A DNA stretch of 64,000 nucleotides, from assembly GCF_012271765.1 (NCBI RefSeq), contig NZ_VRKO01000013.1, positions 483,960 through 547,959 on the forward strand, written 5' to 3'. The translations under genes were made by a program, and so were the position numbers. The DNA is from Erwinia rhapontici (GTDB taxonomy: Bacteria; Pseudomonadota; Gammaproteobacteria; Enterobacterales; Enterobacteriaceae). Positions 1 to 64,000 of the stretch are shown here, one piece after another. The notes under the pieces were generated by a model that saw nothing but the letters and a program-made list of their open reading frames with translations, did no database searches and was not told the origin of the DNA. Position 1 is the first letter of the stretch. Each line of letters begins with the position of its first letter.

Positions 1-495
1 AACGGTTTGAAAGAGCGTGCCCAGGCATGGATTGCGCGCATTCGAAGCGCCACGGCGGGCAGATTGATGATTGTGTATCTGTTTGCACGTGAAATTACCG
101 CAGCGCTGGGGCTGACCAGCCTCGGCGGACATCCCCAAATGGTGCGTCCACTGCTGGCACCGATGGCGGAAGGTGCCGCTGAGAGCCGTTATGGCGAACT
201 GCCTCCGGCGGTGCGCTACCGGCTTCGTGCTATGGCCGCCGCCACCGATAATGTCGGGCTGTTCTTTGGTGAGGATATTTTTGTCGCCTTTGGCGCGATT
301 ATCTTTATGCATAACTTTATGCAGGAGTCCGCGGGGATCCAGACCGAACCGCTGCATATTGCCCTGTGGGGGATCCCTACCGCGCTTTGTGCGTTTTTAA
401 TTCATGCAGTACGGTTGCATCGCCTCGATAAAACGCTGGCGAACGAGTTGAGTAAGCTGAATGCCAGTGCGCTGCAACAGAAGGGGGGACGCTAA
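1..495 (+). CDS. DUF969 family membrane protein (5' end outside window)
   Basis: The reading frame is open from the first base, so the true start lies upstream; about 164 codons are visible. The product is a hydrophobic protein with several membrane stretches, for example the segments around AFGAIIFMHNFMQ and IALWGIPTALCAFLIHAV. It overlaps the next gene by one base (TAATG). The DUF969-DUF979-pcp order is a recurrent arrangement in enterobacteria and Gram-positives. The two membrane proteins are presumed to form a transporter for a peptide or pyroglutamate-type compound, which is inference from context; the substrate is unknown. Family assignment rests on position next to DUF979 and Pcp and on the character of the sequence. 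Confidence 0.8.
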   Translation, partial: NGLKERAQAWIARIRSATAGRLMIVYLFAREITAALGLTSLGGHPQMVRPLLAPMAEGAAESRYGELPPAVRYRLRAMAAATDNVGLFFGEDIFVAFGAIIFMHNFMQESAGIQTEPLHIALWGIPTALCAFLIHAVRLHRLDKTLANELSKLNASALQQKGGR

Positions 496-1484
496 TGTTC
501 CAGCAAAATTATCTGTACTGGCTGGCGGGCAGCATCCTGCTGGTGGTGGCGCTGATGTCGTGGCGTGATAAAACCAATCCCCGCCGACTGACGACCGGGT
601 TGTTTTGGGCGTTGTATGGCCTGGTGTTCTTTGTGGGGGAATGGGCCACGGATCTGGTGGGGGCGCGTGCTCTGCATATCAGTATTGGCGTGGGGGTTGT
701 CGTGATGGCGCTGATTGCCGGTCTGGGGGGCGTTAAGCTCGGCAGTTACTCGCAGCGTACCCCGGAACAGCGTATTGAACGGGCAGAGCGCCTGGGGAAC
801 CGCCTGTTTATGCCTGCACTGATCATCCCGGTGGTCACCGTGATTGGGGTCCTGATGTTCAACAATATTCCTGGTCTGCAACAGACGGTCTTCGGGGCCG
901 GGAATCATGCCACGCTGGTTACGTTGTTCTCGATGTCGGTTGGCTGTCTGCTGGCATGGTTGCTGGCACTGAGGATGACGCGGGAATCCCCGGCACAGTC
1001 CTTACAGGAGGCCCGGCGTCTGCTGGACTCGATTGGCTGGGCATTTATCTTGCCGCAGATCCTGGCGACGTTAGGGCTGCTGTTCACCAGTGCGGGCGTG
1101 GGAACGGCAATTTCCCATCTGACCGAAAGTTACCTCGCCGTGGATAATCGCTTTATTGCGGTGGTGCTGTATGCGGGCGGGATGGCGTTGCTGACCATAG
1201 TGATGGGCAATGCCTTTGCGGCTTTCCCGATTGTGACGGCGGGCATCGGTATTCCCATTCTGGTGCTGCAACATCATGGTAATCCGGCCGTCATGGCGGC
1301 AATTGGGATGTTCTGTGGTTACTGCGGCACGCTGATGACACCGATGGCAGCAAACTTCAATATTGTGCCCGCCAGACTACTGGAGTTGCCTGACCGTAAC
1401 GCAGTGATCAAGGCACAGATTCCAACGGGCGTGCTACTGTTAATAGCCAATATCTTCCTGTTGTATTTCCTGATGTTTTTGTGA
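495..1484 (+). CDS. DUF979 family membrane protein
   Basis: A 329-residue, very hydrophobic protein with about nine or ten predicted membrane segments, beginning [20 protein letters not shown]. It starts on the last base of the DUF969 stop codon, so translation is probably coupled. The C-terminal half carries a glycine-rich stretch ([18 protein letters not shown]) of the kind found in permease-like proteins. With DUF969 it likely forms a two-component inner-membrane transporter, and the pcp gene follows 7 bases later, suggesting import of pyroglutamyl peptides or a related compound. That role is inferred from neighbours only; no biochemical function is established to my knowledge. Confidence 0.85.
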
Positions 1485-1491
1485 GGAAAAA

Positions 1492-2133
1492 ATGAAAACG
1501 GTACTGATTACAGGTTTTGAGCCTTTTGAAGGCGCGCGTATCAACCCCTCCTGGGAAGCGGCCAGCCAGTTAAATGAACGGATGATCGGTGGTGTGAAAG
1601 TGGTTGCCAGACAGCTGCCCTGTGTTTTTGGCCATTCGCTGGAAGTACTGGAGCAGGCGATTGACGAGCTGGATCCTGTTCTGGTGATTGCTGTGGCGCT
1701 GGCAGGGGGGCGTACGGATATCAGCGTTGAACGGGTAGCAATAAATATTGATGATGCGCGCATAGCGGATAATGCGGGTAACCAACCGATTGATAAACCC
1801 ATTATCGTCGCGGGTCCGGCGGCTTATTTTTCAACCTTGCCGATTAAAGCAATTGTCTCCGGCATTCGTGAGGCCGGTATCCCTGCATCGGTTTCCCAAA
1901 CCGCGGGGACTTTTGTCTGTAATCATGTCATGTATGGTCTGTTGCATCGCCTGCGGCGGCGTAAAGCACGGGCTGGGCTGATTCATGTGCCCTGTTCGCC
2001 CGAGCAGGCGATTGAGCGCCCGGGAACACCCAGCATGTCGCAGGCCTCGGTGGTGCTGGCGCTGGAAATGGCGATCAGTATTGCCTTGACGGTTGAAGAC
2101 GATATCCGCCTCGAAGGCGGCGCAACCCATTAA
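1492..2133 (+). CDS. pcp: pyrrolidone-carboxylate peptidase (pyroglutamyl peptidase I)
   Basis: A cytoplasmic cysteine peptidase (family C15) that removes N-terminal pyroglutamate from peptides. The 213-residue length is normal. The catalytic triad can be placed by motif: Glu80 (SVERVAIN), Cys143 ([11 protein letters not shown]) and His165 ([10 protein letters not shown]). The N-terminal [14 protein letters not shown] is characteristic of the family. An AGGAAAAA ribosome site lies just upstream of the ATG. It is the third gene of the DUF969-DUF979-pcp operon, implying that the transporter and peptidase handle the same substrate class. Confidence 0.95.
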
Positions 2134-2149
2134 TTCAGAGTGAGGATCT

Positions 2150-2941
2150 ATGCCTGAGGGCCCGGAAATCCGCCGAGCGGCGGATCAACTGGAAAAGGCA
2201 ATACAAGGTAAGGTGTTAACCGATGTCTGGTTCGCATATCCGGCATTGCAAACGTATCAGCAGGCGCTGATCGGCGAACGTGTTGTCTCAATAGAAACCC
2301 GTGGGAAAGCCTTGTTGACCCATTTTTCAAATGGCCTGACGTTGTACAGCCATAATCAGTTGTACGGCGTCTGGCGGGTGGTGAAAACCGGCAGTCTACC
2401 GGAAGGAAAACGCATTCTGCGTGTTCGTCTGGCCGCGGCAGACAAGACGCTGCTGCTGTTCAGCGCATCGGAGATTGCGCTGCTGGATGCTGACGGGGTG
2501 GCCAGTCATCCCTTCCTGTTAAAGATCGGACCGGATGTCCTTGATATGTCGCTGACTGAAGAGACGGTGCGTGAGCGGCTGTTATCGCCGCGTTTTCGCC
2601 GCCGTCAGTTTAGCGGCCTGCTGCTGGATCAGGCTTTCCTGGCCGGGCTGGGTAATTATCTGCGCGTGGAGATACTCTGGCAGGCGCAGTTGGCCGCACA
2701 CCATAAAGCAGAATCGTTAAACAAAGCCCAGCTTGATGCGCTGGTCGCCGCATTACTGGCAGTACCGCGTCTCTCTTATCAGACTCGCGGACAGGTGGAT
2801 GAGAACCATCATCATGGTGCATTGTTTCGTTTTAAGGTATTTCACCGGGCAGGGCAGGCGTGTGAGCGCTGTGGCGGGATGATTGAGCGTACGATGCTGT
2901 CATCGCGGCCGTTTTACTGGTGTGCGGGATGCCAGAAATAA
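2150..2941 (+). CDS. nei: endonuclease VIII (formamidopyrimidine-type DNA glycosylase/AP lyase)
   Basis: Base-excision repair enzyme that removes oxidised pyrimidines and cleaves the abasic site. It begins [17 protein letters not shown]; after removal of Met the N-terminal proline is the catalytic nucleophile and Glu2 the partner acid. A central helix-two-turn-helix region ([15 protein letters not shown]) and a C-terminal zinc finger with two CxxC pairs (CERC and CAGC) bind DNA. At 263 residues it matches E. coli Nei, which is also adjacent to gltA. A GAGGA ribosome site precedes the ATG. Confidence 0.96.
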
Positions 2942-2945
2942 ATCA

Positions 2946-3002
2946 GGGCGAGGCATGCCTCGCCCCAACGGGTCATATCTGCAGGAGTCGGGCATGCCCG
3001 AC
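2946..3002. repeat. two consecutive perfect GCATGC-centred palindromes between nei and gltA
   Basis: Positions 2946-2965 form a perfect 20-base palindrome and 2987-3002 a second perfect 16-base palindrome, both centred on GGCATGCC. They sit between the convergent ends of nei and gltA and could act as transcription terminators, although no T-run follows either stem, or belong to a dispersed intergenic palindrome family. Confidence 0.7.
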
Positions 3003-3010
3003 CCGGAAGA

Positions 3011-4294
3011 TTATTTCTTGATGTTTGACGAGAAATCACGCTGATCGTAGCCAGTGTACAACTGGCGTGGACGGGCGATTTTTACACCATCGTCATGCAT
3101 TTCTTTCCAGTGTGCAATCCAGCCCACGGTACGTGCCATCGCAAAGATAACCGTAAACATGGAAGACGGAATGCCCATTGCTTTCAGAATGATGCCTGAA
3201 TAGAAGTCGACGTTTGGATAGAGTTTACGCTCAATGAAGTACGGGTCGTTCAGCGCAATGTGTTCCAGCTCCATCGCCACTTCCAGCAGGTCATCTTTCA
3301 TGCCCAGCTCTTTCAACACTTCATGGCAGGTTTCACGCATCACGGTGGCACGCGGATCGTAGTTCTTGTAAACGCGGTGGCCGAAGCCCATCAGACGGAA
3401 CGAATCGTTTTTGTCTTTCGCGCGGCGCAGGAACTCAGGAATGTGCTCAACGGTGCTGATCTCTTCCAGCATGCGCAGACAGGCTTCGTTGGCACCACCG
3501 TGCGCCGGTCCCCAAAGGGAGGCGATACCTGCAGCGATACAGGCAAACGGGTTGGCGCCAGACGAACCGGCGGTACGCACGGTAGAGGTTGATGCGTTCT
3601 GCTCATGATCGGCGTGCAGGATCAGAATGCGGTCCATGGCGCGTTCCAGCACCGGGTTCACCACATATTCTTCACACGGCGTAGAAAACATCATGTGCAG
3701 GAAGTTGCCGGCATAGGACAAGTCGTTGCGCGGATAGGCAAACGGCTGACCGATGGAATATTTGTAACACATTGCCGCCATAGTTGGCATTTTAGACAGC
3801 AGACGGAACGCAGCGATTTCACGATGGCGCTCAATGTTGACGTCCATAGCATCATGATAAAATGCCGCCAGCGCACCGGTAACACCACACATGACTGCCA
3901 TCGGATGTGAGTCACGGCGGAAGCCACGGAACAGATGGTGAATCTGCTCATGCAGCATTGTATGGCGCGTCACAGTGAGTTTGAATTCTTCAAACTCTTT
4001 CTCGGTTGGTGGTTCACCATTCAGCAGGATGTAACACACTTCCAGGTAGTTTGAGTGCAGCGCTAACTGGTCAATCGGGAAACCACGGTGCAGCAGAATG
4101 CCTTCATCACCGTCGATATAGGTAATTTTAGATTCGCAGGATGCAGTAGAAGTAAAGCCGGGGTCAAAGGTGAAATACCCTTTGGAACCCAGATTCCGGA
4201 CATCGATTTCTTCCTGACCCAACGTACCTTTCAGTACATCGAGCACGATAGGATCTTCGCCATCCAGGGTTAGTGTTGCTTTTTTATCAGCCAT
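3011..4294 (-). CDS. gltA: citrate synthase (type II, hexameric)
   Basis: Condenses acetyl-CoA and oxaloacetate to citrate, the entry step of the TCA cycle. The 427-residue length equals that of E. coli GltA, an NADH-inhibited type II enzyme. Diagnostic motifs include [12 protein letters not shown], the [14 protein letters not shown] segment with a catalytic histidine, and the C-terminal [14 protein letters not shown]. The N-terminal allosteric domain (about residues 1-60) is present. An AAGGAGACTGTAA ribosome site precedes the ATG. It is transcribed divergently from the sdh-suc cluster, as in E. coli, with a 633-base shared regulatory region. Confidence 0.98.
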
Positions 4295-4615
4295 TTACAG
4301 TCTCCTTAGCGCCGTATTTTAGGGATCTTTATCACCAGGAAAGTCATATTCCCCAGCCTTGTGTCTGGCGCAGAAGGTCATCATCTCTGTGGCATCTTTT
4401 TGCGTGCAGGGTACAGAGTGACGGGCGCGTGCTGGCCGGGATGACATATTACTGATGCGTAGCATGGTTGTATAAAGACCCGGTTTGGTAATGACTTACG
4501 TTGTCGTCAAAACCTGATGCTTTATGGGTAATCCCAACCAATGTTACATAACTTGTGCTTAGGGGAAAGTGTATCCCCATAACTTTTGTGCATCATAGAA
4601 CTTTTATTCGTCCGT

Positions 4616-4644
4616 TTGTAACAAGAATGTTGAACTTTTGTCAA
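4616..4644 (-). promoter_or_regulatory. candidate gltA promoter
   Basis: On the minus strand a perfect -35 TTGACA (4639-4644) is followed after 17 bases by TTACAA (4616-4621). The -10 is weak, so the promoter may need an activator. It would give a leader of about 310 bases for gltA. Confidence 0.45.
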
Positions 4645-4678
4645 ATCAGATAATTAAAATTGTATCAATTATGAAAAC

Positions 4679-4694
4679 CGTGAGAGTGATCACT
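4679..4694. promoter_or_regulatory. CRP-like binding site upstream of sdhC
   Basis: The sequence CGTGA-N6-TCACT matches 8 of 10 key bases of the CRP consensus TGTGA-N6-TCACA. It is centred about 80 bases upstream of the predicted sdh transcription start, a typical class I activation distance and consistent with cAMP-CRP control of sdh in enterobacteria. Confidence 0.6.
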
Positions 4695-4731
4695 GTTCCG
4701 CTGAAATGTTCCCAAAGAGTTTGTAGGGGAA

Positions 4732-4760
4732 TTGTAATGAGAATGTGATCCACCTATACT
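4732..4760 (+). promoter_or_regulatory. sdhCDAB-sucABCD sigma-70 promoter
   Basis: TTGTAA (4732-4737), a 17-base spacer and TATACT (4755-4760), closely resembling my recollection of the E. coli sdh promoter including the GCCGCCAGGTCTCC bases that follow. Transcription would begin near 4767, leaving a leader of about 160 bases before sdhC. Confidence 0.8.
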
Positions 4761-4927
4761 GCCGCCAGGTCTCCGGATTTCCCCTGCAGTAGGAGCCACC
4801 CAGCGTTTCATACGCGTCGTTTTTGACACTGGACGTTGTAGTTTTGGTGCCTGGCGCGAATGGTCAACTTAGATAACGCTGTCTGACCCCCCTTCAGGAC
4901 CGGAGGAAGCAAAATAAGAAAAGCTGT

Positions 4928-5317
4928 GTGGGCAAAACCGTGAAAAAACAAAGACCTGTCAACTTGGATCTCACTACGATCCGGTTTCCCTTAACCGCAA
5001 TTGCGTCCATTCTCCACCGCGTGTCCGGCGTGATCACCTTTGTGTCGATCGGGATTCTGCTCTGGTTACTGGGTCTGTCTCTCTCTTCTCCCGAAGGCTT
5101 CCTTCAGGCTTCTGCCGTCATGGATAGCTTTATTGCCAAATTCATCATGTGGGGCATCTTAACCGCACTGGCGTACCATATCGCTGGCGGCATTCGCCAT
5201 ATGATGATGGACTTTGGTTTCCTCGGTGAAACCTTAGAAACGGGTAAGTTTTCCGCGCAAATTGCATTCGGTATCACTGTCGTGCTCTCAATCCTGGCTG
5301 GAGTCCTCGTATGGTAA
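4928..5317 (+). CDS. sdhC: succinate dehydrogenase cytochrome b556 subunit
   Basis: One of two membrane anchors of succinate:ubiquinone oxidoreductase (complex II). 129 residues with three membrane helices; the signature HRVSGVITF near residue 31 and the haem-ligand region [14 protein letters not shown] are present. The chosen start is GTG, giving [15 protein letters not shown], a form seen in several enterobacteria. The obvious GGAGG lies about 20 bases upstream, too far to be ideal, so an alternative GTG at 4940 (VKKQRP) cannot be excluded. The stop overlaps the sdhD start by 7 bases. Confidence 0.96.
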
Positions 5318-5658
5318 GCAATGCTTCTGCACTGGGTCGCAACGGCATTCATGACTGGTTGCTGCTGCGTGCTGCCGCCATGGTTATGACCCTCTATGTG
5401 CTGTATATCCTCGGCTTTATCGTGATGTCAGGGACCCTGACCTATGACATCTGGCGTGGTTTTTTTGCCTCAAACTTCACGAAAGTCTTCACCCTTCTGA
5501 CGCTGTTCTCCATTCTGGTGCATGGCTGGATTGGGATGTGGCAGGTACTGACTGACTACATTAAACCACTGGCGCTGCGCATGATGCTGCAACTGGTGAT
5601 TGTGGTAGCCCTGTTGGTGTATGCAATTTATGGAACCGTTGTTGTGTGGGGTGCGTGA
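5311..5658 (+). CDS. sdhD: succinate dehydrogenase membrane anchor subunit
   Basis: Second membrane anchor of complex II; together with SdhC it binds haem b and ubiquinone. 115 residues with three hydrophobic helices. The segment [21 protein letters not shown] contains the conserved histidine and the aspartate-tyrosine pair near the quinone site. It begins [21 protein letters not shown], very like the E. coli protein. It overlaps sdhC by 7 bases and its TGA shares a base with the sdhA ATG, so the three genes are translationally linked. Confidence 0.97.
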
Positions 5659-7424
5659 TGAGTTTGCCAGTCAGAGAATTTGATGCCGTGGTTATCGGCG
5701 CAGGCGGTGCAGGTATGCGCGCCGCCTTACAGATTTCCCAATCGGGCCAGACTTGTGCCCTGTTGTCCAAAGTTTTCCCAACCCGTTCTCATACCGTTTC
5801 TGCGCAAGGCGGTATTACCGTTGCGCTGGGTAATACCCATGAAGACAACTGGGAATGGCACATGTATGACACGGTCAAAGGTTCCGACTATATCGGTGAC
5901 CAGGACGCGATTGAATATATGTGTAAAACCGGTCCGGAAGCGATTCTTGAGCTGGAACATATGGGCCTGCCATTCTCCCGTCTGGATGATGGTCGTATTT
6001 ATCAGCGTCCGTTTGGTGGCCAGTCGAAAAACTTCGGCGGTGAGCAGGCGGCACGAACGGCTGCAGCCGCTGACCGTACCGGCCACGCATTGTTGCATAC
6101 GCTGTATCAGCAGAACCTAAAAAACCACACCACTATCTTTTCCGAATGGTATGCGTTGGATCTGGTGAAAAACGCCGATGGCGCGATTGTCGGCTGTACT
6201 GCGCTGAACATTGAAGATGGTGAAGTGGTGTACTTCAAAGCGCGTGCCACCGTGCTGGCGACCGGCGGTGCCGGACGTATTTACCAGTCTACAACCAATG
6301 CGCATATCAACACCGGTGACGGCGTCGGTATGGCATTGCGTGCCGGTGTACCAGTGCAGGATATGGAAATGTGGCAGTTCCACCCGACCGGTATTGCGGG
6401 TGCGGGCGTGCTGGTGACCGAAGGTTGCCGTGGTGAAGGCGGATATCTGCTGAATAAACACGGCGAACGCTTTATGGAGCGTTACGCGCCAAATGCGAAA
6501 GACCTGGCGGGTCGTGACGTGGTAGCACGTTCTATCATGATCGAAATCCGTGAAGGTCGTGGCTGTGACGGTCCGTGGGGTCCACACGCTAAGCTGAAGC
6601 TGGACCACCTGGGTAAAGAGGTGCTGGAAGCGCGTTTGCCGGGCATCCTTGAGCTGTCGCGGACCTTTGCGCACGTTGATCCGGTGAAAGAACCGATCCC
6701 GGTCATCCCAACCTGCCACTATATGATGGGGGGGATTCCAACGCGTGTGAGCGGTCAGGCACTGACGGTGAACGAGAAAGGTGAAGATGTTCTGGTTCCG
6801 GGCCTGTTTGCGGTGGGTGAAATTGCCTGCGTATCCGTCCACGGGGCTAACCGTCTTGGCGGCAACTCGCTGCTCGATCTGGTGGTGTTTGGCCGTGCTG
6901 CTGGTGTGCATCTGCAGGAATCCATTGCCGAGCAAGGTGAGCTGCGCGAAGCCACGGAAGAAGAGATTGACGCTTCTCTGGCCCGACTGAACCGCTGGAA
7001 TAACAACGTCACGGGTGAAGATCCGGCAGATCTGCGTAAAGCGTTGCAGGCCTGTATGCAGAATAACTTCTCGGTCTTCCGTGAAGGTGATGCGATGGCG
7101 CGGGGTCTGGAAGAGTTGAAAGTGTTGCGCGAGCGTCTGAAGAATGCCCGTCTGGATGACCGTTCCAGCGATTTCAACACCCAGCGTGTTGAGTGCCTGG
7201 AGCTGGATAACCTGATGGAGACGGCCTACGCCACAGCGGTGTCAGCCAACTATCGTACGGAAAGCCGTGGGGCACATAGCCGCTTCGACTATCCTGAACG
7301 TGACGATGCAAACTGGTTATGTCACAGCGTGTATCTGCCGCTGACTGAAAGCATGACGCGCCGTGAAGTGAACATGCAGCCGAAACTGCGTGCGGCCTTC
7401 CCGCCGAAAGCACGTACATACTAG
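5658..7424 (+). CDS. sdhA: succinate dehydrogenase flavoprotein subunit
   Basis: Catalytic subunit that oxidises succinate to fumarate. 588 residues when started at the ATG at 5658; an upstream in-frame GTG would add four residues lacking in homologues. The FAD dinucleotide motif ([14 protein letters not shown]) is at residues 11-24, the covalent flavin attachment histidine is His45 in [12 protein letters not shown], and the active-site region [15 protein letters not shown] and the C-terminal [10 protein letters not shown]-type segment are present. It lies between sdhD and sdhB in the standard operon. Confidence 0.98.
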
Positions 7425-7441
7425 TTTGCGGAGATAACACC

Positions 7442-8158
7442 ATGAGACTCGAATTTTCCATCTATCGTTACAATCCGGATGTCGATGATGCTCCGCGTAT
7501 GCAGGAATACACGCTGGAGTCAGAAGACGGCCGTGACATGATGTTGCTGGACGCGCTGATGCGTCTGAAAGAGAAAGACCCGACGTTAGCGTTTCGCCGC
7601 TCGTGCCGTGAAGGGGTGTGTGGCTCTGACGGTCTCAATATGAACGGTAAAAATGGCCTTGCCTGCATTACCCCCGTTTCTGCGCTGGGTAATGGTAAAC
7701 AGAAAATTGTGATCCGCCCGCTGCCCGGTTTACCGGTGATCCGCGATTTGGTGGTGGACATGGGGCAATTCTATGCTCAGTATGAGAAGATTAAGCCTTA
7801 CCTGTTGAATAATGGGCAAAAACCACCAGCAAGGGAACATCTTCAGGAGCCGGAACAGCGTGAAAAACTGGATGGTCTGTACGAATGTATTCTTTGCGCC
7901 TGTTGCTCGACCTCATGCCCGTCATTCTGGTGGAACCCGGACAAATTTATCGGTCCGGCAGGTTTGCTGGCGGCATACCGTTTCCTGATTGATAGCCGTG
8001 ACACCGAAACCGATGCGCGTCTTGATAATCTGAACGATGCTTTCAGTGTATTCCGCTGTCACAGTATCATGAACTGTGTGAGCGTATGTCCTAAAGGGCT
8101 AAACCCAACGCGTGCCATCGGCCATATTAAGTCGATGCTGTTGCAGCGGGGCGCTTAA
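7442..8158 (+). CDS. sdhB: succinate dehydrogenase iron-sulfur subunit
   Basis: Electron-transfer subunit of complex II linking the flavin to the membrane quinone. 238 residues. Three cluster motifs are visible: the 2Fe-2S motif SCREGVCGSDG with a later cysteine (LAC), the 4Fe-4S motif CILCACCSTSCP, and the 3Fe-4S motif CHSIMNCVSVCPKGL. A GGAGATAACACC ribosome site precedes the ATG. It is the last sdh gene; sucA follows after 232 bases containing a hairpin. Confidence 0.98.
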   Translation: MRLEFSIYRYNPDVDDAPRMQEYTLESEDGRDMMLLDALMRLKEKDPTLAFRRSCREGVCGSDGLNMNGKNGLACITPVSALGNGKQKIVIRPLPGLPVIRDLVVDMGQFYAQYEKIKPYLLNNGQKPPAREHLQEPEQREKLDGLYECILCACCSTSCPSFWWNPDKFIGPAGLLAAYRFLIDSRDTETDARLDNLNDAFSVFRCHSIMNCVSVCPKGLNPTRAIGHIKSMLLQRGA

Positions 8159-8167
8159 CACTGACGT

Positions 8168-8195
8168 ACCGGGAGCCTGCGGGTTCCCGGTGTTT
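8168..8195 (+). terminator. hairpin between sdhB and sucA (possible attenuator)
   Basis: An ACCGGGA stem (8168-8174) pairs with TCCCGGT (8185-8191) and is followed by GTTTTA. As only a short T-run follows, this probably reduces rather than stops read-through from sdh into sucABCD, or marks an mRNA processing point. The remaining 8196-8390 is leader sequence with no gene that I can support. Confidence 0.5.
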
Positions 8196-8390
8196 TACCA
8201 GGTCATCTTTGTAAGGTGTTTTCGGCAGAGTGAAGTTGCCGGAAACCCTTTGCAAAGGTTCCCTTACGGGCCGGTCGCTCGTATCGAAGAACCGTACCAC
8301 GGTAAGCCGTTAACGCGGCGCGGGACTTGCAAAGGTTCCATTAACCAACCACGGCGAAAAAAAAAGCACAAATATGCTTAAGGGATCACA

Positions 8391-11198
8391 ATGCAGAACA
8401 GCGCGATGAAACCCTGGCTGGACTCCTCCTGGCTGGCCGGCGCGAACCAGTCCTACATAGAGCAGCTCTATGAGGACTTTTTAACCGATCCTGACTCTGT
8501 CGATGTGGCCTGGAAGTCTCTTTTCCAGCAGCTTCCTGGAACTGGGGTTAGACCTGAGCAATTTCACTCCACCACCCGCGAGTATTTCCGCCGTCTGGCG
8601 AAAGATGCTTCGCGCTATACCGCCTCCGTCAGCGATCCTGAAACCAATGCTAAACAGGTTAAGGTACTGCAACTGATCAACGCCTTCCGTTTCCGCGGAC
8701 ATCAGCAAGCAAACCTCGACCCGTTAGGCCTGTGGAAGCAGGAAGCTGTACCGGATCTCGACCCAGCCTACCATGGTCTGAGCGAAGCCGATTTCCAGGA
8801 AAGTTTCAATGTCGGTTCCTTTGCCATTGGTAAAGAGACACTGAAGCTGGCGGATCTGTTTGCGGCGCTGCAGCAAACCTATTGCGGTTCGATCGGTGCG
8901 GAATATATGCACATGACCAACACCGAAGAAAAACGCTGGATCCAACAGCGTCTGGAATCGGTGGTGGGGCAGGCATCTTACTCTGTTGAAGAGAAAAAGG
9001 GCTTCCTCAAGCAGCTGACTGCAGCAGAAGGTCTGGAGCGCTATCTGGGCGCGAAATTCCCGGGTGCTAAACGCTTCTCACTGGAAGGCGGTGACGCGCT
9101 GGTGCCGATGCTGAATGAGATGATTCGTCATGCCGGTAAGAGCGGTACGCGCGAAGTGGTGCTGGGTATGGCACACCGCGGCCGTCTGAACGTGCTGATC
9201 AACGTGCTGGGCAAAAAGCCACAGGACCTGTTCGACGAATTCTCTGGTAAGCATAAAGAGCATCTTGGCACGGGTGACGTGAAGTACCATATGGGCTTCT
9301 CATCGGATGTGGAAACTGAAGGCGGCATGGTTCACCTGGCGCTGGCGTTTAACCCATCACATCTCGAGATTGTCAGCCCGGTGGTCATGGGATCTGTCCG
9401 CGCCCGTCTTGACCGTCTTGATGAACCTGCCAGCAACAAAGTCTTACCTATCACTATTCACGGTGATGCTGCCGTTATCGGGCAGGGCGTGGTGCAGGAA
9501 ACCCTGAACATGTCGCAGGCCCGGGGTTACGAAGTGGGCGGTACAGTACGTATCGTGATCAACAACCAGATTGGTTTCACCACCTCAAACCCTAAAGATG
9601 CACGTTCAACTCAGTACTGTACCGATATTGGTAAAATGGTGCTGGCCCCGATCTTCCACGTCAACGCGGATGACCCGGAAGCGGTTGCCTTTGTCACCCG
9701 TCTGGCGTTGGATTTCCGTAACACCTTTAAACGCGACGTGTTTATTGATCTGGTCTGTTATCGCCGTCATGGCCATAACGAAGCTGATGAGCCAAGCGCC
9801 ACGCAGCCTGTGATGTACCAGAAAATCAAGAAACACCCGACGCCGCGTAAACTCTATGCTGACAAGTTGGAAGCCGAAAAGGTCGCCAGCCTGGAAGATG
9901 CCACGGAAATGGTCAACCTGTACCGTGATGCACTGGATGCAGGTGAGTGCGTGGTACCGGAATGGCGCCCAATGAGCCTCCACTCTTTCACCTGGTCGCC
10001 GTATCTGAACCATGACTGGGATGAAGGCTACCCGGAATCTATCGAACTGAAGCGTTTGCAGGCACTGGCGAAACGCATCAGCACGGTACCGGAATCTGTC
10101 GAAATGCAGTCCCGTGTGGCGAAGATTTACAACGATCGCGCTGAAATGGCGGCCGGAAATAAGCCGTTCGACTGGGGCGCAGCAGAAAACCTCGCGTACG
10201 CCACGCTGGTGGATGAAGGCATTCCATGCCGTCTTTCCGGCGAGGATATGGGGCGCGGTACGTTCTTCCATCGTCATGCGGTTATCCATAACCAGGCGAA
10301 TGGGTCGACCTACACTCCGTTACAGCATGTGCATAACGGGCAGGGCATCTTCAAAGTATGGGACTCCGTGCTGTCAGAAGAAGCCGTGCTGGCGTTTGAA
10401 TATGGCTACGCCACCGCAGAACCGCGGACCCTGACCATCTGGGAAGCACAGTTCGGTGACTTCGCTAACGGGGCGCAGGTCGTGATTGACCAGTTCATCA
10501 GCTCCGGCGAGCAGAAGTGGGGCCGTATGTGTGGCCTGGTGATGCTTCTGCCACATGGCTATGAAGGTCAGGGCCCTGAGCACTCCTCTGCGCGCCTGGA
10601 GCGTTACCTGCAACTTTGTGCAGAGCAGAACATGCAGGTTTGCGTGCCGTCTACACCTGCGCAGGTTTACCACATGCTGCGTCGTCAGGCGCTGCGCGGT
10701 ATGCGCCGTCCGCTGGTGGTGATGTCACCGAAGTCATTGTTACGTCATCCGCAGGCGGTATCTTCACTGGAAGAGTTGGCCAGCGGTGCGTTCCTGCCTG
10801 CCATTGGTGAAATCGACGATCTCGACCCTAAAGGCGTCAAACGTGTCGTGCTGTGTTCCGGTAAGGTGTATTACGACCTGCTGGATAAACGTCGTAAGAA
10901 TGAGCAAACCGACGTTGCTATCGTGCGTATTGAGCAGCTTTATCCGTTCCCGCACAAAGCGGTGCAGGATGTGTTGCAGCAGTATTCTCATGTGCATGAT
11001 TTTGTCTGGTGTCAGGAAGAACCACTGAACCAGGGTGCCTGGTATTGCAGCCAGCATCACTTCCGCGAAGTCGTGCCGTTTGGGGCTTCATTACGTTATG
11101 CCGGTCGCCCTGCATCTGCATCTCCGGCAGTTGGTTATATGTCCGTTCACCAGCAGCAGCAGCAAGATCTGGTTAATGACGCGCTGAACGTTGAATAA
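8391..11198 (+). CDS. sucA: 2-oxoglutarate dehydrogenase E1 component
   Basis: Thiamine-diphosphate-dependent decarboxylase of the 2-oxoglutarate dehydrogenase complex. 935 residues, close to the 933 of E. coli. The N-terminal E2-binding region (SYIEQLYEDFLTDPDSV), active-site histidines in FRFRGHQQANLDPLG and MAHRGRLNVL, and the ThDP-binding segment GDAAVIGQGVVQETLNMS are recognisable. The C-terminal transketolase-like domain contains SSARLERYLQLCAEQN. Start ATG is preceded by AAGGGATCAC. SucA acts with SucB (adjacent) and the lipoamide dehydrogenase Lpd encoded elsewhere. Confidence 0.98.
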   Translation: MQNSAMKPWLDSSWLAGANQSYIEQLYEDFLTDPDSVDVAWKSLFQQLPGTGVRPEQFHSTTREYFRRLAKDASRYTASVSDPETNAKQVKVLQLINAFRFRGHQQANLDPLGLWKQEAVPDLDPAYHGLSEADFQESFNVGSFAIGKETLKLADLFAALQQTYCGSIGAEYMHMTNTEEKRWIQQRLESVVGQASYSVEEKKGFLKQLTAAEGLERYLGAKFPGAKRFSLEGGDALVPMLNEMIRHAGKSGTREVVLGMAHRGRLNVLINVLGKKPQDLFDEFSGKHKEHLGTGDVKYHMGFSSDVETEGGMVHLALAFNPSHLEIVSPVVMGSVRARLDRLDEPASNKVLPITIHGDAAVIGQGVVQETLNMSQARGYEVGGTVRIVINNQIGFTTSNPKDARSTQYCTDIGKMVLAPIFHVNADDPEAVAFVTRLALDFRNTFKRDVFIDLVCYRRHGHNEADEPSATQPVMYQKIKKHPTPRKLYADKLEAEKVASLEDATEMVNLYRDALDAGECVVPEWRPMSLHSFTWSPYLNHDWDEGYPESIELKRLQALAKRISTVPESVEMQSRVAKIYNDRAEMAAGNKPFDWGAAENLAYATLVDEGIPCRLSGEDMGRGTFFHRHAVIHNQANGSTYTPLQHVHNGQGIFKVWDSVLSEEAVLAFEYGYATAEPRTLTIWEAQFGDFANGAQVVIDQFISSGEQKWGRMCGLVMLLPHGYEGQGPEHSSARLERYLQLCAEQNMQVCVPSTPAQVYHMLRRQALRGMRRPLVVMSPKSLLRHPQAVSSLEELASGAFLPAIGEIDDLDPKGVKRVVLCSGKVYYDLLDKRRKNEQTDVAIVRIEQLYPFPHKAVQDVLQQYSHVHDFVWCQEEPLNQGAWYCSQHHFREVVPFGASLRYAGRPASASPAVGYMSVHQQQQQDLVNDALNVE

Positions 11199-11211
11199 TT
11201 AAGGAAATAGA

Positions 11212-12435
11212 ATGAGTAGCGTAGATATCGTTGTTCCTGACCTGCCTGAATCCGTGGCAGATGCCACCGTGGCAACCTGGCACAAAAAACCGGGCGACAG
11301 CGTCAAACGTGACGAAGTGCTGGTAGAAATTGAAACAGACAAAGTGATTCTGGAAGTGCCTGCCTCGGCGGATGGCGTACTGGAAGCTATCCTCGAAGAT
11401 GAAGGCGCCACCGTGGTGTCTCGTCAGGCGCTGGGTCGCTTGAAAGAAGGTAATAGCGGCGGCAAAGAAACCTCTGCCAAAGCCGAAGCCAAAGAGGCGA
11501 CCCCTGCGCAGCGCGCAACGGCCTCACTTGAAGAAGAGAGCAACGATGCGCTCAGCCCGGCGATTCGCCGTCTGATTGCCGAGCACAGCCTTGACGCTGC
11601 AGCAATCAAAGGCAGCGGCGTGGGTGGTCGTATCACCCGTGAAGATGTGGAAAAACATCTGGCAAATGCTCCGGCGAAAGCTGCTGAAGCGAAAGCGGCA
11701 CCTGCTGCTACCGCACCGGCTGCTTCTCTGGGCAACCGCAGCGAGAAGCGTGTGCCAATGACGCGCCTGCGCAAGCGTGTGGCTGAACGCCTGCTGGAAG
11801 CGAAAAACAGCACGGCAATGCTGACCACGTTCAACGAAGTCAACATGCAGCCCATCATGGCACTGCGTAAGCAGTATGGTGATGCCTTCGAAAAACGTCA
11901 CGGTGTGCGTCTGGGCTTTATGTCCTTCTACATTAAAGCCGTTGTTGAAGCCTTGAAACGCTACCCGGAAGTGAATGCGTCCATCGATGGTGAAGAAGTG
12001 GTGTATCACAACTACTTCGACGTCAGCATTGCGGTTTCCACACCGCGCGGCCTGGTGACTCCGGTGCTGAAAGATGTTGATGCTTTGAGCATGGCTGACA
12101 TTGAGAAGAAAATTAAAGAGCTGGCAGTGAAAGGACGCGACGGTAAGTTGACTGTTGACGAACTGACTGGCGGTAACTTCACCATTACTAACGGTGGTGT
12201 TTTCGGTTCCCTGATGTCTACCCCGATTATCAACCCGCCGCAGAGCGCGATCCTGGGTATGCATGCCATTAAAGATCGCCCAATGGCGGTGAATGGCCAG
12301 GTCGTTATCCAGCCAATGATGTATCTGGCACTCTCTTACGATCACCGTCTGATCGATGGCCGCGAATCAGTGGGCTATCTGGTGGCGATCAAAGAGCTGC
12401 TGGAAGATCCGGCGCGTCTGCTGCTGGATGTCTAA
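11212..12435 (+). CDS. sucB: dihydrolipoyllysine-residue succinyltransferase (E2 component)
   Basis: Core of the 2-oxoglutarate dehydrogenase complex; transfers succinyl from lipoamide to CoA. 407 residues. Domains in order: lipoyl domain (residues 1-78) with the lipoylated lysine in [11 protein letters not shown], a peripheral-subunit-binding domain (about 113-150, [15 protein letters not shown] and [13 protein letters not shown]), an Ala/Lys/Pro linker, and the catalytic domain with the active-site [11 protein letters not shown] motif near the C-terminus. It lies 13 bases after sucA with an AAGGAAATAG ribosome site. Confidence 0.98.
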
Positions 12436-12529
12436 ACCCCTGGGGTACGGCAGTATATTGTCGTACCCAACCCTATGTGTAGCCGCTTCTGGCGGCTAAG
12501 TCTTTTCAGACCTGAATGGATAGAACATC

Positions 12530-13696
12530 ATGAACTTACACGAATATCAGGCAAAACAGTTGTTTGCACGGTATGGTTTACCGGCACCAACCGGTTATGC
12601 CTGCACCACGCCACGCGAAGCAGAAGAAGCCGCCTCTAAGATTGGTGCCGGCCCGTGGGTAGTGAAATGTCAGGTTCATGCCGGTGGCCGCGGTAAAGCG
12701 GGCGGTGTGAAAGTGGTTAACAGTAAAGAAGAGATCCGCGCTTTCGCTGAAAACTGGCTGGGTAAACGTCTGGTGACCTACCAGACTGACGCACATGGCC
12801 AGCCGGTTAACCAGATTCTGGTGGAATCCGCGACCGATATCGACCAGGAACTGTACCTGGGCGCAGTCGTTGACCGTGGCACCCGTCGCGTGGTGTTTAT
12901 GGCGTCAACCGAAGGCGGCGTGGAAATTGAGAAAGTGGCGGAAGAAACCCCGCACCTGATTCACAAAATGGCGCTGGATCCCCTCACCGGGCCACAGCCT
13001 TACCAGGGTCGTGAGCTGGCGTTTAAACTAGGTCTGACTGGTAAGCAGGTTGGTCAGTTCACCAAGATCTTTATGGGTCTGGCAACGCTGTTCCTGGAGC
13101 GTGATCTGGCGCTGGTTGAGATCAACCCGTTAGTGATCACCAAGCAGGGCGACCTGGTTTGCCTGGACGGCAAGCTGACGGCTGACGGCAATGCTTTGTT
13201 CCGCCAGCCAGAGCTGCGCGAAATGCGCGACCCAAGCCAGGAAGACTCCCGCGAAGCACATGCAGCGCAGTGGGAACTGAACTACGTGGCGCTGGAAGGT
13301 AACATCGGTTGTATGGTCAACGGTGCGGGTCTGGCGATGGGTACGATGGACATCGTGAAACTGAGCGGTGGCCAGCCTGCTAACTTCCTTGATGTTGGAG
13401 GCGGTGCGACCAAAGAGCGCGTGACCGAAGCCTTTAAAATCATCCTGTCAGATGACGCGGTGAAAGCGGTCTTTGTTAACATCTTCGGCGGTATCGTTCG
13501 CTGCGACCTGATTGCTGACGGCATTATCGGTGCGGTGGAAGAAGTGGGTGTAAACGTGCCGGTGGTGGTGCGTCTGGAAGGGAACAATGCCGAGCTGGGT
13601 GCCAAAAAACTGGCAGACAGCGGCCTGAATATTATTGCAGCAACCAGCCTGAGCGATGCGGCGCACCGTGTTGTTGCCGCAGCGGAGGGTAAATAA
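12530..13696 (+). CDS. sucC: succinyl-CoA synthetase subunit beta
   Basis: ADP-forming succinate-CoA ligase beta subunit; makes ATP by substrate-level phosphorylation from succinyl-CoA. 388 residues, as in E. coli. The ATP-grasp domain occupies about residues 1-230 ([17 protein letters not shown] near the nucleotide site, and [22 protein letters not shown]). The C-terminal half has [18 protein letters not shown] and [13 protein letters not shown]. The 94-base gap after sucB carries no gene. The TAATG overlap with sucD indicates coupled translation of the two subunits. Confidence 0.98.
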
Positions 13697-14568
13697 TGTC
13701 TATTCTGATTGATAAAAACACCAAAGTTATCTGCCAGGGCTTCACCGGTGGTCAGGGGACTTTCCACTCCGAACAGGCGCTAGCCTATGGTACTCAGCTG
13801 GTCGGCGGTGTAACGCCAGGTAAAGGCGGCACTGAGCATCTGGGTCTGCCGGTATTTAACACCGTGCGCGAAGCGGTAGAAGCAACAGGTGCGACAGCAT
13901 CCGTGATTTACGTACCGGCTCCGTTCTGCAAAGACGGTATCCTGGAAGCGATTGAAGCGGGCATTAAGCTGATCATCACCATCACTGAAGGCATCCCAAC
14001 GCTGGATATGCTGACCGTGAAAGTGAAGCTGGATGAAGCCGGTGTGCGTATGATCGGTCCAAACTGCCCGGGTGTTATTACCCCGGGAGCCTGTAAGATC
14101 GGCATCATGCCTGGCCATATTCACCAGCCAGGCCGCATTGGCATCGTGTCCCGTTCCGGTACGCTGACCTATGAAGCCGTGAAGCAGACGACAGATATTG
14201 GTTACGGCCAGTCTACCTGCGTCGGTATCGGTGGTGACCCGATCCCAGGCTCTAACTTCATCGATATCCTGAAGCTGTTCCAGGATGACCCACAGACCGA
14301 AGCCATCGTCATGATTGGTGAAATCGGCGGTAGCGCAGAAGAAGAAGCTGCTGCGTTTATCAAAGAGTACGTGACTAAACCGGTAGTGGGTTACATCGCC
14401 GGTGTGACGGCGCCTAAGGGCAAACGTATGGGGCACGCAGGGGCTATCATCGCAGGCGGTAAAGGCACAGCAGACGAGAAGTTTGCAGCGCTGGAAGCAG
14501 CAGGCGTGAAAACCGTGCGTAGCTTGGCTGATATCGGCGAGGCCGTAAAAGCGGTACTGCCACAGTAA
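13696..14568 (+). CDS. sucD: succinyl-CoA synthetase subunit alpha
   Basis: Alpha subunit carrying the phosphorylated active-site histidine and the CoA-binding Rossmann domain. 290 residues. The N-terminal CoA domain includes [14 protein letters not shown]; the signature [14 protein letters not shown] and the phospho-histidine segment [16 protein letters not shown] (His in GHAGAI) are present. The ATG shares a base with the sucC stop. A strong terminator at 14590-14614 ends the nine-gene sdhCDAB-sucABCD cluster. Confidence 0.98.
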
Positions 14569-14589
14569 TACGCTTGTTTACTGCAATAC

Positions 14590-14614
14590 AGGCCACCTGA
14601 GGGTGGCCTTTTTT
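14590..14614 (+). terminator. intrinsic terminator after sucD
   Basis: A GGCCACC/GGTGGCC stem with a TGAG loop is followed immediately by six T residues, 22 bases beyond the sucD stop. Confidence 0.9.
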
Positions 14615-14794
14615 ATGGTTGTCTGCCACACTTTTTACTGTTAGTGATTAACGTTAAATTATTATTAAAGCTCTCAGATGTAATTTAACGTTAAATTGCC
14701 ACTCCATTGTTTTTATATTTTAACCTTCCCCCTGTAATCGCATACAAACCTTTAACAAACAAACCTTGCTACCACAATATATGAGATCTCAATC

Positions 14795-14808
14795 TTAATT
14801 TAGATCAA
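14795..14808. promoter_or_regulatory. FNR-like binding site upstream of cydA
   Basis: TTAAT-N4-ATCAA differs from the FNR consensus TTGAT-N4-ATCAA at one base. FNR represses cydAB under strict anaerobiosis in E. coli, so the location fits. Confidence 0.6.
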
Positions 14809-14912
14809 GAAAAGCAGACTTATTTATTGGGTATATTACTGGAGTCTTTGTGCGTTTTTGGTTTAAATTGCGCTACATCAAATTCAGGTTGTTTCCGCTA
14901 TCTCATTAAAAG

Positions 14913-14941
14913 TTGATACAGCCTGCTAAAAATAATACTGT
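14913..14941 (+). promoter_or_regulatory. candidate cydA promoter
   Basis: TTGATA (14913-14918), a 17-base spacer and TACTGT (14936-14941). Transcription would start near 14948, giving a leader of about 237 bases. The -10 is imperfect and other start points are possible. Confidence 0.4.
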
Positions 14942-15184
14942 CGTCACAAAACCACTTTAAACCTGTGTGTATAAAGGCGTATTATGGAAGCCGGGATGTC
15001 TTTCTGGATCTTCTAAGGTTGTTACTAACCCTTTTAGCCCTATGGCTGGGATGATTCCCTGTGTCAGGAGACACTTTACGGGATTACGTTTTCTTTTTTA
15101 TTTATTGGGATGTCTCCAGGTAATTCTGAGTAATTTACTCGGGTATTCTTCTGTCGGAACCCACTTGCGGAGCAAGGAGTCAGA

Positions 15185-16753
15185 ATGTTTGATATTGTCG
15201 AACTGTCGCGATTACAGTTTGCTTTGACTGCTATGTACCATTTTCTGTTTGTGCCTCTAACGCTAGGTATGGCGTTTTTACTGGCCATTATGGAAACGGT
15301 ATATGTGTTGTCGGGTAAACAAATCTACAAAGATATGACCAAGTTTTGGGGCAAGTTATTTGGTATTAACTTTGCCCTGGGTGTTGCAACCGGGCTTACG
15401 ATGGAGTTTCAGTTCGGCACTAACTGGTCTTATTACTCGCACTATGTGGGTGATATCTTCGGTGCCCCGCTGGCCATTGAAGGCCTGATGGCATTCTTCC
15501 TTGAGTCGACATTTGTCGGGCTGTTCTTCTTCGGCTGGGATCGCCTGGGCAAAGTACAGCACATGGCCGTGACCTGGCTGGTGGCTCTCGGTTCCAACCT
15601 CTCCGCATTGTGGATTCTGGTGGCAAACGGCTGGATGCAGAATCCAGTGGCCTCTGAGTTTAACTTCGAAACGATGCGTATGGAGATGGTCAGCTTCTCC
15701 GAACTGGTATTAAACCCGGTAGCACAGGTGAAATTCGTGCACACCGTGGCAGCCGGTTATACCTGTGGTGCGATGTTTATTCTGGGTATCAGTGCTTACT
15801 ACTTGCTGCGCGGCCGTGATATCGCTTTTGCCAAACGTTCATTCGCGATTGCTGCCAGCTTTGGTATGGCCGCTATCCTGTCTGTTATCGTACTGGGTGA
15901 TGAATCGGGCTATGAAATTGGTGATGTGCAGAAAACCAAGCTTGCCGCGATAGAAGCCGAGTGGGAAACGCAGCCAGCGCCGGCCGCCTTTACACTGTTC
16001 GGTATCCCCGATCAGGAAGCACAGAAGAATAACTATGCTATTCAGATCCCCTGGGCGCTCGGCCTGATCGCGACCCGTTCCGTCGACAAACAGGTCACCG
16101 GTTTGAAAGAGTTGATGGAGCAGCATGAAGTGCGCATCCGTAACGGGATGAAGGCTTACCAGCTGTTGCAGGAACTACGTACCGGCAACCAGGACCCAGC
16201 CGTGCGTACTGCATTCAATGCGGCCAAACAGGATCTGGGCTATGGCTTGCTGTTAAAACGCTATACAGCGAACGTTGCGGATGCCAGCGAAGCTCAGATC
16301 CAGCAGGCAACGAAAGATTCGATTCCCAGCGTTGCTCCACTCTACTTCTCCTTCCGCATCATGGTGGCCTGTGGCGTGTTGATGTTACTGATTATCGGGC
16401 TGTCATTCTGGACCGTTATTCGTAATCGCATTGGTAAATGCCCACTCCTGCTGAAATGCGCGCTGTACGGCATTCCGCTGCCGTGGATTGCGATTGAATC
16501 TGGCTGGTTTGTTGCGGAATATGGCCGTCAACCCTGGGCGATTGGTGAAGTGCTGCCCACCGCTGTAGCGAACTCATCACTGACTGTAGGCGATCTACTG
16601 TTCTCGATGGGGCTGATTTGTGGTCTGTATACGCTGTTCCTGGTGGCTGAAATGTACCTGATGTTCAAGTTTGCCCGCCTGGGTCCTAGCAGCCTGAAAA
16701 CCGGACGCTATCACTATGAGCAGTCCAGCATCGCCTCGCAGCCGGCACGCTAA
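15185..16753 (+). CDS. cydA: cytochrome bd ubiquinol oxidase subunit I
   Basis: Quinol-oxidising, haem-bearing subunit of the high-affinity cytochrome bd-I terminal oxidase in the inner membrane. 522 residues, as in E. coli. It starts [22 protein letters not shown] with the conserved His19 haem ligand, and has the [15 protein letters not shown] segment, the [14 protein letters not shown] region with a histidine ligand, and the long periplasmic Q-loop (about residues 250-380) of the L type. GCAAGGAGTCAGA precedes the ATG. It heads the cydABX-ybgE operon. Confidence 0.98.
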
Positions 16754-16768
16754 GACAGGAGTCCATAC

Positions 16769-17908
16769 ATGTTAACTTATGAAGAATTGCGCTTTCTCTG
16801 GTGGTTGCTGATTGGTATTTTGCTGATCGGTTTTGCAGTCGCTGACGGTTTTGATATGGGCGTTGGCATGCTGACCCGCATCCTGGGGCGTTCTGATACT
16901 GAACGCCGTATTATGATCAACAGTATCGCCCCACACTGGGACGGTAACCAGGTCTGGTTGATCACGGCTGGTGGTGCATTGTTTGCTGCCTGGCCGATGG
17001 TTTATGCCGCTGCGTTTTCCGGTTTTTATGTGGCGATGATCCTGGTGCTGGCCTCATTATTCTTCCGTCCGGTCGGGTTTGACTACCGCTCCAAGATTGA
17101 AGATATGCGCTGGCGCGGGATGTGGGACTGGGGGATTTTCATCGGCAGCTTTGTCCCGCCGCTGGTCATTGGTGTCGCCTTTGGTAACCTCTTACAAGGT
17201 GTACCTTTCCACATCGACAACGATTTGCGCCTGTTCTATACCGGCAACTTCTTCCAACTGCTGAATCCGTTTGGTCTGCTGGCGGGGATTGTCAGTCTGA
17301 CGATGATCCTGACCCAGGGTGCAACGTATTTGCAGATGCGCACCGTCGGTGAACTGCATCTGCGTACCCGTAAAGCCGCGCAGATTTCTGCTGCCGTGAT
17401 GATGGTCTGCTTCGCGCTGGCGGGTGTCTGGGTGGTGTACGGCATTGATGGTTATGTGGTGACCTCGGCACTCGATCATAACGGTGCGTCTAATCCACTG
17501 GTGAAAGAAGTCAGCCGTCAGGCGGGTGCCTGGATGGTGAACTTCAATAATGCGCCGATTCTCTGGGCCATTCCGGTGCTGGGCGTGGTACTGCCGTTAC
17601 TGACTATCCTCTTCTCGCGTATTGAGAAAGGGGCCTGGGCGTTCCTGTTTTCTTCACTGACGCTGGCCTGTGTCATTCTGACGGCCGGTATTGCGATGTT
17701 CCCGTTCGTTATGCCATCCAGTACCGTACCGAATGTGAGCCTGACCATGTGGGATGCTACGTCGACGGTATTGACACTCAACGTCATGACCGTGGTAGCG
17801 GCTATCTTTGTGCCAATTATCCTGGCTTACACAACCTGGTGTTACTACAAAATGTTCGGCCGTGTGACCAAAGAACAGATTGAAAATAACAGTAATTCTC
17901 TCTACTAA
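16769..17908 (+). CDS. cydB: cytochrome bd ubiquinol oxidase subunit II
   Basis: Second large subunit of cytochrome bd-I, a multi-helix inner-membrane protein that supports haem binding and proton uptake. 379 residues. It begins MLTYEELRFLWWLLIGILLIGFAVADGFDMG, where the DGFD motif is characteristic, and ends with a VPIILAYTTWCYYKMFGRVTKEQ helix. Fifteen bases separate it from cydA, and cydX follows within 15 bases. Confidence 0.98.
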   Translation: MLTYEELRFLWWLLIGILLIGFAVADGFDMGVGMLTRILGRSDTERRIMINSIAPHWDGNQVWLITAGGALFAAWPMVYAAAFSGFYVAMILVLASLFFRPVGFDYRSKIEDMRWRGMWDWGIFIGSFVPPLVIGVAFGNLLQGVPFHIDNDLRLFYTGNFFQLLNPFGLLAGIVSLTMILTQGATYLQMRTVGELHLRTRKAAQISAAVMMVCFALAGVWVVYGIDGYVVTSALDHNGASNPLVKEVSRQAGAWMVNFNNAPILWAIPVLGVVLPLLTILFSRIEKGAWAFLFSSLTLACVILTAGIAMFPFVMPSSTVPNVSLTMWDATSTVLTLNVMTVVAAIFVPIILAYTTWCYYKMFGRVTKEQIENNSNSLY

Positions 17909-17923
17909 AGAAGGAGCGACATC

Positions 17924-18037
17924 ATGTGGTATTTTGCCTGGATTCTTGGCACGCTGCTGGCCTGTGCCTTCGGTATCATTACCGCTCTGGCGCTGGAACA
18001 AGCTGAAGCGTCAGCCGCGAGTAAAGAGGAACTGTGA
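17924..18037 (+). CDS. cydX: cytochrome bd-I accessory subunit CydX (small protein)
   Basis: A 37-residue single-helix membrane protein that starts MWYFAWILGTLLACAFGIIT and ends SKEEL. CydX stabilises the haems of cytochrome bd-I in E. coli and shares the conserved Trp-Tyr start and the Glu after the helix. AAAGAAGGAGCGACATC supplies a strong ribosome site. Its TGA overlaps the ATG of ybgE (TGATG), so it is part of the cydABX-ybgE transcript. Confidence 0.96.
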   Translation: MWYFAWILGTLLACAFGIITALALEQAEASAASKEEL

Positions 18038-18330
18038 TGGGGGAGGGCATCGCTCGTCTCTATCAACTGATGGACAAGGGCCCGCTGAGGGCGCTTTCCC
18101 TGGTGGCCGCGTTACTGCTGGCGGGGTGTATGTTCTGGAACCCATCGCGCTTTGCCGCGAACAGCAGTGAGCTGGCTATCTGGCAGGGGCTGTTGCTGAT
18201 GTGGGCGGTCTGCACGGGCGTAATTCACGGTGTGGGGTTCCGCCCGCATCGTCTACGCTGGCGCGGATTTTTCTCTCCACTTCCTGCCTTGTTAGTTGCC
18301 ATGAGTGGCGTTGTTTTTTTCTTCCTCTGA
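18037..18330 (+). CDS. ybgE: cyd operon protein YbgE
   Basis: A 97-residue membrane protein with about three hydrophobic segments (LVAALLLAGCMFW, LLLMWAVCTGVIHGVGFRP and the last helix). Its presence in the cyd operon of enterobacteria suggests a link with cytochrome bd, but no defined function is known to me. The ATG at 18037 overlaps the cydX stop; a GTG three bases earlier would add one residue. The GVGFRP motif is shared with E. coli YbgE. Confidence 0.93.
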   Translation: MGEGIARLYQLMDKGPLRALSLVAALLLAGCMFWNPSRFAANSSELAIWQGLLLMWAVCTGVIHGVGFRPHRLRWRGFFSPLPALLVAMSGVVFFFL

Positions 18331-18335
18331 TCGTG

Positions 18336-18367
18336 CAGAGGGACAGATTCATCTGTCCCTCTGTTTT
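18336..18367 (+). terminator. terminator of the cyd operon
   Basis: A perfect 12-base stem (CAGAGGGACAGA paired with TCTGTCCCTCTG, loop TTCA) followed by TTTT, just after ybgE. Confidence 0.88.
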
Positions 18368-18506
18368 CCTCTTTGTCCCTCGCCATAATAAATGTCGCTG
18401 AAGCTATTTTTAGCTGCGTTTATGTCAATATTTGTCTAACAAATGTCCTGAAATTAGTGAAGTTGTTACGCAGGGATAATTATTTTCGTCAGCCTCTGGC
18501 AACCCA

Positions 18507-18535
18507 TTCCCAACAGGTTAGCTCTTGCGTATAGT
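18507..18535 (+). promoter_or_regulatory. candidate tol operon promoter
   Basis: TTCCCA (18507-18512), a 17-base spacer and TATAGT (18530-18535), about 45 bases before ybgC. Confidence 0.5.
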
Positions 18536-18579
18536 AGCAACGTTTTCCTGTACCAACGTTAGCATTACCGGGATGTAGA

Positions 18580-19667
<1,088 letters not shown>

Positions 19668-19680
19668 GTCGGAGGTTAGC

Positions 19681-20109
19681 ATGGCCAGAAGGCGTGGTCG
19701 CGGTCGCCGCGACGTCAAGTCCGAGATCAATATTGTTCCGTTGCTGGACGTGCTGCTGGTGCTGTTGCTGATTTTCATGGCAACGGCGCCGATCATCACT
19801 CAAAGTGTGGAAGTTGACCTCCCGGACGCTACAGATTCTAAAACCGTCTCCAGCGATGATAATCCTCCTGTGATTGTTGAAGTCGCGGGTGTCGGGCAGT
19901 ACAGCCTGGTGGTCGATCACGATCGGATGGAGCAGTTGCCAGCGGAACAAGTGGTGGCCGAAGCGCAGCGTCGCATTACGGCTAACCCGAAAACGGTGTT
20001 CCTGATTGGCGGGGCCAAAGAGGTTCCTTACGAGGAAATCATCAAGGCGCTGAACTTGCTGCATCAGGCAGGCGTGAAGTCTGTCGGATTAATGACGCAG
20101 CCGATTTAA
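19681..20109 (+). CDS. tolR: Tol-Pal system stator protein TolR
   Basis: A 142-residue homologue of ExbD. It has one membrane helix (about residues 20-40, INIVPLLDVLLVLLLIFMAT) that carries the conserved proton-linked aspartate in LLDVLLVLL, followed by a periplasmic domain. TCGGAGGTTAGC precedes the ATG. It functions with TolQ in the inner-membrane motor of the Tol-Pal system. Confidence 0.97.
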   Translation: MARRRGRGRRDVKSEINIVPLLDVLLVLLLIFMATAPIITQSVEVDLPDATDSKTVSSDDNPPVIVEVAGVGQYSLVVDHDRMEQLPAEQVVAEAQRRITANPKTVFLIGGAKEVPYEEIIKALNLLHQAGVKSVGLMTQPI

Positions 20110-20138
20110 TTCATTCGAACCGTTTTTGGGAACCGAGA

Positions 20139-21392
20139 GTGTCGAAGGCAACCGAGCAAGACGAAAAGTTAAAACGAGCGATAACAATATCAGTCATCTT
20201 CCACATTATTCTGGTGGCCGTGCTGGTATGGAGTTCGTTTGACGAAAACATCGACGCCAGCGGCGGTGGTGGCGGTAGCGATATTGATGCAGTCATGGTC
20301 GATCCTGGCGCGGTGGTAGAACAGTACAATCGTCAGCAAAATCAGCAGAGCGACAGCAAGCGTGCCGAGCAACAACGTCAGAAGCAGGCTAAACAGCAGG
20401 CGGAAGAGTTGCAGCAGAAACAGGCCGCAGAACAGCAAAGGCTGAAACAGATCGAGAAAGAACGTCTGCAGGCGCAGGAAGATGCCAAACAGCAGGCGGC
20501 AGAACAGGCCGCCGAGCAGAAGCAAGCCGCGGATGCGGCGAAGCAGGCACAGCAGGAGCAGAAACAGGCTGAAGCCGCCGCGGCAAAAGCCAAAGCCGAT
20601 GCGAAAGCCCAGGCGGATGCCCAGGCGAAGTCTGCTGCTGATGCACAGAAAAAAGCTGCAGAAGAAGCGAAAAAAGCGGCTGCTGATGCGAAGAAAGAAG
20701 CCGAAGCAGAAGCGAAACAGGCCGCTGCGGAAGCCGCTAAAGTGAAAGCGGCAGCGGATGCAAAAGCCAAAGCGACTGCTGAGGCAAAAGCGGCGGCGGA
20801 TGCGAAGGCTGCTGCTCAGGAAGCCAAAGCACAGGCGGCGGCTGAGGCGAAAGAAAAAGCAGCGGAAGAAGCCAAAGAGAAAGCGGCGACTGCTGCCAAA
20901 GAAAAAGCGGAAGCGGCTGCAAAAGCGAAAGCTGATGCCGCAGCGAAAGCCAAATCCGATGCCGCAGCCAAGAAGAAAGCAGCAGCTGAAGCCGCGAAAG
21001 AGTCGGGTGATGTCGGTGACTTACTGGGTGACCTGACCTCAGGTAAAAATGCGCCGAAGTCGGGTAACGCTGCTGGCGGCGGTGGTGCTGCGGGGCAGGG
21101 TACGCAGAAAAAATCGGGTGCATCCGGTGCTGCTATCGACAGTTACCTCGGACAGGTTAAAGGCGCGATTCAAAGTAAATTGTATAATGCGGATACTTTC
21201 GCCGGGCAAACCTGCGATATCCGCATCAAACTGGCTCCGGACGGGCTGCTGATTTCAGCGACGACGGCCGGTGGTGATGCTGCGCTCTGTCAGGCCGCGT
21301 TAAGTGCTGCTCGTACTGCTAAAATTCCAAAACCGCCTACCCAGGATGTCTGGCAGGCGGTGAAAGAAGCGACAGTCGAGTTTAAACTGTAA
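20139..21392 (+). CDS. tolA: cell envelope integrity inner-membrane protein TolA
   Basis: Spans the periplasm and transmits proton-motive force from TolQR to TolB/Pal at the outer membrane, acting in outer-membrane constriction at division. 417 residues, starting with GTG. Domain I is a membrane anchor (about residues 15-34). Domain II (about 60-290) is a long helix extremely rich in Ala, Lys, Glu and Gln. Domain III (about 320-417) is globular with two cysteines (GQTCDIRIKL and AALCQAALSAA) that probably form the conserved disulfide. The repetitive DNA of domain II produces long spurious frames on the other strand. Confidence 0.97.
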   Translation: MSKATEQDEKLKRAITISVIFHIILVAVLVWSSFDENIDASGGGGGSDIDAVMVDPGAVVEQYNRQQNQQSDSKRAEQQRQKQAKQQAEELQQKQAAEQQRLKQIEKERLQAQEDAKQQAAEQAAEQKQAADAAKQAQQEQKQAEAAAAKAKADAKAQADAQAKSAADAQKKAAEEAKKAAADAKKEAEAEAKQAAAEAAKVKAAADAKAKATAEAKAAADAKAAAQEAKAQAAAEAKEKAAEEAKEKAATAAKEKAEAAAKAKADAAAKAKSDAAAKKKAAAEAAKESGDVGDLLGDLTSGKNAPKSGNAAGGGGAAGQGTQKKSGASGAAIDSYLGQVKGAIQSKLYNADTFAGQTCDIRIKLAPDGLLISATTAGGDAALCQAALSAARTAKIPKPPTQDVWQAVKEATVEFKL

Positions 21393-21501
21393 GAATTCGG
21401 TCATCAGCGGCATGTTGAACTATGTTTTGCATGCCGTACTCTTAGGTTTCTTGATACAAGGCTAATTATCGTGGGTGCTATGCCCGGATAAGGGAGAAAG
21501 A

Positions 21502-22794
21502 ATGAAGCAGGCATTTCGTGTAGCGCTGAGTTTTTTAATGCTGTTTGTCGCGGTCGCGCATGCAGAAGTTCGCATTGAAATTACTCAGGGTGTGAATTCC
21601 GCACGTCCTATCGGCGTTGTGCCGTTTAAATGGGATGGTCCAGGTGCCGCACCGGAAGATATTGGTGGCATTGTTGCTGCCGACTTGCGTAACAGCGGTA
21701 AATTCAATCCAATCGATCGTTCACGTTTACCACAGCAGCCAACCTCTGCTGCCGAAGTGCAGCCCGCTGCATGGAGCGCGCTGGGCATTGATGCCGTCGT
21801 GGTAGGCCAGGTTCAGCCAGGTGCTGACGGCAGCTATACAGTTTCCTACCAGTTGGTCGATACCTCGGCTAACCCTGGCGCTGTGCTGGCGCAGAATCAG
21901 TTCAAAGTGACAAAACAGTGGTTACGTTATGCGGCGCATACAGCCAGTGATGAAAGCTTTGAAAAACTGACCAGCATCAAAGGGGCATTCCGTACCCGTA
22001 TTGCTTACGTAGTGCAGACCAACGGCGGTCAATTCCCGTATGAACTGCGCGTATCTGATTACGATGGTTACAACCAGTTTGTTGTGCATCGTTCACCAGA
22101 ACCACTGATGTCACCAGCCTGGTCTCCAGATGGTAGCAAAGTGGCTTACGTGACCTTTGAAAGCGGTAAGTCTGCACTGGTTATCCAGACGCTGGCGAAT
22201 GGCGCGATCAGGCAGGTTGCTTCGTTCCCACGTCACAACGGTGCGCCAGCCTTCTCTCCAGATGGCAGCAAACTGGCGTTTGCGTTATCAAAAACGGGTA
22301 GCCTGAATCTGTATGTGATGGACATTGGTTCTGGTCAGATTCGTCAGATCACTGATGGTCGTTATAACAGCACCGAACCAACCTGGTTCCCGGACAGCCA
22401 GAGTCTGGCTTACACCTCCGATCAGGCAGGTCGTCCACAAATTTATAAAATCAGCGCAAGCGGCGGTACAGCTCAACGTATTACCTGGGAAGGTTCTCAG
22501 AACCAGGACTCAGACGTCAGCTCTGATGGCAAATCAATGGTGATGGTCAGCACCAATGGCGGTGCTCAACACATCGCCCGACAAGATCTGGTAACGGGAG
22601 CCGTTCAACAATTAACGGACACGTTCCTGGATGAGACGCCAAGTCTCGCACCTAACGGCACAATGGTAATCTATAGCTCTACTCAGGGTATGGGTTCCGT
22701 ATTGCAGTTGGTTTCGACGGATGGGCGTTTCAAAGCGCGTCTTCCGGCAACTGATGGACAGGTCAAATTTCCTGCCTGGTCGCCGTATCTGTGA
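21502..22794 (+). CDS. tolB: Tol-Pal system beta-propeller protein TolB
   Basis: Periplasmic protein that binds Pal and is released by TolA. 430 residues from the ATG at 21502, which has an AGGGAGAAAGA ribosome site; an upstream frame extension has no support. The signal peptide is about residues 1-21 (ending VAHA|EVRI). An N-terminal domain precedes a six-bladed propeller with repeated [28 protein letters not shown] and [14 protein letters not shown] motifs. The 109-base gap after tolA may contain a separate promoter. Confidence 0.98.
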
Positions 22795-22838
22795 TGCATG
22801 TGTAAATATGTATGGCAAACTATAATAGGAATTAAATA

Positions 22839-23351
22839 ATGCAACTGAACAAAGTGCTGAAAGGCTTAATGCTGGCACTGCCAGTAATCGCAGTGGCTGC
22901 ATGTAGCTCTCATAAGAACAACAACAACGACCAGACTAACGGTCTTGGTGACGGTTCTAACAGCGGCATGAACAGCGGTAACATGTCTTCTGACGAGCAG
23001 GCACGTCTGCAGATGCAAGAACTGCAGAAAAACAACATCGTATACTTCGGTCTGGACAAGTATGACATCGCTTCTGACTTCGCTCAGATGCTGGATGCGC
23101 ACGCTAACTTCCTGCGTAGCAACCCATCATACAAAGTGACCGTAGAAGGTCATGCGGATGAGCGCGGTACACCTGAATACAACATCGCCCTGGGCGAACG
23201 TCGTGCTTCAGCTGTTAAAATGTACCTGCAGGGTAAAGGCGTTTCTGCTGACCAGATCTCTATCGTTTCTTACGGTAAAGAAAAACCTGCAGTACTGGGT
23301 CACGACGAATCAGCTTATGCTAAAAACCGTCGTGCAGTACTGGTTTACTAA
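22839..23351 (+). CDS. pal: peptidoglycan-associated outer-membrane lipoprotein Pal
   Basis: Outer-membrane lipoprotein that binds peptidoglycan and TolB. 170 residues with a lipobox VAAC at Cys22, a linker unusually rich in Asn, Gly and Ser (about 23-60, including HKNNNNDQ), and an OmpA-like C-terminal domain (about 65-170) with [22 protein letters not shown]. It follows tolB by 44 bases and precedes cpoB by 9. Confidence 0.98.
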
Positions 23352-23360
23352 GAGAATCAC

Positions 23361-24167
23361 ATGATTAGTAGCTTCAGAACTCACCTGTTGAGTCTGTCGT
23401 TACTGGTTGGCGTAGCGGCCCCCTGGGCCGCTAATGCCCAGGCAACAATCAGTAACGTTGGCTCCGGCTCGGTTGAAGACCGTGTCACTACACTTGAGCG
23501 TATTTCTAATGCTCAGGCGCAACTCCTCCAGCAACTTCAGCAGCAACTTTCCGAAACTCAAAATGATATTGACTCACTACGTGGTCAAATTCAGGAAAAC
23601 AGCTATCAGCTGAATCAGGTTGTGGAGCGTCAGAAAGGACTTTACCAGCAGATTGACAGTCTCAGCAGCGGTGGTGCAAACGCCGGTGCAGCGGCCGCGT
23701 CAGGTGCGGGTGCGGCAGCCGCCGATACGTCCTCTGACGGCAGCAATGCAGCGGCAGCAGCTCCTGCTGCCGCTGCTGCCCCGACCCAAAGTGGGGATGC
23801 GAATACCGATTACAATGCGGCAGTGGCGCTGGTACTGGAGAAAAAACAGTACGATCAGGCTATCGCAGCATTTCAGTCCTTTGTGAAGAAATACCCGGAT
23901 TCGACTTTTCAGCCTAACGCGAACTATTGGCTTGGTCAGTTGAATTACAACAAAGGCAAAAAAGACGATGCCGCGTTTTATTTCGCGACTGTTGTCAAAA
24001 ATTACCCAAAATCACCGAAGAGTGCAGATGCGCTGCTGAAGGTGGGGGTGATCATGCAGGAAAAAGGCGACAAGGCGAAAGCCAAAGCGGTCTATCAGCA
24101 GGTGGTCAAACTGTACCCTAACAGTGAAGCCGCAAAACAGGCACAAAAGCGCTCAGCGGCACTCTGA
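23361..24167 (+). CDS. cpoB: cell division coordinator CpoB
   Basis: Periplasmic protein that links the Tol machine to peptidoglycan synthesis by PBP1B at the division site. 268 residues: signal peptide about 1-27 (ending ANAQA), a coiled coil with many Gln residues (about 40-95), an Ala/Gly/Ser-rich linker (about 98-140), and TPR repeats in the C-terminal half (DYNAAVALVLEKKQYDQAI, PNANYWLGQLNYNKG). Last gene of the Tol-Pal cluster, ahead of the tRNA genes as in E. coli. Confidence 0.96.
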   Translation: MISSFRTHLLSLSLLVGVAAPWAANAQATISNVGSGSVEDRVTTLERISNAQAQLLQQLQQQLSETQNDIDSLRGQIQENSYQLNQVVERQKGLYQQIDSLSSGGANAGAAAASGAGAAAADTSSDGSNAAAAAPAAAAAPTQSGDANTDYNAAVALVLEKKQYDQAIAAFQSFVKKYPDSTFQPNANYWLGQLNYNKGKKDDAAFYFATVVKNYPKSPKSADALLKVGVIMQEKGDKAKAKAVYQQVVKLYPNSEAAKQAQKRSAAL

Positions 24168-24254
24168 TTGGCGTGATTGAGCTCATTTTAGCCTGAAATA
24201 TGGTCTTACCGCGTGAAAGCTAAGCAGTTGAACAACTTATCCTGAAATAGTGGT

Positions 24255-24282
24255 TGCGCTGGAAATTCAAATCAGTAATATA
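24255..24282 (+). promoter_or_regulatory. candidate promoter of the Lys/Val tRNA operon
   Basis: TTGCGC (24255-24260), a 16-base spacer and TAATAT (24277-24282), followed by the GC-rich stretch GCCGCCG expected of a stringently controlled stable-RNA promoter. It lies about 50 bases before the first tRNA. Confidence 0.7.
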
Positions 24283-24331
24283 TGCCGCCGTTGCCGGGGG
24301 ATATGTTAAGAGACGCCAGCAGCACAAAAGT

Positions 24332-24407
24332 GGGTCGTTAGCTCAGTTGGTAGAGCAGTTGACTTTTAATCAATTGGTCGCAGGTTCGAATCCTGCACGA
24401 CCCACCA
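24332..24407 (+). tRNA. tRNA-Lys (anticodon UUU), copy 1
   Basis: 76 bases with an encoded CCA, cloverleaf arms intact (acceptor GGGTCGT/ACGACCC), anticodon TTT in the loop CTTTTAA, and T arm GCAGGTTCGAATCCTGC. First of eight tRNAs. Confidence 0.98.
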
Positions 24408-24532
24408 CTATTAAGTTTTAAACGGTGTAAACCGTGAAGGATGAGAACCGTAAAGGTTCGAGTCGAGCGAAAGCGAGACAACGTTGCTTCAGCAACGGCC
24501 CGTAGGGCGAAGTCATCCTGCACCACCCACCA
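24408..24532 (+). repeat. tRNA-Lys 3'-end-containing spacer repeat, copy A
   Basis: A 125-base unit that begins after the first tRNA and ends in an imperfect copy of the tRNA-Lys 3' end (CATCCTGCACCACCCACCA, one base changed). The sequence that follows the false CCA (ATTAAGTTTTAAAACGGTG) repeats the sequence that follows the genuine CCA, as expected of a duplicated unit. It also holds T-arm-like AGGTTCGAGTC. Confidence 0.85.
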
Positions 24533-24579
24533 GTATTAAGTTTTAAAACGGTGTAAACCGTGCTTTGAAGTTTCGATAT

Positions 24580-24655
24580 GGGTGATTAGCTCAGTTGGTA
24601 GAGCATCTCCTTTACACGGAGGGGGTCGGCGGTTCGAGCCCGTCATCACCCACCA
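24580..24655 (+). tRNA. tRNA-Val (anticodon UAC), copy 1
   Basis: 76 bases with encoded CCA, acceptor GGGTGAT/ATCACCC, anticodon TAC in CTTTACACG, T arm GGCGGTTCGAGCCCGTC. Four bases before the next tRNA-Lys. Confidence 0.98.
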
Positions 24656-24659
24656 TATC

Positions 24660-24735
24660 GGGTCGTTAGCTCAGTTGGTAGAGCAGTTGACTTTTAATCA
24701 ATTGGTCGCAGGTTCGAATCCTGCACGACCCACCA
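24660..24735 (+). tRNA. tRNA-Lys (UUU), copy 2
   Basis: Identical in sequence to copy 1. First member of a Lys-Val-Lys block that recurs exactly 440 bases downstream. Confidence 0.98.
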
Positions 24736-24772
24736 TCTCTTAAGAGATAAACATGCGTAGCAGTTCTGATAT

Positions 24773-24848
24773 GGGTGATTAGCTCAGTTGGTAGAGCATC
24801 TCCTTTACACGGAGGGGGTCGGCGGTTCGAGCCCGTCATCACCCACCA
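24773..24848 (+). tRNA. tRNA-Val (UAC), copy 2
   Basis: Identical to Val copy 1. The 37-base spacer before it (24736-24772, with the hairpin CATCTCTTAAGAGATAA) is repeated before Val copy 3. Confidence 0.98.
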
Positions 24849-24852
24849 TATC

Positions 24853-24928
24853 GGGTCGTTAGCTCAGTTGGTAGAGCAGTTGACTTTTAATCAATTGGTC
24901 GCAGGTTCGAATCCTGCACGACCCACCA
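24853..24928 (+). tRNA. tRNA-Lys (UUU), copy 3
   Basis: Identical to the other Lys copies, four bases after Val copy 2. Confidence 0.98.
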
Positions 24929-25054
24929 CTTCAAAGTCGTAAGCGGTGTAAACCGTGAAGGATGAGAACCGTAAAAGGTTCGAGTCGAGCGAAAGCGAGA
25001 CAACGTTGCTTCAGCAACGGCCCGAAGGGCGAAGTCATCCTGCACGACCCACCA
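24929..25054 (+). repeat. tRNA-Lys 3'-end-containing spacer repeat, copy B
   Basis: A 126-base unit nearly identical to copy A, ending in a perfect 18-base copy of the tRNA-Lys 3' end (ATCCTGCACGACCCACCA). The CTTCAAAGT that follows again echoes the bases after the genuine CCA. Confidence 0.87.
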
Positions 25055-25099
25055 CTTCAAAGTAGTCAGTTATAGCGTAGTCCAGTTTTACCGCATTGC

Positions 25100-25175
25100 G
25101 GGTCGTTAGCTCAGTTGGTAGAGCAGTTGACTTTTAATCAATTGGTCGCAGGTTCGAATCCTGCACGACCCACCA
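25100..25175 (+). tRNA. tRNA-Lys (UUU), copy 4
   Basis: Identical to the other Lys copies; begins the second Lys-Val-Lys block (440 bases after copy 2). Confidence 0.98.
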
Positions 25176-25212
25176 TCTCTTAAGAGATAAACATGCGTAG
25201 CAGTTCTGATAT

Positions 25213-25288
25213 GGGTGATTAGCTCAGTTGGTAGAGCATCTCCTTTACACGGAGGGGGTCGGCGGTTCGAGCCCGTCATCACCCACCA
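25213..25288 (+). tRNA. tRNA-Val (UAC), copy 3
   Basis: Identical to the other Val copies, 440 bases after copy 2. Confidence 0.98.
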
Positions 25289-25292
25289 TATC

Positions 25293-25368
25293 GGGTCGTT
25301 AGCTCAGTTGGTAGAGCAGTTGACTTTTAATCAATTGGTCGCAGGTTCGAATCCTGCACGACCCACCA
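25293..25368 (+). tRNA. tRNA-Lys (UUU), copy 5
   Basis: Last tRNA of the operon, identical to the others. Directly followed by three 156-base repeats, each ending with a copy of its own 3' end. Confidence 0.98.
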
Positions 25369-25375
25369 GTGTAAG

Positions 25376-25399
25376 AAGGCGCCCTAAAGGCGCCTTTTT
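25376..25399 (+). terminator. terminator of the tRNA operon, first copy
   Basis: AAGGCGCC stem, CTAA loop, GGCGCCTT stem and a T5 run, eight bases after the last tRNA. Confidence 0.92.
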
Positions 25400-25531
25400 G
25401 CTGTCTGCGATTCGTGTAGGGTGAGAACCTGCAGCAGGTTCGAGTCGAACGCAGTGAGACAGCGTTGCCAAAGGCAACGACCCGGAGGGCGAGGCGAAGC
25501 CGAGTCATCCTGCACGACCCACCAATGTAAG

Positions 25532-25555
25532 AAGGCGCCCTAAAGGCGCCTTTTT
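25532..25555 (+). terminator. repeat-borne terminator, second copy
   Basis: Identical to the first copy, 156 bases downstream. Confidence 0.9.
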
Positions 25556-25687
25556 GCTGTCTGCGATTCGGGCAGTATGAGAACCTGCAGCAGGTTCGAG
25601 TCGAACGTAGTGAGACAGCGTTGCCGAAGGCAACGACCCGGAGGGCGAGGCAAAGCCGAGTCATCCTGCACGACCCACCAATGTAAG

Positions 25688-25711
25688 AAGGCGCCCTAAA
25701 GGCGCCTTTTT
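25688..25711 (+). terminator. repeat-borne terminator, third copy
   Basis: Identical stem, loop and T-run, 156 bases beyond the second copy. Confidence 0.9.
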
Positions 25712-25843
25712 GCTGTCTGCGATTCGGGCAGTATGAGAACCTGCAGCAGGTTCGAGTCGAACGCAGTGAGACAGCGTTGCCAAAGGCAACGACCCGGAGG
25801 GCGAGGCGAAGCCGAGTCATCCTGCACGACCCACCAGTGTAAG

Positions 25844-25867
25844 AAGGCGCCCTAAAGGCGCCTTTTT
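25844..25867 (+). terminator. repeat-borne terminator, fourth copy
   Basis: Identical element in the partial last unit. It faces the end of the convergent ada-alkA gene 38 bases away and could stop transcription in both directions. Confidence 0.9.
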
Positions 25868-25904
25868 GCTGTCTGCGATTTGAGTGTCCGGTCGCCCCGT
25901 TCCT

Positions 25905-27362
25905 TTATACCAATTTTCCACTGTGCCAGATATGCATCACCGCATAGCTGCGCCACGGACGCCACGCCTGTGAACACTCCTCCGCCTGTTTAACGCTAAG
26001 ACCACCGAGATTATTGCGTACCACAATATCTCCCGCCGGAAACGCGTCAGGCCAGCGTAATGCGCGCATAGCGAGGTATTTCGCCGTCCAGTCACCAATG
26101 CCAGGCAAGGCTAACAGTTGTGCAATCGTATCGTCAGGATTGCTGACGATATCCAGTTGCAGTTTCTCCAGAGCACACTGTTCCGCCAACGCCAGGATAC
26201 AGCGGGTGCGGGCACTGACAATCCCCAGGCGGGCAATCTCATCCACACTGCATTGCGCCACCCGGGCTGGCAGGGGAGAAAGATGTGTCAGTTCGGCAAA
26301 GGGCGTGGCGATCTCTTCTCCCAGTGCGGTGGCGAAGCGTCCACCCAATGTGGCAGCGGCTTTCACTGTGATCTGCTGGCCGAGAATCGCACGCACGGCC
26401 ATCTCAAAACCGTCGAACGCACCGGGAACCCGTAATCCGGGATGCGCCAGCACCGAGGCGTGCAACAACGGGTCCTGTCCCAGGTGCTCTGCAATCAGGT
26501 CAGGGCGGGCATTCAGGTCAAACAGATTTCTCAGTCGGCGCAGCAGCACAGGCAAAACGGCATTCAGTGAATGTGTGAACTCAACCTGCAGCATATTTTT
26601 CTCTGCCTGCTGCGTCACTCTTATCCATCCATAATGCGGCCCCAGACGCACGGTACGGGCATAACTGACATCATCTACACTCTCTACGCCCAGCAGCGCA
26701 CGACGGCGCAGGAAGGCCAGCATCGCCTCCCAGTCATAAGGAGGGCGATAGCTGAGCTGCAATGTTGACGTGTCGTTGCTGTCGATGCCTCCTTCTCTGA
26801 TCTTCATGTTCTTACGCAAATGCGAAGGGGGCATACGATACTGGCTGCTGAACGCAGCGTTAAAACGACGCAGGCTGGAAAACCCACTGGCAAACGCAAT
26901 TTGCGTGACGGGCAAATGGGTTTCGCTCAATAACTGTTTAGCCAGCAGCAATCGCCGGGTTTGGCGTAACTCCTGTGGCGAAACGCCCAGCTCTTTATGA
27001 ACAATGCGGCGAAGTTGACGCAGACTGAGATGAAAACTGGCAGCAATCTCTTCCAGGCTGTCGACCTGCTCAATCATCCCTTCATCAATACGCTGCATCA
27101 ACCGTTCGGCAATACGCTGACTGTGATCGACAGGCGCATGGCCGGGAGCCAGCTCGGGTCTGCAACGGAGGCAGGGCCGAAAGGTGGCTTTTTCTGCCGC
27201 TTCAGCGCTGTCGAAAAACAGGCAGTTCTCCGCACGTGGTGCCTTCACCGGGCAAACGGGACGACAATAAATGCCGGTTGAGGTCACACCCACGTAGAAT
27301 ATGCCGTCAAAACGCGCATCGCGTGAGGTGAGGGCGCGGTAAGCTGAGACTGGGTCAATCAT
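25905..27362 (-). CDS. Ada-type methyl-phosphotriester sensor fused to AlkA DNA-3-methyladenine glycosylase
   Basis: A 485-residue fusion linking adaptive-response regulation to base-excision repair. Domains in order: Ada zinc-binding domain (about 1-75) with Cys33, Cys37, Cys64 and Cys67 in IYCRPVCP and FRPCLRCRPE; AraC-type DNA-binding domain (about 85-185); AlkA N-terminal domain (about 200-290); and HhH-GPD glycosylase domain (about 300-480) with LPGIGDWTAKYLAMRA and a probable catalytic Asp445 in PAGDIVVRN. The ATG at 27362 has an AGGA site; a GTG 27 bases earlier is possible but lacks one. There is no O6-methyltransferase domain; that activity is in the divergent ogt gene. Confidence 0.93.
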   Translation of the reverse strand: MIDPVSAYRALTSRDARFDGIFYVGVTSTGIYCRPVCPVKAPRAENCLFFDSAEAAEKATFRPCLRCRPELAPGHAPVDHSQRIAERLMQRIDEGMIEQVDSLEEIAASFHLSLRQLRRIVHKELGVSPQELRQTRRLLLAKQLLSETHLPVTQIAFASGFSSLRRFNAAFSSQYRMPPSHLRKNMKIREGGIDSNDTSTLQLSYRPPYDWEAMLAFLRRRALLGVESVDDVSYARTVRLGPHYGWIRVTQQAEKNMLQVEFTHSLNAVLPVLLRRLRNLFDLNARPDLIAEHLGQDPLLHASVLAHPGLRVPGAFDGFEMAVRAILGQQITVKAAATLGGRFATALGEEIATPFAELTHLSPLPARVAQCSVDEIARLGIVSARTRCILALAEQCALEKLQLDIVSNPDDTIAQLLALPGIGDWTAKYLAMRALRWPDAFPAGDIVVRNNLGGLSVKQAEECSQAWRPWRSYAVMHIWHSGKLV

Positions 27363-27529
27363 CGTTATGTCCTGTCGCACAGAATTCACTTCAGATTAGG
27401 TGTTTAGCGCATCCAGTACTCGCCGTTTGCGGACACAACATTATTCTGTACTGATGTCCGAAAACGGCCAGTGATATGCCATCCCCAGGGCATAATAGCG
27501 CGTACCCCAGACAGAGAAGGAGAGGGAAG
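27363..27529. promoter_or_regulatory. divergent promoter region between ada-alkA and ogt
   Basis: A 167-base gap shared by two alkylation-repair genes. TTTAGCGCA at 27403-27411 resembles the GCGCA core of an Ada box, but the match is partial. I could not place -35/-10 elements with confidence. Confidence 0.4.
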
Positions 27530-28033
27530 ATGGCTTTCTACTATAAAATGATGCAATCCCCGGTTGGTGAGTTGAAACTGGTGGCAAGCGAACAGGGTCT
27601 CGCCGCTATTCTGTGGGAAAATGATGATCCCAAACGTGTGCGCTTCAGGCCACAGCTGGAAGACACCCACAACGCAACCTTGCTCGAAGCCGAACGGCAG
27701 CTGCGCGAATATTTTGCCGGCCATCGCCAGCAGTTCAGCTTGCCGCTGGATTTCATCGGCACGACGTTCCAGAAGCAGGTCTGGGCGGCGTTGATCACCA
27801 TCCCCTTTGGTGAAACGCGCAGCTACGGGGAAATCGCCCACCAGATCGGCAACCCCAACTCTGTTCGTGCAGTGGGCGCAGCCAATGGAAAAAATCCACT
27901 CTCAATTATTGCCCCTTGCCACCGGGTGATTGGCGCCAATGGTAAACTGACCGGATTTGCCGGTGGCCTGGCAGCCAAAGCCTTTTTACTGCGTCTGGAA
28001 GGGGGGCAGTTGTGGGCGGAGGAGTCTCTTTGA
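27530..28033 (+). CDS. ogt: methylated-DNA--[protein]-cysteine S-methyltransferase
   Basis: Suicide repair protein that transfers the methyl group from O6-methylguanine to its own cysteine. 167 residues from the ATG at 27530, which follows GAAGGAGAGGGAAG; a longer frame begins upstream without a ribosome site. The active-site motif IAPCHRVIGANGKLTGFAGGL and the DNA-binding segment GETRSYGEIAHQIGNPNSVRAVGAA are intact. It lacks the Ada sensor domains and so is Ogt-like. Its divergent neighbour carries the sensor and glycosylase domains, so the pair together reproduce much of the classical Ada response. Confidence 0.93.
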   Translation: MAFYYKMMQSPVGELKLVASEQGLAAILWENDDPKRVRFRPQLEDTHNATLLEAERQLREYFAGHRQQFSLPLDFIGTTFQKQVWAALITIPFGETRSYGEIAHQIGNPNSVRAVGAANGKNPLSIIAPCHRVIGANGKLTGFAGGLAAKAFLLRLEGGQLWAEESL

Positions 28034-28100
28034 TGATCGGCATCACATCCTGAGGCAAAAGTTAGAAATCCGGCGACATAGGTTCATTTTTCAGCTATCG

Positions 28101-28118
28101 TGTTTAGCATATAAAACA
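28101..28118. promoter_or_regulatory. NadR operator upstream of nadA
   Basis: TGTTTA-N6-AAAACA matches 11 of 12 bases of the NadR box TGTTTA-N6-TAAACA. It lies 75 bases before nadA, indicating repression of nadA-pnuC when NAD is plentiful. Confidence 0.82.
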
Positions 28119-28192
28119 AACCAGCCGTAGAGTTGGCACCAGATGGGCCTTCTACGTTAATTCGGTTAAGTTGAAGAAACGAGAGTTGCCTT

Positions 28193-29254
28193 ATGAGCCT
28201 GATGTTTGATCCCGAAGCCGCTGTTTACCCCTTCCCGCCAAAACCGGCACGTTTATCTGTTGATGAAAAACAGTTCTACCGTGAAAAAATCAAACGCCTG
28301 CTGAAAGAGCGTGATGCGGTCATGGTCGCTCATTATTACACCTATCCGGAAATTCAGGCCCTGGCAGAAGAGACCGGTGGCTGCGTCTCTGATTCTCTTG
28401 AAATGGCGCGCTTTGGCAGCCAGCACTCTGCTTCCACCCTGCTGGTTGCTGGAGTGCGTTTTATGGGCGAAACGGCCAAGATCCTCAGCCCGGAAAAAAC
28501 CATTCTGATGCCAACCCTTCAGGCCGAGTGTTCACTCGATCTCGGCTGCCCGATCGAGGAATTCAGCCAATTCTGTGATGCCCATCCTGATCGCACCGTG
28601 GTGGTGTATGCCAATACCTCTGCGGCGGTAAAAGCCCGTGCTGACTGGGTGGTGACCTCCAGTATTGCTGTGGAATTGATTGAGCATCTCGACAGTCTGG
28701 GAGAGAAAATTATCTGGGCTCCCGATCGCCATCTTGGACAGTATGTCACGCGAAAAAGTGGCGCAGATGTCATTTGCTGGCAGGCGGCCTGTATCGTTCA
28801 TGACGAGTTTAAAACGCAGGCACTGCAGCGCATGAAGATGCTCTACCCGGAGGCGGCGGTGCTGGTGCATCCTGAATCCCCGCAGGCGATCGTCGAGCTG
28901 GCCGATGCCGTTGGCTCTACCAGTCAGCTGATCCATGCCGCGCAGACGATGCCGCATAAGCAGATGATCGTCGCCACCGATCGCGGTATTTTTTATAAAA
29001 TGCAGCAGGCGTGTCCGGACAAAGAATTGCTGGAAGCGCCGACGGCAGGCGAAGGTGCCACCTGTCGCAGCTGTGCTCACTGCCCGTGGATGGCGATGAA
29101 CGGCCTGAAAGCGATTGCTGATGGTCTGGAGCAGGGCGGCAGTGAACATGAGATTTTTGTTGATGAAGCACTACGTCAGGCCGCATTGATCCCGCTGGAT
29201 CGTATGCTAACCTTTGCGGCAGATCTTAAGCTCAAGATCAAAGGTAATGCTTAA
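28193..29254 (+). CDS. nadA: quinolinate synthase
   Basis: Condenses iminoaspartate and dihydroxyacetone phosphate to quinolinate in de novo NAD synthesis; an oxygen-sensitive 4Fe-4S enzyme. 353 residues, the long form of enterobacteria. Conserved features are [35 protein letters not shown], the cluster cysteines in [24 protein letters not shown] and [33 protein letters not shown] precedes the ATG. A NadR box lies upstream and pnuC follows 26 bases later. Confidence 0.97.
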
Positions 29255-29280
29255 TTTATAAAATTACAGGATGTCGCAAT

Positions 29281-29979
29281 ATGGATTTTTTCAGTACCTC
29301 AAATATTCTGGTTCATATTCCTCTCGGGCAGGGTGGCTACGATCTGTCGTGGATCGAAGCGATCGGTACCATTGCCGGTTTGCTGTGTATCTGGCTGGCC
29401 AGCCTGGAAAAAATCGTTAACTACGCCTTTGGTCTGATTAACGTCACGTTGTTTGCAGTGATCTTCTTTCAGATCCAGCTTTATGCCAGCCTGCTGCTGC
29501 AACTGTTTTTCTTTGTTGCCAATATTTACGGATGGTACGCCTGGAGCCGGCAAACCAGTGATAATCAGCAGGCGCTGAAAATACGCTGGCTACCGATGCC
29601 TAAACTGCTCGGCTGGGGCGCGGCAATTGTCGTGGCGATTGCTCTGATGACGCGCTATATCGACCCGGTATTTGCTTTCCTGACCCACACCGCCGTATCG
29701 CTGATGCAGGGGCTGGGCATGAACGTGGTGATGCCGCAGCTACAGCCCGATGCGTTCCCCTTCTGGGACTCCTGCATGATGGTGCTGTCGATTGTGGCGA
29801 TGGTATTGATGACGCGTAAATATGTCGAAAACTGGCTGCTTTGGGTGATTATCAACGTGATCAGCGTGATGATTTTCGCCCGCCAGGGGGTTTATGCGAT
29901 GGCGCTGGAATATGCCGTGCTGACATTAATCGCCCTCAACGGTTCGTGGCTGTGGGTGAAAAGCGCCCGTCAACGCTGA
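29281..29979 (+). CDS. pnuC: nicotinamide riboside transporter PnuC
   Basis: Inner-membrane facilitator for nicotinamide riboside uptake. 232 residues with about seven membrane helices; typical motifs are FGLINVTLFAVIFFQIQLYAS and NIYGWYAWSR. An ACAGGATGTCGCAAT ribosome site precedes the ATG. It follows nadA in the same operon, so salvage uptake and de novo synthesis of NAD are controlled together through NadR. A long hairpin follows the gene. Confidence 0.95.
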   Translation: MDFFSTSNILVHIPLGQGGYDLSWIEAIGTIAGLLCIWLASLEKIVNYAFGLINVTLFAVIFFQIQLYASLLLQLFFFVANIYGWYAWSRQTSDNQQALKIRWLPMPKLLGWGAAIVVAIALMTRYIDPVFAFLTHTAVSLMQGLGMNVVMPQLQPDAFPFWDSCMMVLSIVAMVLMTRKYVENWLLWVIINVISVMIFARQGVYAMALEYAVLTLIALNGSWLWVKSARQR

Positions 29980-29984
29980 TGCCT

Positions 29985-30023
29985 GGCTCAGGGCAGACCG
30001 TCTGTTTTGGTCTGCCCTGAGCC
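29985..30023. terminator. long hairpin between convergent pnuC and zitB
   Basis: A perfect 15-base stem (29985-29999 with 30009-30023) and a 9-base loop. No T-run follows on either strand, so termination is less certain than the pairing. Confidence 0.6.
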
Positions 30024-30047
30024 ACGGATACCCTCATTCCAGGCATC

Positions 30048-30974
30048 TCAATGATGGTGATGTGTGCTGTGGTTCTCCTGAACCCCGTGCAGGCCACAGT
30101 CGTCATCTTCACAGCGCTGATACTCCATCTGTACCGTTGCATGCGCAATATGATAGTGCTGACGCAGATAATCCTGAATGCAGTGCAGCAGAGCATCATG
30201 ATCCCGCGGGGGAATCACCTGGACATGCAGCATAATCACCGGTTTCTCCCCCACCTGCCATAAATGCACATGGTGCACGTGACGGACTTCAGGAATGCTG
30301 CGGACCAGGGCGCGTTGCAGCTTATCCACGTCAATATCCCGTGGTGCACCTTCCAGCAATTCGCGACCGCTCTCTTTCATCAACGCCCAGCCGCTGCGCA
30401 GTACCAGTAACGACACCAGAACCGATAAAATAGGGTCGATGGGCGTCCAGCCGGTGAGCATGATGATCAGTGCAGCAACAATGGCACCGACTGAGCCAAG
30501 CAGATCGCCAAGGACATGCAGTGCTGCGGCCCGCACATTCAGGTTCTTCTCTTCACTGCCGCTGCGCAGCAGCCAGAGCGACAGCAGGTTCGCCAGCAGC
30601 CCGCCGATAGCAATGATCAGCATCATACCTCCTGCAATCGGCTGCGGTTGCCGGAAACGCACCAGCGCTTCCCAGACAATCAGGGCAGTAATGACCAGCA
30701 GGGCGATCGCATTCACAAAGGCGGCAAGCGTGGTTAAACGCAACAGACCAAATGAGTGCTGTGCCGTCGGTTTGCGCCGGGAAAACTGGGTAGCGAGCAG
30801 CGCCAATAGCAGTGCAGCGGCATCGGTGAGCATGTGCCCGGCATCGGCCAGCAGCGCCAGCGAGCCTGAGATCAGTCCACCCGCGACTTCCGCCGCCATA
30901 AAAATGGCGGTGACGGCGAAAGCGGCCAGCAGACGGGATCGGTTGGTGTCGGTTTCACCGTGGTTGTGAGCCAT
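30048..30974 (-). CDS. zitB: zinc transporter ZitB (cation diffusion facilitator)
   Basis: Inner-membrane Zn2+/H+ antiporter that exports excess zinc. 308 residues with six membrane helices; metal-site motifs [16 protein letters not shown] (HxxxD) and [15 protein letters not shown] (HxxxD) are present, the C-terminus is histidine-rich (ends STHHHH), and the N-terminus is MAHNHGE. In E. coli zitB follows pnuC in the same convergent arrangement. Here its first 20 bases overlap the end of the upstream sensor-kinase gene, so it is the third gene of a regulator-kinase-zitB operon. Confidence 0.96.
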
Positions 30975-33900
30975 AAGATTCCAGTTGAGTTAATAACTTA
31001 TCGCTTAATGATATCAATAAAGTTAGCGCAGATTTAGGGGGCTGATGGTTTTTTGCCGACTGAATGATCTGCTGGCAAAGTCGTTCCCCTTCGCTATAAC
31101 CCAGCAGCAGCCAACTTCCCTTCATCCGGTGAGCAGCGCTCTCAAGTACAGGCCAGGCCTCAGCGGCAATGGCTTGATTCATCGCCTCGACATCGCGCGC
31201 TAATGTCTCACTCAGTGTCTGGCAGAGGCGCTGAAAATAGTGCACGTCATTGTGGGCAAGCTGGTTCAGACGTTGGGTGATATCCGCAAACAGGTCAGGT
31301 GCATCGGCCTGCAACAGCGTAGCGATATCCGCAAGAGACACGGGCTTGAGCAGCAGATGATCGGCAACCTGCTGTGCCTGCGGATGGTTAAGAATATGCG
31401 CATCAGCCGAACAGAGCACAATGCGCGTACGGTGCGGCTGATGGCGTTCGCGGCGGCGCAGGATTTTTGCCAGCGTCAGGCCATCCGGATGAGGCATGCT
31501 GAAGTCGATAAACAGCAAATCCCATTGCGCCTGTTTTGCGGCATCCAGCAGTGCGCGTCCATTGCCGAAGGTGTCAGCCTGAATGCCACAGTGTGCCAGC
31601 TGCTGCTGCATCACCAGTAGGTTAGTGGGATGATCATCGATAATTGCCGCCCGTAAATGGTGGGTCATCGCCGCAACAGGACCCGCCTGTGACGCCACAG
31701 GCTGCGGTGGATTGATCACCTGCCACGGCAGCGTGACGCTGACACAGGTGCCTTCGCCAGGTGCCGATTGCAGGTCAATGGTCCCGCCCATGCGACTCAC
31801 AATTTCACGGCAGATAGAGAGCCCCAGCCCGCTGCCCTGCACTGACAGTTGACGGCCGGAAGGCGTCTGATACCAGGGTTCAAACAGCCGTTGCTGTTCA
31901 GCCAGAGGAATGCCGCTGCCGGTATCAGTGACCCGCAGACAGAGGCGGGGCGGATCCTCCAGCGCGGCCAGCGTCAGATGGATCTCGCCTTGCGGGGTAA
32001 ACTTAATGGCATTCCCCATCAGATTATTGGCGATCTGTTGCAGACGCTCACCATCAATCAGCACCCAGTCGGGCAGGATCGTCAATGCACTGACGTTCAG
32101 CTGCGGTCCATTACGGCGAATAAGAGGGGGATAAAAAACGGCCAGATGCTTCAGCCAGCTTTCCGGTTCCAGCGGGCGCGGCACCAGGTTGAAGCTGTTG
32201 CTCTCTACTCTGGCATGATCCTGGAGATCATTGAGCAGCGTCAGCAGGCTGGCAGCGCTGCTGTAGATCAACGATAAATTATGGCGCTGAGGTTGTTGTA
32301 CCAGCTCCAGTTCAAGCAGTCCCAGCACTGCCTGCATTGGCGTGCGCAGCTCGTGGCTGACAGTGGCCAGGAACTGGCTTTTCATGCGGTTTTCCCGAAG
32401 AGCCACTTCGCGCTCCTGCTCCAGCCGTTGCCGCTGCTGACGTTCACGACGCTGGTCAAGATAGCGTCTCAGCAGCAGGATCAGCAGGAAGACAATGGCA
32501 AACAGCGCCGCCACCAGCACGAACAGCGATATGGGTCGCATGGCTCCCTGATGACCGTCATCAACACTTTCCGGTGTGCTGCCCCAGTTTTCCCGCAGCC
32601 GCTGCCAGCTTTCCGCCGGAATCTGTTGCAGGCTATTGTTCAGTAATGCCCGCAGTAGCGGCTGGTCAGGGGCAATGCCCAGGGTAATGGGCCAGGCAGT
32701 ATCACTGGCAGTAAACGCCAGTTGCAGCGTATTGACATAACGGCTTTGGATACGCCAGCGAGCCGACAGCACATTGTCCACCAGTGCATCAATCTGACCG
32801 CTGGCCAGCGCGTCATACAGGCGGGTTGTGTCATCGAACACCTGAGGCTCGGTGCCCGCAGGCAACAGGCGGGAAGCAATATCGCCACGCTTTACCCCGA
32901 TGCGCTTGCCATTAAGGTCTGCCCAACTGCTGATGCTCTGTTCCGATGGGCGAACGTAAACGCCCCATAACGCTCGCCAGACGGGCTGCGTATTATTCAG
33001 CATGGCGTCATTGCCGGTCAGGGGTAACGTCAATTGGATCAGGGCACGACCCTGCGTCACCAGCGTACCCGCCTGCTGAGCATTGCTGACCCAGTAAGGC
33101 TGGAAGCGCAACCCGGTGAGCTGGCCAATGCTGTTGAGCAGATCCACACTGTAACCGGCGGGCTGACCGCTGGCATTGCGGTAGCTCCACGGATAATCAT
33201 CACTGACGGCGGCGTAAATAATCATCGGATGTTCGGCGATCCAGCTGCGTTCCATCGGAGTGAGCCGGGCGGTATTACTGTCCTGATAGCGCGGCAGTGC
33301 GCTACTCCAGCGTGCCTGGATGCCGTTGACTACCTCCATAGGGAGCTGACGAATGGCATCGTCCAACTGCTGCGTCAGTGCCGGACTCCGGGTTACTGCT
33401 CTGATTTGCAACATACCCGGATCAAGGGGCGAGGCCAGTTGGTAAATTTCACCCTGCTGTAACTGACCAAGCAGGAAACCTGCGCTGGTTTCATCCGCGA
33501 CCACATAATCACTGTGCTGATTCAACAGACCTGAGAGTGCCTGAACATCGCTGTCAACGATCTGCCAGCGATGCTGTTGGACAAAGGCGGGATTGACGCG
33601 TGCCAACGTATCACGGCTGACGCTGATGCGTGCTTCGCTGGAATTAAACATCACCGGACGCAGATTGTTGCGATTACGATAGATGCGCAGTGGGCTGCTA
33701 AACCAGGGCTGTGTGGCGCTGATGCCGGGGGGCAAAGGGTGCTGAGGCACGCCGAACAGCACGTCCACTTTCCTCTGCTGTAAGGCTTCCAGCATATCGG
33801 GCAGGCGATTAAAGCCCTGTACGTTCATACTCAGGCCGCTGGTTTGCTGTAACGCCACCAGATAGTCTGCATTAATGCCGTAAAGATCGTTGCCCACCAC

Positions 33901-34098
33901 CATATTCCACGGAGAACTGCCGCCAACCAGCACACCAATGCGCAGGTTTTTTAACGATTCTGACGCAGGCGAGGCCAGCGGCATCATCTCCTGTGGCAGG
34001 GCAATACTGCTGATGGGCCGCAGACTGGCGCTGACGCTACTGACGAACAGCAGCAGGATAAGCAACAGTGGTCTGGCTATCACTGGCGCGACTGCCAC
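30955..34098 (-). CDS. EvgS/BvgS-like unorthodox hybrid sensor histidine kinase
   Basis: A 1047-residue multi-domain kinase. Signal peptide about 1-24; two periplasmic solute-binding (venus flytrap) domains at about 50-275 and 290-515; one membrane helix about 522-544; a short coiled coil and no obvious PAS domain; HisKA with phospho-accepting His582 ([10 protein letters not shown]); ATPase domain with [16 protein letters not shown] and GSGLGLSI; receiver domain with Asp865 (LLFIDFSMP); and Hpt domain with His990 (AAHRMKGSW). It starts with GTG, 19 bases inside the end of the response-regulator gene. It likely relays phosphate to that regulator. The signal is unknown. Confidence 0.93.
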
Positions 34099-34670
34099 AG
34101 CTGTGCCAGTTCAACCACCGACTGTGCCCCGGTTTTATCCATAATATTCTTTTTATGCGTGCTGACCGTTTTATTGCTGATATGCAACTGTTCGGCAATT
34201 TGCAGATTGGACTGACCCCGTGCCAGCAGAGCAAGGATCTGCAACTCTTTAGCGGTGAGCTGTTCATGCAGCGTTTCATCCTGCTGCTGGGCAGGGAAAG
34301 CCCGTTGTCCCCCCAGCACGGCGAGTACGGCCGATAACAGCTGGCTTAAAGGCTGGCGTTTTGCCACAAAACCCGATGCCCCAGCCGCTTCTGCCAGACG
34401 CGGCCAGACACGCTCTTCCTGCGCTGAGTAGATCACCACGGGCAGTGAGGGGGCAAGCCGTTTGATACGTTTAAGCAGTTGCAGACCGTCGCTGTCAGGC
34501 AGACCAATATCGAGTATCACCAGGCTGACACGCTGACTGTCGAGTAACGCCAGTGCATCCTGCTGATTTTCAGCAGACAATAAAGTCAGAGGGAATGGCG
34601 CATGAACCAGAGCGGCTTCCAGTGCAACCTGCACCAGCGGGTGATCGTCAATCAGCAGCAACGTGGCCAT
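34080..34670 (-). CDS. EvgA-like LuxR/NarL-family response regulator
   Basis: A 196-residue transcription factor: receiver domain (1-120) with phospho-accepting Asp54 (VILDIGLPDSDGLQLL) and acidic pair LLIDDHPLV, and a LuxR-type helix-turn-helix domain (about 130-190, LTAKELQILALLARGQSNLQIAEQL). It overlaps the sensor kinase gene, so the two are translated together and are almost certainly partners. This gene, the kinase and zitB form one overlapping transcription unit. The pair is absent from the corresponding place in E. coli, between zitB and ybgS. Confidence 0.93.
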   Translation of the reverse strand: MATLLLIDDHPLVQVALEAALVHAPFPLTLLSAENQQDALALLDSQRVSLVILDIGLPDSDGLQLLKRIKRLAPSLPVVIYSAQEERVWPRLAEAAGASGFVAKRQPLSQLLSAVLAVLGGQRAFPAQQQDETLHEQLTAKELQILALLARGQSNLQIAEQLHISNKTVSTHKKNIMDKTGAQSVVELAQLWQSRQ

Positions 34671-34735
34671 GAAAAAGTCCGAAGTGAAACAGGGGATTCA
34701 GGATAGCTGATGGGATGGCCGAAGAAAACGAGAAA

Positions 34736-34763
34736 GAAAAAAGGAGAGCACCCGCTCTCCTTT
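34736..34763 (-). terminator. terminator after ybgS
   Basis: Reading leftward from ybgS: stem AAAGGAGAGC, loop GGGT, stem GCTCTCCTTT, and a T-run. It separates ybgS from the regulator-kinase operon. Confidence 0.8.
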
Positions 34764-34786
34764 AATGAATCTGACGTTATAACAGA

Positions 34787-35119
34787 TTACTGACTGGTAC
34801 CATCGGTTTTGGTATCAGCTTCATTACCGACTTTTTTGTTGATGTCGGGGCATTTGCCATCTTTACATTGGGTATTTTTATTCACTTCATCCGCACTCAT
34901 GCCTTTATGGTGCTTCATATCTTTGTGCGTACCCGTACCGTCAGTGTTAATTTTACTGTTATCAACGTTATTTGGGGCAATTTTTTCATTAGAACCTGGG
35001 GCCACTGCACCGGCATCTGCGGCTGCATTCGCTGAACCGTTATTATCGGCAGCCATTGCCGCACCGCTGCCCAGGGTCATTGCTGCTGTCAGAAATACGA
35101 TTGCAAACTTATTCATCAT
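34787..35119 (-). CDS. ybgS: YbgS-like small periplasmic protein
   Basis: A 110-residue protein with a signal peptide (about 1-23, ending AMAAD) and a hydrophilic, Asn/Asp/Lys/Thr-rich mature part. Two cysteines in [14 protein letters not shown] and the ending TKTDGTSQ match E. coli YbgS, which is also located next to aroG. Function is unknown; YbgS has been noted as an abundant periplasmic protein of uncertain role. Two ATG codons stand in tandem; the second, at 35116, has the better spacing to GGAG. Confidence 0.9.
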
Positions 35120-35320
35120 TATGCTCCGTTAATTATTGAATGTTGCCTGACTCATTAACTCGATTCGATGAGTTACGCGATTTCATTATCTTCAGAATAA
35201 AATCCTGTAAAAAGGTCAGGGTGAAATCGTAAGTGGTACAAATGCGTTTAATGCAAGAGTTAACGAGTAAAAGTGTAGTTCACGACAGGGATAAATCAAA
35301 TCTGAGTGTGGGTTAACCAA

Positions 35321-35336
35321 TGTAATGCGATTTACA
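35321..35336. promoter_or_regulatory. palindrome upstream of aroG (TyrR-like, wrong spacing)
   Basis: TGTAAT-GCGA-TTTACA resembles a TyrR box (TGTAAA-N6-TTTACA) but has four rather than six central bases. It lies 76 bases before aroG, which TyrR regulates in E. coli. Confidence 0.3.
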
Positions 35337-35411
35337 GGGCTGGGGAGTCGCGATAGATTGGAGGCGATGCGCCTGGTGTGCAGTACGGCAATGAAATAAC
35401 ATGGAAATATT

Positions 35412-36464
35412 ATGAATTATCAGAACGATGACTTAAGAATCAAAGAGATAAAAGAACTTTTACCTCCGGTTGCGTTATTTGAAAAATTCCCTGCCACGGA
35501 CAAAGCGGCCAGCACCGTTTCCCAGGCCCGTCAGGCCATTCATCATATTCTGAAAAAACAGGATGACCGTCTGTTAGTGGTGATTGGTCCCTGCTCGATT
35601 CACGATACGGCGGCGGCCAAAGAGTACGCCTCCCGCCTGCTATTGCTGCGTGAAGAGCTGAAAGACTCGCTGGAAGTCGTGATGCGCGTCTACTTTGAAA
35701 AACCGCGCACCACGGTGGGCTGGAAAGGGCTGATCAACGATCCCCATATGGATGGCAGCTTCCAGATCAACGATGGCCTGCGCATCGCACGTCAGCTGCT
35801 GCTGGAGATCAACGACAGCGGCCTGCCAGCGGCGGGGGAATTCCTCGATATGATCACCCCGCAGTATGTCGCCGACCTGATGAGCTGGGGCGCCATTGGC
35901 GCACGTACTACCGAGTCTCAGGTGCACCGTGAACTCTCGTCCGGCCTTTCCTGCCCGGTAGGATTCAAAAATGGTACTGACGGCACCATCAAGGTCGCCA
36001 TTGACGCCATCGGCGCAGCCAGCGCCCCTCACTGCTTCCTTTCGGTGACCAAATACGGGCATTCGGCGATTGTTGAGACCGCCGGTAACGAAGACTGCCA
36101 TATTATCCTGCGTGGCGGCAAAGAGCCTAATTACAGTGCTCACCACGTCAGCGCCGTAAAATCCGGCCTGGAAAAAGCCGGTCTGGATCCACAGATAATG
36201 ATCGACTTCAGCCATGCCAACAGCAGCAAGCAGTTTAAAAAGCAGCTGGAGGTGTCAACGGATGTGGCACAGCAGATCGCGGGCGGCGATCGCGCAATCA
36301 TTGGTGTGATGATCGAAAGCCATCTGGTTGAAGGAAATCAGAGCCTGGAGAGCGGTGAGCCGCTGGTCTATGGCAAAAGTGTCACCGATGCCTGTATTGG
36401 CTGGGAAGATACTGAAACCGTGCTGCGTCAACTGGCGGATGCGGTGAAAACACGTCGCGGTTAA
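35412..36464 (+). CDS. aroG: 3-deoxy-7-phosphoheptulonate synthase, Phe-sensitive type
   Basis: First enzyme of the shikimate pathway, joining phosphoenolpyruvate and erythrose 4-phosphate. 350 residues, identical in length to E. coli AroG. It begins MNYQNDDLRIKEIKELLPP; active-site motifs VVIGPCSIHD, KPRTTVGWKGLINDP, GARTTESQVHRELSSG and IMIDFSHANSSK are intact. Assignment to the Phe-sensitive isoenzyme rests on overall likeness and on its place between ybgS and gpmA. A terminator follows 17 bases after the stop. Confidence 0.97.
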   Translation: MNYQNDDLRIKEIKELLPPVALFEKFPATDKAASTVSQARQAIHHILKKQDDRLLVVIGPCSIHDTAAAKEYASRLLLLREELKDSLEVVMRVYFEKPRTTVGWKGLINDPHMDGSFQINDGLRIARQLLLEINDSGLPAAGEFLDMITPQYVADLMSWGAIGARTTESQVHRELSSGLSCPVGFKNGTDGTIKVAIDAIGAASAPHCFLSVTKYGHSAIVETAGNEDCHIILRGGKEPNYSAHHVSAVKSGLEKAGLDPQIMIDFSHANSSKQFKKQLEVSTDVAQQIAGGDRAIIGVMIESHLVEGNQSLESGEPLVYGKSVTDACIGWEDTETVLRQLADAVKTRRG

Positions 36465-36480
36465 TCCGTTAACGTACATA

Positions 36481-36508
36481 AAAAAACCCGCCGTCTGGCG
36501 GGTTTTTT
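36481..36508. terminator. bidirectional terminator between aroG and gpmA
   Basis: AAAAAACCCGCC, loop GTCT, GGCGGGTTTTTT: a symmetrical hairpin with A and T tails serving both convergent genes. Confidence 0.92.
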
Positions 36509-36537
36509 ATATCAGCGAATCCTCTATTGCTAAAGGA

Positions 36538-37290
36538 TTACTTCGCTTTACCCTGGTTAGCAACGGCAGCGGCTTTCGCAGCAATCTCGTCAGCATCACC
36601 CAGGTAGTAATGTTTAATAGGTTTGAAGTTTTCATCGAACTCATACACCAATGGCACGCCAGTTGGGATATTCAGTTCCAGGATCTCTTCTTCGCTCATG
36701 TTGTCCAGGTATTTCACCAGCGCACGCAGGGAGTTACCGTGGGCGGCGATAATCACTTTCTCACCGCTTTTCATGCGTGGCAGAATAGATTCATTCCAGT
36801 AAGGCAGCACGCGATCGATGGTCAGCGCCAGGCTCTCGGTGGTTGGCAGCTGTTCAGCGGTCAGTGATGCATAACGTGGGTCGTGGCCAGGGAAACGCTC
36901 ATCCGCACGATCCAGTTCTGGTGGGGTCACGGCAAAACCACGACGCCATTGCTTAACCTGCTCATCACCGTACTTGTTCGCGGTTTCAGCTTTATCCAGA
37001 CCCTGCAGCGCACCATAGTGACGCTCGTTCAGGCGCCAGGATTTCTCCACTGGCAGCCACACCTGATCCACTTCATCCAGGATGTTCCACAGCGTGTGGA
37101 TGGCACGTTTCAGCACAGAAGTGTAAGCGAAATCGAAGGTGAAGCCTTCTTTCTTCAGCAGCTGACCAGCAGCTTTCGCTTCGGTGCGGCCTTTGTCTGA
37201 CAGATCAACGTCATACCAACCGGTGAAACGGTTTTCATTGTTCCACTGGCTTTCGCCGTGACGTACCAGAACCAGCTTAGTTACAGCCAT
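36538..37290 (-). CDS. gpmA: 2,3-bisphosphoglycerate-dependent phosphoglycerate mutase
   Basis: Glycolytic enzyme interconverting 3- and 2-phosphoglycerate through a phosphohistidine. 250 residues, the standard length. The active-site [10 protein letters not shown] contains the phosphorylated histidine; [15 protein letters not shown] and [14 protein letters not shown] are further signatures. TTAAGGAGTTAAGCT precedes the ATG. It is a single-gene unit between aroG and the gal genes, as in E. coli. Confidence 0.97.
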
Positions 37291-37447
37291 AGCTTAACTC
37301 CTTAATAACTTTACGTTTCTATGATAATGGTGACCGGTAAACTGCCGGAGACGACAACGCGGCAATTTTAATGTGCATTACCATAGCTGAATTCTGCGCA
37401 GCGCGTAAGTCCGTAACGCTCGCGATGCGCGATTTTCATGCGCTTTA

Positions 37448-38479
37448 TCAAACCGCAGTCAGTTGATAACGCGTTATCGACTGATACGATTCACCTGGTT
37501 GCAGCCAGCAGTTGGGCTGTGGCCACTCAGGGTGGTTAGGCGAGTCGGGTAGGAACTCGCTCTCCAGCGCAATACCCTGGAAAGCAGTATAGACGCCCTG
37601 TTCGCGCGCCGGAGTACCTTCCAGATAATTCCCGCTATAAAGCTGTAATGCCGGGGCACTGGTAAAGACGTTAAGTTGCAGTTTGCCATCGGCAGACCAC
37701 AACGTGGCAGCGGGCTGTGCCGCGCTGTTATTTAACAAATAGGCGTGATCGTAGCCTTTTACCGCGCGCTGATCGGCATCACTGAGGAAATCCTGTGCAA
37801 CCGATTTTGCCTGGCGGAAATCAAAACTGGTCCCTGCCACGGCTTTCAGTGGGGCATTGGGGATCCCTTCGCTATCCACCGGCAGATAATGATCGGCATT
37901 CAGGTACAGGCGATGCTGACGTGCATCACCGTGTTCCGCATCCAGATTGAAATAGGCATGATTCGTCAGGTTAACCGGGCAGGCTTTATCCACGGTAGCG
38001 TCATACTGAATCGACAGCGTGTTGTCATCATCCAGATGGTAGCGCAGCGATACCAGTAGCGTGCCTGGGAATCCCTGATCGCCATCGGGAGAGTCCAGGC
38101 GATATTCCACTTCGCTGTCGCTTTGACAGACAATCTGCCAGCGACGGTTGTGGAAGCCCTCCGGGCCTCCGTGCAACTGATGCGCACCCTGATTGGCAGT
38201 GAGTGCGATGCGCTGGCCGTCATGCTGCAACTGTGCGTGGGCAATGCGGTTGGCATAGCGGCCTACGGTCGCACCTAAGTAAGCGCTCTGTGCCAGATAG
38301 TCTGACGGCGTGGCGCAGCCGAGCAGCGCCTCACGAACGTGACCATCGCCCATCGGGAACCGGGCAGAGAGCCAGGTGGCACCCCAGTCCATAAATGTCG
38401 CGACCATCCCATTGCGATTGCGCAGGGTAGTGATGCGCCACGGTTGCCCATCGGGCGCGTGAGAATTTGGGGTTAGCAT
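37448..38479 (-). CDS. galM: galactose mutarotase (aldose 1-epimerase)
   Basis: Converts beta-D-galactose to the alpha anomer used by GalK. 343 residues, near the E. coli length. Key segments are [31 protein letters not shown], the active-site [11 protein letters not shown] and [19 protein letters not shown] with the catalytic glutamate. It overlaps the end of galK by 7 bases and is the last gene of a galT-galK-galM operon. Confidence 0.96.
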
Positions 38480-39621
38480 TCGCCGGCTCCTGCTGAGGCT
38501 TTGCAGACGTAGAAGGTCTCTTTAATGCCAGATTTTACTTCGTACTGTTCTGCTACGGCGGCTTTGACCTCGTCCACCAGATCGAACGGCATCAGCGCTA
38601 CGATGCAACCCCCGAAACCACCGCCGGTCATGCGCACGCCGCCGCGATCGCCGAGCGTGGCTTTGACAATCTCAACCAACTGGTCGATCGGCGGTACGGT
38701 GATTTCGAAGTCATCACGCATTGAGGCGTGCGACTCGGCCATCAGCACGCCCATGCGGGCCAGATCGCCGCGCGCCAGGACATCGGCGGCTTCAAGGGTA
38801 CGAGCGTTTTCCGTCAGAACATGACGAACACGTTTGGCCACCAGCGGATCAAGCTGATCCTGCTGCGCGGTAAACTGGCTCAGTTCCACATCACGCAGTG
38901 AGGTTTCGCCGAAGAATTGTGCTCCGGCTTCACACTGCTGGCGGCGCGTATTGTATTCACTGCCTACCAGGCTGCGGCGGAAGTTGGAGTTGATAATGAC
39001 CACCGCGATATCGGATGGCATCGGCACCGGGCGCGTGCCCAGCGTGCGGCAATCGAGCAGCATGGCGTGATCTTTCTCACCCAATGCCGAGATCAGTTGA
39101 TCCATAATGCCGCAGTTACAGCCGACAAACTGATTCTCAGCTTCCTGTCCGTTTACCGCAATGGCGGCACCGTCCAGAGGCAGTTCATACAGATGCTGGA
39201 ACACGGTACCGACGGCCACTTCCAGCGAGGCTGAGGAACTTAATCCGGCACCCTGTGGCACATTGCCGCTGATCACCATATCGGCACCGGCAAAATCGGG
39301 TGCACGCTTCAGCAGGTGTTTTACCACGCCGCGTACATAGTTAGACCACATCTGATCCGGGTGGCTGACGATCGCTTCATCCAGCGAGAAAATGTCCTGC
39401 TGATTGTCATAGTCGGCGGCAATCACCCGCACCTGACGGTCGCTGCGTTTTGCACAGGCGATAACAGTCTGGTAGTCAATGGCACAGGGCAGCACAAAAC
39501 CGTCGTTGTAGTCGGTATGCTCACCGATCAGGTTGACGCGGCCCGGTGCCTGAAGGGTATGGGTTGGCGCGTAGCCGAACACGGTACTGAAAATCTGTTG
39601 GGTAGCGGTCTGTAAGCTCAT
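38473..39621 (-). CDS. galK: galactokinase
   Basis: Phosphorylates galactose to galactose 1-phosphate in the Leloir pathway. 382 residues, GHMP kinase family. Motifs in order: [21 protein letters not shown] (galactokinase signature), [18 protein letters not shown] (ATP-binding) and [13 protein letters not shown]. The catalytic Asp lies in [13 protein letters not shown]. The start is separated from the galT stop by two bases, and the end overlaps galM. Confidence 0.97.
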
Positions 39622-39623
39622 GA

Positions 39624-40667
39624 TTATTCCGCCTCACGGAAATGAATATCGCTGACGGCGCGCAGACGTTCTGCTGCCTGCTCGGCCGTTAAGTCACGTT
39701 GGGTTTCAGCCAGCATTTCATAGCCGACCATAAATTTACGCACCGAGGCTGAACGCAGCAGCGGTGGATAGAAATGTGCATGTAGCTGCCAGTGGTCATT
39801 GGCATCGTCATTAAACGGCGCGCCATGCCAGCCCATGGAATAGGGGAAAGAGCACTGGAACAGATTGTCATAGCGACTGGTGAGCTTTTTCAGCGCCAGC
39901 GCCAGATCGCTGCGTTGTGCCTCGCTCAAGTCGGGCAGGCGCTTCACGTGGGCTTTCGGCAGCAGCAGTGTTTCAAACGGCCATGCCGCCCACCACGGCA
40001 CCACGGCCAGCCAGTGCTCCGTTTCCACTACGGTACGACTGCCATCGTTCAGCTCGCGAGCCGTGTAATCAACCAGCATCGGGGAGGCATGTTTCGCAAG
40101 ATACGCGCGTTGCAGATCGTCTTCACGCTTCGCTTCATTCGGCAGAAAACTGTTGGCCCAGATCTGGCCATGCGGATGCGGGTTAGAGCAGCCCATTGCG
40201 GCGCCTTTGTTCTCGAACACCTGTACCCAGGGATAGTGCTGGCCCAGATCCGCCGTTTGTTCCTGCCAGGTTTTTACGACATCGACCAGGCCTGCCAGCG
40301 TCAGTTCGGGCAGCGTTTTGCTGTGGTCCGGAGAGAAGCAGATCACCCGGCTGGTGCCGCGTGCGCTCTCGCAACGCATCAGGATGTCGTCGCTCTCTGG
40401 CGCATCCGGGGTGTCGGTCATCAACGCAGCGAAGTCGTTAGTGAAAACGTACGTGCTGGTGTAATCGGGATTTTTATCCCCGGTCACACGGGTATTTCCC
40501 GGGCAAAGGAAGCAATCGGGATCGTGTGCAGGCAGTTTTTCCTGCGACGGTGTTTCCTGTGCACCCTGCCATGGTCGTTTGGCACGGTGAGGGGAAACCA
40601 GAATCCACTGATCGGACAGCGGGTTATAACGTCGATGAGGGTGATCGACCGGATTAAATTTCTGCAT
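39624..40667 (-). CDS. galT: galactose-1-phosphate uridylyltransferase
   Basis: Exchanges UDP between UDP-glucose and galactose 1-phosphate. 347 residues, type I family. The active-site [14 protein letters not shown] contains the uridylylated histidine; zinc-type [16 protein letters not shown] and [11 protein letters not shown] are also present. CAGGACACAAC precedes the ATG. It is the first gene of the operon here; in E. coli galE would come first. A GalR-type operator lies upstream. Confidence 0.97.
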
Positions 40668-40712
40668 GTTGTGTCCTGATAACCGGGTTTATGCATTTCT
40701 GAACTGCAAAGA

Positions 40713-40718
40713 AAAATA
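40713..40718 (-). promoter_or_regulatory. candidate extended -10 of the gal promoter
   Basis: On the minus strand TGTGCTATTTTT resembles an extended -10 (TG, one base, TATTTT), like the E. coli gal promoter. It lies about 45 bases before galT. No good -35 is visible, which fits an extended -10. Confidence 0.5.
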
Positions 40719-40758
40719 GCACAATCTACGCGCTGAAAGCGTGATCGAGTTTGTATAA

Positions 40759-40774
40759 ATGGAATCGTTTACAC
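40759..40774. promoter_or_regulatory. GalR/GalS operator
   Basis: ATGGAATCGTTTACAC differs by one base from GTGGAATCGTTTACAC, the reverse complement of the E. coli external gal operator as I recall it. It lies 92 bases before galT and indicates galactose-inducible control. Confidence 0.85.
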
Positions 40775-40898
40775 AAGCTGAAAAATCCGAAGTATCAATA
40801 AAAATAGTGCGGGCTTGGAGAGTTATCAGGCAGGGTGGGGTGAATAATGGTAGCGGTTACATCAAAAAAGCAACGGTCAGGTTGCCACGAACTGCAGG

Positions 40899-40924
40899 GG
40901 TCGATCGTTTTTTCCGATCGACCC
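40899..40924. repeat. GGTCGATCG hairpin after modF
   Basis: A perfect 9-base inverted repeat (40899-40907 and 40915-40923) whose loop contains a T6 run. It directly follows modF on the minus strand. A 17-base part, TTTTTTCCGATCGACCC, recurs after bioD with one change, pointing to a dispersed palindrome family. Confidence 0.65.
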
Positions 40925-40930
40925 GAAAGG

Positions 40931-42406
40931 TCAGAGTGACAACGCGTCCTGCGTGTAACGATATCCCTCGCCATCAGCGACAAAGCTCAGACGATGAGTA
41001 ATGCACTGCGGAGCATCCTCCGCATGGTGCGAGACAAACAGCAGTTGGGTACGGCCTTCTCCAATCAGCACATCAACGAAGCGGCGCACCAGCAGGCGAT
41101 TTATCGGGTCCAGGCCTTGCAGAGGTTCATCGAGGATGAGCAGCGCCGGATGTTTCACCAGCGCCCGGGCGATCAATACCAGCCGTTGCTGACCCCAGGA
41201 GAGATCGTGGAAAGGGGAATCCGCCACGGCTCCGCTCATGCCCAGCAGCGCCAGCCACTGTTTTGCCAGCGCCTGCTGACGGTCGGACACCGCCTGATAA
41301 ATCCCGATGGAGTCAAAGTAGCCGGAAATCACCACATTGCGCACGCTGCTGCTGACACGATAGTCGAGATGCAGACTGCTGCTGACATAACCAATATGCT
41401 GTTTGATATCCCAGATAGTTTCCCCGCTGCCACGGCGGCGGCCAAACAGCGTCAGATCGTTGCTGTAGCCCTGCGGGTGATCGCCTGTCACCAGGCTGAG
41501 CAGTGTCGATTTTCCGGCACCGTTAGGGCCGGTGATCTGCCAGTGCTGGCCACGTTCCACCTGCCAGCTGAGAGAATGCAGGATGGGACGGTCGTTGTAA
41601 GACACCACGCCATCGCGCAGCGTAATCAGCGGTGCGTCCTCCGCCAGTAATGGGATCGCGCTGGCATCATCGGCTTCCGGCAGTGTCATGCCCGCCAGCT
41701 GTTCACTGTGCGCCAGCTGCGCCACCAGCGCTTCCGCCAGGATCGCCTGCCGTTCACCGGTGTGGGTCAGGGTGCATTCAGCCAGCACGCCCACCCGATC
41801 GATGAAATCAGGAATATCATCAAAACGGTTAAGCACCAGCACCACCGTTAATCCCTGCTGTTGCAGGTTGCCGAGGACATCGGCAAGGTTGGCGCGTGAC
41901 GCCACATCTAAACCGTCAAACGGCTCATCGAGGATCAGCAGATCGGGCTGCGCCATCAATGCCTGACAGAGCAGCGTTTTGCGGGTTTCCCCGGTCGAGA
42001 GATACTTAAAACGGCGTGTCAGCAGGTGCTCAATACCAAACTGAGCAGCCAGTTGCTGGCAGCGAACGTTATCGCGTACCGCTTCCTGAATAATTTCACT
42101 GGCAGTGAGGCCGGTATCGTCTTCATCAGCACTCAGCAAATCGGTGTTATTACGCTGCCATTCATCGGCTACCAGTTTTTGTAACTGCTCCAGCGATAAA
42201 CGGGTGGGGCGTTGAAACTGGCTGGTCACGCTGCCTTTCGAGGGCGGCAGTTCACCTGAGAGGGCGCGGGCCAGTGAGGACTTACCGCTACCGTTAGCGC
42301 CGACAAACGCCCAGCTTTCACCGGCCGTCAGGGTCAGGTCGTTGAGGTTAAGTACCCGGGTATCGTTCAGACGGAAGATACCCTGGCGAATCTGCAATAC
42401 TGGCAT
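40931..42406 (-). CDS. modF: molybdate operon ABC ATPase-like protein ModF
   Basis: A cytoplasmic protein with two ABC ATPase domains in tandem, co-transcribed with modE; its precise role is not established. 491 residues from the ATG at 42406, which has GGGAAACGAG upstream; a longer frame lacks homology to E. coli ModF. Domain 1 has Walker A GANGSGKSSLARAL, signature YLSTGETRKTLL and Walker B LLILDEPFDGLD. Domain 2 has GPNGAGKSTLLSLV, LSWGQQRLVLIA and LLILDEPLQGLDP. It follows modE by 19 bases. Confidence 0.94.
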   Translation of the reverse strand: MPVLQIRQGIFRLNDTRVLNLNDLTLTAGESWAFVGANGSGKSSLARALSGELPPSKGSVTSQFQRPTRLSLEQLQKLVADEWQRNNTDLLSADEDDTGLTASEIIQEAVRDNVRCQQLAAQFGIEHLLTRRFKYLSTGETRKTLLCQALMAQPDLLILDEPFDGLDVASRANLADVLGNLQQQGLTVVLVLNRFDDIPDFIDRVGVLAECTLTHTGERQAILAEALVAQLAHSEQLAGMTLPEADDASAIPLLAEDAPLITLRDGVVSYNDRPILHSLSWQVERGQHWQITGPNGAGKSTLLSLVTGDHPQGYSNDLTLFGRRRGSGETIWDIKQHIGYVSSSLHLDYRVSSSVRNVVISGYFDSIGIYQAVSDRQQALAKQWLALLGMSGAVADSPFHDLSWGQQRLVLIARALVKHPALLILDEPLQGLDPINRLLVRRFVDVLIGEGRTQLLFVSHHAEDAPQCITHRLSFVADGEGYRYTQDALSL

Positions 42407-42425
42407 TCTCGTTTCCCTTTTCGAT

Positions 42426-43205
42426 TCACAGTAACGTCGCGATGATGACGCGGTCGGCATTAAAACTGGCGGTCACAGTGGCGCCCGGTTCGATTTTTTG
42501 CTGCACAATATGCAGATTATCCACGGTCGCGCACAGGATTTCACCGCCTCCCACGGCAATCAACACCTCGCTGTGGGTTTCCCCCTGCTCAATCTGACTC
42601 ACGGTTCCGGCCAGCTGATTATCCGCCTGGGTGGGAGCGCGAGTCACCTCAATCCACGGCGCTTTAATCAGCACCAGCACCTCTTTGCCGTGGGTCAGTT
42701 GCAGACGATTGGCACTTACTTCCGTCAGGGCGACCTGGATTTGTGTCTGCCCGTCGGCCAGTTGCACTCTTATATGCTGCTGCACCGGACGCTCATCGCG
42801 GGCGATAAGCGTGCCGAAAAGCTGATTGCGTGCGCTGGTTTGCAGTGAAAAGCGCGCAATGGCACCTAACAGACTGCCTGGCAGTGCGTCATCCTGCAAG
42901 ACATCAAACGCTTTTTGCTGAATCTGCTCCAGCAGGGCATACAGTTGCAGCAGGCGCTCGCCGTAGGCGGTGACCACGGCACCGCCGCCGCCTTTTCCTC
43001 CGGTGGCGCGATCCACCAGCGTCCGGTCGGCCAGCTGATTCATTTCGTTAATCGCATCCCAGGCACTTTTATAGCTGATGCCCGCAAGTTTGGCACCCTG
43101 GCTGATCGAGCCACTCTCTTTCACCTGGCGCAGCAGTTCAATACGGCGTGGGTCGGCAAACAGTCGTTGTTGCAGTTTCAGGATCAGGGAAATATCGGCC
43201 TGCAT
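42426..43205 (-). CDS. modE: molybdenum-dependent transcriptional regulator ModE
   Basis: Binds molybdate and then represses modABC. 259 residues from the ATG at 43205 (MQADISLILKLQQRL), preceded by GGAGTTCCT; an in-frame start seven codons earlier is not supported by homologues. The N-terminal winged helix (about 20-110) includes GSISQGAKLAGISYKSAWDAINEMN and the glycine-rich GGKGGGGAVVT. Two molybdate-binding MOP domains fill the C-terminal half. It is divergent from acrZ and modABC; a ModE operator lies before modA. Confidence 0.96.
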   Translation of the reverse strand: MQADISLILKLQQRLFADPRRIELLRQVKESGSISQGAKLAGISYKSAWDAINEMNQLADRTLVDRATGGKGGGGAVVTAYGERLLQLYALLEQIQQKAFDVLQDDALPGSLLGAIARFSLQTSARNQLFGTLIARDERPVQQHIRVQLADGQTQIQVALTEVSANRLQLTHGKEVLVLIKAPWIEVTRAPTQADNQLAGTVSQIEQGETHSEVLIAVGGGEILCATVDNLHIVQQKIEPGATVTASFNADRVIIATLL

Positions 43206-43352
43206 AGGAACTCCGGAAGGGGGCAAGATAAAGGGTCTGGGTTGATTCTATCAGTGCGCGGCAAATAAATTGCGCACGAAGGCACAAAAGGTCAGTGCTT
43301 TCTTAACCATGCCCGCTACAATGCTTCTTTTGTCCCGTAAGATGAGGTTTCC

Positions 43353-43517
43353 ATGCTGGAGTTACTGAAAGGCCTTGCCGTTGCCATTATCATGGTGCCA
43401 ATCGTCATGGCGATTATCCTCGGTCTGATTTGGGGTCTGGGCGAAGTATTCAACGTTATTTCCAAAATTGGTCACCGCAAAGACCAGCCAGCGAAAAAAA
43501 ACCAGATTACCCAGTAA
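43353..43517 (+). CDS. acrZ: AcrAB-TolC efflux pump small accessory protein AcrZ
   Basis: A 54-residue single-helix membrane protein starting [20 protein letters not shown]. In E. coli AcrZ binds the transporter AcrB and broadens drug export, and lies in the same place between modE and modA. The helix spans about residues 8-30; the [11 protein letters not shown] segment after it is conserved. The C-terminal tail (KKNQITQ) is a few residues longer than in E. coli. Confidence 0.92.
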
Positions 43518-43538
43518 ATCTCTCCTGTTTCTGATCGG

Positions 43539-43560
43539 CGCCCGGCTCTGCCGGGCGTTG
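43539..43560 (+). terminator. hairpin after acrZ
   Basis: CGCCCGGC, loop TCT, GCCGGGCG, followed by TTGTCGTTT. Probable terminator separating acrZ from modABC. Confidence 0.6.
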
Positions 43561-43626
43561 TCGTTTCTGCCCCACTAAACTTCTCGCCTCAGATGCCGAT
43601 AATTACGGTTACAGATCCCAGTGCAT

Positions 43627-43650
43627 CGTTATATTATTCAGTACATAACG
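43627..43650. promoter_or_regulatory. ModE operator upstream of modA
   Basis: CGTTATATT and ACATAACG form an imperfect palindrome spanning 24 bases, 20 bases before modA. It closely resembles the E. coli modA ModE box as I recall it. Molybdate-bound ModE would repress modABC here. Confidence 0.85.
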
Positions 43651-43669
43651 AACCCACTGGAGAGAAAAC

Positions 43670-44437
43670 ATGTCTGTAAAATGGAATCACTGGCTGGCCG
43701 CCGCCGTCAGTCTGAGCGTTGGTGGCCATGCCATCGCGGCAGAAAACGTGACTGTATTTGCGGCAGCTTCACTGACCAATGCGCTGCAGGATATTGCCAG
43801 CGAGTATGAGAAGGGCAAGGACGTGAAAATCGTCTCTTCGTTTGCCTCCTCATCAACGCTGGCTCGCCAGATTGAGCAGGGTGCGCCGGCCGATCTGTTT
43901 ATCTCTGCCGATCAGCAGTGGATGGACTATGCCAGCGAGAAGAAAACGATCGATAATGGCAGTCGTGTGACCCTGTTGGGTAACGACCTGGTGCTGGTGG
44001 CCCCAACGGCCAGTCAGCCACAGCCGGTGAACATCAGTAAAACAACCGACTGGAAAAGCCTGCTAAAAGGTCAGCGTCTGGCCGTCGGGGACCCGGACCA
44101 TGTTCCTGCGGGAATTTATGCCAAAGAAGCGTTGCAGAACCTGGGCGCATGGGAGCAACTTTCCCCGCTAATGGCGCGCAGTAACAGCGTGCGTGCGGCG
44201 CTGGCGCTGGTGGAGCGTAATGAAACCCCTTACGGAATTGTTTACGGCTCTGACGCCATAGCCAGTAAGAAAGTCACCGTGGTCGGCATCTTCCCGAAAG
44301 AGAGCCATAAACCGGTTGAGTATCCGTTGGCGATCGTCACCGACCATAACAATGCCCGTGTGAAGGCGTTTTATGACTATCTGAAAGGGCCGGAAGCGGC
44401 GGTTGTGTTCAAAAAGTACGGGTTCGCGCCATTATAA
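43670..44437 (+). CDS. modA: molybdate ABC transporter periplasmic binding protein
   Basis: High-affinity molybdate receptor of the ModABC importer. 255 residues with a signal peptide (about 1-23, ending AIAAEN). The family motif VFAAASLTNALQDIA, SSFASSSTLARQIEQGAPADLFISAD and the ligand-loop segment AVGDPDHVPAGIYAKEAL are present. TGGAGAGAAAAC precedes the ATG. An ERIC element separates it from modB by 149 bases, an unusually large gap for this operon. Confidence 0.97.
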   Translation: MSVKWNHWLAAAVSLSVGGHAIAAENVTVFAAASLTNALQDIASEYEKGKDVKIVSSFASSSTLARQIEQGAPADLFISADQQWMDYASEKKTIDNGSRVTLLGNDLVLVAPTASQPQPVNISKTTDWKSLLKGQRLAVGDPDHVPAGIYAKEALQNLGAWEQLSPLMARSNSVRAALALVERNETPYGIVYGSDAIASKKVTVVGIFPKESHKPVEYPLAIVTDHNNARVKAFYDYLKGPEAAVVFKKYGFAPL

Positions 44438-44439
44438 TT

Positions 44440-44576
44440 GCAGGTTAAAAAGATAAATTAACCAAAATATTTTAAGCTGCAGCAAGGCGGCAAGTGAGTG
44501 AATCCCCAGGAGCTGACTAAAGTCTGTGACTGGGGTGAGGGAGTGCAGCCAACACTGCTGCAGGTTAAAAGATAAA
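44440..44576 (+). repeat. ERIC element between modA and modB, with flanking direct repeats
   Basis: The core contains GTGAATCCCCAGGAGCT (from 44497) and GTGACTGGGGTGAG (from 44526), the two conserved halves of the enterobacterial repetitive intergenic consensus. Outer arms TTTTAAGCTGCAGCA (44470 on) and TGCTGCAGGTTAAAA (to 44570) pair imperfectly, so the element is about 100 bases. A near-identical 17-18 base direct repeat, GCAGGTTAAAA(A)GATAAA, lies at 44440-44457 and 44560-44576. Confidence 0.88.
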
Positions 44577-44586
44577 GGTTAAAACG

Positions 44587-45276
44587 ATGTTTTTAAGCGA
44601 TCCTGAATGGCAGGCCGTAGCGCTGAGTCTTAAAGTTTCTCTGGTCGCAGTCGCCTGTAGTCTGCCTTTTGGGATCCTGATGGCATGGCTACTGGTGCGC
44701 CGTCAGTTCCCCGGAAAAACCCTGCTCGACAGCATTATCCATCTACCGCTGGTGCTGCCACCGGTGGTGGTGGGCTATTTGCTGCTGCTGGGATTCGGGC
44801 GTCGCGGCTTTATTGGCGAGTATCTTTATGACTGGTTCGGCTTCAGTTTTGCCTTTAGCTGGCGCGGTGCCGCACTGGCCTCAGCGGTGATTGCTTTTCC
44901 GCTGATGGTGCGCGCTATCCGTCTGGCGCTGGAGGCCGTGGATACCAAACTCGAACAGGCAGCACGTACCCTCGGGGCCGGGCGCTGGCGGGTCTTTTTC
45001 ACCATTACCCTGCCGCTCACGCTGCCGGGTATTATTGCCGGTACGGTGCTGGGTTTTGCCCGATCGCTGGGCGAGTTTGGCGCCACCATTACGTTTGTTT
45101 CCAATATTCCGGGCGAAACCCGTACGCTGCCTTCTGCCATGTATACCCTGATTGAAACGCCGGGGGCCGAAGGGGCGACAGCGCGCCTGTGCGTGATCGC
45201 CATCCTGCTGGCGCTGGTTTCCCTGCTCCTTTCCGAATGGCTGACCCGTTGGGGTCGTAAGCGTTTAGGGCTCTGA
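44587..45276 (+). CDS. modB: molybdate ABC transporter permease
   Basis: Inner-membrane channel subunit of ModABC. 229 residues with about five membrane helices. The EAA motif that docks to the ATPase is visible as [27 protein letters not shown]. The start lies 8 bases after AAAGG at the end of the ERIC-bearing spacer. Its TGA overlaps the modC ATG. Confidence 0.97.
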
Positions 45277-46334
45277 TGCTGATCCTCGATTTTACTCAAC
45301 AGCAGGGCGACCACACCCTGACGGTAAAGGCCAGTCTGCCTGCCAGCGGTGTCACGGCCATTTTTGGCGTATCCGGTGCGGGAAAAACCTCACTAATCAA
45401 TGCCATTGGCGGGCTAACCGTACCGCAGCAGGGCAGCATTACGCTGAACGATCGGGTGCTGAGTGATACGGCCACCGGCATCTGGTTACCGCCGGAGCAG
45501 CGGCGTATTGGTTATGTCTTTCAGGATGCCCGCCTGTTCCCGCACTACCGGGTGCGCGGTAATCTGGAATACGGCATGGTAAAAAGCATGCGCCCGCAGT
45601 TCGATGCACTGGTCAAACTGCTGGGGCTTGAATCCCTGCTCGATCGTTTTCCGTGGTCATTATCCGGTGGTGAGAAACAGCGCGTTGCCATTGGCCGGGC
45701 GCTGCTGACCGCCCCGGACATGTTGCTGATGGATGAACCACTGGCGTCCCTCGACTTACCGCGTAAGCGCGAACTGCTGGCCTGGCTGCAAACGCTGGCG
45801 CGCCAGGTTTCTACGCCAATCCTCTATGTCAGCCACAGCCTGGATGAACTGCTGCATCTGGCCGATAACGTCATGGTGCTCGATCAGGGGAAGGTAAAAG
45901 CGTTTGGTGCACTGGAGAGAGTCTGGGCCAGCAGCGCCATGCGTCCGTGGCTGCCAAGAAGTGATCAGAGCAGCATTCTTCGCGTGCAGGTGCTGGAACA
46001 GCATCCGCATTATCAGATGACGGCGCTGTCGCTTGGCGATCAGCATATCTGGGTGAATCGGGTGGATTCCCCGGCGGGCACGCCGTTACGTATCCGTATT
46101 CAGGCCGCCGATGTATCGCTGGTGCTCAAGCCACCGGTGAACAGCAGCATCCGCAACGTCATCCCGGCGCAGGTGGCTGAACTGCTGGAGATTGATAACC
46201 AGGTGGAAGTGAAGCTGCTGGTGGGGCAAAGCGAGCTATGGGCGCGTATCACGCCCTGGGCTCGCGATGAACTGATGATAAAACCGAATATGTGGTTGTT
46301 TGCTCAAATCAAAAGCGTGTCGATCACCACCTGA
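45276..46334 (+). CDS. modC: molybdate ABC transporter ATP-binding protein
   Basis: ATPase that powers molybdate import. 352 residues. Walker [16 protein letters not shown], signature [18 protein letters not shown], Walker [13 protein letters not shown] and H-loop [15 protein letters not shown] occupy the first 235 residues; the C-terminal part (about 285-350) is a MOP/TOBE molybdate-binding domain. Its last base is directly next to the stop codon of the convergent ybhA, leaving no spacer. Confidence 0.97.
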
Positions 46335-47153
46335 TTACAGCACTTCCTGATAGAGAGTGTCGGCAATCCCGGTTTCCAGATTGGTGCCAATCACGCGTTT
46401 TGCCCGCGCTTTAATGGCTTCGTCGGCGTTGCCCATGGCCACGCCTAACCCCACGGTTTCCAGCATACTGAGGTCGTTATAGTTATCGCCAAAAGCGATC
46501 ACGTCACTCATCTGGTAACCGTTGGCGGCCACCCATTGCGCCAGTCGTTTACCCTTGCTGTTGCCCGCTTTGGCGATATCCACCTGATCATGCCATGACC
46601 ATTCACAGGCCAGGCCCATCTCGGCTTCGACCTTTTCAGCGAACTGTTGCAGCGCTGTGGTGTCTGCATGAGACAGGGCAAATTTCCAGATCGACTGCGC
46701 ATTTCTTGCCGCATCTGCCAGGCTATTGACCTGCAAGAATGTCGGACGCTGGGCTTCAGGCAGTGACAGCCCCCAGTTAATGGTGCGCGTCACATGGCCG
46801 GTTTCTGTCTGGTACAGCATCGCATCATCGACGTAAAGCAGACCGTGGATCCCCGCGGTGTCGAGCATCTCAATCACGCGCAGCGCCTGTTCTTTGGGCA
46901 ACGGGTCACTTTGCAAGACTGTTTTTGCCTGATAATCATACAAATAAGTGCCATTACAGCAGATTGCAGGTGTATCCAGCGCCAGTGCCTGATAAAAAGG
47001 ATGGATGGCCACATGATGGCGACCCGTCACGATCAGGATTTTTATGCCGGCCTGTTGCGCTTTTTTGAGCGCTTCCAGTGATTCTGGCAGTATGGTTTTG
47101 GAAGGGGTTAACAGCGTGCCGTCCAGATCGAGGGCGATGATGCGATAGCTCAT
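46335..47153 (-). CDS. ybhA: HAD-family pyridoxal phosphatase YbhA
   Basis: A Cof-type haloacid dehalogenase phosphatase; E. coli YbhA acts on pyridoxal phosphate and some sugar phosphates. 272 residues. Motif I IALDLDGTLLTPSK with two nucleophile/acid aspartates, motif II VTGRH, motif III lysine in GNSKGKRLAQWV and motif IV VIAFGDNYNDLSML are present. The C2-type cap lies between motifs II and III. It is convergent with modC with no gap. Confidence 0.93.
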   Translation of the reverse strand: MSYRIIALDLDGTLLTPSKTILPESLEALKKAQQAGIKILIVTGRHHVAIHPFYQALALDTPAICCNGTYLYDYQAKTVLQSDPLPKEQALRVIEMLDTAGIHGLLYVDDAMLYQTETGHVTRTINWGLSLPEAQRPTFLQVNSLADAARNAQSIWKFALSHADTTALQQFAEKVEAEMGLACEWSWHDQVDIAKAGNSKGKRLAQWVAANGYQMSDVIAFGDNYNDLSMLETVGLGVAMGNADEAIKARAKRVIGTNLETGIADTLYQEVL

Positions 47154-47296
47154 AACAGTTCCCGTGGCTCAAAAGAAGTCAATAAGTGTACACCTTGTGA
47201 CGCCAGCCACAAAACTGGCGGCACAGAGAGAAAGCATCATCCGAAGATGAAGAGAAAAGCCACTTACCGATTTCCCGTTCAGAACAAGGAGCATTC

Positions 47297-48289
47297 ATGA
47301 AACAAGTTGTTTATACCGCCAGCCCTGAGAGCCATCAGATCCACGCCTGGCAGCTGAATGATGACGGCGCACTGACGTTGTTGCAGGTGGTTGATGCCCC
47401 AGGCCAGGTGCAGCCGATGGTGGTTAGCCCGGACAAAAAGTTTCTCTATGTCGGCGTGCGCCCGGATTTCCGCGTGGTTGCCTATCGTATTGATGCCGAA
47501 GGTAAACTGAAAGAAGCGGGCCATGCACCGCTCACAGGCAGCCCGACGCATATTTCTACCGACCGCCAGGGGCGCTTCATTTTCGTCGGCTCTTATAACG
47601 ATGCCTTCGTCAGCGTCAGCCCGATTGGCGCTGATGGCCTGCCGGATGCACCAACGCAGATTGTAAACGGTCTGGAAGGTTGCCATTCGGCCAATATCGA
47701 TCTGACCAATCAGACGCTGTTTGTTCCGGCACTGAAGCAGGACCGTATCGCTTTGTTCAACCTGTCTGACAGCGGCGAACTGACGCCGCGAGCGCAGTCT
47801 GAGTTGAACACCACCAAAGGGGCCGGTCCGCGCCATATGGTGTTCCACCCTAACCAGCGTTACGCCTACTGCGTGAATGAACTGGACAGCACGGTTGACG
47901 TCTGGGATATCAGTAAAGATGAAGTGGAGAAAGTACAGAGCCTGGATATGATGCCGGAAGGTTTCAGCGATACCCGCTGGGCGGCCGATATTCATATCAC
48001 GCCGGATGGCCGTCATCTGTACAGTTGCGACCGTACCGCCAGCATTATTACCGCGTTCAGCATCAGCACCGAGGGCGCAACCCTGACCGTTGAAGGCCAT
48101 CAGCCTACGGAAACGCAGCCACGTGGTTTCAACATCGACCATAGCGGCCAGTACCTGGTGGCAGCAGGGCAGAAGTCGCACCATATCGAAGTGTATAAAA
48201 TCACAGCCGACCGTGGCCTGTTACAACCGCTGGCACGCTATGCGGTAGGGCAGGGACCAATGTGGGTGGTGGTTCACCAGCTGGATTAA
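47297..48289 (+). CDS. pgl: 6-phosphogluconolactonase
   Basis: Hydrolyses 6-phosphogluconolactone in the oxidative pentose phosphate pathway. 330 residues, the seven-bladed propeller type found in E. coli (YbhE), unrelated in fold to the NagB-like Pgl. It starts [20 protein letters not shown]; conserved pieces include [29 protein letters not shown] and [45 protein letters not shown] precedes the ATG. A terminator follows. Confidence 0.96.
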
Positions 48290-48321
48290 TCGCGTTAATT
48301 TTTCAGTCAGTAAATATCAAG

Positions 48322-48350
48322 GGTCGGCCATATTCTGGCTGGCCTTTTTT
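48322..48350 (+). terminator. terminator after pgl
   Basis: GGTCGGCCA and TGGCTGGCC pair (two wobble pairs) around TATTC and are followed by six T residues. Confidence 0.85.
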
Positions 48351-48678
48351 ATTGGTCTGAGAGAGATAACATGAAGCATTATTAAAGATGATTGATTACC
48401 GCTTAGCGTAACGGACTCAGATAATAATGAAGAGGGTTGAGTCAAAATAACCATAACGAAAAGTAGCATATTTTTTTCCAATCGTATTTTTACCATTTCT
48501 CAATAATTATGATCTATGCTGCACTTTTGGTTTTTATCCTCATATTAATTAGGATGTACTGACTGCGACCGATAAATTACGTTGTCGGCAACTGAATGAC
48601 ACTTTCTCTGATGCCGCATGAGAACTGACAGGAAGTCAGCGTCAGGATGACTATTTTTAAAAACAAGGAATGTTTTCA
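48351..48678 (+). other. AT-rich gene-free leader of the DUF3289/DUF943 island
   Basis: About 330 bases between the pgl terminator and the DUF3289 gene. The first 200 bases are strongly AT-rich (for example CATATTTTTTTCCAATCG near 48469), in contrast with the core genes to the left. I find no ORF, tRNA, integrase or clear insertion scar. A promoter is expected here, but no good sigma-70 match stood out. Confidence 0.6.
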
Positions 48679-49524
48679 ATGTCCGCATTATCTTTTCCCT
48701 GTAACATTTTTACCACCCAGCAACGTATGGATGACTTCGGCGCCAATGACATGTGCTGCGGTGATTTAAGCGCGGAACAGCTGAAAAGAGATTTTGGCCT
48801 TGCAATTGTCTCTGACAGGGTTGATCCCTGGACGCTGGCACGAAAAAAGCACCAGCAAGTGCCCACTTATCCTGCATCCTCATCCGCCTGGAAGGCGGAG
48901 TCGATTAGCAAACAGGAGTGCATCAATATCCTGTTTGATGAGTTCCGTGAGTGCGCAAAATTATTCTCTTTTTACGGTCCCTATCGGGATAACATCATTG
49001 AGATGATCACCCATATGCAGCATAAGAAAGGGATGGATTTTAGTAGCATGAGATTAGATTCGGCATTGAGAGAGCAGATACTGACTGACCGCTCAGAAAG
49101 GAATAGCTCTCGATTTTTATTAAAGGAAGCTTTAACGGAAAATATTGACTGGGAAAGTGGCTACTATCCCTCACACGGAAGAAATGTACTTACAGATGCG
49201 ATAGGTAAAGGTAGACTTCCAAAATTCGATCGCATTCAGGATCGGTTTAACGGTATGGGAATTAGCGTGCATGATACCTGGGCCACCCAGATCAGTATTA
49301 AGTCGCTAAGAATAGACGGCAATCGTTTTCGCGCTGTTGTGCATTATAAAATTCAGGACCATTTTGGCTTGGATAACCAGGATGTCCTGGATTGGAAGTT
49401 CAGGCAGTTTCGCTTGTTCCGTATCTGGTTTGTCCTTCAACGCTATAGCAAGTTTGCCTTTAAACCGTTTATGACCAATATGGAAGCCACCATTGAGATT
49501 ACAGGTGAGCGTAATGTTAAATAA
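48679..49524 (+). CDS. DUF3289 (YPO3983) family protein, full length; possible toxin/effector
   Basis: A 281-residue protein of the enterobacterial DUF3289 family, recognised from SFPCNIFTTQQRMDDFGANDM, CINILFDEFRECAKLFSFYGPY and the C-terminal block GISVHDTWATQI...VVHYKIQDHFGLDNQD...FRIWFVLQRYSKFAFKPFM. No signal peptide or membrane helix is evident. The ATG at 48679 follows AAGGA by 9 bases; an ATG 9 bases earlier is too close to that site. The stop overlaps the start of a DUF943 membrane gene, so they are translated together. Biochemical function is unknown; toxin-like activity is inferred only from the array of decayed copies beside intact partners downstream. Confidence 0.85.
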   Translation: MSALSFPCNIFTTQQRMDDFGANDMCCGDLSAEQLKRDFGLAIVSDRVDPWTLARKKHQQVPTYPASSSAWKAESISKQECINILFDEFRECAKLFSFYGPYRDNIIEMITHMQHKKGMDFSSMRLDSALREQILTDRSERNSSRFLLKEALTENIDWESGYYPSHGRNVLTDAIGKGRLPKFDRIQDRFNGMGISVHDTWATQISIKSLRIDGNRFRAVVHYKIQDHFGLDNQDVLDWKFRQFRLFRIWFVLQRYSKFAFKPFMTNMEATIEITGERNVK

Positions 49525-49975
49525 TTCTAAAAAAAGAAAGTTTATGGTTTTGATAATCATGATTATTGGTGGTTACATATTATGGTTATGGTGTCGTCCA
49601 GTAAGAATTATTGCCGTTCATCAGAGTGGTAGTTATAGCATCGTATTAGTAAAAAATTATCCGTTTACTGATGCAGGGAAAATGGAATGGTGGTTAAAAA
49701 ATAAAGAAATGGTAAAGGAGACGTATAATATACCCAAACTAGATAAGCAGGGGCGGTATCATGTAATACTGTGGGATTTTGATGACGGTTATAAGGAGTT
49801 GGATAAATACGATCGTCTTTGTTTTGAGGATATGAAACCACCAGTAAACTGCGTAGACAAAAACTCGCTCATGATAATCAGTCGCGATAAATATAATGTC
49901 ACCAAGTTCATCGGTGATGATGGAGTTTACATCCTTCAGGACAATGGCCTCATCGTAAAAAGAAAATCGGATTAA
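49514..49975 (+). CDS. DUF943 family membrane-anchored protein, copy 1; possible immunity protein
   Basis: A 153-residue protein with one N-terminal membrane helix (about 10-27, FMVLIIMIIGGYILWLW) and a hydrophilic domain, probably periplasmic, with VLVKNYPFTDAGKMEWWLKN, VILWDFDDGY and KYDRLCFEDMKPPVNCVDKN (two cysteines that could pair). The ATG lies 11 bases inside the end of the DUF3289 gene and its ribosome site AGGTGAGCG is part of that coding sequence. Codon use is AT-rich. Pairing with DUF3289 suggests an immunity or chaperone role, which is inference. Confidence 0.85.
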   Translation: MLNNSKKRKFMVLIIMIIGGYILWLWCRPVRIIAVHQSGSYSIVLVKNYPFTDAGKMEWWLKNKEMVKETYNIPKLDKQGRYHVILWDFDDGYKELDKYDRLCFEDMKPPVNCVDKNSLMIISRDKYNVTKFIGDDGVYILQDNGLIVKRKSD

Positions 49976-49991
49976 AATAATGTTTTTAAAG

Positions 49992-50349
49992 TTGATTAAA
50001 AAAGAGTGCTTATCCTACTGATGCGATAGATAGCGGAATACTGCCAAAATTTGATCGCATTAAGGATAGGTTCAACGGGATGGGAATTAGCGTGCATGAT
50101 ACCTGGGCCACCCAGATTACTATCAAATCCCTGAAGGTGGAAAATAATCGTTTTCGCGCTGTCGTATACTATAAAATCCAGGATCATTTTGGGCTGGATA
50201 ATCTGGATATACAGAACTGGAAATTCAGGCAATTTAACCTGTTCCGTATCTGGTTTGTCCTTCAACGTTACAGTAAGTTTGCTTTTAAACCGTTTATGAC
50301 GATTATGGAAGCTACCATTGAGATTACTGGTGAACGTCGTGTTAAATAG
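49992..50349 (+). pseudogene. decayed DUF3289 copy 2 (C-terminal 110 codons plus a scrap)
   Basis: From 50017 the sequence encodes TDAIDSGILPKFDRIKDRF and on to TGERRVK, matching residues 172-281 of the full DUF3289 gene almost throughout. There is no start codon before an internal Met at 50080, which has no clear ribosome site. At 49992-50015 another frame reads LIKKECLS, like LLKEALTE of the full gene, so about 26 codons were deleted between the two parts, with a frame change. The intact 3' end holds the start of the next DUF943 gene. Confidence 0.85.
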
Positions 50350-50800
50350 TTCTAAAAAAAGAAAGTTCATGATGCTGTTGGTCATAATCGTTGGTGGGTA
50401 TTTATTATGGTTGTGGTATCGTCCAATGAAAGTCATAAACGTTCATCAGAGAGGTAGTTATAGTGTTGTCTTGGTCAAGGACTATCCTTTCTCTGATAGG
50501 GAAAAAATGAAATGGTGGTTAAAAAATAAAGAGATGCTAAAGGTGAAGTATAATACTCCTAAACCCGATGAGGATGGGCGATATCGTGTGATACTGTGGG
50601 ATTTTGATGAGGGTTATAAAGAAGAGGGTAAATATGATCGTCTGTGCTTTGATGATATGAAACCACCTATCAACTGCGTTGATAAGAATGCGATGATGAT
50701 CATCCAACACAGTAAAGACAACATAACTCAAATCACCGTGGGTAACGAGTATTATATTCTTCAGGATAATGGTCAGTTCGTAAAAAGAAAACGGAATTGA
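50339..50800 (+). CDS. DUF943 family membrane-anchored protein, copy 2
   Basis: 153 residues, same plan as copy 1: N-terminal helix (FMMLLVIIVGGYLLWLW) then a domain with VLVKDYPFSDREKMKWWLKN, VILWDFDEGY and KYDRLCFDDMKPPINCVDKN. It starts with GTG, 11 bases inside the decayed DUF3289 copy, with GGTGAAC as ribosome site. It has many amino-acid differences from copies 1 and 3 by eye, mostly outside the conserved blocks, yet the frame is intact, suggesting selection. Its partner gene is broken. Confidence 0.85.
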   Translation: MLNSSKKRKFMMLLVIIVGGYLLWLWYRPMKVINVHQRGSYSVVLVKDYPFSDREKMKWWLKNKEMLKVKYNTPKPDEDGRYRVILWDFDEGYKEEGKYDRLCFDDMKPPINCVDKNAMMIIQHSKDNITQITVGNEYYILQDNGQFVKRKRN

Positions 50801-50801
50801 T

Positions 50802-50905
50802 GATGAGTTTCGGGAGTGATAGTAGACAGTAAGTTTGCTTTTAAACCGTTTATGACGAATATGGAAGCTACCATTGAGATTACAGGTGAGCGTAATGTTA
50901 AATAG
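50802..50905 (+). pseudogene. decayed DUF3289 copy 3 (last 25 codons plus a scrap)
   Basis: 50828-50905 encodes SKFAFKPFMTNMEATIEITG to the stop, identical at the protein level to the end of the full gene. Just before it, 50802-50818 matches 15 of 17 bases of 48937-48953 (the FDEFRE region), so this is a remnant of a longer gene with about 150 codons deleted in the middle. What is left includes the ribosome site and start of the following DUF943 gene. Confidence 0.82.
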
Positions 50906-51359
50906 CAAACAAAAAATAAAGGCCATAATGCTGGTGATCATGGCTATTGTTGGATATTTATTATGGTTATGGTCTCGGCCAGTGAAAATTATTGCCATTC
51001 ATCAGAGCGGTAGTTACAGTGATGTTTTAGTTAAAGACTATCCTCTTACTGATACGGGAAAAATGGACTGGTGGTTGAAAAATAAAGAGGTATTAAAAGA
51101 GAAGTATAATATCCCTAAACCTGATGAGGATGGCGGATATCATGTTGTATTCTGGGATTTCGATAAAGGGTATAAAGAAGAGGGTAAGTATGACCGATTA
51201 TGTTTTGAAGATATGCACCCACCGAAAAACTGTATTGATAAAAACAAACTGATTACGGTTGGTCGAAATAAATACAATGTAACAGATTTTACCGTAAGTG
51301 GCGGGGTTTACTTCCTTCAGGATAATGGACTCATCGTAAAAAGAAAGCGCCAGGAGTAA
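50895..51359 (+). CDS. DUF943 family membrane-anchored protein, copy 3
   Basis: 154 residues, with the helix IMLVIMAIVGYLLWLW and conserved blocks VLVKDYPLTDTGKMDWWLKN, VVFWDFDKGYKEEGKYDRLCFEDM and PPKNCIDKN. ATG start with AGGTGAGCG, both inside the third DUF3289 remnant. Third intact member of the array. No intact DUF3289 partner remains for it. Confidence 0.85.
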   Translation: MLNSKQKIKAIMLVIMAIVGYLLWLWSRPVKIIAIHQSGSYSDVLVKDYPLTDTGKMDWWLKNKEVLKEKYNIPKPDEDGGYHVVFWDFDKGYKEEGKYDRLCFEDMHPPKNCIDKNKLITVGRNKYNVTDFTVSGGVYFLQDNGLIVKRKRQE

Positions 51360-51420
51360 TCATATTGGCCAGGAGCATTGATTCTGCGGGTGATCATCTG
51401 GCAGGTCCGCTTACTCTTCA

Positions 51421-52299
51421 TTAACTCTCTTTAAACTGCCTGTTAAGCCAGTCGGAAAACATCGTCATTGCCTCACTTTCTGGCTGGGACTGTAACCGTG
51501 TCAGCCAATAGCTTCCAAGGTGGATTTCAGCGTCAAAAGGGCGAACAATTTTCTCCGTTTGTAGCAGGTGATGAAAAATCTTAACTGGTGCCAGCGCAAT
51601 GCCCGCTCCCAACAAGGCAGCCTCGATCATCGTCAGCGAAGAGTCGAAAATCATCACCGGATGTGAGGGAGAAGGTGGGAGTTCGTTAAGACTGTGCAAC
51701 CAGTGGCTCCACTCGTCACGACGAAATGACCGCAACAGCGTAAATTTATGCACGTCCGCCGGTTGCTGTAACTGACGGGCTATCGTGGGATGACAGAGCG
51801 GTGAAAACGGGGCATCACAAATTAACGTCGCCTCGGTGCCGTGCCAGGCACCGCTGCCGAAGCGGATGGTGTAATCGTGACCTTCGGCTGCGGGGTCAAC
51901 CCGATTATTGTGTGTGGACAGTTGCAGCTCAATATGCGGATGACGGTGGTTGAAATCCTCCAGGCGCGGCAACAGCAAACCAGTAGCAAAGGAGCCAACC
52001 ACCCCCACTTTTAATTTTTCGCGCATCTTACCCGCAGAGAAACGGTCCAGCGTATTGGCAATACGATCAAAAGATTCGTTTAAGACCGGTAACAAATTCT
52101 CGCCTTCCGTGGTCAGCATCAGACCGCGAGCAACACGGATAAATAACGAGCAACCCAACTGCTGCTCAAGCGACTTTACCTGCTGGCTCACGGCCGCATG
52201 CGTTACATTCAGTTCAACTGCTGCATTAGTAAAACTTAGATGGCGCGCAGCTGCTTCAAATGCTCTTAGCGCATTGAGAGGGATGTAAGGACGGGTCAC
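51421..52299 (-). CDS. ampR: AmpR, LysR-family regulator of ampC
   Basis: 292 residues, starting with GTG (MTRPYIPLNALRAFEAAARH). N-terminal winged helix-turn-helix (about 5-65, LSFTNAAVELNVTHAAVSQQV) and an effector domain with STHNNRVDPAAEGHDYTIR, very like Citrobacter and Enterobacter AmpR. It senses peptidoglycan fragments and activates ampC. It is divergent from ampC with a 110-base gap, the classical arrangement for inducible AmpC. Confidence 0.95.
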   Translation of the reverse strand: MTRPYIPLNALRAFEAAARHLSFTNAAVELNVTHAAVSQQVKSLEQQLGCSLFIRVARGLMLTTEGENLLPVLNESFDRIANTLDRFSAGKMREKLKVGVVGSFATGLLLPRLEDFNHRHPHIELQLSTHNNRVDPAAEGHDYTIRFGSGAWHGTEATLICDAPFSPLCHPTIARQLQQPADVHKFTLLRSFRRDEWSHWLHSLNELPPSPSHPVMIFDSSLTMIEAALLGAGIALAPVKIFHHLLQTEKIVRPFDAEIHLGSYWLTRLQSQPESEAMTMFSDWLNRQFKES

Positions 52300-52303
52300 G
52301 GAT

Positions 52304-53549
<1,246 letters not shown>

Positions 53550-53619
53550 TAGTGAGGCGGGGGCATTGTGCCGGAAGGGAAACGCCCCCGCCTCTTTCAA
53601 CATTAGATTTTAACGTGAA

Positions 53620-54096
53620 TTAGGCATACATCGCCGTTATGGATGCACTGCCCAGTGAATGGAAGTGCACGTTAAAGCCTACCAACGCACCGCTGGCGTT
53701 CTCATCCACTTCCAGCACTTCAACGTCAATGGCATGAACGGTGAAGATATAGCGGTGGGATTCACCTTTAGGCGGGGCCGCGCCGCCGTAGCCCGCGCTG
53801 CCGAAGTCCGTGCGCGTCTGCACTGAACCCGTTGGCAAATCGACTTTGCCGGAACCGGCACCTTCGGGAAGTTCACGCGTGTCGGCGGGCAGGTTAGCTA
53901 CCACCCAGTGCCACCAGCCAGAACCGGTAGGGGCATCAGGATCGTAACAGGTGACCACAAAACTTTTTGTCCCTGCGGGAACATCGTCCCAGGCCAGATG
54001 TGGCGACAGATTATCACCCTGGTAACCCATGGCGTTCAGCACCTGGCGTTCCGGCAACTTGTCTCCGTCGTTAAAATTCTGGCTGCTTAATTTCAT
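53620..54096 (-). CDS. ybhB: YbhB/YbcL family (PEBP, Raf-kinase-inhibitor-like) protein
   Basis: 158 residues from the ATG at 54096, the same length as E. coli YbhB; an ATG four codons earlier overlaps the GGGGG ribosome site. The PEBP ligand-pocket motif DPDAPTGSGWWHWVVANLP and APPKGESHRYIFTVHAID are conserved. Function in bacteria is uncertain. It is the last gene of a three-gene unit. In E. coli ybhB lies next to bioA; here two genes have been placed between them. Confidence 0.93.
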   Translation of the reverse strand: MKLSSQNFNDGDKLPERQVLNAMGYQGDNLSPHLAWDDVPAGTKSFVVTCYDPDAPTGSGWWHWVVANLPADTRELPEGAGSGKVDLPTGSVQTRTDFGSAGYGGAAPPKGESHRYIFTVHAIDVEVLEVDENASGALVGFNVHFHSLGSASITAMYA

Positions 54097-54108
54097 GTCA
54101 TCCCCCAT

Positions 54109-54789
54109 TTATTGGTGTAGTAGCTTCAGCAGCTCTTCTGCCGCCGCTGCGGAAGAGGCCGGATTTTGTCCGGTGACCAGGTGGCCATCGGTCAGCACAT
54201 AAACACCCCAGTTATCAGTGTGTTCAAACTGACCGCCAAGCTTCTTCAGCTCGTCCTCGACCAGAAAAGGTACCACATTCGTCAGGCCAACGGCGGCTTC
54301 TTCGCTGTTGGTAAACCCGGTCACCCGTTTCCCGGCAACGATGGGCGTGCCATCGGGTTTTTTGGTATGACGCAGTACGCCCGGCGCATGACAGACGGTG
54401 CCCACCGGTTTGCCATGAGCAAACAGCGTTTCGATCAGCTGAATACTGTCGGCATTCTCGGCCAGATCCCACAGCGGGCCGTGCCCGCCAGGATAGAACA
54501 CCGCATCAAACTGGCTGGCATCGATAGCATCCAGACGTTGCGTATGGGCCAGCGCCTGCTGTGCCTCCACGTCACTGCGGAAACGTTCGGTGTCGCGGGT
54601 TTGTGCATCCGGCTCGTCGCTGACCGGATCGAGCGGGGGTTGTCCGCCCAGCGGAGAAGCCAGCTCTACGGTGATCCCGGCATCACGGAAAACATAATAA
54701 GGCGCAACAAACTCTTCCAGCCAGAAACCGGTTTTATGGCCGGTATCGCCCAGTTTATCGTGCGAGGTTAATACCATTAATAACTTCAT
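54109..54789 (-). CDS. DJ-1/PfpI superfamily protein (type 1 glutamine amidotransferase-like)
   Basis: 226 residues, with the nucleophilic-elbow cysteine in GKPVGTVCHAPGVLRH and the conserved FYPGGHGPLWDLAEN. The start MKLLMVLTSHDKLGDTGHKTGFWLEEF is typical of the group close to Hsp31 and fungal/yeast glyoxalase III-like proteins, which act on methylglyoxal or protect against carbonyl stress. It overlaps the upstream oxidoreductase by four bases (ATGA), suggesting a shared role in detoxifying reactive carbonyls, which is inferred. Confidence 0.88.
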   Translation of the reverse strand: MKLLMVLTSHDKLGDTGHKTGFWLEEFVAPYYVFRDAGITVELASPLGGQPPLDPVSDEPDAQTRDTERFRSDVEAQQALAHTQRLDAIDASQFDAVFYPGGHGPLWDLAENADSIQLIETLFAHGKPVGTVCHAPGVLRHTKKPDGTPIVAGKRVTGFTNSEEAAVGLTNVVPFLVEDELKKLGGQFEHTDNWGVYVLTDGHLVTGQNPASSAAAAEELLKLLHQ

Positions 54790-55832
54790 GAGGGTTTATC
54801 TCCTGCCACACGCACCACCAACTTGCCGAAGTTTTTCCCTTCCAGCATACCGATAAACGCCTCCGGCGCATTATCCAGCCCGTCGATAATATCTTCACGG
54901 AATACCAGGCGCTCTTCAGCCACCCACTGGCTCATCTGGCGGAAGAACTCATCAAAGCGGTGGCCATAATCCTGAGTAATGATAAAGCCCTCAACGCGCA
55001 GGCGTTTTTTCAGGATGGCGCTTTGCAGCAGCGGCAGGCGGTCCGACCCGGCGTGCTGCCCGGTGCTGTTATAGTCGGCAATCAGGCCACAGACCGGAAT
55101 GCGTCCTTTGGTGTTCATCAGCGGGAGCACGGCATTAAACACCTTGCCACCAACGCTTTCGAAATAGACGTCAATGCCATCGGCGCAATGACGGCTCAGC
55201 TGTTCGGCCAGGTTTTCATCACGGTGATCGAGGCAGCGATCAAAGCCCAGCACGTCTTCGGCGTAGCGGCATTTCTCCGCACCGCCTGCAATGCCCACCA
55301 CATGGCAGCCTTTCAGTTTGGCAATCTGGCCAACGAGGGAGCCAACGGCACCTGTCGCGGCGGCGACCACCACGGTTTCTCCCGCCTGGGGATTACCGAT
55401 ATCCAGCAGTCCCATATAGGCGGTAAAGCCCGGCATCCCGAGCATTCCCAGCGCCCAGGATGGATGCTTCAGCACCGGGCCGCTGAGTTTCACCAGCTCT
55501 TCTCCGCTGGAGATCGCGAAATCCTGCCAGCCGCTGTAACTCAGCACCCAGTCCCCGGCGGCAAAATCTGCGTGCTCAGAGCGCTCAACAATCGATACGG
55601 TTCCGCCACACATCACCTCATTAAGGGCGACGGGTGGCACATAGGAAGGGGCATCGCTCATGCGTCCACGCATATAAGGGTCGAGCGACAGCCAGACAGT
55701 GCGCAACAGCACCTGTCCGGCAGCGGGTTCAGGAACGTGCTGTGCCTCGAGGCGGAAATTCGCCGTAGTCGGTGCGCCGTGCGGACGAGAGGCCAGCAGC
55801 AGCCGACGGTTGGTCTGTTTATCTTGTGGCAT
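54786..55832 (-). CDS. NADP-dependent oxidoreductase, medium-chain (CurA/YncB-like)
   Basis: 348 residues from the ATG at 55832, preceded by AGGAGATAAC; a longer frame exists upstream. It is a zinc-independent medium-chain reductase of the leukotriene B4 12-hydroxydehydrogenase type: SLDPYMRGRMSDAPSYVPPV, the nucleotide-binding VVAAATGAVGSLVGQIAKLKG and YFESVGGKVFNAVLPLMN are family signatures. Such enzymes reduce the double bond of enones. First gene of the unit with the DJ-1-like gene and ybhB. Confidence 0.92.
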   Translation of the reverse strand: MPQDKQTNRRLLLASRPHGAPTTANFRLEAQHVPEPAAGQVLLRTVWLSLDPYMRGRMSDAPSYVPPVALNEVMCGGTVSIVERSEHADFAAGDWVLSYSGWQDFAISSGEELVKLSGPVLKHPSWALGMLGMPGFTAYMGLLDIGNPQAGETVVVAAATGAVGSLVGQIAKLKGCHVVGIAGGAEKCRYAEDVLGFDRCLDHRDENLAEQLSRHCADGIDVYFESVGGKVFNAVLPLMNTKGRIPVCGLIADYNSTGQHAGSDRLPLLQSAILKKRLRVEGFIITQDYGHRFDEFFRQMSQWVAEERLVFREDIIDGLDNAPEAFIGMLEGKNFGKLVVRVAGDKPS

Positions 55833-55922
55833 GTTATCTCCTGTTTGCGGCAGCAGGCCGCGCAAAACCTGATAAAAGCGTAGCGCATCACGCTGACGGC
55901 TGCCTGGAGACTGCCTCCATTG

Positions 55923-57209
55923 TTAACAATTAAACAGGGCAGGATGTGCTATAGCGGCACTGACGGCGTCCGTAAGCTGTGTCAGCGCCTGTGAAGTGAT
56001 CACGTAAGGCGGCATCAGATAAATCAATCGCCCAAACGGGCGGATCCACACACCCTGTTCAACAAAGAACTGCTGCATCGCCGCCATATTGACGCTTCTG
56101 TGCGTCTCCACCACGCCAATCGCCCCCAGCACCCGCACATCGGCCACTTCCGGCTGTGTGCTCAAGGGCAACAGTGCTGTGCGTAGCTGTCGCTCAATGT
56201 TTGCCACCTGCGCCTGCCAGTGGTTCTCCTGCAATATTGCCAGGCTCTCTGATGCCACGGCGCAGGCCAGCGGATTGCCCATAAATGTTGGACCGTGCAT
56301 AAAGCAACCGGCGGCGCCGTTGCTGATGGTGTCTGCCACCTGGCGTGTCGTCAGGGCTGCTGAGAGCGTCATGGTGCCGCCGGTCAGCGCTTTCCCCACG
56401 CAGAGAATGTCCGGGCTGATGGCCGCATGTTCACAGGCGAACAACTTGCCGGTACGGCCAAATCCGGTCGCGATCTCATCGGCGATCAGCAACAGCTGAT
56501 AGCGGTCACACAGCTCACGCACCCGTTGCAGATAGCGCGGATGATAAAAGCGCATGCCGCCTGCACCCTGCACGATAGGTTCGAGGATCACCGCCGCCAG
56601 CTGGCGATGATGCTCAACAATCAACGATTCCAGCTCATTGGCATCTTGTGCCTGCCACGGTTGATCGAAACGCGGCGGCGCGGGTGCAAAAAGATGCTCC
56701 GGCAGATAGCCCTGATACAGGCTGTGCATGGAGTTTTGCGGGTCGCACACCGACATCGCCGCAAAGGTATCGCCATGATAGCCGTTACGCAGGGTGAGGA
56801 AACGCTGGCGTTTTTCGCCCTTCGCCTGCCAGTACTGCAACGCCATTTTCATCGACACTTCAACGGCGACGGACCCCGAGTCTGCCAGGAATACGCACGT
56901 CAGATTCTGTGGCGTCATCGCCACCAGACGACGACACAGCGCAACCGCCGCCGGATGCGTGACGCCGCCGAACATCACATGGGACATCTGCGCCATCTGC
57001 GTCTGTAACGCCTGGTTAAGGCGCGGATGGTTGTAGCCGTGGATCGCCGCCCACCACGAGGACATGCCGTCCACCAGCTGGCGGCCATCCGCCAGTTCCA
57101 GCGAGGTGCCAGCGGCAGCGACCACCGGGTAGCAGGGAAGCGGCTGGCTCATGGAGGTGTAAGGGTGCCAGATATGCTCACGGTCAAAGGCGAGATCGTC
57201 AGGGGTCAT
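55923..57209 (-). CDS. bioA: adenosylmethionine-8-amino-7-oxononanoate aminotransferase
   Basis: PLP enzyme making 7,8-diaminopelargonate in biotin synthesis, using S-adenosylmethionine as amino donor. 428 residues. It begins [33 protein letters not shown], the [12 protein letters not shown] segment, and [20 protein letters not shown] ahead of the PLP-lysine segment [10 protein letters not shown] are intact. Divergent from bioBFCD across a shared BirA operator. Confidence 0.97.
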
Positions 57210-57216
57210 AAAATCA

Positions 57217-57251
57217 CTTGTAAACCAAAAATAAAAAATTTAGTTTACAAG
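57217..57251. promoter_or_regulatory. BirA operator between bioA and bioB
   Basis: CTTGTAAACC and GTTTACAAG form an inverted repeat around an A/T-only core. This is the bidirectional biotin operator with overlapping divergent promoters, repressed by BirA-biotinyl-AMP. Confidence 0.93.
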
Positions 57252-57298
57252 TATAACCAGGCCGTGAAGACAAATGACAGACTTTTTTGGAGCAAGCA

Positions 57299-58330
57299 AT
57301 GGCAACTCGTTGGACCCTTTCTCAGGCACAGGCGCTGTTTGATAAACCTTTTCTCGAACTGATGTTTGAGGCGCAGCAAATCCATCGCCAGTACTTTGAT
57401 CCGCGTCAGGTGCAGGTCAGCACGCTGCTGTCGATCAAAACCGGGGCCTGCCCCGAAGACTGTAAATACTGTCCGCAAAGCTCGCGTTATAAAACCGGGC
57501 TAACCTCCGAACGCCTGATGGAAGTGGAGGAGGTGCTCAGTTCAGCGCGTAAAGCCAAGGCCGCCGGATCCGGACGCTTCTGCATGGGCGCCGCATGGAA
57601 AAACCCGCACGAGCGCGATATGCCTTACCTGGAGCAGATGGTGCAGGGGGTAAAAGCGATGGGGATGGAGACCTGCATGACGCTGGGCACCTTGAGCGAG
57701 CAGCAGGCGCAGCGACTGGCGCATGCCGGGCTGGATTTTTATAACCATAACCTGGATACCTCGCCGGAGTTTTACGGCAGCATCATCACCACCCGTAGCT
57801 ATCAGGAGCGACTGGATACGCTGGGCAAAGTGCGCGATGCCGGGATCAAAGTCTGTTCCGGTGGCATCGTCGGGCTGGGAGAAACAGTCAGCGATCGTGC
57901 TGGCCTGCTGGTGCAGCTGGCCAACCTGCCAACCCCGCCGGAGAGCGTGCCAATCAATATGCTGGTCAAAGTCAAAGGCACCCCGCTGGCGGATAACGAT
58001 GACGTCGATCCCTTCGATTTTGTACGCACCATTGCGGTGGCGCGCATCATGATGCCGCATTCCCATGTGCGCCTCTCTGCCGGGCGTGAGCAGATGAGCG
58101 AGCAAACCCAGGCGATGTGCTTTATGGCCGGAGCCAATTCGATTTTCTACGGCTGCAAGCTGCTGACCACGCCAAACCCGGAAGAGGACAAAGACCGGGT
58201 GTTGTTCCGCAAGCTGGGCCTGAACCCGCAGCATACGGAGACGGAAAGCGGGGATAACGAGCAGCAACAGGCGCTGGCAGCCCAGTTGATGACTGCGGAT
58301 ACCGACCTGTTCTACAACGCGGCGCTGTAA
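57299..58330 (+). CDS. bioB: biotin synthase
   Basis: Radical SAM enzyme inserting sulfur into dethiobiotin. 343 residues from the ATG at 57299, with TTGGAGCAAGC upstream; an earlier in-frame ATG would add four residues and disrupt spacing. The radical SAM motif [15 protein letters not shown] (CxxxCxxC) and [12 protein letters not shown] are conserved. The TAATG overlap couples it to bioF. Confidence 0.97.
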
Positions 58331-59481
58331 TGAGCTGGTCACAGCGTATTGAACAGGCACTGACCGCCCGGCGCAGCAGCGGGCAGTACCGCCAGCGCCA
58401 CCCTAGCCAGCAAGGGGATGCACGCAGCCTGCGGGTGGCGGAGCAGGACTATCTGAACTTCTCAGCGAATGATTACCTCGGATTAAGCCACGATGCCCGC
58501 ATCATCAGCGCATGGCAGCAGGGCGCTGCACGCTATGGCGTTGGCGCAGGCGGTTCGGCGCATGTGACCGGCTATCGCGCCCCTCAGGCCGCACTGGAAA
58601 GTGAGCTGGCCGACTGGCTGGGATACGATCGCGGATTACTGTTTATTTCAGGATTTGCGGCGAACCAGGCCGTTATCACGGCGATGATGGCGAAAAATGA
58701 CCGGATCTTCGCCGATAAGCTGTGCCATGCCTCGTTGCTTGAAGCCGCCAGCCTTAGCCCGGCGACGCTGCGGCGCTTCGCGCATAATCAGTCGTCGGCA
58801 CTGGCGCAGCTGCTGGTTCTGCCTGCCAACGGCGAAACGCTGGTTGTGACGGAGGGGATTTTTAGTATGGACGGCGACCGTGCCCCGCTGGCAGAACTGC
58901 ATCAGCTCTCTCTGGCACAGGGCGGCTGGCTGCTGGTGGATGATGCGCACGGTATCGGCGTCTGCGGCGAGCACGGGCGCGGCAGCTGCTGGCAGCAGGG
59001 GGTGAAACCGGAGCTGCTTATTGTCACCTTCGGCAAAGCCTTTGGTGTCAGCGGCGCAGCGGTGCTGTGCAATGAGGACACTGCCGAGTACCTGCTGCAG
59101 TTTGCCCGTCACCTGATTTACAGCACCGCGATGCCGCCTGCGCAGGTCTGCGCACTGCAGGCGGCCCTCGGCTGTATCCGGCAAGGCGAGGGTCTGCGCG
59201 AGCAGCTGTCGGCCAACATTCACTACTTCCGCCAGCAGGCGGCTGGTTTGCCCTGGTCACTGGCATCCTCCGACAGTGCCATCCAGCCCCTGATGGTCGG
59301 TGATGAACAGGCGGCGCTGACATTGTCGCAGCGGCTGCGTGAACGCGGCTGCTGGGTCAGCGCCATCCGCCCCCCCACCGTGCCGCCGGGGACGTCACGT
59401 CTGCGTATTACTCTCAGTGCGGCTCATCGCACGGAGGATATCGATCGGCTTCTGGAGGCTCTCCATGCAGCAAACCGTTGA
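58330..59481 (+). CDS. bioF: 8-amino-7-oxononanoate synthase
   Basis: PLP enzyme joining pimeloyl-ACP and alanine. 383 residues. Motifs [44 protein letters not shown] and the PLP-lysine segment [17 protein letters not shown] are present. It starts on the last base of bioB and its end overlaps bioC by 17 bases. Confidence 0.97.
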
Positions 59482-60223
59482 TAAGCAGGCCGTAGCGGCA
59501 GCCTTCGGGCGCGCAGCACACTGCTATAACCAACATGCGGATCTTCAGCGTCAGTGCGGTGAACACCTGATGGCGCTGGCACGCCCCGGTCACACGCTGC
59601 AGGTGCTGGATGCTGGCTGTGGCACCGGCTGGTTCAGCCAGCGCTGGCGTGCTGCCGGGCATCAGGTCACGGCACTGGATCTGTCGGAAAAAATGCTTCA
59701 GCAGGCAGCGAACAGCCACGCTGCGGACCATTACCAGCCCGGCGATATCGAGGCGCTGCCGTTTGCCGATGCCCGCTTTGATCGCTGCTGGAGCAATCTG
59801 GCCGTTCAGTGGTGCAGCGATTTATCACAAGCGCTGCGTGAGCTGCAACGGGTGACGAAACCGGGCGGTCAGGTGCTGTTCTCTACGCTTGCCGCCGGGT
59901 CACTTGCTGAAGTGCAGCAGGCCTGGCAGGTGCTCGGACGGGCGGCGCCGGTTAACGCGTTTGCCAGCCTGAGCAGGATTGAACAGGCGGCGGCGGGAAG
60001 TGCTTTGACGCTGATCCCTTATACGCTGACGCTGGCCTTCCCGGATGTCCTTAGCCTGCTGCGTTCGTTAAAAGGCATCGGTGCCACTCATCTGCATCAG
60101 GGGCGCGATGAACGGCCGCTGAGCCGTGGACAGCTGCAACAGCTTGAGCAGGTCTGGCCGCGCGATGCGCGCGGTTGCCTGCTCAGTTATCAACTGGTTT
60201 CAGGAGTGATGGAACGTGAGTAA
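59465..60223 (+). CDS. bioC: malonyl-ACP O-methyltransferase
   Basis: Methylates malonyl-ACP to begin pimelate synthesis on fatty-acid enzymes. 252 residues from the ATG at 59465, which agrees with E. coli BioC; a longer open frame upstream lies inside bioF. SAM-binding motif [14 protein letters not shown] and the [14 protein letters not shown] strand are visible. Overlaps bioF by 17 bases and bioD by 8. Confidence 0.95.
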
Positions 60224-60884
60224 ACGCTGGTTTGTAACCGGAACGGATACTGAAGTGGGGAAAACCGTAGCCAGCTGTGCATTACTCCAGGCGGCACGGG
60301 CCGCGGGCTATCGCTGCGCAGGCTATAAGCCAGTTGCCTCCGGCAGTGAGATCACCCCGGAAGGGATTCGTAATGAAGATGCTCTGGCATTGCAACGTAA
60401 CAGCGCGGTCAGGCTACCCTACGATGTGGTGAATCCGCTGGCCTTTGTTGAACCGACCTCACCGCATATTATCAGTGCCGTGGAGCAGCGGACGATTACT
60501 GCACAGCAGCTTTCTGACGGGCTTGATGCGGTGGCACAGCAGGCGGATTGGGTGCTGACGGAGGGGGCGGGTGGCTGGTTTACGCCGCTGTCGGACACCC
60601 TGACGTTTGCCGATTGGGTGCAGCAGATGCAGCTGCCGGTGATTCTGGTGGTGGGGATGAAGCTGGGATGTATCAACCATGCGCTGCTGACCGTACTGGC
60701 GGTACAGTCTGCCGGTTTATCACTGGCAGGATGGATTGCGAACGGTATTCAGCCGCCGGGTCAACGGCATCAGGAATATCTGGCTACGCTGAAACAACGT
60801 ATACCCGCACCGTTACTGGGTGAAATCCCGCATCTGACCGGGCAGGGGAGAGAGGATTTAGGGCGTTTTATTACGCTACCTTGA
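60216..60884 (+). CDS. bioD: dethiobiotin synthetase
   Basis: ATP-dependent carboxylase/cyclase that forms the ureido ring of dethiobiotin. 222 residues, GTG start. The P-loop FVTGTDTEVGKTVASCAL and GYKPVASGSEIT are characteristic; VLTEGAGGWFTPLSD follows. It overlaps bioC by 8 bases and ends the bioBFCD operon; a palindromic terminator follows. Confidence 0.96.
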   Translation: MSKRWFVTGTDTEVGKTVASCALLQAARAAGYRCAGYKPVASGSEITPEGIRNEDALALQRNSAVRLPYDVVNPLAFVEPTSPHIISAVEQRTITAQQLSDGLDAVAQQADWVLTEGAGGWFTPLSDTLTFADWVQQMQLPVILVVGMKLGCINHALLTVLAVQSAGLSLAGWIANGIQPPGQRHQEYLATLKQRIPAPLLGEIPHLTGQGREDLGRFITLP

Positions 60885-60907
60885 GGCTGACTGGCGGACC
60901 AGAAAAC

Positions 60908-60961
60908 AGGGGCCGCCCCTACGATATCCTGTAGGGGGAGCCCCTTTTTTCCGGTCGACCC
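60908..60961. terminator. palindromic terminator/intergenic repeat after bioD
   Basis: AGGGGCCGCCCCTAC (60908-60922) pairs 12 of 15 with GTAGGGGGAGCCCCT (60931-60945), then T6. The bases TTTTTTCCGGTCGACCC (60945-60961) match the hairpin after modF with one change. It lies between the convergent bioD and urtE-like genes. Confidence 0.82.
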
Positions 60962-60968
60962 GTCGTCA

Positions 60969-61685
60969 TTACACCGTCAGCCATGTATTCACCATGCTGT
61001 CATCCAGTTGGGCAACTTTGCCATGGGCGACATTGCGCCCGCGATGCAGCAGCAGGAAGTAATCGGCCACGCGGCGAATAAACGACAGGCGCTGCTCCAG
61101 CAACAGAATCGTCATGCCGAAGTCGTGATTCAGACGATGGATCAGATTGCCCATCTCCTCTTCCAGCCAGGGTGACATCCCCTCCGTCGGCTCATCCAGA
61201 ATCAGCAGCTTCGGTTGCAGTACCAGCGCACGTGCCAGCGCCAGTTGCTGTTGCTGGCCAATCGGCAGCTCGCCGCTGCGCTGATGGCGCAGAGAGTAAA
61301 GCGCCGGAAACAGATCGTAAACCATCGGCGGGATTGCGCGGTGGCGCTCCATACCTGCCCCTGCCAGTAGGGCAATTTGCAGGTTCTCTTCAATGGTCAT
61401 CTGCGAAAAAATCTGGCGCCCTTGCGGCACATAGCCAATGCCCAGCGACGCGCGTTTCTCTACCGGTTGCAGTAACAGATCCTGCGGCGGGCCGTTATCT
61501 TCCTGCCAGATCATGGAACCGCTGTTGATGGGCAGGTGTCCCATAATGCAGTTCACCAGCGTGGTTTTACCCATTCCCGGCTGGCCGATAATGCCGGTGC
61601 AGGTGCCCGGTTGCAGATCCAGGTCAACGTCCCACAGAATGTGGTTTTGCCCATAAAATTGATTAATAGAACGTAAACTGAGCAT
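60969..61685 (-). CDS. orphan UrtE/LivF-like ABC transporter ATP-binding protein
   Basis: 238 residues, resembling UrtE of urea importers or LivF of branched-chain amino-acid importers: MLSLRSINQFYGQNHILWDV, IGYVPQGRQIFSQMTIEENL and LLILDEPTEGMSPW. Walker A is GQPGMGKTTL, unusual in having Gln-Pro for the common Arg-Asn or Pro-Asn. The signature is SGELPIGQQQQLALARA, with Pro-Ile where Ser-Gly is usual, so ATPase function may be altered. GGAGAGTGTCAG precedes the ATG. No permease or binding-protein gene is adjacent. A sigma-54-type promoter lies 150 bases upstream. Confidence 0.85.
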   Translation of the reverse strand: MLSLRSINQFYGQNHILWDVDLDLQPGTCTGIIGQPGMGKTTLVNCIMGHLPINSGSMIWQEDNGPPQDLLLQPVEKRASLGIGYVPQGRQIFSQMTIEENLQIALLAGAGMERHRAIPPMVYDLFPALYSLRHQRSGELPIGQQQQLALARALVLQPKLLILDEPTEGMSPWLEEEMGNLIHRLNHDFGMTILLLEQRLSFIRRVADYFLLLHRGRNVAHGKVAQLDDSMVNTWLTV

Positions 61686-61835
61686 CTGACACTCTCCTTC
61701 AGACAGTTATCGATCGCACCTGTTTTGCTTACGCTCTTTGTCGTCAGGCAAACAGTCCGGCATTGATAAAAATGCCCGCGGCTTTGCGCTTTTCGCTTTG
61801 GTGTGATGAAAGCGTGAGGCGGTACTGATATAGCT

Positions 61836-61852
61836 TGCAAATAGCAGGCCAG
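61836..61852 (-). promoter_or_regulatory. candidate sigma-54 promoter for the urtE-like gene
   Basis: On the minus strand CTGGCCTGCTATTTGCA fits YTGGCACGRNNNTTGCW at the essential GG (-24) and GC (-12), with exactly 10 bases between them; three less critical bases differ. Transcription would start near 61825, giving a leader of about 140 bases. Confidence 0.62.
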
Positions 61853-61944
61853 TTCGGAAAAAGGCCAAAAATACACAAAGTGGTAACATTGACGGCAGGT
61901 ATTGGTGAGCGGCGCTAAACAATTTATCGTGGTCAACCGCGCGC

Positions 61945-61961
61945 TGCACCGGGCCAGTGCC
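61945..61961. promoter_or_regulatory. NtrC-like site 1
   Basis: TGCACC-N5-AGTGCC matches the left half of TGCACC-N5-GGTGCA perfectly and 4 of 6 bases of the right half. About 95 bases upstream of the -24 element. Confidence 0.45.
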
Positions 61962-62041
61962 GCAGGTGAAACGGTCATGGTGCAACTGCCATGTAAAATA
62001 GCAGAGCCGAAAATGTGAGGTGATAATTCGACAGGCGCACG

Positions 62042-62058
62042 TGGCTCAAAACGGTGCA
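62042..62058. promoter_or_regulatory. NtrC-like site 2
   Basis: TGGCTC-N5-GGTGCA matches the right half perfectly and 3 of 6 of the left half (12 of 17 against the full consensus). About 190 bases upstream of the -24 element, a typical enhancer distance. Confidence 0.42.
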
Positions 62059-62188
62059 TAAGTTGCCCGTTTATCCTTGCTGCTGCCCCCTTTGCGTGAC
62101 GAAAAAAAAGCAAAAAAAAATATTTGGCGGTCAGATGGGAGCGTGGGGACGATTTATACACATCAGACGGGTCAGGCGCTGAAAACAG

Positions 62189-62211
62189 TTATCCACTATT
62201 CCTGTGGATAA
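62189..62211. promoter_or_regulatory. two inverted DnaA boxes upstream of uvrB
   Basis: TTATCCACT (62189-62197, plus strand) and TGTGGATAA (62203-62211, the complement of TTATCCACA) face each other five bases apart. The second is a perfect DnaA box and the first has one change. DnaA binding upstream of uvrB has been described in E. coli. Confidence 0.75.
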
Positions 62212-62383
62212 CCTTGTGCATTAACGTCTGAAAACCTGCGCAATGCGAGAGCGGACGCGGCTTTGGCTCGGGTTGGTGTGAAACTCGGCTTATTGATAAA
62301 CTATAGTTAAATCAATTGTTTATTTAAAATCAATACAGGTAAAAATCCTGGGTTGATCCATCAGCGCTTTTGGCGGGCGGCTA

Positions 62384-62412
62384 TTGACAAATGTTAAAAG
62401 GCTAAACTATCT
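62384..62412 (+). promoter_or_regulatory. candidate distal uvrB promoter
   Basis: TTGACA (62384-62389), a 17-base spacer and CTATCT (62407-62412). The leader to uvrB would be about 180 bases. Confidence 0.5.
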
Positions 62413-62505
62413 GGGGATAAGCCTTTCAGACACTTTCCGCATACGTTTGCGCACCGGGCGGCAAAAGTGCGGCTTTGCGTTTCTTTGAAGCAGTATGAAA
62501 AATAC

Positions 62506-62521
62506 CTGGGATTTTATCCAG
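62506..62521. promoter_or_regulatory. LexA (SOS) box of uvrB
   Basis: CTG-N10-CAG with the core GGATTTTATC, in the same position as the E. coli uvrB SOS box. It lies 10 bases upstream of a candidate proximal promoter, CTGGCA (62531-62536) with a 17-base spacer to TAGAAT (62554-62559). Confidence 0.85.
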
Positions 62522-62599
62522 CCTTTTTTGCTGGCAAAATCGTCACGGCAGAGTAGAATTACAGTCCGGTTCGCGTCCCTCTTCATCAGGTAGCCTGTT

Positions 62600-64000
62600 A
62601 TGAGCAAAGTGTTTAAACTCAACTCCGATTTCAAACCTTCTGGCGATCAGCCGGAAGCGATTCGCCGCCTGGAAGAGGGGCTGGAAGATGGCCTGGCGCA
62701 TCAAACGTTATTGGGCGTAACCGGATCAGGTAAAACCTTTACGATTGCCAACGTGATTGCCGATCTCAATCGACCGACGATGGTACTGGCACCCAATAAG
62801 ACGCTGGCGGCACAGCTTTACGGCGAGATGAAAGAGTTCTTCCCTGATAACGCGGTGGAGTACTTTGTCTCTTACTACGACTATTACCAGCCTGAAGCCT
62901 ATGTCCCCAGTTCTGACACCTTTATCGAAAAAGATGCCTCGGTAAACGAACACATTGAGCAGATGCGTCTTTCTGCCACCAAAGCCCTGCTCGAACGGCG
63001 CGATGTGATTGTGGTGGCCTCAGTGTCAGCAATTTACGGCCTGGGTGACCCGGACCTCTATCTGAAAATGATGCTGCACCTGTCACGTGGCATGGTTATT
63101 GACCAGCGCGCGATCCTGCGTCGTCTTGCCGAGCTGCAATACACCCGCAATGACCAGGCTTTCCAGCGCGGCACGTTCCGCGTGCGCGGTGAAGTCATCG
63201 ATATCTTCCCGGCAGAGTCTGACGACTATGCGCTGCGCATTGAGCTGTTTGATGAAGAAGTCGAACGCTTATCCATTTTCGATCCGCTAACCGGGCAGAT
63301 TGACTCGGTGGTGCCGCGTTATACCATCTACCCCAAAACCCACTATGTGACCCCGCGTGAGCGCATTCTGCAGGCGATGGAAGAGATCAAAGTGGAGCTG
63401 GTTGACCGTAAACAGGTGCTGCTGGCTAACAATAAGCTGCTGGAAGAGCAGCGAATCAGCCAGCGAACCCAGTTTGACCTGGAGATGATGAACGAGCTGG
63501 GTTACTGCTCGGGCATTGAAAACTACTCCCGCTATCTTTCCGGGCGTGGTCCTGGTGAGGCACCGCCTACGCTGTTTGACTATTTGCCCGCCGATGGCCT
63601 GCTGGTCATTGATGAATCCCACGTGACGATCCCACAAATCGGCGGGATGTATCGCGGCGACCGGGCGCGTAAAGAGACGCTGGTCGAGTACGGTTTCCGC
63701 CTGCCATCAGCGCTGGATAACCGCCCGATGAAATTTGAAGAGTTTGAAGCGCTGGCGCCGCAAACCATCTATGTGTCCGCGACTCCTGGCAACTATGAGC
63801 TGGAGAAATCGGGTGGGGACGTAGTGGATCAGGTGGTGCGTCCCACCGGCTTGCTTGACCCGACCATTGAGGTGCGCCCGGTAGGGACGCAGGTCGACGA
63901 TCTGCTGTCTGAGATCCGTAAACGCGTGGTGATAAACGAGCGCGTGCTGGTCACGGTGCTGACCAAACGTATGGCAGAGGATCTCACCGAGTATCTGGAA
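62600..64000 (+). CDS. uvrB: excinuclease ABC subunit B (3' end outside window)
   Basis: Damage-verifying helicase-like subunit of nucleotide excision repair. 467 codons are visible of an expected 670 or so. It begins [20 protein letters not shown]. Walker [17 protein letters not shown], the beta-hairpin region [21 protein letters not shown], Walker B-type [13 protein letters not shown] and the helicase motif [11 protein letters not shown] are intact. The gene is SOS-regulated through the LexA box upstream. Confidence 0.98.

Follow-up and report, generated by a model that had tools for sequence, protein, structure and literature searches.

According to the part of PMC8144298 available to us, E. 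coli possesses 22 tRNA-linked repeats at ten loci, a count credited there to Rudd 1999, and the 3'-terminal 18-19 bases of these repeats are identical to the terminus of the tRNA or rRNA that precedes them. In the same part of the paper, their former role in amino acid starvation is described as withdrawn, and no function was known as of 2021. Behind tyrT of E. coli K-12, four matches to the Rfam family RF00391 (RtT) are found, with scores from 133 to 138 bits. Beside E. coli, RNAs of the RtT family were detected in Actinobacillus, and a role in the stringent response is still cited in the accessible text of that study (PMC4986893). Additionally, rtT-like BIMEs are mentioned in the accessible text of PMC2965389.

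The window analysed here is a stretch of 64,000 nucleotides from Erwinia rhapontici (NZ_VRKO01000013.1, positions 483,960 to 547,959). It contains five matches to RF00391 with scores from 85.2 to 94.9 bits. All five copies exceed the gathering score of 45, and the label "rtT-like", which had been given in a sequence-only reading of this DNA, can therefore be put more strongly. The copies are positioned within or behind a tRNA cluster (ARAGORN, Rfam), as is the rule for tRNA-linked repeats. The RtT array is not new in kind, and its family is already known in E. coli under this name. The features of the locus are as follows:

24332-25368: tRNA cluster with five tRNA-Lys and three tRNA-Val genes (ARAGORN)
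24408-24532, plus strand: in-cluster RtT copy 3' of the first tRNA-Lys, tail with one change (RF00391 24420-24532, 85.2 bits)
24929-25054, plus strand: in-cluster RtT copy 3' of the third tRNA-Lys, exact tail at 25037 (RF00391 24941-25054, 87.1 bits)
25293-25368, plus strand: last tRNA-Lys (TTT), source of the copied 3' end (ARAGORN, Rfam tRNA)
25369-25524, plus strand: RtT unit 1 with terminator spacer, RtT body and tail copy at 25507-25524 (RF00391 25400-25524, 94.9 bits; fold)
25525-25680, plus strand: RtT unit 2, tail at 25663-25680, closing helix disturbed by substitutions (RF00391 25556-25680, 90.4 bits; non-standard pairs; closing helix open in best fold)
25681-25836, plus strand: RtT unit 3, tail at 25819-25836, closing helix open in best fold (RF00391 25712-25836, 90.3 bits; fold)
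25837-25880, plus strand: remnant of 44 bases, fourth copy of the terminator spacer
25376-25399, 25532-25555, 25688-25711 and 25844-25867, plus strand: four identical terminator hairpins (sequence positions; hairpin in the fold of unit 1)
25905-27389, minus strand: fused Ada-type regulator/AlkA-type glycosylase, 494 amino acids, convergent with the tRNA cluster
within 25905-28033, plus strand: O6-methylguanine methyltransferase, 185 amino acids

The array extends from 25351 to 25880 with a period of 156 bases, 3.4 copies, 96% matches and a score of 997 (Tandem Repeats Finder). Coordinates and description had thus been given correctly when three full 156-base units and a partial one were reported behind the last tRNA-Lys. 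In pairwise comparisons of the full units, 8, 5 and 3 of the 156 positions are different. The terminal 18 bases of the tRNA-Lys occur at nine places in the window, namely in the five tRNA-Lys genes, in all three array units (25507, 25663 and 25819) and in one of the two in-cluster copies (25037), the tail of the remaining copy having one change. It was also correctly recognised that every unit closes with these 18 bases, and an exact tail of this length closing each of the 156-base units greatly exceeds what chance would give. The claim of an identical terminator per unit is supported by a core of 22 bases, which is identical at the starts 25378, 25534, 25690 and 25846, and by a hairpin with 13 pairs in the fold of unit 1, though a simple consensus scan for terminators gave no hit within 24160-25950; the probable reason is that the T run can be drawn into the stem. 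The array is a real feature, rightly described, and represents a further RtT member at an already known position. The two in-cluster RtT copies (24420-24532 and 24941-25054) were absent from the sequence-only reading. The interest lies in patterns across the RtT family and not in the array at this locus; the comparison yields testable statements concerning a six-helix junction that closes on the copy of the tRNA end, the way in which the arm tracks the tRNA, natural strains whose sites are exactly empty, and conversion between separate loci.

Like the RF00391 rtT of E. coli tyrT, the window array consists of tandem copies, each ending in the 3' end of the adjacent tRNA. It differs in its tail, which is a Lys tail instead of a Tyr tail, in its period (156 versus 178 bases in K-12) and in the intrinsic terminator of its spacer. 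Terminator-like hairpins were detected in the spacers of 34 of 63 Lys units, 14 of 14 Pro-CGG units, 9 of 11 Pro-TGG units and all 11 Ser units, and in none of the 120 Tyr units. Terminators within units are consequently not peculiar to the window, as Pro and Ser units hold them too. The contrast with E. coli that had been drawn from another tRNA and from terminators in the units fails also for the Lys type, since K-12 shows the order terminator, RtT, tail, terminator behind lysQ (RtT 46.7 bits). With this E. coli repeat the array shares the locus, the tRNA and the order of elements. The body has diverged, as the score of the K-12 copy indicates, the window contains three units versus one in K-12 (three in EcPNK004), and the downstream gene is of the Ada/AlkA type instead of nadA. 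The gene pair at 25905-28033 is situated between the tRNA cluster and nadA, an interval that holds nothing in K-12. The Ada/AlkA-type fusion and the O6-methylguanine methyltransferase are likely an alkylation-repair pair, and the window terminators separate the tRNA cluster from the convergent Ada/AlkA-type gene.

Other E. coli strains are annotated with arrays of "RtT sRNA", with four copies at lysV and three at lysQ. RefSeq tags the copies at E. coli Lys loci as "RtT sRNA, processed from tyrT transcript", a label that must be wrong for copies in tRNA-Lys operons, and in the MG1655 record NC_000913.3 the RtT copies at the lysT locus are unlabelled. At proM of K-12, no tail copy was found. RrA, RrB and RrF of the E. 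coli rRNA operons resemble the array in having a copied RNA end between two terminators, and the hairpins AACGTTGC...GCAACG and CCCGGAGGG are common to RrB and the RtT body. They differ in that they copy the 5S end, with no mirror arm (described below) evident by eye, and binding of CsrA is said to separate this group in the available part of PMC8144298.

In the same genome, 11 matches to RF00391 (10 over the cut-off) were identified at five sites, located behind Lys tRNAs (twice) and behind Tyr, Pro and Ser tRNAs, the Ser match remaining below the cut-off with 35 bits. The Pro site has three tandem copies, the last one with a degenerate tail. A REP- or BIME-type element was considered and rejected, as all 11 matches are placed 3' of a tRNA and no dispersed copies away from tRNA genes were found among them. 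RtT matches occur in 18 of 19 genomes of the genus (own genome included) and in 1 of 12 genomes from other families of the order. Within the taxonomic family, a match was obtained in 113 of the 198 genomes sampled, in 108 of them over the cut-off; RtT elements are thus present in more than half of these genomes. The 2021 paper knows no function for tRNA-linked repeats.

The tails were surveyed in 172 sequences, comprising 171 loci chosen for RtT matches (K-12 tRNA loci apart; many overlapping) and the window, and at least 15 of 17 bases were required for a tail copy. This yielded 175 non-identical sets of tail copies 3' of a tRNA (Tyr 93, Lys 54, Pro 16, Ser 9, Arg 3). The tail tracks the variants of the tRNA, with TCCTGC or TCCCGC at Lys tRNAs and TCCTTCCCCC, TCCTTCTCCC or TCCAGCCCCC at Tyr tRNAs. 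At its 5' start, the unit body carries the reverse complement of the T-arm and acceptor 3' strand of its own tRNA, in which TTCGA is mostly changed to TGAGA. Such a mirror arm, which is able to pair with the tail copy, is present in the units of Tyr, Lys, Pro and Ser tRNAs. Score and length thresholds for the arm were passed by 219 of 238 units; among the 19 that failed are four short copies from K-12 and the three Arg units, in which tails are present but the score used revealed no mirror arm. In the open literature searched, no description of the mirror arm was found; papers of 1978, 1991, 1994 and 1999 are outside that scope and may describe it.

For a permutation of arms and tails, the arm was anchored by a motif independent of the tRNA, whereby 166 of 228 units were kept and 62 dropped. 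Arms paired with their own tail type with a score of 8.5, versus 6.4 (sd 0.38) with permuted tails; this was reached in 0 of 20,000 permutations, a count that does not translate into a probability because the tRNA types are related. The own tail was the best or tied for the arm in 6 of 11 types. Among the nine units with the Tyr tail CCTTCT, eight have the matching arm and one has the old arm; the Tyr tail CCTTCC (106 units) is combined with the old arm in 80 units, with neither in 25 and with the new arm in one. The matching G is found in all four units with the Lys tail CCCGC, and the 60 units with CCTGC have A (45), G (7) or neither (8). Inside a tRNA type, the arm thus follows changes of the tail.

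The structure was modelled on an alignment (A1) of 57 units of the Tyr, Lys and Pro type, from which Arg and Ser units were omitted, the latter for an extra stem. At the level of sequence, the comparison shows a body closed by the predicted helix P1, in which the 3' strand is the copy of the tRNA end and the 5' arm mirrors the same end. In window unit 1, P1 is predicted between 25413-25424 and 25505-25516. In the six-helix model, 86.6% of the cells are paired versus 77.5% after shuffling, a percentage that is partly circular because the model was drawn from the folds and sequences of A1 itself. Furthermore, 218 cells are changed on both sides (74 shuffled), and the covariation score is 0.260 versus 0.117 shuffled and 0.049-0.086 when the model was slid. 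On two of the five measures the shuffles were almost as good, with 23 pairs showing a double change versus 18.5 (reached by 8 of 500 shuffles) and 61 further pair types versus 57.3 (reached by 58 of 500).

The weakest of the six helices is P1 (78.1% paired), for which some rows of A1 need a shifted register. Tandem G.A mismatches occur in P3 in 55 of 57 rows and at the two places in P6 in 46 and 44 of 57 rows. The pair closing the mismatches of P6 is C-G in 40 rows and U-A in 16, with one gap and no mismatch. The loop of P5 reads C-GNA-G in 49 of 57 rows. When the Rfam structure of RF00391 was mapped on A1, P1 and P4 proved to be common to both models and hold in the family. A double change was found in none of the 10 inner pairs of the Rfam structure in these 57 sequences; in the alternative inner helices it was found in 1 of 7 (P2), 4 of 5 (P3) and 5 of 6 pairs (P6). 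The predicted six-helix junction has more compensatory changes than the inner helices of Rfam, and the structure given in RF00391 may have to be replaced. Of the window copies, unit 1 and the two inside the cluster fold according to the six-helix model, but the latter two are devoid of P6. Units 2 and 3 have substitutions in P1, which is open in their best fold.

A comparison of repeat numbers among strains, which had been suggested together with the first description of the array, revealed variation at the lysT, lysQ and lysV loci of E. coli. For the lysT locus nine records were used, two of them MG1655 or a derivative; 503025 has fewer tRNA genes and was excluded from the gap comparison. In K-12, an RtT is located behind each of five tRNA-Lys genes at this locus. 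For four of these five positions, strains with an empty site exist, whose gap is the K-12 sequence after the tail, in the same length and with 0-5 mismatches. At the fifth position, behind lysQ, exact matching failed; the annotated distance to nadA is 277 bases in ET5, 30EVA2, Ecol_AZ146 and 23555 and 432 bases in K-12, which differs by one unit minus one base. ET5 and 30EVA2 have one full-length gap without an exact tail. Behind lysQ, three tail copies are present in EcPNK004 and two in SW070910; at lysV, four RtTs are present in EcPF20 and one each in AH65 and UCPROB-002. As far as these records go, the strains differ in their units by single steps, each with the length of one tail-to-tail period. 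In Ecol_AZ146 and 23555 no exact tail copy exists anywhere in the lysT locus, so that the units are dispensable there. These two strains are natural RtT-empty strains at this locus.

Exchange between loci was analysed in five genomes of the genus with units at both tRNA-Lys loci, the loci being distinguished by the flanks downstream. Identity between units at the two loci within a genome is 96.9%, versus 84.3 and 84.5% for the same locus across genomes. The true pairing of genomes was the best of 120 permutations for the body and for the terminator spacer alike, and the result holds in all five genomes. Likeness of the flanks 3' of the units extends over at most 47 bases in four genomes and over 149 in the fifth. 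Since the units at two loci of one genome are closer to each other than orthologues, units were exchanged between loci of the same tRNA. Exchange of bodies between RtTs of different tRNA types in one genome was unsupported in four type pairs; nearest came Lys-Tyr, where 256 of 5000 permutations were at or above the observed value.

For the way these elements work, we propose a co-transcribed 3'-trailer module, which closes on the copied tRNA end and is multiplied and homogenised by recombination between the copied ends; in our judgement this proposal has an even chance of being right. RtT units would ride the tRNA transcript as a 3' trailer. The in-cluster copies would be made whenever the operon is transcribed through, and the array copies only via read-through of terminators. 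Because the in-cluster copies lie between tRNA genes, they share a transcript with the tRNAs behind them, provided that the cluster forms a single operon, and among the window set they are most likely the ones to be transcribed. During synthesis, P1 may capture the copied tRNA end and thereby reduce its competition with the true end. The copied CCA end might be the processing end of the released RNA, and the RefSeq annotation of K-12 rttR has its 3' end at the copied CCA. The tandem array with its serial terminators is probably mainly a product of recombination between identical tails. A simple account of the serial terminators is that they are passengers inside the duplicated unit; they might provide fail-safe termination ahead of the convergent Ada/AlkA-type gene. 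By analogy to RrB in rrnB, as described in the accessible part of PMC8144298, a small RNA formed by read-through is plausible.

In the folding model at equilibrium, the 5' acceptor strand of the tRNA pairs with the tail copy rather than with the true end. An arm acting as an insulator at equilibrium was rejected, because the tail remained paired with the acceptor strand when the arm was shuffled (12 units a type). From the intact to the shuffled arm, acceptor-tail pairing went from 0.91 to 0.95 (Tyr), from 0.84 to 0.78 (Lys) and from 0.91 to 0.91 (Pro), and pairing of the acceptor with the true tRNA end from 0.00 to 0.01-0.13, with 12 units a type in each case. As arm shuffling hardly alters this equilibrium, the lock, if any, must act by the order of synthesis. 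The predicted damage of P1 in array units 2 and 3 speaks against a P1 lock, and the dispensability of the units in two E. coli strains likewise counts against the proposed module.

The same damage would be expected if the repeats were a neutral or selfish by-product, in which identical tails lead to duplication, deletion and conversion, and hairpins are maintained by templated correction of imperfect palindromes and not by use. The dispensability and polymorphism of RtT in E. coli and the conversion between tRNA-Lys loci fit this explanation, which we regard as possible, if rather unlikely. Templated correction, however, should erase tandem G.A mismatches. In P3 they persist in nearly all rows of A1, and in P6 their closing pair is either C-G or U-A and never mismatched.

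The hairpins shared by the RtT body and RrB are consistent with a trans-acting or protein-binding small RNA made together with the tRNA operon, as was proposed for RrA, RrB and RrF of the rRNA operons. RrB sits between two terminators, is processed and binds Hfq and CsrA according to the available part of PMC8144298, and the detection of RtT-family RNAs in Actinobacillus (PMC4986893, accessible text) points in the same direction. Nevertheless, such a function is doubtful for the RtT units, as CsrA prediction scores are below 0.01 for 19 tRNA-operon members in the former source, where the starvation role is also withdrawn, though PMC4986893 still cites the stringent response.

The equilibrium folds described above could also reflect a bistable pre-tRNA, in which the arm of the unit would invade the 3' arm of the tRNA and the tail copy would replace it; this seems improbable to us. 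In detail, the arm is approximately the reverse complement of the T-arm and acceptor 3' strand, and pairing of the 5' acceptor strand with the tail copy would result in a chimeric tRNA-like fold with a second CCA end, which we hold to be equally improbable. If true, such a switch could gate the tRNA output after transcription. Folding a unit together with its own tRNA gains a median of 6.7-10.6 kcal/mol, with 81 of 86 units below -3 and medians of 0.0 to -5.2 with tRNAs of other types, and window unit 1 gains 9.1 kcal/mol. However, 41 of 86 controls with other types are also below -3, the in-cluster copies gain only 0.0 and 3.2 kcal/mol, and acceptor-tail pairing persists after arm shuffling. 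As the energy model ignores tertiary contacts, modification and the order of synthesis, the gain in joint folding would be either an artefact, for lack of tRNA tertiary structure and order of synthesis in the model, or a real switch.

Decoys for CCA-dependent enzymes had been suggested in the sequence-only reading; released RNAs with a tRNA 3' end and CCA would then titrate tRNA 3'-processing or CCA-adding enzymes. The exact tRNA tails with CCA would suit this purpose, but P1 pairs a part of the tail and leaves its last 7-9 bases single in the family model, unlike a tRNA acceptor, and the array copies are placed behind terminators, so that we consider a decoy function very improbable. A coding function of the unit for a small basic peptide of the Tpr kind is hardly conceivable, although tpr is annotated inside K-12 rttR, since the ATGAGA start is present in only 69 of 122 Tyr and 18 of 66 Lys units, the commonest closed frame has 5 codons (30 Tyr units) and the frame is not kept.

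Beside the RtT copies, the start of cpoB (23252-23390) matches the Rfam CpoB/ybgF thermometer with 135.6 bits. Just 5' of tolB, short in-frame-looking repeats with lysine- and alanine-rich codons were detected at 20634-20968, which we presume to be the stalk region of tolA.
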